Source: Tillus elongatus (lineage: Eukaryota > Arthropoda > Insecta > Coleoptera > Cleridae). Taken from it: DNA of 64,000 nt. Shown here in pieces: positions 1 to 64,000 of this stretch (its first letter is position 1; each line of letters begins with the position of its first letter). Location of the stretch: assembly GCA_964006375.1 (NCBI GenBank), contig OZ023265.1, positions 173,235,443 to 173,299,442 on the forward strand. Reading direction: 5' to 3'. The position numbers and the translations under genes are program-made. The notes below the pieces were generated by a model, which was not told the DNA's origin, did no database searches, and saw only the letters and a list, made by a program, of their open reading frames with translations.

Positions 1-377
1 CTCTGCTGGAGGTGGTTGTTCTGCATCTCTGTCTCCAGGGAAATAGGCCGAACAGGCCACTACTTCCAGCCTGGTCCCCCCGGATGTGATCACGAGATGG
101 ATGGATGCCATGTCCTTGGTGCAGTACTCTGAAAGTGTAAAATACTGCAAGTTGTTTCTGATCCAGATACAGGCTCTTGGGTTAGTACCAGAGCCCACCT
201 CTACTATCTTACCAGAAGTGTTACCCAGCCCTTTTGTTCGTTCCGAATTAGCGGTCCAGGGCTCTTGGAGAAGAGCAATATCTATTTGCATTTCCTTTAA
301 TTTCATGCTAAGGAGGTATGTCGCAGCCTTAGCATGATGCAGATTAGCTTGAATGCACCTTAAGTTGGTGGGCATTG
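1..377 (-). CDS. LINE ORF2 N-terminus, apurinic-type endonuclease (cut by window edge)
   Basis: Reading the minus strand from an ATG at 373-375 gives an uninterrupted frame to the window edge (about 125 codons). The translation begins with LRCIQANLHHAK, continues with IDIALLQEPW about 30 residues in, and has SGGTRLEVVVACSAYFPGD near the edge. This is the start of the APE-type endonuclease of R1/LOA/Jockey-group non-LTR retrotransposons: an early N residue, the QEP metal-binding Glu motif, then strands leading to the catalytic Asp region. That enzyme nicks target DNA to prime reverse transcription. The reverse transcriptase lies outside the window. No stop is seen, so this copy may be fairly young. 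The family is inferred from motifs only. Confidence 0.8.
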
Positions 378-906
378 GGGTAGGAATATAGGAGTGTATA
401 GAGGATAAAGGAGTAGGTTAAGGAGCTTAAAGGAAAAGGGAATTATGGTGCAGGTTCCTCCTCCTTTTTAGGAGCTCGATAACCAAGCTTCCTATAGGAG
501 GGTCTACCTTTGGTAGTCGTCCTAGGGGTGGACTTTCCTTTCCCCTGTTTTTTCCCTCTGGAGGTTCCAGTGGAAGGTTGAATCCTGCCACCTCCTCTAT
601 TGGGTCTGTGTAAGTCGTGTCCATGTTTGGTCCCACGAGCAGCAAGAGAAAATAGACCTCCATGGAAGAGCCCCGCATCCCATGAATAGGCATTTACACA
701 GGGAGGTCGCCCGGTTTCCCTGGGGAGGGTTAACGTTAGCGACAGAATTACCATCCTGCCAATGCTCGGCCATATCGGCCAGAAGCATCATCGCCTCGGC
801 ACCAACCCGCCAACGACGTTGCGATGTGGGTTTTTTTATAGAGGACTCTCCTCGCAATGCCGGCCAATTAAGGCAAGCATTCCCGGCCCTCCTAAGACAT
901 GACTAG
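378..906 (-). pseudogene. probable ORF1 tail and upstream part of the same LINE
   Basis: Just upstream of the endonuclease frame, a minus-strand frame stops at 443. It ends in a basic, Lys/Arg/Pro-rich tail (KGRPSYRKLGYRAPKKEEE), a composition typical of the end of LINE ORF1 nucleic-acid-binding proteins. An overlapping minus-strand frame (597-857) suggests a frameshift. I see no clear CCHC zinc knuckle, so the ORF1 call rests on position (about 66 bp before ORF2) and composition. It could be non-coding 5' sequence instead. Confidence 0.35.
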
Positions 907-998
907 GAAGGTTACGGTTTGGTTAGTTCATTTAGCTCACGTCTACTAGTAGACGCTATCCAGGGTGCACCACGAGGAGGCGAACTAACTTTACACCC

Positions 999-1094
999 AA
1001 GCTTATTAGCCATCATCAGTACGGTATAGCATCTTCATCCAGAGTGTTCCCATCTTCACCTGGCTATACCGTACTGATGATGGCTAATAAGCTT
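999..1094. repeat. perfect 32-bp inverted repeat with 32-bp spacer
   Basis: Positions 999-1030 and 1063-1094 are exact reverse complements. Each arm begins or ends with AAGCTTATTAGCCATCATC or its complement. The 32-bp spacer (1031-1062) is not self-complementary. The right arm contains the CTGATGA of a hammerhead-like core described separately. Paired inverted ends of this kind fit inverted terminal repeats of a Penelope-like element. Confidence 0.9.
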
Positions 1095-1112
1095 AAAACA
1101 CGTGTATGCGGT
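1068..1112 (+). ncRNA. hammerhead-ribozyme-like core (family 3)
   Basis: Stem I would be ACCGTA (1068-1073) with TGCGGT (1107-1112), six pairs with one wobble. CTGATGA follows at 1074-1080. GGCT-AATA-AGCT can form stem II. Then comes AAAAC (1095-1099, canonical GAAAC), a tight ACGT loop and the NUH-type triplet GTA (1104-1106). The order and spacing match type I hammerheads with a minimal stem III, as known in Penelope-like elements. The G12 position is mutated, so this copy is probably inactive. Confidence 0.5.
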
Positions 1113-1185
1113 TGTCTCCTTGCGGGGCTTTGCCCTTAACCCTTCTCCTTGTATAGTACAGAAATGCCGTGTTATAAATCCTGTT

Positions 1186-1190
<5 letters not shown>

Positions 1191-1269
<79 letters not shown>
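1191..1269. repeat. (TA)n microsatellite
   Basis: Pure TA dinucleotide run directly abutting the left end of the mariner element at 1270. Open 'YIYI' frames across it are artefacts. Confidence 0.98.
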
Positions 1270-1274
<5 letters not shown>

Positions 1275-1540
1275 ACAGACCGATTTGCGTCTAGAGAATT
1301 TTTTTTTAAAGAAACGCTGAAACACGTCAATTTGTATATTTAGGGGGACATGTTTTGACATAAAACTCAACTTTGTCACATCACCCCCTTAAGGGTGGTG
1401 ATAGCAACCTTATATTTTAAATAAGGAACATGGGTCGAGTGTTACATCATTTGAAAACTCTTTCTATTCTGAGTTCAGCACACTAATTTTTTGAAAATTT
1501 TATCAATTCGTTTAAAAATTATTCACAGTTGAAAATGCAA

Positions 1541-1655
1541 AAACGCATTTTACTCATTCCGATAAGAAATGTGCTGATAGTCAATGTTTTGTTGGTTTGT
1601 AAACAAAAAATTGACTATCAGAACATTTCTTATCGGAATGAGAGAAATGCGGTTT
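1541..1655. repeat. long hairpin inside the transposon's left terminal repeat
   Basis: Arms 1553-1585 and 1610-1642 are reverse complements with one mismatch over 33 bases, and weaker pairing extends to about 1541 and 1655. The hairpin lies just upstream of the transposase start. The left arm is part of the terminal repeat shared with the right end, so the right arm looks like a local inverted duplication. Confidence 0.85.
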
Positions 1656-1712
1656 ATTTCAGTTTATCGGTGGGTTTGATACTTGATAGTACTACCGAAA
1701 ATTAATTTCACA

Positions 1713-2747
1713 ATGGTTTATTCTGTAGAAGAACGAGTTGAAAGAAATACTCTTTTTTTCAAACACGATGACTGTGCCAACCGTACCGCAAATTTGTTTA
1801 ATGACCGACATCCGAACAGACATGTTAAAAGAAAATACATTTTGGAGTTAGTTGCAAAATTTCGACAAAGTTCAGTAGCCAACAAAAAACGGGATCCTGA
1901 ACGTGATTTTCCGGTTAGAAATGAGACTACTGAGATTGAAGTTTTAGGACAAATTGCTGCAGACCCAGCTTTGAGCACGAGAAAATTGGCCACTGTTTCG
2001 AACATCAGAAGAAGAACTATTCATCTTGTACAACAACTGAATAAAGATGATTTTGATCGGCGGCTGGAGTATTGTGAAGTTATGACTGCACGAATAGCTG
2101 ATAACGGGAACTTTCTGTTCAATATCTATATTTCAGACGAGTGTAGGTTTTTATTAAACTCTACAGTCAATCGTCATAATTGTCGTTATTGGGCAGATAA
2201 TAATCCAAGAAATTTTCACGAAGTCCACAATCAAACTCTACAGAAGTTGAATGTCTGGACTGGCTTTTTTGAAGACTGTTTAATCGGACCAATTTTTCTT
2301 GATGGCAATTTGAGTGGCGAAACGTATTTGGAGTTACTAGAAGATATCGTTTGCCCTCTGCTAATTGACATTGTTGAAAATGATGATCGCTAACAAGAAA
2401 ATCAATTAGTGTTTCAACAAGATGGAGCTCCTACGCATTTTTCACAACGTGTTAGGGAATTTTTGAACAGGGAGTTTCCAGAGCAGTGGATTGGGCGTAG
2501 GAGTGCTATTGAGTGGCCCCCTAGACTACCGGATTTAACTACTTTAGACTTCTTTCTATGGGGCCATTTAAAGAGTCGAATTTTCGCAACAGAACCGGAG
2601 TTTCTGGAGGAATTACGACGACGCATTGTTGAAGAATGCCGTCTAATAACTTCACAAAGGCGTCAGAATGTCAGAGCGCGTTTTGAACAAAATTTGTACT
2701 TTTGTATGGAAGCTGTTGGTCAACAATTTGAACACTTGCTTAACTGA
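1713..2747 (+). pseudogene. DD41D mariner-type transposase, broken
   Basis: The frame starts with MVYSVEERVE, which opens an N-terminal helix-turn-helix region. The DDE-type catalytic domain carries an Asp in YISDEC, a second in FQQDGAPTHF and a third in LTTLDFFLWG. Counting residues between the second and third gives 41, which defines the DD41D (rosa-like) spacing of Tc1/mariner transposases. Two lesions are visible. An in-frame TAA at 2391 replaces the Tyr present in the 10-kb copy (DDRYQEN). About 14-15 residues around the second HTH (between RRRTI and LVQQL) are deleted relative to that copy. After the stop the same frame continues to 2747 and ends QQFEHLLN. It would have cut and pasted the element through its terminal repeats. 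Confidence 0.9.
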
Positions 2748-3127
2748 ATAAACATTTTTGAACGTTTGGTTTTGTTTTTTAGTTTTTTTAACGAAAAATT
2801 GACTAATTAGTGCATTTATTATCACAATGAATGAAATGCGTTCTTGCACACCAACTGTGAATAATTTTTAAACGAGTTGGTAAAACTTCAAAAAAAAATA
2901 GTGTACTGAATTCAGAAAAAAAAGAGCTATCAAATGATGTGACACTCGATCCATGTTCGCTATTTAAAATATAATGGTTGTTATCACCACCCTTAAGGGG
3001 TTGATGTGACAAAGTTGAGTTTTATGTCAAAACATGTCCCCCTGAATATTAAAATTGACGCGTTTCAGCGTTTCTTAAAAAAAAATTGTCTGGACGCAAA
3101 TCGGTCTGTTTCGTTTTCAATGCGCCA

Positions 3128-3130
<3 letters not shown>

Positions 3131-3211
<81 letters not shown>
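3131..3211. repeat. (TA)n microsatellite
   Basis: Pure TA run abutting the right end of mariner copy 1. Together with the run at 1191-1269 it suggests insertion into one TA array. Confidence 0.98.
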
Positions 3212-3215
<4 letters not shown>

Positions 3216-4127
3216 TGTACTTTCGTAAGCATCTATCTGTCGCGATTGCCTGACATTTTTCGTTAACTTGAGATGAATTTTATCTACATGATGATTATAT
3301 TATCCCAAATATGCTGAGCAACACACGATATATGAATAGTGCCATATCTCAGTTGCGCTATGTATTCTTTCTATCTATCTTCAAAGGGTCTTTTGGTTTG
3401 CCGAACATATTTAGTTTCAACAACCTTTTTATGCACTCCCAACATTTCTGTAATTTTCCATTTATCCTTTGGGCTACCTAGCAAAGTTTTTAATTACTAT
3501 ACAATATCACAGATCTCCAACCGTCACCAAAAACTACAACAACATCAGGAGAATTTCTATGGTCGCTAAATTACATAGAGATCTTAGTATATGACAAGAA
3601 TTATTTTTTAATTTTTAGTTATTGGTCAACGAAGTACAACCATGTTTCATTGATTTGGTGTCCTATTTGATAATTTTAAGATTTACAAAATCCAGAGATA
3701 CATGCAGTTTTGCGATATTTAGACAAAAGTTCCTGCAAAATATTTTGTTGCTGTTTATCACTTTGTTGCGATTTGTTGATGTCGTTACACACATAAATAT
3801 TTTAGCAAGGTAATCCATCAATGTTTTACAAAGAATATCGGTATTAGAATTTTATGATGTAGCAACGGATTATTATTTATGCCTGTCATGTGTGTGCGTA
3901 TATTTTGTTTAGGTCCCTTTTTATTAATGTCATAAAAGCAAAGCCGGTCGCGGTGTAGATAAGAAGCTATTGTAAATCTAGAAAAAATGCTTCTACCGCT
4001 GTGTTAAATTTTTACTGGCTGTGATACGTAAAGAACAAAAGCACCATTTTATGGTTGCCCAAGTTACTTGATTTTACGTTAGCAATCTTTGGTTTACCCT
4101 TAAAATTGGAAAATGAATAATTACAAA
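3212..4127. other. AT-rich DNA, no gene seen
   Basis: Only short, compositionally random frames occur on either strand. No domain, repeat family or RNA structure was recognised. Confidence 0.6.
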
Positions 4128-4522
4128 AGTCTGGACGGAGCAAGTGCGTTATGGTAATTAATTTTTATATAAAAGATATGCGCAATTTTTTTACAAAAAT
4201 GATATAGGCACCAAGAAAAAATTGCCTTACATTTAATAGATTTTGTTTACCACACACAATATTTTACAGCGGCAACAAAATTTTGTTTCACTAAATGCTT
4301 ATAACCGTTTTACTTGTAACTCAGAGATGTACATTTTGGCACATAATATAACATACGCCTGCGTACCAAATGTGCCACAGCTTTGTTGGTTTCGGAATGA
4401 AAACACAAAATTTTTCAGGAAAAACCCCTCCAATTTGAAAAGAAGGTACGGAGCAAATTTCATCAAAATCAGCCATTTATTTTTAGAGCTATCGGTGTGA
4501 TACATGTATACACACACACACA

Positions 4523-4525
<3 letters not shown>
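4128..4525 (+). repeat. dispersed repeat fragment (family A) ending in a CA/TA microsatellite
   Basis: It begins GTCTGGACGGAGCAAGTGCG and ends with a segment (AAAACACAAAATTTTTCAGG, then AAATCAGCCATTTATTTTTA) that recurs at 20.6-20.8 kb and 57.0-57.15 kb. In two of these three places it runs straight into a (TA)n tract. Non-coding; see the longer copies at 19.56 and 56.08 kb. Confidence 0.65.

Positions 4526-4613
<88 letters not shown>
4526..4613. repeat. (TA)n microsatellite
   Basis: Pure TA run following CACACACACACATC. Confidence 0.98.
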
Positions 4614-4618
<5 letters not shown>

Positions 4619-4874
4619 TTTTTTGACTATTGTACAGCATCGGGAGGGGGAGATATTTACTTTGGTGTAAAACACATTCATTGATTGTTGTTGCCCTTAC
4701 TTGGTGAAACTGGTCCAAACTGCATACATACAGACTTGGAGACTACTTCTCTGGCTTCACTGTTGGGTATCGTTTCTGTAGGTAAAGGACGTATCCAGCG
4801 CGTAAGCTAACTGGAGCAAGTAGCCCTTCTGAATTTTAGATGTTCTAGGATGTTCTAGGATGTTCTGCAACGTT

Positions 4875-4915
4875 TCTGTAACCGGTTTAGCTGCTTGACA
4901 GCATCCTCAGACAGA
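4875..4915 (-). ncRNA. hammerhead-ribozyme-like core (family 2, left repeat)
   Basis: Minus strand: stem I TCTGT (4911-4915) pairs with ACAGA (4875-4879). CTGAGGA (4904-4910) stands for CTGATGA. Stem II GCTG..CAGC closes TCAAG. TAAAC (4885-4889) stands for GAAAC. A minimal stem III loop and GTT (a permitted NUH triplet) precede ACAGA. Several core bases are mutated, so activity is doubtful, but the mirrored copy at 6.85 kb keeps GAAAC. Confidence 0.55.
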
Positions 4916-5998
4916 TAAAAATTGAATTAACACGAAATCATGACAACTACAAATAAATATCTATTGCTATGTTATAATGTTTGGATCAAACAGTTCTTTA
5001 CAATTGAAAATAAAATAAAACACAAATGACGGATGAAGCTTTTAAAATCTCTACGTGATGTATGTCAGTATTTAACATAAAGATAGAACTAACCTATAAC
5101 AGTAATAACTACAGTAACAGTTACCACAATAAAATAACTAAAGAGTAACAGTAAGAAGGCATACTCTATACAATAAAAATATCGACATACATCAATTCAT
5201 TACCTTATTACAACTTTTTTGAAAAAATAATCAGCTTTACTTTGTGTAATTTATTTAATTAGGAGACAGAATATCCTAGAAAGGGGACATTTTAAATAAG
5301 TTTGCTCATTTAGAACAAGGTAGTTGTCGTATTTGTGCTTTTTGACTCCTAAAGCTTCAAAACAGTCTAGTTTACGCTTATCATTACAAAAATGTAGTGG
5401 TTTTATGCGGTTATTTACTGTAAGTCTATGTTAGGTATCAACTTACATTGACACAACCATATTATGCGACTCAACTCACCATTTTTAGCAAGAGCTGTCA
5501 GCCTATCATTATTATTATTATTATTACCTTCATTGCTTAAAATCATACATGTTTATTCAATAAGTCTAAGACTTGTGGTGAATATTAACATAACTTTATA
5601 TACATAGTTGCATCCAAAACTGCTTGACAACACTCCAAATTCAACAACCTTGGAATTTTGACATTCCAAAAACTTTATTTTCTCTTCCATTTCGTTCTTC
5701 TAATGTTTCACCTGATACCTCCATTTACAATTAATACTGATCTCTCCATAATACTTTTCCAGCTGCAAATCTTTCTGAACTGCCCATATTTTTGCCGAAA
5801 TTTTAAATTTTGTACGAGACCAAAAAATGGATGATACGTCGTTCATTTTCAATACAAATTTGTAATACAAAACAATTTTGAAAAAAATATTCAATAGTTC
5901 ATCAGATGGCATTTAATAATGCCTACTGCGTTAAGATACCAGATAAAATGACAGAGAGAAAATAAGACAAATTAGCGATTAATTTAATTTATCAAAAT

Positions 5999-6512
5999 AT
6001 TAGAGACACAAAAGACAACAGGTATGTTTCGATAACCTATTTTGGAACCATTTCAGAAAACATTTCAAAAACTTTAAATACCTGTACAAATACAAAAGTA
6101 GCTTTTAAACCTTACAACATGACGCGTGATTTCTTATTTAAAGCGAAAGAAAAATCTTGTTCCTTGACAAAAGCTGGAGTGTATAAATTAACTGGCACAC
6201 ATTGTAACGAAATCTATGTACGTCAAACTTCTAGAAATTTTAACACCCGATACAAAGAACATATTTCTGCATTTAGAAATAACCAAGCTGTCAAATAAAC
6301 ATTTGAAAAGACATATTATTGATACCCAAAATAGACCTACAGTAAATCATCGCATATATCCACATTATTTTTGTAATGAAAAGTGTAAACTAGACTTTTT
6401 TTTTGGAGCTCTAGAAGTCAAAAAGCACACACACGACAACAAGTACCTTGGTTTAAATGAGCAAACTGATGTTAAGAATTCCCCCTTCTTGGATATTCTT
6501 CTTCCTAATTAA
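5999..6512 (+). pseudogene. Penelope-like C-terminal region with GIY-YIG endonuclease, decayed
   Basis: One frame reads RYVSITYFGTISENISK.. then AGVYKLTGTHCNEIYVRQTS and RNFNTRYKEHISAFRNN before a stop at about 6296. The VYKL..EIYVRQT stretch is the GIY..YIG core (GVYKL for GIY, EIYVRQT for YIGQT), followed by the conserved Arg of the RYKEH helix. The preceding FGTISENISK linker is the usual PLE connection from RT to endonuclease. Downstream residues continue in a shifted frame to 6512 with matches such as HTHDNKYLGLNEQTD. Stops and frameshifts show it is dead. Confidence 0.7.
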
Positions 6513-6848
6513 ATAAATTACTCAAAATAAATCTGACTATTTAAAAAAAATTGTAATAAAACAATGAATTGATATATGTCGATATTTACATTGTATAGAG
6601 TCTACTTTATTACTGTTATTGTTTCGTTATTTTATTGTTGTAACTGTTATTATAGTTAATACTGTTATAAGTTCGTTCTATCTTTATGTTAAATATTGAC
6701 ACACATCACGTAGACATTTTAAATACCTCATCCGTCATTTGTATTTTATTTTATTTTCGCGTTTAAGTAATTTTTTGATCAAAAGATCATAATATAGCAA
6801 CAGATTTTTATTTGTAGATCTCATGATTTCGTGTTAATTCAATTTTTA

Positions 6849-6889
6849 TCTGTCTGAGGGTGCTGTCAAGGAGCGAAACCGATTACAGA
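6849..6889 (+). ncRNA. hammerhead-ribozyme-like core (family 2, right repeat)
   Basis: TCTGT (6849-6853) pairs with ACAGA (6885-6889). CTGAGGG is at 6854-6860. A stem II hairpin GCTGTCAAGGAGC follows. GAAAC (6875-6879) is canonical and is followed by CGATT before stem I. It faces the opposite way to the copy at 4875-4915, as expected from inverted terminal repeats. Confidence 0.55.
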
Positions 6890-7036
6890 AACGTTGAAGA
6901 ACATCCTAAAACATCTAGAATTCAGAAGGGCCACTTGCTTCAGTTAGCATATGCGCTGGATACGCCCTTCACTTACAACTTACAGAAACGAAATCCCACA
7001 GTGAAGCCAGAGAAATAGTCTCCAAGTCTGTATGTA

Positions 7037-7239
7037 GCGTAAAACACGTACTTTTTGATTTTTGATTTTGCTGATTAATTCGAGGAGCCTATGATACAAT
7101 TTTCAATATTGTTGTATTTGTTGTTCCTTAAACTAATATTAATAAGTTGGACAAGACTAACGAAATGCCAAATAGATAGGTTAGAATGTCACAGATCAGT
7201 GTATACTTATGTGGCATACAGGTATATATCCACTTTCTA
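7037..7239. other. short AT-rich spacer between two Penelope-like elements
   Basis: No coding or repeat signal recognised. Confidence 0.5.
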
Positions 7240-7292
7240 AACCTTATAAGTACACTTGGAGAAGCCAAATCATTACAACACATTTTAAAACA

Positions 7293-7333
7293 CCTGACGA
7301 TCGTTTTACTAACCAAGTTAGCGTCATCAGAGG
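7293..7333 (-). ncRNA. hammerhead-ribozyme-like core (family 1, left repeat)
   Basis: Minus strand order: CCT, then CTGATGA (7324-7330, canonical), stem II CGCTAAC-TTG-GTTAG, then TAAAAC where the sister copy has TGAAAC, GATC tetraloop, GTC (7296-7298), then AGG pairing with the CCT. A distal stem I can form between ATTTT and AAAAT after an internal loop. The cleavage triplet and CTGATGA are intact. G12 is changed. Confidence 0.7.
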
Positions 7334-7749
7334 ATGAAAAATTCAAACTACTTTAAAAACTAACATCACCTTATATACCGGATCTTAGATAAAGAGACTG
7401 AACTGAGATGGGAAATTAGTCGCAGGCAAATTCCACAGTGTATTGTATTTTTATCGCCGGACGAGGTCTTTGCACTGTCCCTACTAATTTATCTAAAAGG
7501 TGTCCATCTAATAATTTTTGAGAATTTCAAAGAAAAACCGTGAAACAAATGTAGATATACCAAAGAATTAAATTATGTTAAGAACGTGGCCGAATATAAT
7601 GGATACACTGCTTGCCTAGTGGAAAAATTAATCAACTAACAGAAAACAAAAAAAAGGTTGACGGAATCAACGACGTTTAGAAGAGAGAAATCTAAAAAAA
7701 AATTGTTTGCTTACCGTTTGAACCTAAAATCACGAGGAGTCTAGATAGA

Positions 7750-8173
7750 ATTTTTTAAAAAGTCAACATGCAGCTAATATTTTCGACAAAAAATACCTCA
7801 AAAAACCTGTAACTCAAAAGACAAGTATAGCACGGACAAAATGTCGGGACTTTATGAAATAAGTTGTAAAGATTGTAATCTTAAGTACGTCGGACAAACA
7901 AAAATATCGATTGGAATTAGATTCAAACAACACTTAGCCCAATTGCGTTATGGTACTATAGATAGATCTTCCGTCGCCCGACATATTTGGGAAAATAATC
8001 ATCACATTAATAAAGATAATCTGAAGTTGATAAAAAATATTAGACAACCAGGACAGCTAAACGCGTTCGAAAGTATATATATATATATTGCGAAATATAG
8101 TTACAACAAAAAAATTATGAACGTTTCACCACCGCCGATTCCGAATCGCCTGATCGACTGCTTTGTTAGTTAA
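7750..8173 (+). pseudogene. Penelope-like GIY-YIG endonuclease fragment
   Basis: The 110-codon frame from 7841 contains GLYEISCKDCNLKYVGQTK (GIY and YIG motifs as GLY and YVG, with the CxxC typical of PLE endonucleases), then IGIRFKQHL carrying the conserved Arg, and VARHIWENNHHI with the His/Glu-rich helix. The weak upstream frame KYLKKPVTQKTSIARTKM looks like the RT-endonuclease linker. The domain would nick target DNA for PLE insertion. Its RT partner is absent here, so the copy is a fragment even though this part is open. Confidence 0.8.
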
Positions 8174-8457
8174 AATTCCCACGTTTCAACACGTCCTAAA
8201 GATAACATAAGAATACAAATATTTCATCCAAAGGAAACTATGTTAATTTAGTTGTCGTTGAACCTTCCCAAAAATTTCTGGAGATGGAAACCTTTTAGAT
8301 AAATTAGTAGAGACAGTGCAAAGACTTCGTCCGGCGATGAAAATACAATACACTGTGGAATTTGCCTGAGACTAATTTTCCATCTCACTTCGGTCTCTTT
8401 ACCTAAGATCCGGTATATAAGGTGATGTTAGTTTTTAAAGTAGTTTGAATTTTGCAT

Positions 8458-8498
8458 CCTCTGATTACGCTAAATTGGTAAGTGAAACGATCGTCAAG
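8458..8498 (+). ncRNA. hammerhead-ribozyme-like core (family 1, right repeat)
   Basis: CTGATTA (8461-8467), a stem II region, GAAAC (8484-8488, canonical), GATC loop and GTC (8493-8495). Read with the left repeat (canonical CTGATGA) it shows that the family ancestor had both CTGATGA and GAAAC with a GTC cleavage triplet, which is a complete hammerhead core. Confidence 0.7.
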
Positions 8499-8556
8499 TC
8501 TTTTAAAATGTGTTGTGGTGATTTGGGTTTTCCAAGTGTACTTATCAGTGCTCATC

Positions 8557-9236
8557 ACAGATTCCAAACTTCACTTAGTACTTTCTAAACCTTGTTTAAT
8601 ATTTGTGTGATTATCAAATAAATAAATTCGCACTCACTTTAAGAAGTTTGTCACAATAACCTTTCAGATAAACCTTTCTAAGACTTTTTTCTACTAAAAT
8701 TCATTCATAGCGTATGAACTGTATGAATCTTCATTAGTTTTTTTTTACTAAAGATTAACTACCTATATGACTTTATGTTTAGTTTGTAAATGTTTTAGCA
8801 GGGTCTCTTTGCTTGTACTTAAAGCTTCCATTTCGATTTAACTAGCGTCCCAGTCATATTTGCTAAAAAAGTAGCCACGAGACTAAGCTTATACGAATAG
8901 GGTCTCAATAGAGTGCTTTTCTCGTACAAGAGCTCTGGTCAGTTCCTGATGGTATCTCCAATTCAAGTGCGGTTTAATGGTAATTTTATTCAAGCAGTTT
9001 ATTGCGGTTGCAGCCGTTTATGCTTGATTTGTGGTTTATTGCAGCTCCATCGTTTAATGCTAAGAGTCGATTGTTGGATTTTGATTTATTAGGCATCATT
9101 GCAAGTTAAATGTAAATGGTACATAAAGGCTGTCGTGTTTAATTTTTTAACAGAAAGACTAATAAGCTACAAAGCGTAATATATGATAATACTGATAATT
9201 GTACATAAGTGCTGTGGTAAAACAAATTAAAATTAT
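8557..9236. other. AT-rich DNA, no gene seen
   Basis: No domain-bearing frame or recognised repeat on either strand. Confidence 0.55.
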
Positions 9237-10707
9237 ACAGGGTGGCGCATTGAAAAAGAAACATACCGATTTGCATCCAGAGAATCTTTTTTTAAGAAAC
9301 GCTGAAACAGGTCAATTTTAATATTGAGGGGGACATGTTTTGACATAAAACTCAACTTTGTCACATCAACCCCTTATAGGTGGTGATAACAACCCTTATA
9401 TTTTGAATAGGGGACATGGGTCGAGTGTTACATCATTTGAAAGCTCCTTCTTTTCTGAATTCAGCACACAAATTTTTTTGGAAGTTTTATCAACTCGTTT
9501 GAAAATTATTCACAGTTGGATTTGCAAGAACGTATTTGATTCATTGTGATTAGAAATTCACTAATTAGTCAATTTGTCGTTAAAAAAACTGAAAAACAAA
9601 ACCAAACGTTCAAAAATGTTTATTCGGTTAAGTAAGTGGTCAGATTGTTGACCACCGGCTTCCATACAAAAGTACAAATTTTGTTCAAAACGAGCTCTGA
9701 CATTCTGGAGCATTTGTGGGGTTATTAGACAAGATTATTCAACAATGCGTCGTCGTAATTCTTCTAGAGACTCCGGTTCTGTTGCGTAAATTCTACTCTT
9801 TAAATGGCCCCATAGAAAGAAGTCTACAAGAGTTAAATCCGGTGATCTAGCACCTCTACGCTCAATCCATTGTCCTGGAAACTCTCTGTTCAAAAACTCC
9901 CTAACACGTTGTGAAAAATGCGGAGGAGCTCCATATTGTTGAAACACTAATTGATTTTCTTGATAGCGATCATCATTTTCAACAATGTCAATTAGTAGAT
10001 GGTAAACGATATCTTCTAGTAACTTCAAATACGTTTCGCCACTCCAATTGCCATCAAGAAAAATTGGTCCGATTAAACGGTCTCCGAAAATGTCAGTTCA
10101 GACATTCAATTTCTGTGGAGTTTGTGTGTGGACTTCGAGAAAATTTCTTGGATTATTATCTGTCCAATAACGAGAATTATGACGACTGACTGTTGAGTTT
10201 AATAAAAACGTACACTAGTCTGAAAAACAGATATTGAACAGAAAGTTCCCGTTATCAGCTATTCGTGCAGTCATAACTTCACAAAACTCCAGCCGCCAAT
10301 CAAAATCGTCTTCATTCAGTTGTTGTACAAGAGGAATTTTATACGGGTGAAATTTATGATGCGTCAATGTCCGCTGAATAATTTTTCTTTTGATGTTTGA
10401 AACAGCGGCCAATTTTCTCGTGCTCAAAGTTGGGTCTGCAGCAATTTGTCCTAAAACTTTCATCTCAGTAGTCTCATTTCTAACCGGAAATTCACGTTCA
10501 GGATCCCGTTTTTTGTTGGGTACTGAACCACTTTGTCGAAACTTTGCAACTAACTCCAAAATGTATTTTCTGTTAACATGTCTGATCGGATGTCGTTCAT
10601 TAAACAAGTTTGCGGTACGGTTGGTACCGTCATCGTTTTTGAAAAAAAGCGTAATTATTTCAACTCTTTCTTCTACAGAACACACCAATGTAAAATTATT
10701 TTTCGGT

Positions 10708-10713
<6 letters not shown>
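9237..10713 (-). mobile_element. DD41D mariner-type transposon, copy 2, 5'-truncated
   Basis: The 3' terminal repeat is complete (CAGGGTGGCGCATTGAAAA at 9240-9258, then the same GGGGGACATGTTTTGACA block as copy 1). The other end stops 5' of the transposase start at TAGTACTA and runs directly into (TA)n at 10714. The terminal repeat on that side is therefore missing, probably lost by recombination within the TA array. Confidence 0.85.
9631..10706 (-). pseudogene. DD41D mariner-type transposase, broken copy
   Basis: The N-terminal half (10215-10706) is open and includes the second HTH segment lost from copy 1 (RTLTHHKFHPYKI). The start Met codon is changed (LVCSVEERVE for MVYSVEERVE). The frame stops right after NICFSD, inside the first catalytic Asp motif. 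The C-terminal part resumes at 10028-9735 with DNA-strand-transfer motifs FQQYGAPPHF (the second catalytic Asp is changed to Tyr) and LTLVDFFLWG (third Asp). Another stop follows RRRIVE. It encodes no working enzyme. Confidence 0.85.

Positions 10714-10788
<75 letters not shown>
10714..10788. repeat. (TA)n microsatellite
   Basis: Pure TA run that replaces the missing end of mariner copy 2. Confidence 0.98.
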
Positions 10789-10790
<2 letters not shown>

Positions 10791-11243
10791 CAAATTTATA
10801 TGCTAATTTTGTATCTATTCAAATAGATCTCGAGTAAGCCTTCCTTGGTCTTCTTTTTTAACAAGATCTGTGTTACCTATAGCAACATACCTTATCTAAT
10901 TTAAGAAATAAATATTAAATTGTTTGGTAGTAGTGGCAGAAAGATAAAAATTTTAAAATAAGCATTCCTTTTTACTAATGTTAATTGTTAAATGACATTT
11001 ACTTTATTCGCTTAATATTTATTGCCTATATTCTATACTCGACAACAAATGGCGGAGTCGCTTCATCACTATAAGTTTTGGCGATATGGAAGGAAGTTAT
11101 TGTAATGGTGATTTCATTTACTTACTATTAACTTTTTGTGTTTTTTGCTTAACACTGTTAAAATATCTTGCAGCAGTTTTTCCCGTATTCTCCAAAAAAC
11201 ATATTTTTTCATCTTCGATTTCAGATTCGGGAATAAGTATGTA
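10789..11243. other. AT-rich DNA, no gene seen
   Basis: Only a 63-codon hydrophobic frame at 11086-11277 (LLLTFCVFCLTLLKYLAAVF) with no family resemblance that I recognise. It runs into the element at 11244 and is probably chance. Confidence 0.5.
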
Positions 11244-11247
11244 CAGG

Positions 11248-12178
11248 CTGATTTTTTTAAGTGTCTCACCCCTGTAATTTTTTTATTACCAAAGATGTGA
11301 AAAAAATTCCAACGCCATCTGAGAAACTATCATGCGATGAGTTAAAATATTGCGACAGAAAAACAATTGCACATCGCCTTCATAGAAATCCATGGCCAAC
11401 GTTGATTTTCTTAAATGGAAAGATAGGCCTCAGACACATACAGTCGATGCAGAATCGAAATCTGCGTACAACTATGCTATGATCTCATTTCTGAGTCGAG
11501 CCGTTTTGGAGACATGACGTCACAAAATTTCAAAATGTTGCTGATTTTTTTAAGTGTCTCACCCCTGTAATTTTTCTATTATCAGAGATTTGAAAAAAGT
11601 TCCAACGCCATCTGACAAACTATCATGCGATGAGTATGGCGACAGAAAAACAATTGCACATCGCCTTCATAGAAATCCGTGGTCAACGTTGATTTTCTTA
11701 AATGGAACGATAGGCCTCAGACACATACAGTCGTTGCAGAAACAAAATTTGCGTACAACGATGCCACGATCGCATTTCTGAGTCAAGCCGTTTCGGACAC
11801 ATGACGTCACAAAATTTCAAAATGTTGCTGATTTTTTTAAGTGTCTCACCCCTGTAATTTCTTTAATATCAGAGATATCAAAAAAGTTCCAACGCGATCT
11901 GACAAACTATCATGCGATGAGTTAAAATATTGCGACAGAAAAACAATTGCATATCGCCTACATAGGAATCCGTGGCCAACGTTGATTTTCTTAAATGGAA
12001 AGATAGGCCTCAGACACATACAGTCGATACAGAATCGAAATCTGCGTACAACGATGCCACGATCGCATTTCTGAGTCGAGCCGTTTCGGAGACATAACGT
12101 CACAAAATTTCAAAATGTTACTGATTTGTTTAAGTGTCTGACCTCTGTAATTTCTTTATTATCAAAGAAATCAATAAA
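11248..12178 (+). repeat. left tandem array, three full ~291-bp units plus a partial, each with a ~77-codon ORF
   Basis: Units begin at 11248, 11541, 11828 and 12121 (CTGATTTTTTTAAGTGTC). Each full unit has a frame starting MSHPCNF and running to about HIQS..NLRTTM (11261-11482, 11554-11781, 11841-12074). The longest is 77 codons and ends PRSHF with a TGA. The conserved middle reads DRKTIAHRLHRNPWPTLIF. Units also carry TGACGTCA, mutated to TAACGTCA in the third. Unit starts are spaced 293, 287 and 293 bp, so frames do not join across units here. I recognise no protein family. The ORF could be a by-product of unit homogenisation. Confidence 0.85.
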
Positions 12179-12179
12179 G

Positions 12180-12346
12180 GACGCCCTCGTGGCTAGGTGC
12201 CAGCCTGCAAAGCGAGAGGTCCCGGGTTCGATTCCCGGGCGAGCCAAGTTGACTTTGTCTGCAAAATTTGTAAAAAATATTAAATGATGGGAAAGAATGT
12301 GCTAATGGCCTGAGATGCTGCAGCCAATAATATTAAATTAAAAAAA
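12180..12346 (+). mobile_element. tRNA-derived SINE with target-site duplication
   Basis: The head GCCCTCGTGGCTAGGTGCC contains a pol III box A (TGGCTAGGTGC), and GGGTTCGATTCCC (about 12225-12237) is a perfect box B. CCCGGG..CCCGGG forms the T-stem. An unrelated body follows, with an A-rich tail at 12335-12349. AAATCAATAAAG flanks it at 12168-12179 and 12347-12358, a 12-bp target duplication diagnostic of L1-like or CR1-like LINE mobilisation. It inserted at the inner edge of the left tandem array. Confidence 0.85.
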
Positions 12347-12359
12347 AAATCAATAAAGC

Positions 12360-13489
12360 TTAATATATCTGTTATTATACAAGATATGAAAAAAAATTGT
12401 ATAGATTAATTAGAGGGTGTCTTGAGCTACATCTTAAAAAAATCTCTGGATGCAGCAAGTGCGTTATGGTAGCGAATTTTCTTTAAAATATTTTTAATAG
12501 CAAATGTCTTTCTTTGATGAAAGCAGGCATCAAACTTGGTTGCCTATATAGTAGAAACAATGTACCATATTTCATCGAAATAAATTTATTGTTTGAAAAT
12601 ATATAAACGTTTTTCAAAAGCCTAGATGCAGCAAATGTGTTATGGAAGTGAATTTCCATAAAAACGTTTTTAATAGCAAATGCGAGCAGGCATCAATCTG
12701 ATTACCTGTATAGGCTGTGTGGTAGAAACAATGTACTATATTTTATCAAAATTACTTATGGTTTGAAAATATACAACAATTTTTCGAAAATAAACTTAAA
12801 TCTTGGTTTTCTAACCAACAAAGCTTACGTTAATAGCAAATTGAGTTATTGAAATTTGAAGGATTTAATGAAAATTCGGTAAATTTGCAGATTAGCGCCC
12901 GAACGCTTTTCAACAAATTGTTTTCAGAAACATTACTAGGACCCCATCTGGATGCACAAACCACAAGAAAAATTTCTTGTTCACACCCCCCAAGGAAGTT
13001 ATGGGACTGGGAGTGAATAAGGGTGCTGTACGGGCTAGGCAGGGTTCAAGGGGGATATGGATTCAAGATGTGAAAAAGACAGTTTTCAAGCCCCTCTATT
13101 CAAATTTGCTGCTCATATTTCATTTTTACTACCTACCCCGCTCAGCACCCCTACTCACTCCTGGTCCCGTAACTTCCTTGGGGGGTGTGAACAAGAAATT
13201 TTTCTTGGGGTTTGTAGTTCCGGGGGAGGGCCTAGGCAGGTTTCTGAAAACAGTTTTTGAAAAGCGTTCGGGAGCTAAACTGAAAATTTACTGAAAATTC
13301 ACCACCATAACGCACTTTCTGCATCCAGATTATAATATAACTAAAATATAATCAGAATATCCAGGTCCAGCAGAGCTCTGTAACGGAAGATAACGCCGTT
13401 CATGTGGCACATAGAGCAAAATGCTTCAGAGGTAATTTATTCAGTGCGAACTGCTTTATAACGTAAAACTATTTTTTTGTTAGATGGCG
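12360..13489. repeat. nested family-A repeats and a long palindrome
   Basis: TCTGGATGCAGCAAGTGCG-type ends face right at 12453 and about 12625, and the complementary end (CATAACGCACTTTCTGCATCC) is at about 13305-13326. Within this, about 12880-13042 and 13135-13295 form an imperfect inverted repeat. Its strongest part is AACAAGAAATTTTTCTTG-like sequence plus ACACCCCCCAAGGAAGTTA and their complements. The 13340-13489 stretch shows nothing further. No coding function seen; frames over the palindrome are mirror images. Confidence 0.7.
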
Positions 13490-14728
13490 TTGTAATTTTT
13501 TGGTTATCTCTCATAATAAGGAAATTACAGGGGTGTGTCACTTAAAAAAATCAGCAACAATTTGAAATTTTGTGACGTCACATCTCCGAAACGGCTCGAC
13601 TTAGAAATGAGATCATAGCATAGTTGTACGCAGATTTCGATTCTGCATCGACTGTATGTGTCTGAGGCCTATCGTTCTATCTAAGAAACTCAACGTTGGC
13701 TGCGGATTACTATGAAGGCGATGTGCAATTGTTTTTATGTCACAATATTTTAACTCATCGCATAATAGTTTGTCAGATGGCGTTGGATTTTTTTTTGATA
13801 TCTCTGATAGTAAAGAAATTACAGGGGTGAGACACTTAAAAAAATCAGCAACATTTTGAAATTTTGTGACGTCATATCTCCGAAACGACTCGACTAAGAA
13901 ATGCGAACGTGGCATCGTTTTACGCAGACTTCGATTCTGCATCGTCTGTATGTGTCTGAGGTATATCGTTCCATATAAGAAAATCAACGTTGGCCATGGA
14001 TTTCTATGAAGACGATGTGCAATTGTTTTTCTGTCGCAATACTTTAACTCATTGCATGATAGTTTGTCAGATAGCATTGGAATTTTTTCAAATCTTTGGT
14101 AATAAAAAAATTACAGGGGTGAGATACTTAAAAAAAATCAGCAACATTTTGAAATTTTGTGACGTTATGTCTTCGAAACGGCTCCACTCAGAAATGCGAG
14201 CGTGGCATTGTTGTACGCAGATTTCGATTATGCATCGACTGTATGTGTCTGAGGCCTATCTTTCCATTTAAGAAAATCAATGTTGGCCACGGATTCCTAT
14301 GTAGGCGATATGCAATTGTTTTTCTGTCGCAATATTTTAACTCATCGCATGATAGTTTGCCAAATGGCGTTGGAATTTTTTTGATATCTCTGATAATAAA
14401 GAAATTACAGGGGTGAGACACTTAAAAAAATCAGCAACATTTTGAAATTTTGTGACGTTATGTCTCCGAAACGGCTTGACTCAGAAATGCGAGCGTGGCA
14501 TAGTTGTACGGATATTTCGATTATGAAACGACTGTATATGTCTGAGGACTATCGTTCCATTTAAGAAAATCAACGTCGGCCACGGATTTCTATGTAGGCG
14601 ATGTGCAATTGTTTTTCTGTGGCAATATTTTAACTCATCGCATGATAGTTTGTCAGATGGCGTTGGAATTTTTTTTATATCTTTGGTAATAAAAAAATTA
14701 CAGGGGTAAGACACTTAAAAAAATCACC
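13490..14728 (-). repeat. right tandem array, four ~291-bp units in minus orientation
   Basis: Unit boundaries (AAAAAAATCAGCAAC) fall near 13551, 13845, 14139, 14431 and 14727. Minus-strand frames of 77 codons occur at 14188-14421 and 14481-14714, both starting MS(H/Y)PCNF and ending PRSHF. At 13613-14077 one 154-codon frame spans two units because a length change brings them into phase. Substitutions between units are scattered through the ORF and the spacer alike. Confidence 0.85.
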
Positions 14729-14812
14729 CTGTACATAATATAAGCTCTGATGTTTTGCCAACGCCAAAGTGCCCCTATCATGGTAAGTATGCATAACTGA
14801 ATTTTCCATTTC

Positions 14813-15770
14813 TTAAGAAACAAAAATGAGTGCTGTATCACCCGGTTTCCTAAAAACCAAGCCATCACGTAGTTCGTACTTTTGATCCTGCCCATTTTCT
14901 AAACGAGCTCGAATACTACTAATTAAGTGATCACTATTTTGTTTGATTGCTAAGTTCCTTTCCACTGTATTACCTTCCAAAATCAAAATAGAATTAACTC
15001 TACTAAGTGCATCCACATGATTCATACGTGTGTTTGGTCTATGCTCAATAGTGTAAAAATAGTTTTGTAATTCTAAAGCCCACCTCAAAATTCTGGTATT
15101 AATTTCTTTTTTCTGTAATGCTAATTTCACACTATTACAGTCCGTAAGTATCTTAAAATCAATTCCATACAAATAGACTCTGAATCTTTTCAAGGAATAC
15201 ACAATTGCCAACCTTTCCAGTTCATAATTATGATATCTTGACTCAGGATCGGCAGTTCTCTTGCTGAAAAAGAATATAAGGTGAAACTTATTATCATCCT
15301 GCCTCTGAATCAAGATTTCCTGCCTCTGAATCAAGATTGATCCATACCCAAAACTCGAAGCGTCACAATGTAACTATGTTTCAGGTTTCGGGTTATATAC
15401 TGCCAAAACAGGGTTATTCATTAAACTTTCCTTAAGTTTTTCAAAAGCTATTAACTGTTCTTCCCCAAAATAAAATGTTGCATTTTTCTAAAGTAGATCA
15501 GTAAGAGGTTTTGCAATGAATGCGTAATTAAAGATAAATCTTCTAAAATAAGAAGTCAAGCCAAAGAAATTATGTACTGCTTTAAAGCTGTTTGGTACGG
15601 GATAATCTGTAACAGCCTTAATATTTTCTGGGTTTGGTTTTATCTAATTATTACCCACACTGTACCCTAAAAATATTGTATCCTTATACAAGAAACTACA
15701 TTTTTCAAGCTTAAGACTGAGTAAATTATCATTCAAAATATTCCAGACTTCGGCTAATATTGTTTAATTG
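14813..15770 (-). pseudogene. Ty3/gypsy pol fragment: end of RT, connection and RNase H
   Basis: The open part (14813-15334) reads ESRYHNYELERLAIVYSLKR, then FKILTDCNSVKLAL (the RNase H catalytic Asp in TDCNS), RWALELQNY, and RPNTRMNHVDALSR. This is the RNase H domain of mdg1/412-type Ty3/gypsy polymerases, with the histidine/Asp end motif HVDALSR. Upstream, 15334-15770 gives the RT thumb with stops: FLGYSVGNN, FRRFI.NYAFIAKPLTDLL, LHCDASSFGYGS. Both ends are truncated and several stops exist. No LTR, integrase or gag is adjacent. Confidence 0.85.
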
Positions 15771-16744
15771 AGGTGTGTGTCACCCCAGATCTACCCAACC
15801 TTTGATTTATTTTACCTTACCATTGATTTGTATAGATATGATAATATGATAATAAATGTTAACTGACCCAGGACATGGTTCTAAGAGCTCTAGAAGGTGC
15901 TCACTTGATCCTCGTAAGTAATTTTCTTCAAATTAAACTCAGTAAAGGATTAATCTTCCCGCGTGTGCAAATAATGAACAGGCTGACATTTATATTAAAA
16001 ATAAACGAAAGCGGCTTCTTAAATTTATTTAGCTTGTAAATGATAGAAACCACATAGACCAGATTAGACAATTTATTGTGGAATAGTCTAATTATACAAT
16101 ATTACCGTATCGTGGTGGAACAGATTCGATCCAAATATCAATCTGAGAATTTGCAATCAGGCGTTCAGGTAATTAGCGAGGAGGTCTACAATCAAATGCC
16201 CCTGTTAAATGGAACGTTGAGGCTGAAAATTATGCCTAAACACGTATCTCATTTGGTGAGCCATATATTACATTCGAGCCCAATTAGTCAGTCAAGGATT
16301 TCCAATATATAATTTAGAGCACTGGCAAAAGTGTGCTTAGTAATTGTCATCAATCAATTAACTATTAATTCTATTGTGTGGCGAGCTTTATTAAAGGGAC
16401 AGATCTCAGTGAAATCTATTACTTAAGTGCTGTGGCTGCGAGCACGTTATACGATTTAATGAACGCATTGGTTTGTTTTTGTATGAATGATAATCGAATT
16501 ATAGTGTCGTTTGAGTTTCGTAGGTGGTGGTTGAATGACGAAAAAAGTATAATAATTTTATTTTTACAAGCAAAGGGAAAGAAACATAAAGACCACAAAG
16601 AGGAGAGCCTCGATAGTTCAGAGTTAAGAACGTGTACCTCTAAACCGAAGGGTACTGGGTACGATTTCCAGAGTTCTCTTATCACTTTTTCAGTACATAC
16701 TGTACCGTTAACATCAATTGTGGAATAGTATTTGAGTAAATTTA
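15771..16744. other. AT-rich DNA, no gene seen
   Basis: The 116-codon frame at 16378-16728 and its antisense partner have no family resemblance that I recognise. Nothing supported. Confidence 0.5.
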
Positions 16745-16749
16745 TTATT

Positions 16750-16870
16750 TGCACGTTCCGTCCTTCGGAGGGGGCGTAAAGCCGCCAGTCCCGTGTACAT
16801 GCGATGTTGGGCACGTTAAAGATCTCTGGCAAAATTTCCAGGATAATGAGGTGAAACTGCTCCCTGGCGT
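16750..16870 (+). repeat. possible SINE with a conserved 'Nin-like' central domain
   Basis: The order GGGGGCGTAAAGCCGCC, AGTCCCGTGTA, then GCACGTTAAAGATCTCTGGC resembles the deeply conserved central domain found in SINEs of several invertebrate phyla (GGGACGTTAA..GGTCCCGTGT..CACGTTAAAGATCCC). I see no tRNA head directly upstream. The resemblance is from memory and should be checked by search. Confidence 0.45.
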
Positions 16871-17154
16871 CGGTAATTGGCTATAGTATTTAAAGAAACA
16901 AAAACACACACAGACAAGCACCGCAAAGAGCTTTTTTATTTGGAAACAAGCCATTTGTAATTGAGTTCTTATAACGATAATTTTTGACCCATGCAATTTT
17001 TAGTTCCCACAATTAATGGTTCCATAAGCAACTTGATTTTCAGTAAATTCCGCTATTAATCGAAGCTTTTAAAACGATTAGGATTTGGATCACATTTGTT
17101 GCCCCGCTGTATATTGATCGCTCTTCATGTGTCGATTCAGTTAATTGAGACTTT

Positions 17155-17345
17155 CTGCCTGAAGCTTTGGCTTCAGTATGAGCCCTCTAGGGGAGGAATC
17201 AGCCCAACACATCTTGTGCGAGTGTAAAGCTCTGGACCGCAAAAGACAACTGATCTACGGTCAGTCTAGACCGAAGACACAGCAATATAAAACTTCACCC
17301 TACCAATCGCTGTGCAGACTAGTTCAAGGCACAGTGATTTTGGAA
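17155..17345 (+). pseudogene. 3' fragment of a LOA/R1-type LINE
   Basis: A short frame reads ESAQHILCECKALDRKRQ and LIYGQSRPK, matching the C-terminal Cys/His region of the LINE at 35.6-37.4 kb (AQHILCECRALDRKRQLIYG). The two copies are nearly identical over about 170 bp. Truncated on both sides. Confidence 0.8.
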
Positions 17346-17754
17346 TGGGTGGAGTAAACTGGAAGTGTGGAACGTACATAGTAGTAAAAGCATACATTAA
17401 ACACCTCGTATAATTTACTAAAATTATTTTACCAATTATTTCGCATAGTGTGTCATTATATCATGTAATGCATATATTGATATCTGGCTGGGGCAAATAG
17501 ACAAAAATTAAATAATATTTTGATGTTAATAACCAATTTTGCAAGTGAATTCAATTATTAATATAATATTAGATTTACATATATGAAATGTAGCTATAGT
17601 CATCTGACAAATTATTGTCTGATTACATTTGCTTTGATATTATTGCCACCTATAGAGGTATGATCACAAAATTAGTGCTATGCACAAATTAATTAATTAT
17701 TATTTTATTCTTAATTAAAATTATATATTTTATCCAGCAAATAAGCTGCTTGCA
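17346..17754. other. AT-rich DNA, no gene seen
   Basis: No recognised coding or repeat signal. Confidence 0.5.
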
Positions 17755-17820
17755 TTGATACCTGCTTGCGTATTATTATGCACATGTGCACTCACGTCTA
17801 CAATACGTAATATGCATTTG

Positions 17821-17851
17821 GGGTTAGGTCAGGTCAGGTCAGGTCAGGCCA
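17821..17851 (+). repeat. short telomere-like run (TTAGG then TCAGG x4)
   Basis: GGTTAGG is followed by four consecutive TCAGG units and a decayed one (CCAGGG). TTAGG is the ancestral insect telomere repeat and TCAGG the repeat of many beetles. The run abuts the 5' side of a LINE 3' fragment. Confidence 0.6.
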
Positions 17852-18477
17852 GGGAGCGAATATTTATTTGCCAGAAGAGAATAATTAGATTACTTTTTGA
17901 CGTACCGTTTGGAGTTTCGTGCAGAACACATTTTTTTGAAAACAACATTCTTACTGTTGTTTCAATATATCCATTAAAAATACCGACGTGTGTGTATGAC
18001 CACGAGTTGGAATACCCTCGAAATAGGGAATTTCAGAGTTGCCAAACACGAAGTGCCAACCGCATCCATTTGGAAAAATGCAGTGATGCCTTGCATTTAA
18101 ATGCTCCGAAAATCGCTGGTTGCAAAATTTATAACCCGCTACCCGTTTCGATGAACGATGTAGGTTCTGTTGCATTTGGGCGTCATCTCAAGAGTATTTT
18201 ACTTAGTAACACCTTTTACGGCGTTACTGAATTTCGAGATCACATAGTGGCCTTGTAGTAGCTCTCTCACGATCTCTGCTTGTAGATTTTAGGTTGTAAT
18301 TTTAAACTGTTAATTGTTTGGTCACGGTATACTCAATGTTGTCTTTTTTAATTTACTTTCTAGTGTGTTTTGTGATAGTTTATAGTTTATGAGAGTGTAT
18401 ACTTTTGACTTTGAGGTGTCTTGTATATTTTTGTACATGTATGACTAGATAATAAACAAAATAAATAAATAAATACA
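17845..18477 (+). mobile_element. 5'-truncated LINE (CR1/Jockey-type) 3' end
   Basis: The open frame 17755-18258 contains IFICQKRIIRLLFDVPFGVS, then CRTHFFENNILTVVSIYPL and later ..IYNPLPVSMNDV and HLKSILLSNTFY. This is the C-terminal region after the RT of CR1/Jockey-group ORF2 (the 'QKRAIR..CR.LF...ILTV..LY' motif, then 'YN.LP..I' and 'FK..L'). The stop is TAG at 18256. The 3' UTR ends in AATAAACAAAATAAATAAATA, a tail typical of target-primed insertion. No RT remains. Confidence 0.75.
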
Positions 18478-18721
18478 ATTTTGTTTAAGATGCTTATCCG
18501 AAACTTTTTCTGTCAAAAGTATTTTAACGAACGACGCATTTCGGTTTTACTCAGTTTTCTCCTTCTCTTGTTGGGACACCAGCTCTTCCACAGTAGGCAA
18601 AAGAATTAATATTTACTTTCATTTAGTTAATATTTACTCGAACCAAATCTCTTCTGAAACTACAGTTTTCCAACATAAGTACACTCGAAGAACCCAAATC
18701 ACCACAACACATCTTTAAAGA

Positions 18722-18762
18722 CCTGAAGTTCCTTTTACTAACAAAGTTAGCGTCATCAGGGG
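18722..18762 (-). ncRNA. hammerhead-ribozyme-like core (family 1)
   Basis: Minus strand: CCC, CTGATGA (18753-18759), stem II GCTAACTTTGTTAG, TAAAA, then GGAACTTC where the intact copies have CGATCGTC. CTGATGA is intact but the cleavage triplet is altered, so it is probably inactive. Confidence 0.55.
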
Positions 18763-19190
18763 ATGAAAAATTTTAAACTACTTAACTACTACACATAACC
18801 TAGAGAAGGGGGAAATATTGGCAAGCTATCTGCGTGTATATTTTAATTGCCAGAAGACCTTTTTAGAATCCCGTTATAACTATACCTACCGAGTTTTAGA
18901 ATATCTTCTACATCAAAGAGGCAGAGCGAACAGCGAGCTATTATTCTGTGGCAGAGCACAGTTTAGGCAAACTTTGCTGTTGATAGTTTTAGAGATATAA
19001 ATACTCCTATAAGCGTCTAATTTTACAGGTTGTCTAATATTAGTCGCTTGTTAGAGTATTTATCTCTCTAGAGCCGTTCATTCAATTCATTCATTCATTA
19101 TTCGATTTCTTTGGCTGCGGCTTAGGTTAACCATTCACACAATTAATCCCTGTACAGCCATGAACAGCAAAACTTAGCTAAATCGTTCTC

Positions 19191-19208
19191 CGGTGAAACG
19201 ATCGCCAG
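19191..19208 (+). ncRNA. 3' half of a hammerhead-like core (family 1)
   Basis: GTGAAACGATCGCCAGG keeps canonical GAAAC and the GATC loop. The cleavage triplet reads GCC instead of GTC and the CTGATGA half is gone. Confidence 0.5.
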
Positions 19209-19561
19209 GTCTTTGAAAGATGCGTTGTGGTAAATTGGGATCTCCAAGTGTACTGATTAGTGCTGATCACAGGTGCCAATCTTCACTTAGTGTAGAACAG
19301 TTATACAAGATACAATATTTGCCGTGTCTACTTGAGAAATATTAAACAAAATATTCGTAAATAACTACATATGCGGAGAATGGGTCTTTTAAAAACTCTT
19401 TATATTTTCAATCGGGTAAAAAGCATAAAAAAATATTTTTTAGAATTATTTATTTATTAGGCATAAAAAATTAAAAATCCTCGCCTATAGTTTGTTAATA
19501 AGAATACAAACAGAACAAAAAACCAAGTATAATAAAACAAAAACACAACCAATTAAAAAAA

Positions 19562-20790
19562 AGTCTGGACGCAGCAAGTGCCTTATGAATGTGAATTTTC
19601 ATAAAAATATTTTTAATACAAAATATGCTTTTAATGCAAGCACGCATCAATTTGGTTTCTGGCATAACCTATATAATAGAAACAATGTACCATATTTTAT
19701 CAAAATAACTTATTGTTTAAAAATGTACAACAAAATTCCGAAAATAAACTTGAAATGTTGCCGACAAAACTGGTTTCGTAGCCAACTAAACTTAGATTAC
19801 TGGCAAGTTAAGTTTCTGAAATTAAAAGCATTTAATGAAAATTCTTTATCAAAACGTACTTACTGCGTCTCGATTTTTTTACTAACATGCATCATATTTC
19901 GATTAAAAATGCAAAGATGCAATAATATTAGGAAAATTCAAAAAAAATTGCAGGTATCACCAACAACTTATGAGCCAACCTGTGATTGTCAAAATAATTT
20001 AATAAGATGGAGCTCAAGACACCCTATAATTAACGTATACAATTTTTTCTCGTATCTTGCATAGTAACAATTATATTAACCTTTACCGTCGAAATGCGCC
20101 ACCCTGTATATATGTAAACAGATGCAAACTGAAATTAAACCCGGATATGGATTCTAGAGGACCTAGCCTGCGCTTATTTGAAGAAATCCTTTTAAAATTC
20201 AATAGTAGAGGTCTCCTTCTTAACGATTTTTTTCCACGAAAATCAGCCAAAATTATATACCGTTAAACCATAAACTTAACCAAAACTACAGCCAAAGCAT
20301 CAGAGAGGGGGTTTATTTAAAATTAAACATTTTAGTAAAATGAAGGACAATGACGGTTGAAGCTGAAACTTAAGGGTTTCTAGAACACTCTTCTTGCAAC
20401 ATTTTCTTTACATAACCCGTATTTGTTTCAGGTTCTTCCCTAAATATTGCCAATTTTCACGTTTCAAGTCGCGATTTTGATATTTTGAAGGACCCCCCCC
20501 CCAATATTTTTGAATGCCTATAAATTTTTTCTCTTTTAACTTAGACATGGATTTTGATACATGGTTCACTTTTTATAATACAAACACGCGTACCAAATTT
20601 GGTTATCCTTACTTTGTTATTTTCAAAGATATAAAATTGTTTCGAAAGAAAACACAAAATTTTCCGGGAAAACTTCGGTCGAATTTCCTGGCTAACGAAC
20701 TTATCCAACTCACTTGGCAGAGGGAGGTACTTGTCAAATTTGATCAAAAGCGGCCGATAATTTTTTCCTTGCGATACACACACACACTTT
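19562..20790 (+). repeat. dispersed repeat family A, long copy
   Basis: It starts GTCTGGACGCAGCAAGTGCC and aligns by eye, block by block, with 56084-57148: AACAATGTACCATATTTTAT, AGCTCAAGACACCCTATAAT, TAAATTTTTTCTCTTTTAAC, TTTTCCGGGAAAAC and AACGAACTTATCCAA. The frames in it (19492-20064, 20514-20891) are broken in the sister copy, so they are unlikely to be genes. A C9 run lies at about 20490. There is no transposase, so it is a non-autonomous element of unknown class. Confidence 0.75.
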
Positions 20791-21367
20791 ATTCAAAATT
20801 CAAATGTCTCTTGCCAGTAGTAATTTTTTTTAGAGAAGAACCGCTAAAAATAACATTAAAATATGGAAAATGTAAAAACAAAAACAAATGAAATGCTCTA
20901 CAAAATAAAACAAGCCTAATTTATTACTTTCGGATTATTTTACTTTTTCGTTTCTATAATTATCTAAATGTCTAATAGAGGTATAAAAGAAAGCGATCGT
21001 GTTCAATTAATTATTTTGAACCACTTTTGTTAACAAACTTTTTTAACATTTTCAATAAGGATGGTGCGTAAAATGAAAATTATGCAAATCAACGCAGGCT
21101 TACAATTTTAAAATTTTGTAGTCCTATTCAGTTTTTCTTTTCGATGATCTTTTCTAAATAATGTTTTTCGTATCTCCTAAAGAAAAGACACCTAACTAAT
21201 ATAAAACATTAGTTTTTTGTAAATTTTCAAGACATACTTGATTTTTTAAAATTAGAAGAATGACATAAATTATTTTTGAATCACGCAGGGCTTATTCCCA
21301 GAAAAAAATTTTAAACTCAAAAAAGCCCATTCTTTTTCATCTATTCATGCGTCGATCAGGGGACACA

Positions 21368-21372
<5 letters not shown>
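20791..21372. other. AT-rich DNA, no gene seen
   Basis: No recognised coding or repeat signal up to the next TA tract. Confidence 0.5.

Positions 21373-21437
<65 letters not shown>
21373..21437. repeat. (TA)n microsatellite
   Basis: Pure TA run, followed by T/G-rich simple sequence (21440-21600) and unremarkable AT-rich DNA to 21960. Confidence 0.98.
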
Positions 21438-21442
<5 letters not shown>

Positions 21443-21984
21443 CTTTTTTTTGTTGTTTTGGTTGAGTGGATGTTTGCTGCACGTCAAATTGTTTTAAATT
21501 TTGGGTTGGTTTGGTTGGCTGTGTGGTGTTGTATGCGTTGTTTTTGCTGTTGGTGTTTTGACTGAGCAGATATTTCCTACACATTTAATTGAATTAGGTT
21601 AAGCTTAAAAAGTTGATGTATGTTTTATTTTTATTTATTTATATTTCATGTGCCCACATACAAGTATACACTTTTGTGGGATTTACATGTGTTTATTTCA
21701 TACATTCATTTCATTTATTTATAATAATAATTGTGTATTGGTGTCTTTGCACAGTGGTGCATTACACAGGTCATGTACCTATGCGTAGAAACGATATCAC
21801 AAAAGTGATAACATACATCGTATTTACAAATATACATACAAATCAGCAGCATAGGTCAAAACACACAATTAAAACCTGCATGAATATACAGAAACATAAA
21901 AATGTGGATTAACATTAAAAAAAGCACAAAACAGAACAAGTCAACGAAAGTCCCGCGATACAACAATATCGATGCATGGCGTGG

Positions 21985-22262
21985 GAGCGTTTATTTTATA
22001 TGATAAGCAAAATATTCATCAAATGAATAAAAAGCATTGCTTATCAAAATGTTCTTAATGGCAGACTTGAATTTGTTGTAATGTAAATTTCTTATATTAT
22101 TAAGGAGTTTGTTATAAAATTTCATTCCATAGTGGTTGGTTCCGTTCCTAATTCTTTTTAAGCGCGTTAAATCGACTGCGAAGTTATCTTTACCGCGCGT
22201 ATTTGATACCATGTTTTGTATTTTATTTTGTTGACAATTTGTTTTGTATCTTATTTTGTATT
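21985..22262 (-). mobile_element. LINE 3' end, C-terminal coding remnant
   Basis: The minus-strand frame 21991-22212 reads VDLTRLKRIRNGTNHYGMKF, YNKLLNNIRNL, FKSAIKNILISNAFYSFDEYF. This has the same layout as the LINE tail at 17.85-18.26 kb ('G.K.YN.LP..I....FK..L....FY') and identifies the end of a CR1/Jockey-group ORF2. Everything upstream of it is missing and a (TA)n tract follows at 22282. Confidence 0.65.
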
Positions 22263-22277
22263 CTTTTTGTTGAAATA

Positions 22278-22969
<692 letters not shown>

Positions 22970-23563
22970 TCACCATTTGAAATTTGAAATTGTTGCCAAG
23001 GTGAGTGGGAGGAAAGTGGGAATCTTTAACGGGTCCACCATTGCATAGTACACTCTGCCGAAGATTTTACGCTCCACTGGAGGGCGGAACATACAGATAT
23101 TTAACTTGCTCAGACACCATTTGAAATTTGAAATTGTTGTCAAGGTGAGTGGGAAGAAAGTGGGGATCTTTAACGGGTCCACCATTGCATAGTACACTCT
23201 GCCGAAGGTTTTACGCTCCACTGGAGGGCGGAACATACAGATATTTAACTTGCTCAGACACCATTTGAAATTTGAAATTGTTGTCAAGGTGAGTGGGAAG
23301 AAAGTGGGGATCTTTAACGGGTCCACCATTGCATAGTACACTCTGCCGAAGGTTTTACGCTCCACTGGGGGGGGGGGGGGGAACATACAGATATTTAACT
23401 TGCTCAGACACCATTTGAAATTTGAAATTGTTGCCAAGGTGAGTGGGAGGAAAGTGGGGATCTTTAACGGGCCCACTATTGCATAGTACACTCTGTCGAA
23501 GGTTTTACGCTCCACTGGGGGGCGGAATATGCAGACATTTAACTTGCTCAGACACATTGCCAC
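22970..23563 (-). repeat. in-frame 144-bp tandem repeat forming a 197-codon ORF
   Basis: CACCATTTGAAATTTGAAAT recurs at 22971, 23115, 23259 and 23409, so the unit is 144, 144 and 150 bp, always a multiple of three. The minus frame is open through all four and each 48-residue unit reads like CLSKLNICMFRPPVERKTFG followed by RVYYAMVDPLKIPTFFPLTL and TTISNFKW. One unit has a run of fifteen G that adds six bases (two extra prolines) without breaking the frame. The ATG is at 23563. I recognise no family. It may be a translated repeat protein or a minisatellite that is open by chance. Confidence 0.7.
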
Positions 23564-23966
23564 TACTTCAGCAGTTGTTAATTTTACGGTCTGTATAGAG
23601 AAAGTGAAATAATAAAAATATCTGTTTGAAAATGAATTTCTGGAGACCGTGGATGAAAAATATTTTTTTGATAGTTGTCTAAATTATGGTTTTTGTCAAT
23701 AATCGACAAATTCACATTTTAAGGTAAAAAAAAGCCTGCAAAGAAGTTATCTGTTTCGTTTTGTTGCTCATTTTTATGTTGGCCTTTACAGTGCAACTAA
23801 ACGACCTTGTAACGAGGCAGCGGTTACGCATTTCTAATAAATCAAAGTAATTAGGCAATTACTTTGAACTATAAAAAGCAGATAACGTTTCTCATCCTAA
23901 TTTAGATGGTCGTTATCTTGAAGGTAGTTTATTTGGCTAATGTCGGTTAGGTTTACATCGGTAGCT
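23564..23966. other. AT-rich DNA, no gene seen
   Basis: Nothing recognised; it borders the duplicated flank of the LTR element. Confidence 0.5.
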
Positions 23967-24165
23967 ATTAGCGTCATATGTCATCATTATTTATATTGAC
24001 GATATAATTACAAATAGGATATTATCTGGAAGCTAAATTATTAACGTTAGTTAATTTGCTAGTCAAAAAAGGGAATTGATTCACATATGTTTTAATATTT
24101 ATCAAATAAAAACGGCATTATTTTCTTTTGATAAGTTAACGAAAACCCTTCTCGCTGTAGAATAT

Positions 24166-24601
24166 TGTCACATTTGTCTATGAGAATTAAGTTTAGGAAC
24201 TTTGTTACTTCTATGGTAGTGTGTTGGTAACTGCAAACACTCTGGAACGATGTTTCTGGAAGAGACCAGAAGTGACAGGTGTAGAATAGTGTAGAACGTC
24301 TAGAATCTCTATAGATAGATATAAATAGACGAGCGTTGCGCAGAGTAAGTTAGTTCAGTATTGAATAATGTGGTGTAGAAAAGTGATCATAGATTATTAA
24401 GCGAATTAACAGTAAGTGCTGGTGAATAAGAAGCGATCATAGAAGGCGATAGTGGAATATAGTTCTATGGACATTTAATAATAGAGAAGAGAATTATTTT
24501 AGTTGATACTGGTGTTGGAAAATAGTTGGTAATAATAAATTAGTAGTTTAGAAAGCTGTGTTTTGTTAATCAACAAATCAAGAACCCCGTAGAACGTAAC
24601 A
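24166..24601 (+). repeat. 5' LTR of Ty3/gypsy element, unit A
   Basis: It starts TGTCACATTTGTCTATGAG and ends GTAGAACGTAACA (TG..CA), 436 bp. A TATA-like TATAAATAG lies at 24320-24330, and AATAATAAAT near 24530 is a poor polyadenylation signal. TGGTGTCAGAAGTGGGA starts three bases after the LTR and is the likely tRNA primer-binding site. The 5-bp AATAT precedes it and also follows the last LTR. Confidence 0.85.
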
Positions 24602-24789
24602 ACTGGTGTCAGAAGTGGGATTTTCAAGCTGCTAGCAGAAATATTTTCCAGAATATTCGTTGAGCAACGTGAAAACTTCTAGAATCTCTGGAAGATCAGT
24701 GTCAGCTGTGATTAATGACTGGGTGTGTTCTTGAAACAGAATAAACTGTGTATCAGCTTTAAGTACGTATATGCCTAAGACACGTAGCG

Positions 24790-26576
24790 CAACAGCCAAT
24801 ATGGACGTCCAGCTAAATTAGCACGAGAAGAAGCCAGAGAAAAGAGACGAGAAAGCCAAAGAAGGAATGAGAAAAAGAGACGAAGAAGCGAAAGAAAAAA
24901 TGAGGAAAGGGCATGAAGAGGCCAAAGAAGAAATGAGAAAAAGAGATGAAGAGGTCAGAAGAAGAGACGAAGAAGCCAAAGACGAAATGAGACAAAGAGA
25001 TTAAGAGGCCAGAAAAAGAGATGAAGAGATAAAAGAGGAACTGAGAAAAAGAGACGAAGAAGCCAGAAGAATAGATGAGGAAACAAAGAAAATTCTGCAA
25101 GAACAAGCCAGCAGAATTGAGAATATTACTTCGTGTGTGGACGAACGTATGAAGCGGGTAAAAGACGACGTCTTCCAACAAGTAGAAAGCAAAGTAAGGG
25201 GTATCAGCGACGATGTACATGACAAGCTGACGAATATACAAGAGGAAGTGCATCAGAAAATACAATCACTGGAAAATAAGTGCGAAACCCTAGCCAAAGG
25301 AAACATCAGACTCGAAGATAGCCCGGTCGTAAGAATTAAGGTCCTCACATTTGATGGTTCAGTCCCATGGGGTATTTATCTACGCCAATTTGAAGCCGCT
25401 GCTACAGCAAATGGTTGGGGCGAGAGAGAAAGAGAAAGCGACCTCGTTAATAGTAGCTCTCAGAGGAGATGCCCTAGATGTGCTCCACGGTATTCCCAGG
25501 GAAGAACCGTTGAGTTTTGACAGCATCAAACATCAATTAGAGATGAGGTTTGGCGACCAGCATTTACAGCAGCTGTATCGATTGCAGTTGAAGAATCGTT
25601 GTCAGAAATCGGGCGAAAGTCTCCAACATCTCCACGCCGACGTTGTCAGACTGACGCGATTATCCTACCCCATAGCTCCGATAGAGTTTTTAAACCAATT
25701 GTCGCTGCAAACCTTCACTGACGGCATAAGAGATACGGACACGCAACAGGCGCTTAGGATGGCGAGACACAAAAACTTGAACCATGCTTTGGCACATTCC
25801 TTGGAGTTTGAAGCGGTAAAGCAAGCGTCAGAAATTCATGTGAAAGTTCGCAGTCTTCAAGTCCAAGAAGAAAATAAAACAGATCCATCCAAGATCATGC
25901 AGCTACTAGAGAAAATAGCAGAACAAATAAGGCCGACGTCTCATGGACACCCAATAAGAGCTCACCGTGCAAATGCCTTGCGCTGCTGGAACTGCGGCAA
26001 GGTGGGACATATAAGGGGCGAATGTTGGGCTCTAAGATCACGCGCAAGGGAGAAAGTGAAGCTAAGGCCGGTAACCATTTCTCGGGTTAGCGATTCTGGC
26101 AGCGCTCTCATCGTAGACGTATACGTAAGCGGTAATAAGACCCAGATGGTTGTCGACACAGGCGCACCTAGGACGATTATTCGCTGCGACATAGTTCCAA
26201 GATGGCGAGTAAGAGAGCCAGGCAGATTGTACAGAGTAAATGTAGCCGGTGGTGATCGGATTCAGGTATTTGGTGAAACTGACGTCGAGCTGCAAATTGG
26301 GACATGGAAGGCAAAGCAGAGAGCCATAGTCGCCGCCATATCAGACCCGATTATAATTGGTTTGGGCATAATTCAGGGTCAGTGCGCTAAACTTGATATT
26401 GGCACTAACATCCTGACTATCGGCGTTGAAGAAATAATAATGACGCCTGGCAGTAACCTGAAAATCACTATAGAGAAAAATAGCAACGCCTGCCGTGAAA
26501 GTGCCATTCTAGTGAAGAGAGCTGTAAGAGGAAGAGACCAGTTACTCAGCCAGAAGCAAGTGGAGAAAAAAGTATG
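24790..26576 (+). pseudogene. gag and protease, unit A
   Basis: The N-terminus is a charged coiled coil built of heptad-like KRDEEAR repeats (about 24830-25100, with stops). Then comes a capsid-like region (VRIKVLTFDGSVPWGIYLRQ..), SLIVALRGDALDVLHGIPRE, a zinc knuckle CWNCGKVGHIRGEC (CX2CX4HX4C, near 25984-26025), and an aspartic protease with VDTGAPRTII (about 26152-26181) and a flap/ILG-like IIIGLGIIQG, where unit B keeps Asp (GLDILQD). A frameshift at the GAGAGAGAAAGAGAAA tract near 25420 separates frames 25137-25520 and 25351-26577. Gag packages the RNA; the protease would process the polyprotein. Confidence 0.85.
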
Positions 26577-27130
26577 AGAGAAATACAATACGAAGGGTGC
26601 AAAGACCATGTAAATGTGAAGCCAACCCAGAAAAAGGCCAGTAAACACATTTGTTGGACCAGAGCCGATGTCTAAAGGATGAATAGGGCCCGCCGACATA
26701 TTTGTGCAAGTAGAAACATCAGAACAACAGCAACTACACGAAAGAACTAGTACCACCTGAGAACTTCGCTTGAAGGAAGCCCCGACATATTGACGAGAAG
26801 GAAAACCATCCACTCTGCTGTCGGAATGCATATTCGAATAGAAAGCGACCGCATGAAGACCCGTTATGACGTGCCACCTAATTCAGCTGGTTTCAAAGAA
26901 GAAGAAGATCGGGTGTTGTTCTACAAGCCAGTACGACGCAAGCGACGGTCACCTAAACTACAGAAATTATGGGAAGGTCCGAATAAGGTGGTCAAAAGGA
27001 TCAGTAGCGTTGTCTATCGCATTCATACGAGGCCGAAGAGCAAGATGAAGATGGTCCATATGCACAGACTTACACCATACCAAGAAATGTCAGAATTCGA
27101 CCGGGACGATCGAATATAAGAGGGGGGCAG
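26577..27130 (+). pseudogene. integrase C-terminal remnant and polypurine tract, unit A
   Basis: After the protease stop at 26577 there is only ~200 bp of non-matching sequence, then a frame (26790-27119) with RMKTRYDVPPNSAGF, VLFYKPVRRKRRSPKLQKLW, EGPNKVVKRI and MHRLTPYQ. That is the GPY/F end of Ty3/gypsy integrases. RT, RNase H and the integrase core are absent. AAGAGGGGGGCAG immediately before TGTCACAT is the polypurine tract for plus-strand priming. Confidence 0.85.
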
Positions 27131-27155
27131 TGTCACATTTGTCTATGAGAATTAA
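27131..27155 (+). repeat. truncated 3' LTR (first 25 bp) at the duplication junction
   Basis: TGTCACATTTGTCTATGAG begins a normal LTR but changes into duplicated flank within 25 bases. Confidence 0.9.
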
Positions 27156-27354
27156 TTTAGCGTCATATGTCATCATTATTTATATTGACGATATAATTAC
27201 AAATAGGATATTATCTGGAAGCTAAATTATTATCGTTAGTTAATTTGCTAGTCAAAAAAGGGAATTGATTCACATATGTTTTAATATTTATCAAATAAGA
27301 ACGGCATTATTTTCTTTTGATAAGTTAACGAAAACCCTTCTCGCTGTAGAATAT

Positions 27355-27781
27355 TGTCACATTTGTCTATGAGAATTAAGTTTAGGAACTTTGTTACTTC
27401 TATGGTAGTGTGTTGGTAACTGCGAACACTCTGGAACGATGTTTATGGAAGAGACCAGAAGTGACAGGTGTAAAATAGTGTAGAACGTCTAGAATCTCTA
27501 TAGACAGCTATAAATAGGCGAGCGGTAAGTTAGTTCAGTATTGAATACGGTGGTGTAGAAAAGTGATCATAGAGTATTAAGCGAGTTAACAGTAAGTGTT
27601 GGTGAATAAGAAGCGATCATAGAAGGCGATAGTGGAATATAGTTCTATGGACATTTAATAATAGAGAAGATAAATATTTCAGTTGACACTGGTGTTGGAA
27701 AATAGTTGGTAATAATAAATTAGTAGTTTGGAAAGCTGTGTTTTGTTAATCAACAAATCAAGAACCCCGTAGAACGTAACA
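27355..27781 (+). repeat. LTR of unit B
   Basis: Same start and end as the first LTR, about 427 bp, with a short deletion where unit A has GTTGCGCAGA. It is followed by the same primer-binding site. Confidence 0.9.
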
Positions 27782-27959
27782 ACTGGTGTCAGAAGTGGGA
27801 TTTTCAAGCTGCTAGCAGAAATATTTTCTAGAATATTCGTTGAGCAACGTGAAAACTTCTAGAATCTCTGGAAGATCAGTGTCAGCTGTAATTAATAACT
27901 GGGTGTGTTCTTGAAACAGAATAAACTGTGTATCAGCTTTACGTACGTATATGCCTAAG

Positions 27960-29781
27960 ACACGTAGCACAACAGCCAATATGGACGCCCAGCTAAATTA
28001 GCACGAGAAGAAGCCAGAAAAAAGAGACGAGGAAGCCAAAGAAGGTATGAGAAAAAGAGACGAAGAAGCCAGACAAAGAGATGAAGAAGCAAGAAAAAGA
28101 GACGAAGAAGCGAAAGAAAAAATGGGGAAAGGGCATGAAGAGGCCAAAGAAGAAATGAGAAAAAGAGATGAAGAGGTCAGAAGAAGAGATGAAGAGGTCA
28201 GAAGAAGAGACGAAGAAGCCAAAGTCGAAATGAGAAAAAGAGATGAGGAGGCCATAAAAAGAGACGAAGAAGCCAGAAGAATAGATGAGGAAACAAAGAA
28301 AATTCTGCAAGAACAAGCCAGCAGAATTGAGAATATTACTTCGTGTGTGAACGAACGTATGAAGCGGGTAAAAGACGACGTCTTCCAACAAGTAGAAAGC
28401 AGAGTAAGGGGTATCAGCGACGATGTACATGACAAGCTGACGAATATACAAGAGGAAGTGCATCAGAAAATACAATCACTGGAAAATAAGTGCGAAACCC
28501 TAGCCAAAGGAAACATCAGACTCGAAGATAGCCCGGTCGTAAGAATTAAGGTCCTCACATTTGATGGTTCAGTCCCATGAGGTATTTATCTACGCCAATT
28601 TGAAGCCGCTGCTACAGCAAATGGTTGGGGGTGAGAGAGAGAGAGAAAGCGACCTCGTTAATAGTAGCTCTCAGAGGAGATGCCCTAGAGGTGCTCCAAG
28701 GTATTCCCAGGGAAGAACCGTTGACTTTTGACAGCATTAAACATCAATTAGAGATGAGGTTTGGCGACCAGCATTTACAGCAGTTGTATCGATTGCAGTT
28801 AAAGAATCGTTGTCAGAAATCGGGCGAAAGTCACCAACATCTCCACGCCGACGTTGTCAGACTGACACGATTAGCCTACCCCATAGCTCCGATAAAGTTT
28901 TTAAACCAACTGTCGCTGCAAACTTTCACTGACGGCATAAGAGATACCGACACACAACAGGCGCTTAGGATGGCGAGACACAAAAACTTGAACCATGCTT
29001 TGGCACATTCCTTGGAGTTTGAAGCGGTAAAGCAAGCGTCAGAAAGTCATGCGAAAGTTCGCAGTTTTCAAGTCCAAGAAGAAAATAAAACAGATCCATC
29101 CAAGATCATGCAGCTACTAGAGAAAATAGCAGAACAAATAAGGCCGACGTCTCATGAACACCCAATAAGAGCTCACCGTGCAAATGCCTTGCGCTGCTGG
29201 AACTGCGGCAAGGTGAGACATATAAGGGGCGAATGTTGGGCTCTAAGATCACGCGCAAGGGAGAAAGTGAAGCTAAGGCCGGTAACCATTTCTCAGGTTC
29301 TGGCAGCGCTCTCATCGTAGACGTATACGCAAGCGGTAATAAGACCCAGATGGTTGTCGACACAGGCGCACCTAGGACGATTATTCGCTGCGACATAGTT
29401 CCAAGATGGCGAGTAAGAGAGCCAGGCAGAGCGTACAGAGTAAATGTAGCCGGTGGTGATCGGATTCAGGTATTTGGTGAAACTGACGTCGAGCTGCAAA
29501 TTGGGACATGGAAGGCAAAGCAGAGAGCCATAGTCGCCGCCATATCAGACCCGATTATAATTGGTTTGGACATACTTCAGGATCAGTGCGCTAAACTTGA
29601 TCTTGGCACTAACATCCTGACTATCGGCGGTGAAGAAATAATAATGACGCCTGGCAGTAACCTGAAAATCACCATAGAGAAAAATAGCAACGCCTGCCGT
29701 GAAAGTGCCATTCTAGTAAAGAGAGCTGTAAGAGGAAGAGACCAGTTACTCAGCCAGAAGCAAGTGGAGAAGCAAGTATGA
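27960..29781 (+). pseudogene. gag and protease, unit B
   Basis: The coiled-coil region (28047-28330) is open here and carries more heptad repeats than unit A. A TGA replaces the Trp codon after TFDGSVP (28578). A frameshift follows at GGGGGTGAGAGAGAGAG (about 28627). The capsid-like segment 28625-29320 then runs on, but the knuckle has Arg for Gly (CWNCGKVRHIRGEC). A short deletion at about 29300 shifts frame into the protease (29233-29781), which retains VDTGAPRTII and GLDILQD. Both units therefore carry independent lesions on top of the shared loss of pol. Confidence 0.85.
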
Positions 29782-30334
29782 GAGAAGTACAAGACGAAGG
29801 GTGCAAAGACCACGTAAATGTGAAGCCAACCCAGAAAAAGGCCAGTAAACACATTTGTTGGACCAGAGCCGATGTCTAAAGGATAAATAGGGCCCGTCGA
29901 CATATTTGTGCAAGTAGAAACATCAGAACAACAGCAACTACACGGAAGAACCAGTACCACCTGAGAACTTCGCTTGAAGGAAGCCCCGACATATTGACGA
30001 GAAGGAAAACCATCCACTCTGCTGTCGGAGTACATATTCGAATAGAAAGCGACCGCATGAAGACCCGTTATGACGTGCCACCTAATTCAGCTGGTTTCAA
30101 AGAAGAAGAAGATCGGGTGTTGTTCTACAAGCCAGTACGACGCAAGCGACGGTCACCTAAACTACAGAAATTATGGGAAGGTCCGAATAAGGTGGTTAAA
30201 AGGATCAGTAGCGTTGTCTATCGCATTCATACGAGCCCGAAGAGCAAGATGAAGATGGTCCATATGCACAGACTTACACCATACCAAGAAATGTCAGAAT
30301 TCGATCGGGACGATCGAATATAAGAAGGGGGCAG
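29782..30334 (+). pseudogene. integrase C-terminal remnant and polypurine tract, unit B
   Basis: Frame 29994-30323 duplicates the unit A remnant (KLQKLWEGPNKVVKRI, with RIHTSPKSK for RIHTRPKSK). AAGAAGGGGGCAG precedes the LTR. RT, RNase H and the integrase core are again absent. Confidence 0.85.
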
Positions 30335-30771
30335 TGTCACATTTGTCTATGAGAATTAAGTTTAGGAACTTTGTTACTTCTATGGTAGTGTGTTGGTAAC
30401 TGCGAACACTCTGGAACGATGTTTCTGGAAGAGACCAGAAGTGACAGGTGTAAAATAGTGTAGAACGTCTAGAATCTCTATAGAGAGATATAAATAGGCG
30501 AGCGGTGCGCAGAGTAAGTTAGTTCAGTATTGAATAAGGTGGTGTAGAAAAGTGATCATAGAGTATTAAGCGAGTCAACAGTAAGTGTTGGTGAATAAGA
30601 AGCGATCATAGAAGGCGGATAGTGGAATATAGTTCTATGGACATTTAATAATAGAGAAGAGAAATATTTTAGTTGACACTGGTGTTGGAAAATAGTTGGT
30701 AATAATAAAATAGTAGTTTGAAAAGCTGTGTTTTGTTAATCAACAAATCCAGAACTCCGTAGAACGTAAGA
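30335..30771 (+). repeat. full 3' LTR
   Basis: TGTCACAT..GTAGAACGTAA, followed by GAATAT. The terminal CA of the LTR is missing or mutated. AATAT matches the five bases before the first LTR, giving the target-site duplication of the original insertion. Confidence 0.85.
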
Positions 30772-31110
30772 ATATACTTTATTGCTTATAGTGGTTTTAT
30801 ATATTCCCATTGACGAAAATGATAACAAGACTAAAATCCAACCATGGTCGGTTCCCGGCTCAGTTAAATAAAATCGGTGTAATACGATCTCCAGCTTTTG
30901 ATTGTGATAATGTTACAGTGGCTGATTTAAATCAAATCATACTTATGTGTCTATGGCATCAAAATTCGCGACTGAAATTAATAACATCTATCAGACAAAT
31001 GAATGATAAAAATATCAGTATGCCATATTCTTTAAATCAGCTATTGATGCGCAAGTCAAAACGTGTAAAAACGATTTTGTATAGATTTTTCAAAGGATTA
31101 TAACTGTAGT
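30772..31110 (+). pseudogene. LINE ORF2 C-terminal fragment
   Basis: The frame 30810-31103 reads MITRLKSNHGRFPAQLNKIG then ADLNQIILMCLWHQNSRLKL and ends LYRFFKGL. It resembles the region after the RT of insect LINEs ('R.RS.H...HL.KI...SP.C.CG....L.H.IL.CP'), with the Cys ligands degenerate. The LTR element appears to have inserted close to its 5' side. Confidence 0.6.
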
Positions 31111-31612
31111 TACTTTTGTTTTTATTGAGACATTATACAATGTAAAATGTGACTAATAACTATTGTTCGTTAGAATACGTATGGCGCCTTTGTAATCCAC
31201 TCCTTTGTGAATTTACCTACCTGCATGAAACCAAGGCCCAGTGCATTTTGCTCAAAGCCGTCCTGGCGAGTCTCTGGACGCACAGTGTCCCAGCCATCCT
31301 ATACAATAATAAAAAAATTTAAAAAAAAGGAGAAAAAAAAAAGAAGAAATATAACAAAAATATGCACAAAAAAAGAGAGAGAAAAAAAAGATATGCACAA
31401 AAAAAAGAGAAAAAAAAAGATATGCACACGTGTAAAAAAACAAAAAACAAAAAACAAAAATAAAAAGATGAAAAAAAGTAAACAAAATTATATACCAACA
31501 AAATTTATATAGAAAGAAAACATGATAAATTAGTCAATTAGGTATTAAAAATAGTGGAAGATAATAAAATTTTCTGGCGATACAACCTTAATACATTTAT
31601 ATTTCGTATATA
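31111..31612. other. A-rich low-complexity DNA
   Basis: 31310-31490 is nearly all A with interspersed G and CAC (AAAAAAGAGAAAA, ATGCACA). It may be an old retroposon tail expansion. No gene. Confidence 0.7.
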
Positions 31613-31625
31613 TAGTGCCCATATA

Positions 31626-31835
31626 GCGCCTCCGTGGCCGTGCGGGAAAGTCGATTCAGACTTTCCAATACGAACTCGGGGGTCGACGGTTCGAGACTCA
31701 CCGGCGGCGGATGATTTTTCAAAAATCACTGTCGTCGTTGAGATCGAGCTCAAGGTGGAGGGTAGGTTAGTTAAGATGAACAAAAGGGGTCAGCAATGGC
31801 CTAATTGCCAGTAAGCATCTTACCTTTTTTTTTTT
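31626..31835 (+). mobile_element. tRNA-derived SINE with 13-bp target-site duplication
   Basis: The head GCGCCTCCGTGGCCGTGCGG contains a box A (TGGCCGTGCGG), and GACGGTTCGAGACTC (31686-31700) is a box B. The longer spacing suggests a Ser/Leu-type tRNA ancestor. The body ends in a T-rich run. TAGTGCCCATATA flanks it at 31613-31625 and 31836-31848. It is a different family from the SINE at 12.2 kb. Confidence 0.85.
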
Positions 31836-31925
31836 AGTGCCCATATACATACCACTAGAAACAATAAAAGTTATACAAGTCTGTGGCCAATGGACCTAAC
31901 GGTTCGAAACCAAAAAAAAAACAAT

Positions 31926-31933
<8 letters not shown>

Positions 31934-31995
<62 letters not shown>
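31934..31995. repeat. (TA)n microsatellite
   Basis: Pure TA run abutting the left end of the transposon at 31996. Confidence 0.98.
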
Positions 31996-31998
<3 letters not shown>

Positions 31999-32411
31999 GG
32001 TTTCTCACCGCAGCCGTTCGTTAGAAGTTTTCGTGGTTAGAAATAACTTAGAATTCTGAATTTTTGGACTTCTGGGTTATTGAAAATTCTCCTTCATTTT
32101 AAAATATTTTTAAGATCATACCACTTCCGGTTATTCCGGAAGTCGCCATTAACTTTCTTATTTTAAATATAACACCCGGTATATTATTCCATTTTTGGAT
32201 TGCTGAGAAAATTTCGTGATGGGTTTCATCAGGTTTTCCTATACTTATTTTCAACTGTTTCTTAGATATCTTTATTCTTTTGATAATTTTGAAAGATGTA
32301 GCCTTATTTTCAACACTGTGCCTTTCACCCATTTTCGACTATTTGTAAACGCTTCTGGGGTAGACGGAAGCAAAAGAATTATACTTTCGAAATCCATGCT
32401 CACAATTGATA

Positions 32412-33149
32412 CCAACTGTTTGCTCTGTCACGTGGAGGTAGAGCATTTAAGAAATCACTAACAAACCTTCTGAATATCTCCAGATATCTAGCCCCATTCA
32501 AATTTTCATCATACACTTGATATGTCACTCTATTGTCCACAAGTAAACAAAAAACATTAAAACTAAAGTGGTCCTGGTGATTTTGTTCCCTTATGACATG
32601 TGGATTTTTTTGTGCCCCGTGGTGATTATTCCGGCGATTTATTATTCATTTCCTGCTAAATTTGGATTCATCAGTCAACATAATCTTATAAAGAAATCTC
32701 GGATCTTCGGTCATTTTTATGCACATGAACTCGCAAAAGTCGACTCGTCTTGCCTCATCACCAGGACGTAATCCGTGCACAGTTATTTCAGAAAAAGGAT
32801 GCATTTTATGTTTTCTTAATATTCTGTGGATTGATGCTCTTGAAATACCCAACTCCAGCGCTGCTCCTGAAGTTGAACTACGTGGATAAGCTTGAAAATA
32901 AGCCAATACATTCACCTCGTTATCTTCATTATCAATTAAGGGCTTTAGGTGATGTCGAGTTGCCCTTACACTGCCAGTTTCCATAAATCGAGCTTCGATT
33001 CTTGCGAATTTCCCGAGAGTAATTGTTGGTAGGTCCGGATATCGTTCGTTAAATAATCTGCATGTTCTTCTGACAATTCGTCCACATTCACCATGCATAT
33101 AAAACAAATTTAACATATCATTATTGGAATACTCTTCAATATTCTCCAT
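32412..33149 (-). pseudogene. mariner-type transposase, 3'-truncated
   Basis: The open part (32646-33149) begins MENIEEYSNNDMLNLFY and has a bipartite helix-turn-helix region ending ISRASIHRILRKHKMHPF. The first catalytic Asp is in IMLTDESKF. A stop follows, but the frame is readable further: NHHGAQKNPH, GARYLEIFRRFVSDFLNALP, PRDRANSWYQ. It is cut at the internal edge of the left terminal repeat exactly where the second catalytic Asp motif (QDGAPPH in relatives) should come. The catalytic triad is therefore incomplete. Confidence 0.8.
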
Positions 33150-33378
33150 TATAAACTGTACTTTGTGAGATAATACTGCTTTGACATATTTTCAGCATTG
33201 TTTCAAATCCTGTCAAAATCAAGGCTTATTAGAGAAGCAAGCGATGTTTCGGTTTCTGCCAAAAATCACATTAAAATAAAAAATATGGATTCACAAGATA
33301 ACCGCTGGAAATAGGTATAGGGAACCTTTTAGCGAATCGATTTAGAATCAAATTCTCCATCCGACCATCTAATAATAT

Positions 33379-33462
33379 ACAGGGTGTTGCATTTGACATA
33401 ACAAACTTTTTCAACTTTGAAAATGATGTAATTGGTCATAGAATTTGGGACACCCTGTATGC
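33379..33462. mobile_element. small MITE with TACAGGGTGT / ACACCCTGTA ends
   Basis: TACAGGGTGTTGCATTTGAC at 33379 and GGGACACCCTGTA ending at 33460 form short inverted ends of an ~82-bp insertion inside the transposon. No coding capacity. Confidence 0.6.
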
Positions 33463-33875
33463 GATACATCAATTGTGAGCATGGGTTTCGAAAGTATAAT
33501 TCTTTTGTTTCCGTCTCCCCAGAAGCGTTTACAAATAGTCGAAAATGGGTGAAAGGCACAGTGTTGAAAATAAGGCTTCTTTCAAAATTATCAAAAGAAT
33601 CAAGATATCTAAGAAACAGTTGAAAGTAAGTATAGGAAAACCTGATGAAACCCATCATGAAATTTTCTCAGCAATCCAAAAATGGAATAATATACCGGGT
33701 GTTCTATTTAAAACAAGAAAGCTAATGGCGACTTCCGGAATAACCGGAAGTGGTATGATCTTGAAAATATTTTAAAATGAAAGAGAATTTTGAATAACCC
33801 AGGAGTCCAAAAATTCAGAAGTCTAAGCTATTTCTAACAACGAAAACTTCTAACGAACGGCTGCGGTGAGAAACC

Positions 33876-33878
<3 letters not shown>

Positions 33879-33946
<68 letters not shown>
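33879..33946. repeat. (TA)n microsatellite
   Basis: Pure TA run abutting the right end of the transposon. Confidence 0.98.
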
Positions 33947-33950
<4 letters not shown>

Positions 33951-34418
33951 TGATGAGCCTACAGAGTTTAAGAATTTGAGGTCAATTAGTCTGTTGCCAA
34001 TTTTATCAAGATTTTTGGAAAGGTTCTTTGCATGCAGCTGAGACAATATCTTGGCGAAAATAAGATCTTGCCGGATGTGCAGTATGGTTTCAGGCCAAAT
34101 GTTAGCTGTACGACAGCTCTATACAAACTTAATGATGACATTCTTTAATCCCGCAATGATGGCAAGTTTACTATACTGGTTCTTTTAGATTACACAAGAG
34201 CATTTCATACCATAAAACATGATGTTCTGGTAGACGTACTGCATTATATTGGGCTTGGTAGCGAGTCTGTTGGATTTCTGTCTACTTATCTCACTGGCAG
34301 GTCACAGCATGTAGAGTTGCGTGGCAATGTTTCCTCTGCAGTTGTAGTGAGTAGAGGTGTGCCCCAGGGTTCAATCCTTGGCCCGCTTTTATTTACGATT
34401 TATACACACATTTTTCCA

Positions 34419-34481
<63 letters not shown>

Positions 34482-34482
34482 T

Positions 34483-34557
<75 letters not shown>

Positions 34558-34860
34558 CTGTCGCATACATATGTATGCTGACGATACATAGCTTTAATAT
34601 TCATTTCCAAAGTCACAGCTGCATGAGGCACTCAGTAGGATAAATGATGATTTGAGGTTGGTGTGTGAACTATCGTTGGATCACTCATTGCATTTGAATG
34701 CAAAAAAGTCTGCAGCAATAATTTTTGGTCATAAATCATGTATTGATATTATAAGGTCGCAAATATTACTGCGAATCAATGGGGAGCCGATACCATTGCT
34801 TGAAGAAGTTAGGAATCTTGGCCTTATCGTGGACTCTACCTTCAGATATCGTCTGTCTTA
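33947..34860 (+). pseudogene. Jockey-type LINE reverse transcriptase fragment interrupted by (TA)n
   Basis: Readable blocks with frameshifts: LRSISLLPILSRFLER, VQYGFRPNVSCTTALYKLND, LVLLDYTRAFHTIKHDVL (first catalytic Asp block), [17 protein letters not shown], then after the microsatellite MYADDT (catalytic YADD, 34573-34590) and LHLNAKKSAAIIFGH, LGLIVDSTFRYR. These are RT blocks 1-7 of a Jockey/CR1-group LINE. Stops are frequent in the first half. It ends abruptly in unrelated DNA at 34860. Confidence 0.85.
34423..34553. repeat. (TA)n microsatellite grown inside the LINE RT
   Basis: About 130 bp of TA with small interruptions (TATAAATA, ATAATATA), lying exactly between RT blocks GPLLFTIY and YADDT. 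Confidence 0.95.
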
Positions 34861-35579
34861 AACCATTTTGTAAACTTGATTCTGAAAATATTTTTTTGTG
34901 TGTCTGTCGGTCGATAGGTCTGTCAGCCTGTACGCCTGTCTCTTAGTAGGCGCGATAATTTTCGAACGAATTGAAATACAATTTTTAAATTTGTTATCCA
35001 GTTAGCGCCCAACAAAGAAACGCTTCGAATTGTTTAAACGCTTCGAATTGTTTTTGGGTAAGATCACTTGAGGGGGTAGGGGACAAATATGGGGTAATTT
35101 TGTGAAAATTGCCCCTTTTTCGATTAAACTCGAGTAATATAACGTTTCAGAAGTTTATGTGTACAGGAAAACAACCTAAATTAATTTCATAAGAATGTCT
35201 TTCTGAGGAGAGTAAATTATCACAGCTTTGTGGAAGTTTTGATACAATTTGCAGCACAATTTAACATGGTTTACTTGTAGAATATATTTTATTGCTTACA
35301 GTGGTTTCATATATTCTCTGTATTTAAAGAACCTTATTACCTCTAACTTTAGCGTTAACACGATTGACTTTTTAAAACAATTTTTATTAACTATTACAAA
35401 AATACACAAGTTATACATATAAAATATTAATAATAAAATACTGATATCAACATAAATGTGATATAAAATTGCGTAGCAACGAAATTATTCAGACTAAACT
35501 GTGACGAGAAGTGAACGCTGAGTCTTCGTGCTATGCCCTTTTATAATCGCACAGGGGAGCGTTTTGTCTTCCCTGCTCT
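34861..35579. other. AT-rich DNA; contains an empty-site relative of the LTR insertion
   Basis: No gene. GTAGAATATATTTTATTGC (35277-35295) followed by TTACAGTGGTTTCATATATT matches the joined flanks of the LTR element at 24165 and 30772. The 35340-35530 stretch resembles 41757-41900 and may be an old LTR fragment. Confidence 0.5.
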
Positions 35580-37364
35580 CTTGCCTAGTCGCGGACGGCT
35601 TCCTAAGAGACTCTTAGGACGGGGGTACGAGGTACAGGGCTATGTGGACGAGATTGTCATTATAGTCCGAGAAAATGTTACACAGTCAGTATGGGAGAGC
35701 ATGCAGATAGCACTAAAAGTGGTGGAAAGGTGGACGGTTAGCCAAGGGCTCGGGGTGAGTCTCGAGAAAGCCACCGTCATACCATTTACGAGGGGGGAAG
35801 TAGGAGGACCACAAAACTCTCACTCTATGTGGTCGAAACATTCCGATGGCCAGTAAGGTAAAATATCTTGGGGTCGTATTGAACTCTAAGCTAACCTGGC
35901 CACGTTGAAAAAATACTGCGCAAGGCAGTTATAACCCTAGCCGTCATTAGGCGGATATATGGAAAAACGTTGGGACTGCGACCTAGTATAGCCCATTGGC
36001 TGTACACAGGCCTGGTCAGACCATCATTACCATACGAAATCCAGTGCCAAACGAAAACTGGGCAAGATCCAAAGAAAGGCTTGCCTCGGCATCACAGGGG
36101 CCATGACCTCAACCCTAACAGCCGCTATGGAGGTGTTGCTGGATCTGCCCCCCATATACTTTGTTATTATGAGGGATGCTAGGATAAGACTATACAGACT
36201 GGCCTGCAATAATAGATTGAAGTCCAGCCCAGGCTGCAGGGGCCACTGCAAGATTCAGGTGATCGTGACGGAGCCCATGTTTGAAATGAGGTCAGACTTC
36301 GCGATCCCTCGAATCTGTAGGGAAAATAAGTGTAGAGTGGTAATCCCCGACCGCGAGGCATAGCGGGGGAGACGCCGGGCTTACCACGGGACGCGCTCGT
36401 CTGGTTCACCAACGGATACGACGGGAAGCGTGGGACGAGAGCAGGCGTTTTTTCAGAAGGACCGAGGGTCTTTCAGGCCGAAATGTACGCAATCTTCCAC
36501 TGCGTGCGAAAGAACAAGAGGAGGGGCTACACTAACAAAAGGATCCTCATAGCCATAGATAGACAGGCAGCCCTTAAGGTCGTAAGTAGCCCACGGGTAA
36601 TTCCAGGCTGGTAAATGAATGCCGAGACTAGACGAGCGACTTGGCTGGGCAAATGAGGTCACCTTCATCTGGTTGCCGGGTCACTCTGCGGCAAAATGGA
36701 ATGAAAAAGCTGACAGTCTCGCGAAGAGGTGATCAGCAGAACCATTTATGGGACCAGAAACGGTCCTGGGCGTATCGAGAGGCACTGCTAGGGGAACCAT
36801 CAAGACCTGGGTCAGGTCCGGTCAGGTAAGGTATGCCAGCATAAGGCATACTGGGCAGATTGTCCAGGGCTCAGACATGGGAAGATACTAATTGGGGATC
36901 CCGGTTCAAAGAGATCTGTGGAGCTGCTAAATCTTAGCAGAGGACAGTCCAGGAACATAACAGAACTCTTGATGGGACATATGGCTGTCAAGAAACACCT
37001 GCATAAAATTGGGCGGTTCGAGGGGGATCTGGCATGCAGACTCTGCGGCGAGGGGGGGGGGACCAGCCCAGCACATCTTATGCGAGTGTAGAGCTCTGGA
37101 CCGCAAAAGACAACTGATCTACGGACAGCCTAGGCCGGAGACAAAGCAATATGAAACTTCACCCTATCAATTGCTGTGCAGACTAGTAAGGCACAGTAAT
37201 TTTGGAATGGGTGGAGTAGAAAAGACAAAGGGCATGCACAGTGAGCCAAAGGCTGTGGTGCTATCGGGACGGCAAAGACGCGGACGAGCTCTAAGGGAAA
37301 AAAACGTATCTGGCCAGATTAAATATTTGCTTATGGTTATTTTTAAGAAGATTTACATATAAGA
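35580..37364 (+). pseudogene. LOA/R1-type LINE 3' half: RT end, RNase H and Cys/His tail
   Basis: In order: GYVDEIVIIVRENV (RT active-site block, Asp changed to Glu in the YxDD box), TVSQGLGVSLEKATVIPFTR, KYLGVVLNSKLTW (35870-35900, shifted frame), GLRPSIAHWLYTGLVRPSLP, an RNase H domain with WFTNGYDGKRG and VFQAEMYAI.. (catalytic residues partly replaced), FIWLPGHSAAKWNEKADSLA (last RNase H block), and AQHILCECRALDRKRQLIYG. Many frameshifts. The 3' part is nearly identical to 17155-17345. Closest layout in the window is the intact LINE at 48.9-54.8 kb. Confidence 0.85.
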
Positions 37365-40213
37365 CATTTCGAAATTCATTATTGAAGGATTGAAGCATTT
37401 TTAACTTGACTAATATACATCTATATCACGTTTTATGCCCTAAATAATTAATAAAAATTAATTGTTGTGTTTTACTTTTGTTAATTTTTTGTAAGAAAAT
37501 TCCTAACCAAGTTTTTCCCAAGCTCAACAGCTCTATACTTATAACAATATCGAGGTACTGTATTAACAACTATTGATTTTGAGCATCAGATTTTGCATTG
37601 AAAGTCTGAAAATTATAAGCTTTTCGTCAAAATCAGCCCTAGAAGAGTGAGTATTCGCTTTAATTACCCTTTCCTTCTCTTAATTGCAACATCATTGTCT
37701 TTAACTAGTTGAGTAACCTTAGAAAAATCAGAAAATGTCGTTACAAAATCTTTTTTGAAGGTGAACAATACTGACATAAATTCTAAATTTTCAACTCAAT
37801 AATAAGTGTTTTCTTTGAGGCCATTAAGGTGGGAAACCAACTTAAAAAGGGGTTGAGGATGTTTCAATGTACTTTGTAAAATTTATGTTAATAAATAAAT
37901 AAATATATCAAGGGACCTGTCGCCGTCTTTAAACAGTTTATATCGCATGTTAAAATTTAGTTTGTGAAAAGTACACTTGGAAAACCCAAATCACAACACA
38001 TTTTAAAAAACCTGACGATAATTTGTGAACAGCATATTCGCACTTTACACTTTATATAATACATTAAAAATTATGTATGCACTAGTAAAAATATTTTCCA
38101 CTTTAAAGTTGAGATGATTTCTTAGAAAAATCAGTTTGAATCGTAAACAAAAATATTCCTTTTGTTCTGCAATAAGACAGTTGTAAATATGTATGAATAC
38201 GTCTCGACATGAGCTGCAGAATAATATCCAAGAGTAAAACTATTGGAGCGTGTATCTATTCAGATTCTCTCTTATATAAGAACTGAGAATGTTCTTCTGA
38301 AAACATTTACGTCGACAAATCCCTGGGTAGTCTTCTCATCTATTTAGCTTGCCTCAGACTCCTCCACGTCTTTATTGGAATAGATATGATGATATGAACT
38401 TTGTCGATAGAACACAGGAGTTCACTACGCTTGAGTTTATTGAATTCTCCCCATTAAAATAACTCTGTTTCCACAGTCGCATAAAGAAGCCACCTAACAT
38501 TTATTTAGTTGTCGTCGCTACAGTCTACTATTCAACCGAACGTTCTTGTAATCCGAATTCGTCGTTGGAATTGCTGGGTTTTTTGACTTTGCAATAAACG
38601 TTAATCCAGATTCATATGTAAATGTAAATTCTATGTCTACGGTACACAAGGTCCTTAGCTTTTTTGTTTTAAAAAAGTTTCATGGAAAAATTTAGCCTAT
38701 CGCAACTTGAAAACTTTGGAAAAAATTTTTGGAGTTAGCAATGCGTTAGAGTAGCGAATTTGCATAAGAATTGTACACTATTATTATACGGCATATTAGT
38801 AAAGTTAATACTTTAAACTTACACAGACCTTGAAGGTCGATTTCAAACGTCCTAGTACGCGCACATTTGTAGAATTCTGTCGAAAGTGTTACCATCGATA
38901 CCTCTCTGTTATAAAAAAATCTTGCGTTCTAACTCCTTTTGAGAAAAATGCCCAAAACTCAATTTTATATGAAGCTAAGGAAATAAATTTTGCTATATCT
39001 GTAGATGATGCAAGTCTTTTTAAAAGAAACTTGTATTACAAATTTCATTAAAGCTATACAAAAGATTTTCAGAAGGAAACTTAATTCATATTTAGAAAAG
39101 TAAAGTATCTGCCAAACTATAAACGTAGCAGTCATTTTTCCTTATTATTCGTCAGTATGATTTCGTTTTAGTCAACCTAATCAAATCGGTTTTTTCAATA
39201 TCGACAATAATAAAATTATAATATCAGACTCAAAGGTGACAAACTTATTCAGGCGTGTTAAACAAAAATTAGATCTTGTTCAAAACGTATGAAATCTGTG
39301 TACTATTGTTACTCTAAATGTCAAAATAAAACACAAAAAAAACTGGCACTCACCAAGCTGAAATCGATCGCGCAACCTACTGCTTAGGAGAATGTACTAA
39401 CGTTTTATTTGCGTGATCGGCTTCATGCCCGGGATATTATATTCAGAGTATACGTAACAAACAATTACCTAATTATTAGAATTACCAATGAAACACATCC
39501 CACGACTGTTTCGGTCTTATATGACGTCTTATGTTAAAATTTAAAGGTAAAAAAAAAACTATTTTAGAATTATTTTTTATAGAGACTTGGCTTGATTTTG
39601 TTTACATTTATACTATATTATCCGACAGCATACTATATCTATGCTGCGCTAAAACTGTATTTGAGGCCGTTCATTAGGCCATAAATATAGTGTCTTTTAT
39701 TAATTGATTGAATCCCCCTGTTAAATAACAATCACTTGTCAAATTTTTCATTTCATGTCGTCTTGTCATTTTCCATAATTGCGGACGAGCTTTTACGATT
39801 GTTGGTTCGGGTAGTATATTTTACGCCTGGTATATATTTAGTTTAGTTACCGTTGATGTATAATTTATACCTGTTGTATGAATCAATCTACGCGTGGCAG
39901 TTGACTACTCTGTCTGTCAGGCATTGAAGTTTAAGCACTAAGTCGTCTCAACACATGATTTTATTTTAAATTTGGCAAAAACTTTAAATATTATGTACCA
40001 AATTACTTAGCATTAACAAGATATGTTTACTTTCACTATTTCTAGCCACATGTATAGTCTCATTCCAGTTACTCCGATACTTACAAAAATTTAGCGTTTT
40101 CAAAAAGTTTTCCCTGATTTTCCAACGGAAATACTTGAGCATAAAGGCTGATTAACGAACTCGACCTCGGTTTTCGCCCAAACAAGATTTTTGCCACGTT
40201 TTATTGCAATTAG
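37365..40213. other. AT-rich DNA with small repeat scraps, no gene seen
   Basis: It contains a PLE terminal-repeat scrap (37967-38020, AGTACACTTGG..CCTGACGATA, ending before the CTGATGA half) and a family-A scrap near 38735 (AATGCGTTAGAGTAGCGAAT). The 73-codon frame 38830-39051 has no recognisable family. Confidence 0.55.
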
Positions 40214-40363
<150 letters not shown>

Positions 40364-40589
40364 ACATATAAAAATTTTAAGGGACCTTGGTTTTGGCTTC
40401 TAAGGACCCAAATTCGAGCTAATTTAAAGAAATATGCCCAAAAGCTTTTCATCGTGACCACTCTATTAGCGAATTTTTCGTAATGAAAACTCGCTGAACA
40501 CTTATTTGATTTTATTCATGTCATCATTCTGGTTGTTAGTTGTAAACTTTGGATTCACAAATTAACTAAGTGAAGATTAAGAAGCTGTG

Positions 40590-40700
40590 ATGAGCACTGA
40601 TAAGTACACTTGGAGAACTCAAATCGCTACAACACATTTAAAGAAAACTTCACGATCGCTTTAGTCACCAAGTTAGCATCATCAGAGGATTAGTAATCCT
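40590..40700 (-). ncRNA. Penelope-like terminal repeat fragment with hammerhead-like core (family 1)
   Basis: Minus strand: TCCT, CTGATGA (40679-40685, canonical), stem II GCTAACTTGGTGAC, TAAAGC for GAAAC, GATC loop, GTG for GTC, then GTTTTC..TTTAAATGTG. The following GAGTTCTCCAAGTGTACTTA is the family-1 end sequence. No PLE coding sequence is adjacent. Confidence 0.6.
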
Positions 40701-41660
40701 AAATTTTTGCCGCCTACAACAGTGTATATATTTTGCGCAGGCACCTGGCTTGTAAGATTGAGGATGGTTCAAACAAAGTAAAAATTTTTTACTGCTTGCT
40801 TGCCAGAAGGTTAACTCTACCAGAGTTGGGTATTTAACACTCGCACATTCCGATTGTTGCTTTCTCTAGTAAAGCGGTCGAACAACAAACTGGACATAGG
40901 TCGCTGGGCCGAATTCGTACAATTTTTATTATTATAATATAATCTGAAAATGTTTTTGTTTCCGCTGTTCACAAAATTATCCCTAGAGCTTTTACTGCAT
41001 TTTCATTCATCAATTTACATTAAGACCGCGGACGAGTTCTTAAATCAACTATAACGAATTTTTTTGCAAGCAAAAATATACAAAATATTTTTCAAGGCGC
41101 TATATTTTTGAAAGTGCTAGAGTAACTGGGATGATACTTTATATGTAGCTAGAAATTATGCAAATAACGCTCTGTTTTAATTTTTTTTAATGGTTTCTAA
41201 ATTGGGAGTTCTTCCAAATTAAAAACAAAATTTAAAAGACTTAAGTGGTTAAAGTCCAAAACAGAGTAGTTAGCTGTCGTGCGTAGATTGATAGATACTA
41301 CATGACCAAACAATACAAATAACACGGGTAACACATATTAGCCGAATTAGCGATCGATAAATCTCGGCCACTAAAAACCCGAACACCGTTGTCAACCCTA
41401 GGCCACAGCATTTAACATAATAAATAATTGCTTCTTATGCTGTGAATATGTCATTACGCGATAGTACATCCAGCCCACTCTCGCACGACGTCAGAATCAC
41501 ACATGACGTAAGATTAAAAATTATGTGATTGTAAAAGTTGCGTTTTAAAATACACCATATTCGTAGCTTGATGAACAGCTCCAATTAAAGTTTCAGACTG
41601 AAAATATAGCATACAGCGAAAAGATCAAGGTTCAAGGACGGTAATAATACCGCGTTAATA
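40701..41660. other. AT-rich DNA, no gene seen
   Basis: No recognised signal. Confidence 0.5.
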
Positions 41661-41661
41661 A

Positions 41662-41760
41662 CTACATGCAGCTCTCATAGTCGAGGGGTAACGTGTTCGC
41701 CCTGCAATTCAACTCAACTCAGCCACGGCCGGTGTGTGTTCTATTCCCGCAACTTAACTT
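41662..41760 (+). repeat. possible tRNA-like SINE head
   Basis: TAGTCGAGGGGTAACGTG fits a pol III box A, and GTGTTCTATTCCC about 60 bp later is a weak box B. No body or target duplication was identified. Confidence 0.35.
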
Positions 41761-42580
41761 CACGGTTAAGACGTTTGAATTTTTAAAACAATTTATTTAA
41801 TACTTTGAACAATCAATACTTAATTATTTAGTTACAAGAAAAATGAATAATATAATATACCAAAATAAGACGATCAACCTACATGTGATCTAATGTCTAT
41901 GCACTCGGTGTGCTAATGACTAACTCGGAACAAGAATGGACGGTTCTACCTCTGTGAGTAGCCTCTTTATAGTCTTCCCTCCAGGCGTGGCACTATTGTC
42001 TCTGGATAAACAAGGAATCTGCTGATGTAGATTCTCACAGTGATATTCCGTTCTACTTGCACTTTGAACCTGCAAAGTTCTTGGCTCCGTTAAGACGACG
42101 GCTGACTCAGCGGTTCTTACCGTGGGAAGTCGACATTGTATTATAACGGGCCATTGTTTGGGCTCCATTTATCTCGCAAGAGACACACGTAAGTTTTTCT
42201 TTTGCTTCACTTCAATATTTGGTAGAAACGACGGGGTGCAGGTTTCATACGTTTGGATCAAGATATCGTTTGAGTTTAAAACGCTGGTATAATTTTGTCA
42301 CATTTAAGTTTAAAATTCAGCAGAAGGTTTAGTGCTGATAAGATAATTTTTTTTTGGCGTTGGAAAATGGCTGCCACGTTTATAATTTGGCAGATACTTT
42401 ATTTTACTAAATATGGATTAGGTTTTCTTTTAGAAAGCTTTTGTAGTTTAAAAAAAATTGTAGTACAAGTTTCGTTTAAAGAAACTGGCTGTACCAAATT
42501 TTAATTTTATAACTTCATAGAAAATTATCTTTTAAGCATTTTTCTCAAAAGAAGCTAGAACACAAGATTAAAATGTTTTT
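41761..42580. other. AT-rich DNA, possibly including an old LTR on the minus strand
   Basis: Minus strand has CTATAAAGAGGCTAC (about 41960-41975) upstream of AAATAAATTG (41790-41800), an LTR-like promoter and poly(A) order. The 41757-41800 part resembles 35344-35390. No gag or pol is adjacent and no second LTR is seen. Confidence 0.3.
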
Positions 42581-44759
42581 GAATTTTTTTTACATTTCAA
42601 CAACACACCACGAGGGCTTGCAGCCTAAATACTATCGTACCGTGGGTGTTGACAAGGAGGAAAGAGGCAGCTTGTTAATTCTGGACTTGAAGGTTTGGAG
42701 GTTCGTAGGAGAAGGAAAAACATGTGCCGGCAAGGCATTCCACAACTTGGAAGTCCTCGGGACGAAAGAGCGGGCATAACAAGATGTTCTATGTCTGGTG
42801 ACCTGGACAGTAAAAGAATGCATTCGCTCTGTTTCCCTGGTAGATCTGTTGGGGGCAGCAGGTGGGGGAACTATGGAGGAAAGCTCCCCTGAGCAGTGCC
42901 CGTGCAGATATCTATAAAAAAGAGAGAGGTCACCAACGGCACGTCGGTGGGCAAGGGATGGCAGCCTTTGGGTGAGGGTAGGGTCACCGATGAGACGTAT
43001 AGCTCTTTTTTGAATGGAGTCCAGGATAACTAGTGTAGAAGCGGCAGCGGCACCCCAGATGTGGGAGCAGTATTCGAGGTTTGGCCTTATTTGTGAAGTA
43101 TATAAGGTATAGAGATTAGCTGGTGAAAAGCATTTACGAGCCCGGAAGAGGAAACCTAATTTCTTAGCAGCTGCTTCTGCAATTGATGTGACATGTTGGT
43201 GCCAATTAAGATTTGGATCTACAGAAATGCCAACAAGCGAAAAGGACTCATTACTTTGAATAACTTGGTTGTTCATTGTGATGGGTCTAGGGCTGGTGTA
43301 TCTCTTGTGAGAAAGAAAGCAAGACTTAGTTTTGGTGGGGTTGAATTGTACAAGATTTCTACTTCCCCAGTCTATTATTTTTTGGAGATCCACGGAGACA
43401 GAACTCTCCATGAGTCTGCGATCATCATCTAATTGGGCTAAAGAGACAGGTTTAGAATATTGTATATTTGAATGGAGGGTACTGTCGTTCGCGTAGCTGT
43501 GAACTGAGTTGGATGTGCTAGAGAGGAGGTTATTGATGTGGAGAAGAAACAAAGTAGGGGCTAAAGCTGAACCTTGAGGAACTCCTGCATTAATTGGATA
43601 CAGTTTAGAGGAATGGCCATCCACAACAACAGATATGCTCCTGTTGGAGAGGAAATCTGCTGTCCAGGTACAAATTTTTGGTGGTAGGCCATAGGCCGGA
43701 AGTTTATTAAGCAGCGCTGCGTGCCAGACCTGGTCGAATGCTTTTGATATGTCTAGAGCAACAATCTGGGATTCACCGTGTTGTTCCATAGACTTGTTCC
43801 AAGAATGGGTGACAAAGGAAAGGAGGTCGGCAGTCGATCTGCGCTGACGGAATCCATACTGCCTGTCGTGGAGTAGACTGTGTTTTTCAAGAAATTTTAG
43901 TAATTCGGTGTTTATATACTTTTCCATCACTTTAGAGACGACTGAAAGGAGAGAAATAGGCCTGTAGTTGCTAGGAAGCGCTTTGGATCCTTTCTTGGGG
44001 ATGGGTTGTACTCGAGCAGTTTTCCAGTTACTAGGGAATATGCCTTTATTATACGATATCTGAAACAGACGAGTCAGGACAGGAGCAAGCTCTGGTGCGC
44101 ATTTTTTGAGAACAATTGCTGGGATCTCGTCAAGGCCAGAGTCTTTCCTGGTATTAAGAGAAGAGAGCATCTTTCGTACCTTTTTAGTTTTGAAAATGAT
44201 ATCCGGCAATTTTATGTGCAACATTGGGGACTGTTGGTGGTTAAACATTTGGAGGTGGGTTGAGAGTAGAATTGCCGGCGAACAACGAAGCAAAAAGTTC
44301 AGCCTTGCCCAAGACGGTAGAAACAATCTCATCCCCTGAGACAAGAGGTGGGAACGTGCTTTTGCAAAAATTATTCCCAATAGATTTAGCAAGAGTCCAG
44401 AAGGGTTTGCCGCCGTTGGAGCTTGAAAGGACTTTGTTTTTGATGTGGTTATTAAACGGGTTTTTTGCCTCAGAAAGAATGCGGACATAGCGGTTTCTTG
44501 CGTCGTTAAATGCTTGACGATTTTCTTGACTGGGATTGTGTAGAAGCGTTTTGTGAGCTTTGACCTTTTCAAGTCTGGCCTTGTCGCAGGATTTAGAGAA
44601 CCAGGGCTTTTGAGTGGCTGAAGAGGTTTTCTGTGTACGTGGGATAAATAATTCCATGCCAGCTTGGATAATTTCGGTGACGTTTTGTGAGATATCAGAG
44701 GGGTCAGGATGAGAGAAGCAGACAGACGCCCATGGAAATGAGGAAAAGTAATCCCGCAT
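42581..44759 (-). mobile_element. CR1/Jockey-type LINE, 5'-truncated
   Basis: Minus-strand LINE whose coding part ends at 42632. It has a short 3' UTR and an A8 tail at 42584-42591. The start (44759) lies in the linker between endonuclease and RT, so the endonuclease is missing. A second, more damaged copy lies at 45.95-47.13 kb. Confidence 0.85.
42632..44759 (-). pseudogene. LINE reverse transcriptase, nearly intact but with a frameshift and a catalytic change
   Basis: The pre-RT linker is in the frame 44241-44759 (ISQNVTEIIQAGMELFIPRT, KPWFSKSCDKARLEKVKAHK). It hits a TAA after NPPPNV, and an indel near 44215 moves the rest into the frame that runs to 42632. That frame holds SGLDEIPAIVLKKCAPELAP, PIPKKG..NYRPISLLSVVSK, QYGFRQRRSTADLL, LDISKAFDQVWH, GVPQGSALAPTLFLLHINNL, then SYANDSTLHS, then LVGISVDPNLNWHQHV and the C-terminal QKRAIRLIGDP..FVPRTSKLWNALPAHVF. 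The YADD active site reads YAND (AAC at 43487-43489), which removes a catalytic Asp. No RNase H. Confidence 0.9.
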
Positions 44760-45686
44760 TCTTAATAGAGAAAGATTAATAGAGAAATATCGATGTTAAC
44801 ACTTTTTAGAAGCTTTTTTAAATGATCCTTCAATCCCAATCTTTAAGGTTTGTTTAAATTTAAAATGTTAGTTCTAGTAATATCTCGTACCAATTCCATC
44901 GTGCACAATTCTTATGAAAATTCATTACGATAAGGTATTTGCTGCGTTCCAATTTTTTTTTTAGTTTAGTCTCGTCTGTAACATTAACTTTACCAATTCG
45001 CACTATTAGACCCAGGATCATATTTGGGCTTATATTTTTCTTCTTATTTTCTACAGAATTTCAAAGGAATCTTACCAATAATTCGTGAAATGTGTACTGC
45101 TAATAAGTACACTTAGAGAACCCAAAACACCACATGTTTAAAGGCCTGACGATCGTTTTACCAAGAACGATTTTACCTGATTTTTATCCAGTCCAGTAAT
45201 TTCCACCTGTCAACAACATTACACAATGTAACTTGGTTATTGTCTTGCTAGTTATTGTGTTATCAAAGGAGACGTCAATATCTCAACAGGTCTTTAATGT
45301 TCAGTCATTGTCCTGCACGCTCCATATTGCATCATCTAACTATTTGCGTATCCGATAGACTAAGTGTAAGAACAAAGCCCTGATGACATTAATCGATACA
45401 ATAAATTATGAGAAATTAATAGCCCTGTCTGTAATTAACGCCTGTCATCGTTCAATAGAGCTTTATTGAAAACACACGCCGTTAATAGCCAATTTTAAAG
45501 CATAAATTCGTAATTAAAATTTGTTGTGTTGCTAAATTGTATCCCGAGTGAAAAAATTGGGACAATGTATTAAACCTACACGATTAATTAGTAAAAATGA
45601 AAGACCGAATAGAGTAGTTAAAATCAGTTACAAAAACATAATTAAATTCAGGTAAACTTAATGCTAGATGTATTCGCACCATTATT
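44760..45686. other. AT-rich DNA with a PLE terminal-repeat scrap
   Basis: 45107-45163 is a family-1 PLE fragment on the minus strand (GTACACTTAGAGAACCC..CCTGACGATCGTTTTA, carrying the GTC and GATC loop but not CTGATGA). A family-A scrap lies near 44920. No gene. Confidence 0.55.
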
Positions 45687-45690
45687 AGAA

Positions 45691-45735
45691 CCGCAAACCG
45701 GTTTCGCTCTAATTAGAGCTCATTAGTAGGGTATA
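45691..45735 (-). ncRNA. hammerhead-ribozyme-like core (family 4)
   Basis: Minus strand: CTAATGA (45720-45726), the perfect stem II hairpin GCTCTAATTAGAGC (45706-45719), then GAAAC (45701-45705) with no extra bases, exactly hammerhead spacing. CGGTTTGCGGT follows; its TGCGGT pairs with ACCCTA upstream except for one C-C mismatch. Only G5 of the core is changed (CTAATGA for CTGATGA). Confidence 0.5.
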
Positions 45736-45954
45736 CTAATTACAGCGAGAACACACTTATAAAGTAATACGGCCATGGTAGTCAGCCTTTTAGAACATTG
45801 TCGCTATATTAGGGAAGAAACGGGCCAGGGGTGACAATTTACAAAATTGTTAGTCGGTTGTACACAGTTTCAATTTTATAATATTTTGTGTTATTTGGAT
45901 CTCTCCTGACCACATACTACCTGATTCCGTAACAAGATGGCAACCCTGTCCTAC

Positions 45955-47128
45955 ATCTCACAATGTTTCTTAGCAGCCGCTTCTTCAATTGTTGTGACAT
46001 GTTGGTGCCAATTGAGATTTCGATCCACAGAAATGCCAACAAGTGATAAGGACTCATTACTTTGAATAACTTGGTTGTTTATTATGATGGGTCTAGGGCT
46101 GGTGTATCTCTTATGAGATAGAATGCAAGATTGAGATTTGTTGGAGTTGAATTGTACAAGATTTATACTTCCCCAGTCCAATATTTTTTGGAGATCTACA
46201 GAGACAGAACCCTTGATGAGTCTGCGATCCTTATCTAATTGCGATAAAGAGACACGCTTAGAATATTGTATTTTTGAGTGGAGGGTGCTGTGGTCCTCGT
46301 AACTGTGAATTGGACTGGATGTGCTAGAGAGGAAGTCATTGATGTGGAGAAGAAACAAAGTAGGGACTAAAGCTGAACCTAGAGACGACTGAAAAGAGAA
46401 AAATAGGCCTGTAGTTGCTTGGATCCTTCCTTGGGGACGGGTTGTACTCGAGCAGTTTTCCAGTTACTAGGGAATATGCCTCTATAGATGTCTGAAACAG
46501 ACGAGTCAGGACAGGAGCATGTTTTGGTGCGCATTTTTTTAGAACAATTGCTGGGATCTCGTCAAGGCCAGAAGCTTTCCTGGTATTAAGATAAGAGAGC
46601 ATATTTCGTACCTTTTTAGTTTTGAAAATGATAGCAGTAATTTTATGCGCGACATTGGGGACTGTTGGTGGTTGAACATTTGGAGGTAGGTTGAGAGTAG
46701 AATTGCCGGCGAACAACGAGGCAAAAAGTTCAGCCTTGCCCAGGGCGGTAGGAACAATTTCATCCCCTGAAACAAGAGGTGGGAACGTGCTCTTGCAGAA
46801 ATTATTTCCAATTGATTTAGCAAGAGTCCAGAAGGGTTTGCTGCCGTTGGAGCTTGAGAGACTTTGTTTTTGATGTGGTTATTAAACGAGTTTTTTTGCA
46901 TCAGAAAGAATGCGAACATAGCGGTTTCTTGCGTCGTTAAATGCTTGCGGTTTTCTTGACTGGGATTGTGTAGAAGCGTTTTGTGAGCTTTGACCTTTTC
47001 AAGTCTGGCCTTGTCGCAGGATTTAGAGAACCAGGGCTTTTGAGCGGCTTAAGAGGTTTCTGTGTACGTGGAATAAATAATTCCATGCCAGCTTGGATAA
47101 TTTCGGTGACGTTTTGTGAGATATCAGA
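45955..47128 (-). pseudogene. second copy of the CR1/Jockey-type LINE, heavily deleted
   Basis: Colinear with 43.16-44.70 kb. It keeps the linker (ISQNVTEIIQAGMELFIPRT), RT block 1 (SGLDEIPAIVLKKCAP) and the active-site region, where YADD is SYEDHSTLHS. About 350 bp between ..YRPIFLFSVVS and LFLLHINDFLSS are deleted, removing RT blocks 2-4. It is truncated at both ends: it stops at LGISVDRNLNWHQHV..AAAKKH on the 3' side. Confidence 0.85.
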
Positions 47129-47867
47129 GATATATAAACGTATCAAAGATCAAACATACCTTCGTTTTGGCTGCCAGCGGCCCAGGTTCGCGCTTATTTG
47201 AAATTTTTTTTTGCAAAATATCTCTTTTTAATAAAACTTCGTTAAAAATGCATGTGGGTCACAAGCAATTAACTTTTTCTAATTAATTATTGTAATATTC
47301 ACTGTTTCTCTTAGAAAATAATGACGTTATCTAATTACATATAATATATACAGGGTGTTTCCTTATATATGAACATTTTTTCAATTCTAATGTATATGTA
47401 GACAAAAAAATTCGCTATTGAGATTCCTAAACTTGTCCGAGGTTTGGTTATTTATTTTCTGTAGATTATTATATCTCAAAGATTTTGTCACGTTCTGTTT
47501 ATGAACATGGCTAAATCGAAAATGGTTTATTAATTAAAATGAATTTCTAGTTGAATCCGCAATTGAGAGAATCAAAATTAGATTTGTTTGAAATACAAAC
47601 ATATCATGCACAACAGGTTATTTGTTCAAACAGTAATTAACTAGATATTATAAATAAATGTTACTGACATTTGAATATGCATTTGCGTGTATATATTAGG
47701 TATTTCTATTTAAATACTTCTAAAGGTTTCTGATCTAGACAATAAATTTATTTATTGTCTGGATCAGAAACCTTTCATTGAGTATTTAATTATGTCTATC
47801 CTAGACTGTGTGACGTTTAGGAGTGAAATAGTATTTCTATGAATAATATTTTATAGAGTTTTTACTG
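47129..47867. other. AT-rich DNA with a hairpin and a CAGGGTG-type end
   Basis: TATACAGGGTGTTTCC at 47347-47362 resembles MITE ends in the window. A long hairpin lies at 47711-47788. No gene. Confidence 0.5.
47711..47788. repeat. ~37-bp-arm hairpin
   Basis: Arms 47711-47747 and 47750-47788 pair through TAAATAC, AAGGTTTCTGATC, AGACAATAAAT and their complements with few mismatches and a 2-nt centre. Possibly a tiny MITE. Confidence 0.75.
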
Positions 47868-48854
47868 ACATTCAGCAATATTCCGGTTATCCGCAGCATC
47901 CCCGAACTCGAGGGTGCAGTGGATAATCTACAGTCCAAAATTCAATGTTCTATCGAACATGCATCAAGGACGTATCCCGCCCAGAGCAATCTGCCACCTT
48001 TTCCGTCCAGTATCAGAGAAATGATACTCGAAAAGAACCGCGTGCGTAGACTAGCTCAACGCACCGGAAACCCCACCGACAAACGAGACGAAAACAGACT
48101 CATCAAACAAGTACGATCCGCCCTACAAGAACTCCGCAACAATCGTTGGGAGGAGCGCCTGCAAACCCTGTCTACCCAAGACAATTCCGTCTGGCAAATG
48201 GCGAAAACCCTTCGCTTCCAAAGACTTCCGATATCCCCGGTTCACGGCCGTAACGGTGCCGTATACACGGATGCGGAGAAAGCTACTGCATTCGCGCAGA
48301 TCATCTGGAGTTGCAATTCAGCCCGAATTATAACAACGTTGATCTGTCGCACGTAGCAAGAACGCACCGCTACGTCAGGAGTGCGCTTCGCACCACCCCA
48401 GACACAACTATCGAGCCCACAACTTTCGAAGAAGTTTCCTAAATAATCAAATCATTAAAAATTAGGAAAGCTCCGGGATACGATGGAATCTCCAACGTAG
48501 CCCTGAAAAACCTCCCCCGCAAAGCCGTGGTATTCCCAGTTACGATTATGAATACCAGCACTCCACCATAGACCAAGTCCTTCGTGTGGTGGAAAACATC
48601 ACCGAAGGATTTAGTAAAAACAAGTCAACTGGTGCAATATTTCTTGACATTGCTCAAGCCTTCGATATGGTTTGGCATGCGAGCCTCCTAAACAAACTTC
48701 TATGTTAATTATCGTCTCCCTCTGATTCTGCTAATCAGGTCATACCTGCAACAGAGGAAGTACCAGGTCAAGCACTTGGGAGCCAGATCTAGAACGTACA
48801 CAGCCACGGCTGGCCTCCCGCAGGGTTTTGCTATCTCCCCTCTGCTGTACAATA
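47868..48854 (+). pseudogene. Jockey-type LINE, 5' part (host of the nested LINE)
   Basis: Frame 47919-48356 (MDNLQSKIQCSIEHASRTYP, MILEKNRVRRLAQRTGNPTD, NSVWQMAKTLR) is the linker between endonuclease and RT in Jockey-type ORF2. Then RT blocks in broken frames: IIKSLKIRKAPGYDGISNVA, STIDQVLRVVENITEGFSKN, GAIFLDIAQAFDMVWHASLL, YQVKHLGARS..AGLPQGFAISPLLYN. The reading is interrupted at LLYN by the nested LINE and resumes at 54845. A deletion between 48530 and 48550 has removed part of RT. Confidence 0.85.
48842..48854 (+). repeat. target-site duplication, left copy
   Basis: CTGCTGTACAATA, identical to 54832-54844. It encodes the LLYN of the interrupted LINE. Confidence 0.95.
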
Positions 48855-48942
48855 GTAGTAGTAGTAGTAGCAGTGGTGGGGAGGCCAACGCCAAGCAAGT
48901 AGGCCACAATGGGCCCTTTTTGCCAACCCCAGCAACCATGCT

Positions 48943-51900
48943 CTACTCTTCCTCGGTTCCGTCGCCAAACCGCCTCGACCTCGAGATGAAGGCCGTGACG
49001 GTCTTCAATTGGACGGTACTTACCTGATTCCCCTGCAGAGTCCTTGATCCGAACAATTCTGCTCGAAGACTCCCAAAAGCCTCGCATTCACACAGGTAGT
49101 GGTAGGACGTTTCTTCATCCTCGCCACATTCCTGGCAAATGGGATCCCTCTCTACGCCTATCAATGTGAGGTGTCTTCTAAGGGCGCAGTGGCCTGTCAG
49201 CACCCCGAGGATGCGGCGAAGCGCAGGTCGACTCCTTCCGAGTAGCCAGACAGCTTTATCTCTGTCCGGTCCCTCCACGAAGTCCCTCGCCTGCCTGCAG
49301 CCATCAACCGACCCCCAGTGCCTCTCCATTGCTTCCTCGGTCCACCTGTCTAAGACGACAGAGACTGTCTTCCTACTTATGCCTATCGCAGGCTCCGGGC
49401 CACAGAACGGCCGCCGGGAACCAAGCTTTGCGAGATTATTCGCCACCTCATTCCCCGCCACGCCACAGTGTCCCGGAACCCACACCAGTTGCACCTCCTT
49501 CGTCCTGGCTAGCCCTCTGAGGGCGTCAGCGCACTCCTGAACCAGGGGTGACCTGATTCTGGCCGCGCAGACTGCCCGGAGGACCGCCTGGCTATCCGAG
49601 CAAATGCACACACATTTCTCGGGACTCATCTTCACATCCTGTCTATTGGCCACAGACAGGATAGCATACGCCTCTGTTTCGAATGCCGTGGTGTATGCGC
49701 CAAGAGCATAGCTCTCGCGCACCCCCAGGCCCTCGATGTATATTCCTGCCCCGGAGGATTGCTGGTCCTCCAGCCGCGATCCGTCGGTGAAACAGACCAG
49801 GCTTGCGGGCTGGAATGTAACCTCATTTTCCCTCCACTGATCCCTACTGGGGATCCTGAGGGTGTATGGCCTAGTCAACCTAATATCGTCCTCGGCATCC
49901 CTCACCTTTATGGCGGAAATCGGAATTTCCTTTTCCACCTCCTTGGCGACTCTTGCATGCCCTATTACTGCTCCCTCTCCGCTCCAGTTACCTGAGTCCC
50001 GGATCCTAAGATGCGACGCCATAGCCTCCCTTCTGATACAGATGGGAAGCGGTGGCAGCATCAACAGGACCTCTAGTGCGGCTGAGGGTGTCGTCCTCAT
50101 AGCGCCTGTGATACCCAGGATAGCCAGCCTTTGGAGTTTGGCCAGCTTCCTGCTGGTTGTTTGGTTCACACCACACCACCAGACCAACGCCCCATAGAGG
50201 ATTCTCGGCCTGACGATCGCAGTGTAGATCCAATGAAGGATCCGGGGGTTAACTCCCCAGGTCCTCCCTATCACACGACGCAGCTGCCAGAGGGTCGCTA
50301 CTCCCTTCCTCACAACTCGTTCTATTTGCGACCCCCATGTTAGTTTCGGGTCCAGGATCACCCCCAGATATTTGACCTCCCGCACTAAAGCTAAAGGTTT
50401 TCCAAACATCACGGGCGCCCTGAACCCCTCTACCTTCCTCTTCTTGGTAAATAGAATCATCTCCGTCTTCGCCGGGTTTACGGAGAGTCCCTGCTCACCA
50501 CACCACCTTTCGATTATGCTACAGGCAGCTTGCATGCACTCACAGACGACGCCGAGGAATTTGCCGGTGACTAAGACCAGCCCATCATCAGCGTACGCCT
50601 GTGCGTAGAAGCCATTCTCAGAGAGCCGCTCCAAGAGGCCGTCCATGACCAGACACCATAGATGAGGCGAAAGGCAGCTCCCCTGGGGACAGCCGCCCGT
50701 CACCCCAACGTCCAGCCCTCGGCCCCCCAAGGTCAGCGACACTCTCCTGTCCCCCAGCATGCTCGCCACCCAGCTTATTAGGGACCTCGGCGTTCCCCTC
50801 TCCTGTAGGGCGTTACAGACCGTATCCGTCCTTGCCTTATCAAAGGCCCCCTCCACATCGAAGAACACAGCTAATGTGCTCTCCCCGTAGTGTAGAGCCC
50901 TTTCCACCTTCCGCGTCACAGCGTGGAGCGCCGTCTCCGTCGATTTTCCCCGCTGGTACGCGTGCTGACCTTTGTGGAAGGGATGATCCTTGAGGATCCC
51001 TCCCAACATAAACCTATCTACTAACTTTTCCAATGCCTTAAGTAGGAAGGATGTTAGGCTGATTAGCCTGTACGCCTTGGCCAGCGTGTAGTCCTCCCTT
51101 CCCGGTTTGGGAATGAAGACCCCCCTAACCCGGCGCCAGGCCTTTGGGACGTAGCCCCACGCCAGGCTGGCCCGAAAAACCTCCCTTATGTTGGGAAGCA
51201 GTATATCCAGGCCCCTCTGGAGCAGGGCTGGAAAAATCCCATCGCAGCCTGCGGATTTGAATGGAGCGAACTCGCTCACCGCCCAGGTTATAGAGCCATC
51301 TGTGACCACCTCCTCCGCCAGCTGCCAGTCCGCATTCGGGACTGTCCACCGGCCCGGTTCGGCAGCCTCCGTGACGGCTCCACCGCCCTCAAGGTGAACT
51401 TCGGCGAGATGACGCAGGGTCTCCTCACCGGTGCTTGTCCAGCTCCCGTCCTGTTTCCTTAAAGATCCTACATTACTACCTAACTCTTGTTTGAGTACTC
51501 TCACCAGCCTGGCTGCGTCAGGCAGGGAATTGACTTCCCCGCAGTACGCGCGCCAACCAGCTCGCTTACTCCGGCGTAATTCCTTCTTAAACTCCCTTCT
51601 GGCAGTCCTAAACTCGTCCCAGGCCGCTTCACCCGATTCTCGGACGGCTCGGTTTAAGGCCCTCCGAGTCCGCCCGCGTAGTACGGCGAGATCCTTGTTC
51701 CACCATCTAACTTTGATGGACGGTTCCCCCCTAAGTGGTGACGCGGCCTCGTAGGCTGCCATTATTTTCCCTTCTAGGGCCTCGACCTCGCTATCTAATG
51801 CCTCTATAGAGAGTCTACTCCCCTCTGGGCTCCTTGGCGACCCACCGAGGCCTATTAGATAGGCATCCCAGTCGGTCTTCCTTGGATTTCTTCTGGGGGG

Positions 51901-52692
51901 AGAACTCTCACGGTCCACATCCAATTCAAAGCTGATCATACGATGATCAGACATTGATATGTGTTCCGTCACCCTCCAGTTAGATATATCCTCCGTTATT
52001 CCTCTGCTCGCTAACGTAATGTCGATCACCTCCTGTCGGATACGATTGACAAACGTTGGAGCTGTACCTCTATTTAATACCTCTAGGTTCGTTGTAGCCA
52101 AGTACTCTAATAGAGCCTCACCGCGTGGGTTGGTATCCGTGCTGCCCCACAATCTGTGGTGAGAATTGGCATCGCAGCCTATTATCAGTTGTAGCCCATG
52201 CTCCCTCGCGTAATCGACGATACGCACCAATTCCTCCGACGGAGGCAGCCCCCGCCGATCGTAGGGAACATAAAGGCTGCACATCAGAACCTTAAGCCTA
52301 ATATTACTCACCTTATACTCCAGGACAGCTGCTGTGACGTCCCTGGACCCGAGCTGCGGCAGCAACATCACGTCCAGATCCCTCGACGCCAGTATGCATG
52401 TCCTTGGTTGTTCTTCCTGTGCTTCACCACCGATGAGGATGTTGAAGCCAATTCCTCCAAGCCCTCTAACTTGCTTCCTAAACACATAAGGCTCTTGAAT
52501 CAACACTACGCCGCCTGGACCGCCTGCGAGGAGCTTTGCTAGCTCCCCAGTGGCATCCCGGCTATGCTGAAGGTTGATCTGGCCCACCCGCAGTTGCCCC
52601 GCGAATTTAATCGCGACGCCGCTCGGGCGGAGGCCTCCCCTGGTCGGAGCCCGTCCGTTCGCCCGCCGCAGGCCGGGCGGAGGCGACCGCAC
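48943..52692 (-). CDS. LINE ORF2: endonuclease, reverse transcriptase, RNase H, Cys/His tail (1249 aa, intact)
   Basis: Endonuclease, residues ~30-255: LRVGQINLQHSRDATGE, VVLIQEPYVF, LQLIIGCDANSHHRLWGS, ..SDHRMISFEL (catalytic Asn/Glu/Asp/His motifs all present). Reverse transcriptase, ~430-790: FIPKPGRED, YRLISLTSFLLKALEKLVDR, LAVFFDVEGAFDKARTD, GGCPQGSCLSPHLW, QAYADDGLVLV (YADD near residue 699), VKYLGVILDPKLTW. RNase H, ~960-1095: VCFTDGSRLED, FETEAYAILS, CICSDSQAVLRAV, LVWVPGHCGVAGNEVANNLA (all four acidic residues kept). The end has CQECGEDEETSYHYLCEC. RNase H plus this tail fits the LOA/I-R1 group. The start Met overlaps ORF1 by 86 bases in the +1 frame, so translation probably needs reinitiation or frameshifting. 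No lesion seen. Confidence 0.95.
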   Translation of the reverse strand: MRSPPPGLRRANGRAPTRGGLRPSGVAIKFAGQLRVGQINLQHSRDATGELAKLLAGGPGGVVLIQEPYVFRKQVRGLGGIGFNILIGGEAQEEQPRTCILASRDLDVMLLPQLGSRDVTAAVLEYKVSNIRLKVLMCSLYVPYDRRGLPPSEELVRIVDYAREHGLQLIIGCDANSHHRLWGSTDTNPRGEALLEYLATTNLEVLNRGTAPTFVNRIRQEVIDITLASRGITEDISNWRVTEHISMSDHRMISFELDVDRESSPPRRNPRKTDWDAYLIGLGGSPRSPEGSRLSIEALDSEVEALEGKIMAAYEAASPLRGEPSIKVRWWNKDLAVLRGRTRRALNRAVRESGEAAWDEFRTARREFKKELRRSKRAGWRAYCGEVNSLPDAARLVRVLKQELGSNVGSLRKQDGSWTSTGEETLRHLAEVHLEGGGAVTEAAEPGRWTVPNADWQLAEEVVTDGSITWAVSEFAPFKSAGCDGIFPALLQRGLDILLPNIREVFRASLAWGYVPKAWRRVRGVFIPKPGREDYTLAKAYRLISLTSFLLKALEKLVDRFMLGGILKDHPFHKGQHAYQRGKSTETALHAVTRKVERALHYGESTLAVFFDVEGAFDKARTDTVCNALQERGTPRSLISWVASMLGDRRVSLTLGGRGLDVGVTGGCPQGSCLSPHLWCLVMDGLLERLSENGFYAQAYADDGLVLVTGKFLGVVCECMQAACSIIERWCGEQGLSVNPAKTEMILFTKKRKVEGFRAPVMFGKPLALVREVKYLGVILDPKLTWGSQIERVVRKGVATLWQLRRVIGRTWGVNPRILHWIYTAIVRPRILYGALVWWCGVNQTTSRKLAKLQRLAILGITGAMRTTPSAALEVLLMLPPLPICIRREAMASHLRIRDSGNWSGEGAVIGHARVAKEVEKEIPISAIKVRDAEDDIRLTRPYTLRIPSRDQWRENEVTFQPASLVCFTDGSRLEDQQSSGAGIYIEGLGVRESYALGAYTTAFETEAYAILSVANRQDVKMSPEKCVCICSDSQAVLRAVCAARIRSPLVQECADALRGLARTKEVQLVWVPGHCGVAGNEVANNLAKLGSRRPFCGPEPAIGISRKTVSVVLDRWTEEAMERHWGSVDGCRQARDFVEGPDRDKAVWLLGRSRPALRRILGVLTGHCALRRHLTLIGVERDPICQECGEDEETSYHYLCECEAFGSLRAELFGSRTLQGNQVSTVQLKTVTAFISRSRRFGDGTEEE

Positions 52693-54226
52693 TCCATGTC
52701 GGAACTCTGGTTACACTCAGAGTCACCAACTCGAAGTACAGTCGCCAGCCTTGCCCGTCCAGCTCGCGAGCTACCTCAGGCCCCACCGAAAAGACCAGAC
52801 GCCATGCCCCAGGTCCTCCTGCCGTCTCCAAGTGCCGCCACTGCCCAACATTGAGCGAGCGGTTCTGGAGCGCAAGCATCCTGACAACATCCTCTAGGTC
52901 CACCTCTTGACTTCTGAGCCAAAAGCCGATCCGGACCGGCCATGGGGCGCCCCCTGCCCTTACGGCGCTGAAGGCGATCTCCCCCACCGTCGTCCCGGAC
53001 CAGCCGTTGAGAAGCCAACTCAGGGACTCGTCATCCTCGGCGGTCACCAAGAACCACCCCGGATCGACTATCCCAGAGTTGCGGAAGCGGAGCTGCAACG
53101 CCCTGTCGGATATCGTCATGGCGTCCAACATCCCCGCCAGCAAACTCCTCCTTATTGGCTCCGCCTCTTCCGTCAGGACTACGCCATCCCCCCTGTTGGA
53201 TGTGATGACTACCTGCATTTCCCTCCTACCCGCCGGACCTGACGTTCCCGAGGGGCCAGGGCCCGCCCCAGCAGCCGGGGTCGCGACCGCGCCCCGCCCC
53301 CGAAGGAGTGGGGACACATTAGCCGCTTCCCCCCCGGCCGCCGGCGCACAACCGCGGCTAACCCTCTTGGCCCGCCTCTCCGGCGGTGTTTCTTTTTCCG
53401 GTCTTGGGCGCTTCGCGTACGCGCCCCCAGTTGACTTGGGCCAGCCTGCCGGCCTCGACCGTGGAGAGCCTGATGGTCCCCCCTGAGCCGGTGGCCGCCT
53501 GTCCAGCTTCTGTCCCTGTGGGCTCGGCTGCGCCCCAGATCTCTTTTTTTCCTGCTTCTCTGCCGACCGCCCGGGGGGCGACACAGGGGTAGAGCCTTTC
53601 GGCCGCTCCCCCACACCTCGGCCCTCGCCCGGTCCCGTCGGCAGGACAATCGCCTTCACTTCCTTTTCTCTCGCCTCACGGTGCCGCCGTCGCACCTGCC
53701 GCCAGGCCGCCCGATCCGGCAGCTTCCCCGCCCTGACGATCCCTGAGGGTTCACCCGGCTCAGAAGCAGCCCGACCGGCCGCAGTGGCGAAGGGGATTTG
53801 CGGCGGCCCCCCGCCTTGCGGGGCCGCCGCTGCCGAAGCAGCCTGCGCCTCTGGAGGACTCACACCCCCCTGATGACGCTGCTGCCTCAGCTCCTCCCTC
53901 TCTCGCCTCCTTTTCTGGGCTCTCCACTTCCTTTTCCTTCCTCTCTTCCGTTTCCTTCGCGACTCCTCGTCCTCGGCCCCTCCCATGGACACGTCCATGG
54001 GCCCGGCCAGACTCGCAGCCGACGAAGTTCGCCCCCCGTCGCTCCCCCCGGCAGCAACGTCCCCGACGGACCCGTACGGCTCCACCCCGGACACCCCGCC
54101 AGGAGAGCGGAGGAGCGTTTCTTCCAGTTCCCTGCTGGAACTGCTTGGAGAGACAGGGATCTCTCTACCTTCTACCTCCTCGCTTATTTTTGGCACGTTA
54201 CCTTTATATTCTTTATCCTCATTCAT
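52607..54226 (-). CDS. LINE ORF1 protein (539 aa, intact)
   Basis: Residues 1-90 are acidic and Ser-rich. Residues ~90-340 are Pro/Gly/Arg-rich and very basic, with RKRKRGRKRKWRAQKRRRER near 92-111, a likely nucleolar or nucleic-acid-binding segment. A folded region follows (~350-510) with LRFRNSGIVDPGWFLVTAED, WPVRIGFWLRSQEVDLEDVV, LALQNRSLNVGQWRHLE and ARELDGQGWRLYFE. The 'L..QN..L....W....' layout resembles the DUF4780-type domain seen in some insect LINE ORF1 proteins, from memory. No CCHC knuckle is visible. It would coat the element RNA and help import it. ATG at 54224-54226 follows a ~600-bp 5' UTR. Confidence 0.85.
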   Translation of the reverse strand: MNEDKEYKGNVPKISEEVEGREIPVSPSSSSRELEETLLRSPGGVSGVEPYGSVGDVAAGGSDGGRTSSAASLAGPMDVSMGGAEDEESRRKRKRGRKRKWRAQKRRREREELRQQRHQGGVSPPEAQAASAAAAPQGGGPPQIPFATAAGRAASEPGEPSGIVRAGKLPDRAAWRQVRRRHREAREKEVKAIVLPTGPGEGRGVGERPKGSTPVSPPGRSAEKQEKKRSGAQPSPQGQKLDRRPPAQGGPSGSPRSRPAGWPKSTGGAYAKRPRPEKETPPERRAKRVSRGCAPAAGGEAANVSPLLRGRGAVATPAAGAGPGPSGTSGPAGRREMQVVITSNRGDGVVLTEEAEPIRRSLLAGMLDAMTISDRALQLRFRNSGIVDPGWFLVTAEDDESLSWLLNGWSGTTVGEIAFSAVRAGGAPWPVRIGFWLRSQEVDLEDVVRMLALQNRSLNVGQWRHLETAGGPGAWRLVFSVGPEVARELDGQGWRLYFELVTLSVTRVPTWSAVASARPAAGERTGSDQGRPPPERRRD

Positions 54227-54670
54227 GGTTGCTAGAAAAAATGTTGTGTGATGGTGTGCTTATGGTTTGGTGAGCGTATAGATACGGGAGGTCACCCCAC
54301 CGCCCCCCCGGCGCTTCATCCGTGATGAGACTTGATTCCGTTAAGAGCGGCTCTGCGGCCACGCCGTGGCGACCCGAAGCGTGCAGCTAACCCCCTGTTC
54401 CGGAGCCACCCGGTGCTGCTGGCACGATCGAGCATTTTTCGAATGGATGATAGGGCAGCCCCCTACACCGGCCAAGGCAAGGGTGGGCCCCTGTACTGTC
54501 CATACGGCGCCAGGTGTGCCAACCCTGGTTTGCACAGCGCTGCCAGTCCAGAGCAGGCTCCGCTCGGAGCCCCTCCTCGGAGTCCGCGCCGAAGGCCGAG
54601 AAGCCCAACCCGATCTATGTGCCTCGTGTCTGTGTTTGTATGCGTGTGTATGACGTGTGTGTGAAGGTTT

Positions 54671-54831
54671 GAGACTTTAGTAGACCATCGGCCCTGGGCG
54701 TTATTCCCATTGCCGACAGTCGCGCCAGGGGTGGCACGTGGAGCCAGTCTCTAGGAGTCCAGTAGCTAAGTCACTCGCTGATCGATCAAGAGAACGATCA
54801 GCGCACGACCAGGCTAAGGGACCACACCCCC
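54671..54831 (-). ncRNA. HDV-like self-cleaving ribozyme at the LINE 5' end
   Basis: On the minus strand, base 1 is 54831. P1: GGGGGT (54831-54826) pairs with ACCCCT (54732-54727), beginning with the hallmark G.U pair at the cleavage site. P2: GAGACT (54751-54746) with AGTCTC (54676-54671). P3: GGC (54745-54743) with GCC (54735-54733), closing L3 TCCACGT. P1.1: CC of L3 with GG (54726-54725) right after P1. P4: GACTGTCGGC with GCCGATGGTC, ten continuous pairs (two wobbles). J4/2: TACTAA, supplying the catalytic C. A 9-bp hairpin (CGCTGATCG/CGATCAGCG) fills J1/2. Cleavage would free the 5' end from upstream-initiated RNA exactly at the element boundary. Confidence 0.88.
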
Positions 54832-54844
54832 CTGCTGTACAATA
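54832..54844 (+). repeat. target-site duplication, right copy
   Basis: CTGCTGTACAATA, identical to 48842-48854. Confidence 0.95.
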
Positions 54845-55769
54845 TATTTGTCGCAGACATTGCGACAGCCCCCCTAAACGTGACTTACGCACTGTACGTA
54901 GACGACACGACCATCCTCAGCAGCTACACTCAGCCGAGGATAATAACCGAACGACTTCAGACTGCCGTAGTCAAGCTGCAAGCATGGTATAGGAAATCCC
55001 TTCTAGCCATAAATCCTATAAATGTTCAGCTGTCCTATTTTCCAAGAGGAAACACACACCTCACGAACACGTTTCATTATACAACCGTCTAATTCCCTGG
55101 CAAGATTCCGCCAAATACCTCCGGGTTTTCCTCGACAAACACTTAACACGGCGCCCCCATGTCGCCCGAAAAAAAGCCTCGATGTTCATCTCGAAACTGT
55201 TCTCACTTCTAAATAGAAATTCCAAACTGTCCATGACCAATAAGTTGCTCATGTACAAAGTAATTACCCGGGCAGCCTTGACCTATGCATCACCTGCATA
55301 GGCCACACACATCAAGACCCTTCAAATCACCCAGAACAAAATTCTGAGAATGGTTACCGAAGCGCCATGGTTTGTGCGAAACAGTCAGATTCACTCTGAT
55401 CTGGAAATGCCTTCGATACTTAACTTTATAACTCAACTATCGACAACTCAGTTCGCAAAGCCGCTTCTCACCCAAATGCTCTTCTCCGTAGTGCCACCGA
55501 CTACGACAAGCAACTTCCACATAAGCATAAGCGTCCAAAGCTTACTTACCTGATAACGCCCCCGAGGCAAAAACAGAATGGAAACATTCATACCCAAAAA
55601 GTCATTGTGTGTAAATCTTTCCGACGGAGGTATGGACTAAGGTACGGTACTCCCAGGGAGGGGGTTTTAGTGAGTACAGTCTCACAGTACCTCGATATCC
55701 CACGGCACCAACGGGGGAGTGAATGGGGTCTGCATGAGCATTTCCCCCTCCTGTATCCAAAAAAAAAAC
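54845..55769 (+). pseudogene. Jockey-type LINE, 3' part
   Basis: Continues the LINE interrupted at 48854: IFVADIATAPLNVTYALYVD then DTTILSSYTQP (YVDDT active site near 54895-54912), LQTAVVKLQAWYRKSLLAIN, then in shifted frames RLIPWQDSAKYLRVFLDKHL, KLLMYKVITRAALTYASPA, LQITQNKILRMVTEAPWFVR. The 3' UTR (55590-55768) ends in A9 at 55759-55768. The frameshifts predate or postdate the nested insertion, but the coding sense resumes cleanly after the target duplication. Confidence 0.85.
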
Positions 55770-56083
55770 TGACATTTAAAATCACTAGACTCTAAACGAA
55801 CAAGTAAAGTAAATTTAATTAATATAAAACTGGACACATTAAAATTCCATGATTAATTTTATATTTCAGCTGCATTATAATATTCAGATTAATTAATTTA
55901 TTAGCACCTATTTAGTCACGGACCTTTGCGCGACTGGATAAACACGTTTGCAGTAGCAAAATGAAATCTGTTTGTTAATTAAATTTTAATTTATTGTCAC
56001 CCAGCAGCGCTATCAGAAAATTAGTTTACTGGAAAACCAAGCAATAAAATACATATTTTATAGAACATTACAAAGTAAAACTC
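55770..56083. other. AT-rich DNA, no gene seen
   Basis: No recognised signal. Confidence 0.5.
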
Positions 56084-57148
56084 TGGACGCAGCAAGTGCG
56101 CTATGGTAGTGAATTTTCATAAAAATGTTTTTAATAGCAAATATGTGTGTTTTCTTTTTAAGAAAGCGGACATCAATTTTGGTTACCAGTATAACCCTTA
56201 TATAGTAAAAACAATGTGCCATGTTTCATAAAAATAACTTTATTGTGTGAAAATGTACAAAAATTTCCAAAAGTAAACTCAAAGTGTTCCCGGAAAAACT
56301 CGTTTCTTGGTCAACCTTATAGGTTAATAGCAAATTGGGCTATTCAAATATGAAGCCTTTGATCAAAATTCGCTACCATAACGCACTAGCTGCATCCAGA
56401 CTTTCTTTTCTTACAAACATGCATTAAATTACGACGGAAAATGCAAAAATGCAATAACATAAGGCGTGTTTGATTAAAAAAAAAGAAAATTTGTATCACC
56501 AACGACTTATGGGCCACCCTGTGATTGTAGAAATATTTTTTAAGATGTAGCTCAAGGCACCCTATAATTAATATATACAATTTTTTTTATATCTTGTATA
56601 ATAACGGATATATTGAGCTTTATTGATTTTTTACGAAAATTCGACAAAAATTATATACCATTAAACGATAAACTCTATAGCTAAGACTATTGAAATGAAT
56701 TTTCTGGAAACATTTTAGTAAAATGAAGGACAATGACGGTTGAAACTAAGACTTCAGGGTTTGTAAAACATCCTCCTTGAGACATTTGATTTCCATAGCC
56801 CGTATTAGATTCAAGTTATTTGCCTAAATTTTGCCGATTTTGACGTTTTAAATCGCAACGTTGACGTTTTGAGGAAAACCTCAATTTATTTTTCTTTAAA
56901 TGCCTATAAATTTTTTGTCTTTTGACCTACATAGCTAAATTTTGGTACGTAACCTACCTATAAGGATATAAACCCTTACTTTGTTAATTCCGGAGATATA
57001 ATTTTTTTTCGAAAGGAAACGCAAAATTTTCCGGGAAAACCTGGGCATATTTTCCTGGATAACGAACTTATCCAATCCATTTGGAAAAGGAATTTGTTCA
57101 CCAAAGTTAATCAAAATCGGCCCATTATTTTTTAAGTTATCGGTGCGA
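56084..57148 (+). repeat. dispersed repeat family A, best copy, with a MITE-like inner segment
   Basis: 56084-56401 begins TCTGGACGCAGCAAGTGCG and ends with its inverse (CATAACGCACTAGCTGCATC then CAGA), giving ~35-bp imperfect inverted ends. The rest aligns with 19.9-20.8 kb and, inverted, with 12.36-12.45 kb. The 3' end runs into (TA)n. Non-coding. Confidence 0.75.

Positions 57149-57238
<90 letters not shown>
57149..57238. repeat. (TA)n microsatellite
   Basis: Pure TA run at the end of the family-A copy. Confidence 0.98.
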
Positions 57239-57241
<3 letters not shown>

Positions 57242-57479
57242 TGAAACTAGGCCGGATATGTGTTCTGGGGGGCGTAATTAGCGCTCATTTGAAGAAATTT
57301 TTTCAAAATTCAAAAGTCGGGATGTCCTCATTAGTGAATTTTTTTGAAGAAAATTCACTAAAAATTCGATACGCAGAAAGTGCGTTAGGGTAGCGAATTT
57401 TTACTAATATTTCAAATATGAATGACTCAATTTTTTTCTTAACTTAGAAAGTTTAATCTTTGGGTGAGTTGAATAAAAT
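57239..57479. other. AT-rich DNA with another family-A scrap
   Basis: TACGCAGAAAGTGCGTTAGG at 57370-57389 is a family-A-like end. No gene. Confidence 0.5.
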
Positions 57480-59075
57480 GGCTTTTTCTTTGCAAACAAA
57501 TGTTTATTCCTTGTCCCGACGCCTTTCGATAGATTCGCTCCGTTAATTTCTGATAATCATAAACAGTTATATTCTATGAATCACTTAATTCCCAGGCAAT
57601 ATGTCCTCCCTGAAATTCACAAAGAAGGTTTCCCGATTAGTCCAGTGGTTTCTTTCACATGTTGTTTGTCATATAAGCTTTCTAAGTTCTTATAGTCTAT
57701 GTTGGTGTCTGCCACTGCGTTTCAGTCGCCATATTCTATTAAGAACTCTTCCGAACTGGTTGATTGCTTGAGTAGAGTTCCAGTGGGAGAAAATACAGTT
57801 CTAGTTTTATTCGACGGGGTCCGATCTTTTCACTAGCGTTCCGCTAAATCAGACTCTGCTGCTATTAAAAGGGCTACTCAATAATTTATCCCTAATCATA
57901 GAAGTTCAAGAAGCTGTTCAATCATTGGTAAAAGCTTGCTTATCATATAACTTCTTCAAATTCGATAATTAAATCCATATACAAAAGAATTGTCTCCCCA
58001 TGGGAAATTCACTTTCACCGCTTTGCGTGGAAATATTCATGAGTTTCTTTGAAAAGGAACTATTATTTAAAGATTTCAATCCGTATTCCAAGCTCCTTAC
58101 TTCTTGGACTCGTTATGTAGACGACATTATAGTGGTTTGGTCTCGCACCATTGAGCAGCTCCATCTGTTCCTGAGCTGGCTGAACAGCTTACACGTCAAC
58201 ACTAATTTCACAGGGGAGCTATAAGTAGAGTCGTCAATCAAATTCTTGGACCTCAAGCTGCAGAGAAGAGATAACTCCATAGAGTTTGATATATACAGAA
58301 AAACCTACTCAGATCCACCACCTTATCTCGTATAGATCTTGTCATCAGATGTCACATAAGATGGCTTCTATCAAATTCTTGATAGATAGATTGTTTATAA
58401 TCCCGTTGCCTAGGAAAAATTCCGAAAAAGAGCTAAATATCATCAAACAATTAGCTGCCAATAATGAATGTCCATTAAGACTGGTGCACAAATTAGTCGA
58501 TAAGAAAAACTGTCAGTTGTTAAGGGAAATGAGTTCCAGTTTACCTCCGGAACAACCAGAGAGACTTTCATATTTTCCATTTACTTTTTGTGGCTCCAGC
58601 ACCAATACTGTCACAAAAGCACTCAAGAAAGACAATGTCTAGTTTTCGTGCAGATCCACTAACACCGCAAAAAGTTTGGTTATCCATAATAAAGACAGTG
58701 TACCATTTTTAAAGAGGTCCTGGAGAACCTGATTGCAACACAGTCTACGTCGGCAGAACAGGAAGAGCGTTGAAATTGAGGATTCCTGAACATCTAAGGA
58801 GCAGAAATCACCCAAACAACAACACTTCACCTTTTGGTTGTCATTTGAGGGAGTCAGGCCACCCTTTCAACAAAGAAAACGAAGCAAAAATCCTACACCC
58901 TTCCAATTTTGGTATGGAACAGTTCGTTGTTGATGAAATGGAAATTTATAAACATATCAATTGTTCTAACAAAAATGTACTAAACGTTTCCAATAACGGC
59001 ATTATAAATTTTTTGACCTTATACAGTCAACTAAGTGATCACCAATCCACACTCCATTTAAATAGACCATAATAG
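57480..59075 (+). pseudogene. Penelope-like element: reverse transcriptase and GIY-YIG endonuclease, decayed
   Basis: The first part has frameshifts (PRQYVLPEIHKEGFPISPVV, ..VLVLFDGVRSF). The frame 58000-58224 starts MGNSLSPLCVEIFMSFFEKE (PLE block GSSLSP..A..FM) and has TRYVDDIIVVWSRT with the catalytic YVDD. 58286-58642 continues the thumb and linker (NECPLRLVHKLVDKKNCQLL, YFPFTFCGSSTNTVTKAL). After a short break comes DCNTVYVGRTGRALKLRIPE (58735-58790), the GIY-YIG YVGRT box with its Arg, then CHLRESGHPFNKENEAKILH and MEIYKHINCSN. Domain order RT then GIY-YIG defines Penelope-like elements. Multiple stops make it inactive. A different family from those at 4.7-8.6 kb. Confidence 0.88.
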
Positions 59076-60048
59076 CAATACACAAATCTATGAGATGGTC
59101 TGCTCTGTGGTTTCCAGACCTGTCATTTAATTTAAGTCTATACATTTTCGGGCCGACATGTCACTTCTGCCATATGTCAGTTGCCATTTCCGTTTCGTTT
59201 TCGGGGCCCATTTCGTCTGCTCGTGTACGTTGTCACTGGTGATGTCTTTTAAACTAAATTTTGCCAGTTAAAAACAAAAATTCATTCTCATTTTCAATGA
59301 ACGTTGCTTCTGTTCGTATTAGTAACACCTCTGACGGCAGTGGACCCATCCTACAGCAACAGATGAAACGTGTTCCTTGGACATTCAGCTGTATAGATTT
59401 TTAGTCCTGTTTAACAATGGACCAGTAAGTAGACACGCCATTTTGACGTTTTCAATTTTCATAAAAATCTAGAGACACACAAACAATGTAGGACGTGCAC
59501 TAACTATATGAAAATGAATTATAATAGAGGAATACGCCCTGCTTTAGCTTGATATAAAACGAACGATCCACGAAAATGTGTAAATTATGACAAAAACATG
59601 TAGCAAAACTGAGGACACCTTACGCTTTTTCTACTAGAAAATTCAAATAGTTCCAAAAGATTGCTTCTACAATCATTTTTGTTGTGATTTTCGTCATCTA
59701 CACCCTAAAACATGTCTGTATACAAAATATCATAAGAAGCCAACACATGTACGGAAAGCAAACCTTTACCGTATTAAATTATATGTTTTTATATTTTATT
59801 AAGATATTTTTGTCTCTCAGTGGGAGTTCAGGCACTATTAAAATTTGTTGCCAATGAAGTTGGCAAACAAAAATTTTAATGAAATAATTTTTTTCTTGAA
59901 AAAGGACTGATCTACTTATTGATGACTGGGTGAATGAAATGAAAACGCAGATTTCACAATGTTACATATAATGAAACATAAGTTCAAATATAAACACATA
60001 ATAAAAGAAAATGAACTGAATATGTTAACACTCAAATGATATATCTTG
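59076..60048. other. AT-rich DNA, possibly PLE 3' non-coding sequence at its start
   Basis: 59076-59400 may be the PLE 3' region. CTCTGACGGCAGTGGACC..GATGAAACGTGTTCC loosely recalls a hammerhead but has no stem II. Nothing else recognised. Confidence 0.45.
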
Positions 60049-60064
60049 TTAACCCATTTCCGGC

Positions 60065-60090
60065 CGCTGATGCGTTTACGCATCAGTCAT
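60065..60090. promoter_or_regulatory. palindromic CTGATGCG-TTTA-CGCATCAG motif, left copy
   Basis: One of three such motifs in the element (others at 60409-60427 and 61127-61147). Positions just inside each terminus suggest transposase or repressor binding sites. Confidence 0.5.
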
Positions 60091-60595
60091 ATAATTTTTT
60101 TTTTCTGTGCAACCACCTTAAGCAAAATCGAATACAGCTAATGTGCGATGTTATATAAAGATGCTATTATCTAATGAAAAATAAAAGACACGTATATCAT
60201 AGAATATCTATATTGGAGAAATTATTGAAATAGGAAGAAATTAGGATTCTTGTCGGCATATACTTGTATTTGTTCTTACAAATGGTAAACAGAAGAATGA
60301 GCTAAAAATTCTTGAAAGTTCTATTGGAAACCTAAAGGAGAAACAATTAAATGAGAGTCCTTCAGAAAATTTTCGAATGGAAAGAAAAAACCAGCAGCTA
60401 AACATGTGTGATGCGTATGCGCATCAATGGCCGAAACCGTCAACTTCTGCACTTCTGCATGTCGAGACGTGTTAGAGCACTGTGATGTATTCTGATTCCA
60501 GATTACGGATATAATAGCATTAGTTTGTTTCCTGACTGTGCTACGTTAGGTTAGTGTTGTGAATTGTGAAGTGATATTTTTTGTCGTGTGAGAAA

Positions 60596-61066
60596 ATGCC
60601 GCAATTTCTTACCCAAAGAGAATTAGAACTTGCTTTAGAGGAGATCGTGCAAGAATTAGCAGATTTACACGATAATGCAATAGCAAACTATCGTACCAGG
60701 ATCTTGGGAAAGAAATGGTGGTGGCCTTTATTCTCAAATGCTGTTGATAGTACTATTGTAAATGCTTGGAAACTTTTCAATCTGGTTAATGAAAAAAAGA
60801 TGTCACAACTTGACTTCAAGTCATATATTGCATACCGTCTCTTGAAAATCCAGAATCAAGGAGGCGAACAATCTTCAAGTCGGGTATCCATATCTAATAG
60901 TATACCAACTGAAATACGGACAGATAAATTTGACCATGTGGTGGTTCAGGAAGCAACGAAAGCTAGACGACGATGTCGATTATGTCATAGTGCAACAATA
61001 TATATGTGCAAAAAGTGTAATGTACATATTCACGCTAACTGCTTCGAAGAATTTCATAAGAAATAA
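60596..61066 (+). CDS. internally deleted piggyBac transposase, 156 aa, open
   Basis: It starts MPQFLTQRELELALEEI, like the N-terminus of piggyBac-type transposases. After only ~20 residues it joins DLHDNAIANYRTRI, which is followed by GKKWWWPLFSNAVDSTIVNA, the conserved block after the third catalytic Asp. The C-terminus is the cysteine-rich DNA-binding domain: CRLCHSATIYMCKKCNVHIH then ANCFEEFHKK, with CxxC..CxxC..H..C zinc ligands complete. The DDD catalytic core is missing, yet the frame is uninterrupted and the ATG has a good context (GAAAATGCC). The protein cannot transpose DNA, but could bind element ends. It might act as a repressor or simply be a chance-open deletion derivative. Confidence 0.75.
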   Translation: MPQFLTQRELELALEEIVQELADLHDNAIANYRTRILGKKWWWPLFSNAVDSTIVNAWKLFNLVNEKKMSQLDFKSYIAYRLLKIQNQGGEQSSSRVSISNSIPTEIRTDKFDHVVVQEATKARRRCRLCHSATIYMCKKCNVHIHANCFEEFHKK

Positions 61067-61282
61067 TGTTTGTACATTATATTTTTATATAGTATCAGTT
61101 AGCACTTGTATTGCATATATTTGGCCATTGATGCGTGTACGCATCAGCCTGTAATTCACTAATTAAATAAAAAATATTTTTTTGTTTGTTGGTTTTATGT
61201 TTATAAACTTTATTGTTGCTGGAGAAAATGAGTGACATTCAATTTTGAACGTTTTTTGATACCTTGGCCATAAATGGGTTAA

Positions 61283-62143
61283 ACTGTCTCTAATCTAATT
61301 ATAAATATTTAACTAAACTCTAATTTAAATTATTACAAGACTTGTTTTTCTAAAGTGATGCTTCTCAAAAACTTTCTAATTTTATATTGTCTTTTGTTAG
61401 GTTATCTTGATATCACAAAAATCTATATTTTTCTGGGGTCTTCTTGTTTGTATAAAATTGTCAATTAGCTGTTTATGTATATAGCGTTTTGGTGCAACAA
61501 GGTATATCTCACCACAATTCTTCCTTGTAAATTCCGATTGTCCGTCGCTCCAAATATATATGCAACGTCTTCTCAATACTATTTTAATCTTCTACTACTC
61601 TGTATACTTTGTTGATGGTGATTTTGTAGGCAATGATGTGAAATATTTTATTTTTCTCTCTTTGGACTGTTACTTAAAAATCTTTTCTTGAACCATCTTT
61701 CTAATCTGTCATTCCCATTTTCTGACAAATTGTCATCCTCCTCACTTGATTTTATTTTTTAACTAATCATTTTCTGATTGATCGTTATGGATACACAGTT
61801 AGTCAATAATATGTTAAAAAAACTTTGCTTTCATTTCATTCTTATAACTATTGGAATTGATAATTGAAAACTAAATAGTGATTTTATTCATATTACATGA
61901 TTTTCTCAACTCTAAAGGCACACCAATTTACTTATGTTTATACCTCTTTTTAATTTTCAAACGATTTCATTTGTGTGTAGTTACAAATTTTACATTGTTG
62001 TTACCTGTCTTGTAGTAACAGAGTCTACCTCATCAAATATTATTTTACAAGGTATCATCCACCAAATATTTTTTTTATATTATTTATTGTTTTTACTATA
62101 TTGAGAAAGAATTACCGACGAACATTTTTCAAAACACTATGAT

Positions 62144-62149
<6 letters not shown>
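61283..62149. other. AT-rich DNA, no gene seen
   Basis: No recognised signal. Confidence 0.5.

Positions 62150-62220
<71 letters not shown>
62150..62220. repeat. (TA)n microsatellite
   Basis: Pure TA run directly abutting the AATT end of the errantivirus-type LTR, consistent with the ATAT target preference of 17.6/297-type elements. Confidence 0.98.
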
Positions 62221-62225
<5 letters not shown>

Positions 62226-62537
62226 GGTAACACAAAACTTAAGTTTCCATAAAAATATAACTTTATTTTAGGGAAACAATACAGTGTGTTACTATTCTAA
62301 TAATATTAATATAAAATGGAAGTGAACAAAGCAAGTAGATGTGAACTATATTAGTTTCAAATACCGACTGTTAACGCAACATCGTTTAGCAGTCGCAAGT
62401 AAAATATGCATACTAAGGAAAATGATTATTATACATTTTATAGTTTATTGTACTTTAAACTTAATAATTGAAACTAAGCAATGTCTGGTCAATGCCTTTC
62501 TCTATAACAGGGTCACTGTGAAATGTACTAATGTCAC
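62221..62537 (-). repeat. probable 3' LTR / 3' region of an errantivirus-type element
   Basis: Minus strand: AGTGACATTAG follows the env stop and the segment ends GTTACCTAATT against (TA)n. The start AGTGAC and end AATT are as I remember for 17.6/297-type LTRs. TAAAATAAAGTTATA (about 62255-62270) supplies a poly(A) signal. No polypurine tract directly precedes AGTGAC; the nearest purine-rich run is GGTGGAGGAAA about 30 bp inside env, so the exact LTR start is uncertain. Confidence 0.5.
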
Positions 62538-64000
62538 TTATAGAACTTGGGTACATGGTGACGTATTTCCTCCACCGTTAGTCTTGAGCACGTCCTCGTG
62601 TTCAACTTGGGGTGATTTCTTCTTCTTTAGGAAGGGTGTCCATCTCTTTCTGGACCAAACCAATATAGTGATGATGATGACTACTATTATAAATGTGGTA
62701 ACACCTATGTGACTTGTATGCAGCATTGGATGTAGTATCTTATGTCGTGGAGCTTCTGAAAGTTGTTGCTTCAATTTTTCAGCATTTTTCAGGTGAACTG
62801 GACTGAAGCGGACTTCGTATTTTTCTTCCTTGAGTGGTAATATCAGGTCTGGAATCCACGTTATGTTGCCTGATACGTCTGTGTATATCTCATCATTTAC
62901 TGTGATTTTACAGTTAGGCAGTGTGCTTACGATAGCATTTTGGTGTATTGTTTTTCTGTCGATTTTATTTGGACATTTTTGTATAACTTCGACTGATACA
63001 TCTGTTGAGATGAGCACGTTGTTGTTTCGTATCTTGATGGACGTCGTGTAGCTATTGGTTACCTTTGCAGAAGGACAACTCGACGGTTGATTTAGTTGGC
63101 AACTTTCTTCTTGTGGTGGATTTGAACACACTATGGCTTCTGTTATTGATGGGCATCTTTCAGATGTCCATAAGTTTTGTTGGGCTATTTCCAAATAATA
63201 TGAACTTGGGGGTATAAGGACTTTATGATTTTCTGGTAAGGGAATTATTTGAAAGTAGGAGCCTGGTGTAGGGTGTAAAATCGGGACCTTTAGTAAACAA
63301 ATGATTGTGTCTCCTGCTGATACAACTATGAATTTAGTAAATTCAATAATTTTAAATATGTGGTTTCTGTCAAAGTTAATTAATTCATTTTTGTTATAAA
63401 TTAATTCAAGATGCTGTCTTATTTGTGTTAATTCCTTCCAGGTAAATATTTCAATGTTTGTAATTTCATTAAAGCTAAGCGATATAGTTCTTTGAATAAT
63501 TTTGACACTTTCTAATAAATTTTGGGCTAATGAGATTTGATATTGAATGAAACTCCTTTTTTCCATGTTCGCTAGTTCACAAAATCTGTCAGCTGTCATC
63601 TGAAGATTTTTGTTAATTATTTTTTGTTTTTCTACAAATCTTTCTGTAATTATATGTGCAAATGAATTTAGAGAGTCTAGTTGAGTCATCATTTCACCTT
63701 GATTTAAATATAAGGTGTTTAAATGTTTGTTTATTTTATCGAGATCGTCTTGATCGAGATTTCCGGTTATGGTTTTGATCAGCGACCCTGCTCCGTTTAT
63801 TAACCCGCGTTTCGTTCTGGAGTGCGTTAATTTCTCAAGTTCTAGGTTAATTTTGGAAACTTGGTCATTAAGCATCTGTACATATTCCTTGTTAATAGCA
63901 GTGCCATAATTTTCGTTAATTTTTATAGTATTGTTTGTCAACACCCGATAATTATTTTCTAAAACCGATACATTAAAATAAAAGTAGAAATTATGATAGT
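62538..64000 (-). CDS. env: errantivirus (insect endogenous retrovirus) envelope glycoprotein, cut by window edge
   Basis: The frame is open from the window edge to a TAA at 62538 (about 487 codons seen); the N-terminus and signal peptide lie outside. An RTKR furin-type site is followed by a Gly/Ala/Leu-rich segment and TITGNLD, the layout of the fusion-peptide region in gypsy-group Env, which is homologous to baculovirus F proteins. Then come a helical region, a Cys-rich region (about 63150-62880), and near the C-terminus a single membrane span (GVTTFIIVVIIITILVW) with a basic cytoplasmic tail. Function by homology: membrane fusion. No stop or frameshift is visible in the part present. Gag and pol, if any, lie beyond the window. 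Confidence 0.85.
   Translation of the reverse strand, partial: YHNFYFYFNVSVLENNYRVLTNNTIKINENYGTAINKEYVQMLNDQVSKINLELEKLTHSRTKRGLINGAGSLIKTITGNLDQDDLDKINKHLNTLYLNQGEMMTQLDSLNSFAHIITERFVEKQKIINKNLQMTADRFCELANMEKRSFIQYQISLAQNLLESVKIIQRTISLSFNEITNIEIFTWKELTQIRQHLELIYNKNELINFDRNHIFKIIEFTKFIVVSAGDTIICLLKVPILHPTPGSYFQIIPLPENHKVLIPPSSYYLEIAQQNLWTSERCPSITEAIVCSNPPQEESCQLNQPSSCPSAKVTNSYTTSIKIRNNNVLISTDVSVEVIQKCPNKIDRKTIHQNAIVSTLPNCKITVNDEIYTDVSGNITWIPDLILPLKEEKYEVRFSPVHLKNAEKLKQQLSEAPRHKILHPMLHTSHIGVTTFIIVVIIITILVWSRKRWTPFLKKKKSPQVEHEDVLKTNGGGNTSPCTQVL

Follow-up and report, generated by a model that had tools for sequence, protein, structure and literature searches.

The Host Element and Its Family

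The window analyzed here is a whole stretch of 64,000 nt from the genome of Tillus elongatus (assembly GCA_964006375.1, contig OZ023265.1, positions 173,235,443–173,299,442, forward strand). Its minus strand carries a complete and intact non-LTR retrotransposon of 5.98 kb (48,855–54,831), delimited by a target-site duplication (TSD) and by comparison with other copies. Two open reading frames were found on the same strand: ORF1 (52,607–54,226; 539 aa), taken from the ORF list and matching the Pfam domain DUF4780 (PF16012), and ORF2 (48,943–52,692; 1249 aa), with domain matches to an APE-type endonuclease, a reverse transcriptase (RT) and an RNase H. The two frames differ and overlap by 86 nt (52,607–52,692). 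The first listed start of ORF2 is a GTG, with no ATG ahead of the endonuclease, and its translation would need this GTG, a frameshift or a stop-restart mechanism. The element ends in a 3′ tail of (CTA)n repeats (48,853–48,874, minus strand), which overlaps the edge of the TSD by two bases. It sits antisense inside the RT gene of another LINE; when the insert was removed, the RT frame of this target read without a stop across the site, and stops were present elsewhere in that LINE.

The initial annotation had described a complete LINE of the LOA/R1 type. The element proved to be intact, while the LOA/R1 label is an assignment by domain content only (APE endonuclease, RT and RNase H, together with a C-terminal CCHC-like cysteine motif recognized by eye). 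The best PDB match of the endonuclease was TRAS1, a member of the R1 group. Searches for protein relatives returned only pattern matches, none of them confirmed, in viral and genome contigs and a single RT match of 23% in plasmids. Elsewhere in the window, the plus strand (35,500–37,300) carries the decayed remains of a copy from a related, old LINE family, with pieces at 29–47% amino acid identity to ORF2; other copies of this old family were 78–90% alike among the scored matches listed. Outside the window, an RT motif appeared three times at intervals of 431 bases (G000:C7:91911629, 91912060, and 91912491), as if in a tandemly repeated RT fragment.

When the genome (1.72 Gb, 30 contigs) was searched with a 201-nt query from the 5′ end, 909 candidates were obtained and 40 of them were scored, 25 of which, including the window's own copy, shared the top score of an identical match. 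Twenty further copies were fetched whole and were full-length and 99.2–99.7% identical. An ORF1 of at least 500 aa and an ORF2 open over at least 1200 aa were kept in 12 of 21 copies (these 20 and that of the window). Since the copies are full-length and near-identical and over half retain both frames, the family is young and probably active. The identity of the first 161 nt among recent copies was not counted as selection, as the search ranks copies by identity in that stretch. Numbering from position 54,831 on the minus strand as nt 1, 27 of 28 recent-family loci matched from nt 1 and one (L025) from nt 2, a common start that is partly due to their being picked by a query beginning at nt 1. 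The DNA just upstream of nt 1 varied from locus to locus, and this variation does not follow from the way in which the loci were picked.

Fold of the First 161 Nucleotides

The first 161 nt of the element (54,671–54,831, minus strand) contain, in the right order, every part of the nested double pseudoknot of an HDV-like ribozyme, as judged by a descriptor and by relatives. P1 is formed by the 5′ strand GGGGGU (nt 1–6; 54,826–54,831) and the 3′ strand ACCCCU (nt 100–105; 54,727–54,732), with one G.U as the first pair, four G-C and one U-A; cleavage is predicted just 5′ of 54,831. A seventh pair, 7–99, would be possible but would compete with P3. P2 (nt 81–86, 54,746–54,751, with nt 156–161, 54,671–54,676) has six standard pairs, and P3 (nt 87–89, 54,743–54,745, with nt 97–99, 54,733–54,735) has three. 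L3, UCCACGU (nt 90–96; 54,736–54,742), provides nt 91–92 for the two C-G pairs of P1.1 (CC/GG) with nt 106–107 (54,725–54,726). P4 (nt 111–120, 54,712–54,721, with nt 140–149, 54,683–54,692) has ten pairs, two of them G.U. The pairs are standard in all helices. In the HDV family, the catalytic C lies in J4/2 and is followed by NRA; J4/2 here, UACUAA (nt 150–155; 54,677–54,682), agrees with this rule and places the predicted catalytic C at nt 152 (54,680). The individual parts named in the initial annotation, from the initial G.U of P1 and the UCC start of L3 to the 3-bp P3, 6-bp P2, 10-bp P4 and the C of J4/2, were thus all present, and so was their fully nested arrangement; the range that it had given, 54,671–54,831, corresponds precisely to nt 1–161.

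J1/2 (nt 7–80) is not open. It is filled by a long hairpin domain, P1.2 (nt 9–76; 54,756–54,823), identified by folding (−36.5 kcal/mol) and by covariation. Folded whole, 164 nt had a minimum free energy of −79.2 kcal/mol (z = −6.1), and none of 200 shuffled sequences was as stable. In this minimum free energy fold, which cannot hold pseudoknots, nt 95–110 were drawn into a rival hairpin of −7.3 kcal/mol.

Searches With Descriptors and Rfam Models

A strict descriptor was run over both strands of the window, which included the search of the minus strand proposed in the initial annotation, and returned a single match, the site at 54,831. In first-order random sequence, the same descriptor found 41 start sites when the composition was that of the element (170.88 Mb) and 18 when it was that of its first 300 nt (170.06 Mb). 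The chance rate is hence about 1 to 2.4 per 10 million bases, an optimistic estimate, as both descriptors were built from HDV-family rules after the candidate had been seen; the site found here lies at the base where the element starts or at most one base away. With a looser descriptor, 90 starts were obtained in 10.04 Mb of random sequence, and the window contained one further weak match, at 9,653 on the minus strand and with a 5-bp P4, which is about the number expected by chance. On these strict and looser rates a chance fold was rejected.

No Rfam family reached the gathering threshold anywhere in the window, and over 54,600–54,900 no HDV family appeared at E ≤ 10, the only matches there being two chance snoRNA hits. 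Of the 39 diverged copies described below, 20 likewise showed no Rfam match. The Rfam HDV models derive from compact forms and do not include a pseudoknot, and for this reason the mismatch was not treated as defining.

Conservation and Covariation in Diverged Relatives

A codon pattern that excluded the element's own family gave 134 sister-subfamily places, 100 of which were listed. In a separate, first set of 20 sister loci, chosen by an RT motif, none matched the first 2 kb of the element and two held RT pieces, and three loci of the old family (35.5–37.3 kb) offered no usable 5′ end. Four of 19 sister loci (L061, a wrongly set region, left out) matched the 5′ part, two of them reaching nt 1–4, and three of a further 20 matched, one reaching nt 1. 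A diverged ribozyme from these places, L071, was then used as a query and gave 365 candidates; the 40 that were scored comprised L071 itself and 39 others at 80–89% identity, and these 39 were fetched. Together with five earlier copies and the window, and after dropping the duplicate L098, 44 distinct and mostly diverged sequences were aligned.

The putative active-site bases were kept almost throughout this alignment: C152 in 42 sequences, U90 and C91 in 43 each, C92 in 40, G95 in 37, A154 in 42 and A155 in 43. Mean conservation was highest in J4/2 (0.973), and it was greater in nt 81–107 (0.914) than in J1/2 (0.86). The combination of at least five P2 pairs, three of three P3 pairs, both P1.1 pairs, at least eight P4 pairs and C152 was found in only 25 of the 44 copies. 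All six P1 pairs formed in 19 of 44 scored copies, seven of these with a one-base shift that fits an indel in J1/2; this is a generous count, for which the script took the best six bases within 30, and in which L119 was unscored and the duplicate L098 included. In L121 the best six bases lay at an odd place. Many of the copies with an incomplete P1 are 5′ truncated or decayed.

The core helices were paired in 88.9% of cells, compared with 37.6–46.7% in slid controls, and their covariation score was 0.088 against 0.076 in shuffled alignments (3/500) and at most 0.048 in slid ones. Seven core cells were changed on both sides, against 2.8 in shuffled controls (6/500) and 4–13 in slid ones, none of them in P4 and one in P1. 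The number of core pairs changed on both sides was three, against 2.4 in shuffled alignments (211/500), and slid controls reached as many or more (3–9). The clearest case was pair 88–98 of P3, which is C-G in 34 sequences and G-C in five (unpaired in four and a gap in one), a flip that may be a single event. No convincing compensatory changes were detected in P1 and P4 among the 44 sequences, and P1 varied too little to be informative. On this alignment, covariation in the catalytic core is thin, and P1 and P4 are silent either way.

The signal was stronger in P1.2, which was paired in 89.5% of cells, compared with 20.8–48.7% in slid controls. Twenty-three cells were changed on both sides, against 8.2 in shuffled alignments (0/500) and at most 11 in slid ones, and the covariation score was 0.214 against 0.189 (0/500) and at most 0.097, respectively. 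Six pairs were changed on both sides; 32 of 500 shuffles gave at least as many, one slide gave the same number and another gave seven, and the number of pair types was ordinary (264/500 shuffles). These values favour P1.2 to some extent, its 22 pairs having been chosen from folds of the same sequences with three rarer inner pairs dropped. RNAalifold, used unaided, recovered P3 and part of P1.2 (ten pairs, four with changes on both sides), but not P2 or P4. As far as can be judged from these comparisons, the P1.2 helix is kept by covariation, the strongest of any part. The compensatory changes that the initial annotation had proposed to look for in other copies were hence found in P1.2 and in pair 88–98, but not in P1 or P4.

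The 5′ Junction

The TSD, identified by repeat comparison, consists of two 13-bp copies on the plus strand, one at the 3′ end of the element (48,842–48,854) and one at its 5′ end (54,832–54,844). Since it ends in G, position 54,832 (a G on the minus strand) may belong to the element, whose first base is therefore 54,831 or 54,832. The duplication itself was as the initial annotation had described it, but it fixes the first base only to within one nucleotide, and not at 54,831 exactly. In the window copy, the predicted cleavage site would lie within one base of the 5′ junction of the element.

Both ends were sought at 29 loci, counted by hand, and 15 of them were settled by a TSD of at least 10 bp. 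A single G was found between the TSD and nt 1 in 12 of these 15 (L004, L006, L011–L014, L020–L024, and L027), two in L028, four in L018 and none in L007, so that at least one extra G was present in 14 of the 15 resolved copies. The junction was open in six copies with a TSD ending in G (L008, L015, L017, L019, L026, and the window copy). The remaining eight loci did not enter the count, for lack of a 3′ end seed in the fetched stretch (L001, L002, and L005) or because of the 5′ duplication or what is left of it (L003 and L016), a TA repeat (L009), a missing TSD (L010) or truncation (L025). Viewed from one side only, the base before nt 1 was a G in 36 of 38 loci (L001–L028 and L139–L149, with L025 and L146 left out). 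This sample was drawn from top matches and overstates the share of copies with an extra G, as 134 exact six-G starts and 38 five-G starts were counted genome-wide. Most DNA copies thus begin with a run of six G, of which, according to P1, only the last five would lie downstream of the cleavage site.

The single extra G of most resolved copies is not what cleavage at nt 1 would predict, and three readings are compatible with it. It could be a sixth G proper to the element, with a P1 able to shift by one position; it could stem from the reverse transcriptase, through addition of a C at run-off or slippage along the run of G; or it could reflect a capped RNA. A single untemplated G in human L1 is read as a sign of a cap (PMC6425141), one and two untemplated G in L1 also appear (PMC4729875), and R2 junctions gain untemplated bases at run-off (PMC3774820). 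Such a cap sign should not be expected from the 5′-OH end left by a ribozyme.

Additionally, in two unlinked loci (L002 and L016) a duplicate of nt 1–18 precedes a second start, and a remnant of such a duplication, its last bases, persists in L003. The outer copy has again a six-G start and the same P1 strand and can re-form P1, and it could be the end now used by the ribozyme. The duplication, in these three loci, would be compatible with a template jump at the end of the RNA, the new end then being inherited.

Discussion

All parts of the fold lie at the 5′ end of the element and are kept in diverged copies, and P1.2 and one P3 pair covary; on this basis, the sequence at 54,831–54,671 (minus strand) is, with high confidence, an HDV-like self-cleaving ribozyme that makes up the first 161 nt of a non-LTR retrotransposon active now or in the recent past. 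It very probably trims the element's own transcript at its first bases. In the proposed mechanism, a co-transcript entering from upstream DNA would fold at the start of the element, where the first six bases would pair with nt 100–105 and the P1.2 hairpin would hold P1 and P2 together. C152 would act in catalysis, leading to a cut just 5′ of nt 1, and the RNA freed in this way, with a defined 5′ end, would be translated and then copied back by target-primed reverse transcription. The defined end is proposed as the reason why each full-length copy begins at the same place.

The arrangement resembles the HDV genomic ribozyme in the order of the helices, the initial G.U, the CC/GG P1.1, the UCC start of L3 and the C of J4/2 followed by purines. 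L3 is one base shorter here than in that ribozyme; J1/2 is much longer, and the setting is a retrotransposon. Baggins belongs to the LOA group and SART to the R1 group. HDV-like ribozymes are reported for R2, R4, R6, RTE, SART, Baggins, and L1Tc, with several LINE groups carrying them at their 5′ ends (PMC3774820; PMC11620745), in agreement with the initial annotation, which had considered them established in R2 and some other LINEs. The novelty that it implied for a LOA/R1-type element is smaller, as ribozymes of SART and Baggins are in print (PMC11620745). Both have an HDV-like ribozyme in the 5′ region, that of Baggins being listed among those that cleave at the element's 5′ end (PMC3774820; PMC11620745), a likeness drawn by description and not residue by residue. 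R2 shares the HDV-like fold at the 5′ end, a P1 of 6–7 bp and a conserved catalytic C, but its target is the 28S rDNA and, for the majority of the species tested, cleavage falls upstream, within the rDNA (PMC3774820). In the element studied here, the flanks differ among the copies read and the predicted P1 uses the element's own bases only. As in Agam-2, a large HDV-like ribozyme with a P1.2, J1/2 contains a helix that draws P1 and P2 close to each other (PMC4908430); P1.2 is here about 68 nt long, and the likeness is one of architecture. In a literature search that had the main primary report outside its scope, no paper was found that links a ribozyme with the LOA clade, nor one that joins an HDV-like ribozyme, untemplated bases, a cap and a retrotransposon. 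Hence, the ribozyme is a well supported further example of an arrangement already known in several related elements, and what sets it apart most is the junction with one G.

This junction bears on the strongest of the alternatives, in which an internal Pol II promoter would yield an RNA capped at or next to nt 1, and the HDV-like fold would be a relic or have a different function, for instance in protecting the 5′ end or in translation. We consider it unlikely. The extra G of 14 of the 15 resolved copies, exactly one in 12, speaks in its favour, but the retention of the active-site bases in diverged copies is unexpected for a relic, and a start of five or six G differs from the usual insect initiator. 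The parallel with the capped template of human L1, indicated by a single untemplated G (PMC6425141), is also weakened by the untemplated bases that R2 gains at run-off (PMC3774820).

Still more improbable is a non-cleaving 5′ leader whose stable structure is retained because it serves packaging, stability or reverse transcription. It would agree with the strongest covariation being that of P1.2 and with the reported benefit of HDV-like 5′ module stability for R2-based insertion (PMC11331408), but not with a conservation that is higher in J4/2 and nt 81–107 than in J1/2. Finally, chance pairing in a GC-rich leader is hardly conceivable, for although the descriptor was written after the candidate had been seen and core covariation is thin, the 41 matches in 170.88 Mb of random sequence, the position at the element end, the conservation across 44 sequences and the flip of the P3 pair argue against it.

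Under the preferred reading of a self-cleaving ribozyme, the freed RNA might reach the reverse transcriptase with one reproducible extra 5′ G, for example by capping after cleavage or by specific addition of a single C at run-off. This proposal is speculative and rather doubtful; if true, processing by a ribozyme would be combined with a cap-like end, and the junction with one G seen in most of the resolved copies would be accounted for. In any case, the extra G raises the question of whether ribozyme-made ends can be capped, or of how the reverse transcriptase finishes on them. The element also extends the known set by a probable ribozyme whose J1/2 domain is large and which the Rfam models missed here. 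Since a single genome holds this young and abundant family, with copies that are intact, subfamilies that have diverged and numerous 5′ junctions, the family would allow a direct test of how a ribozyme sets the 5′ end of a LINE.
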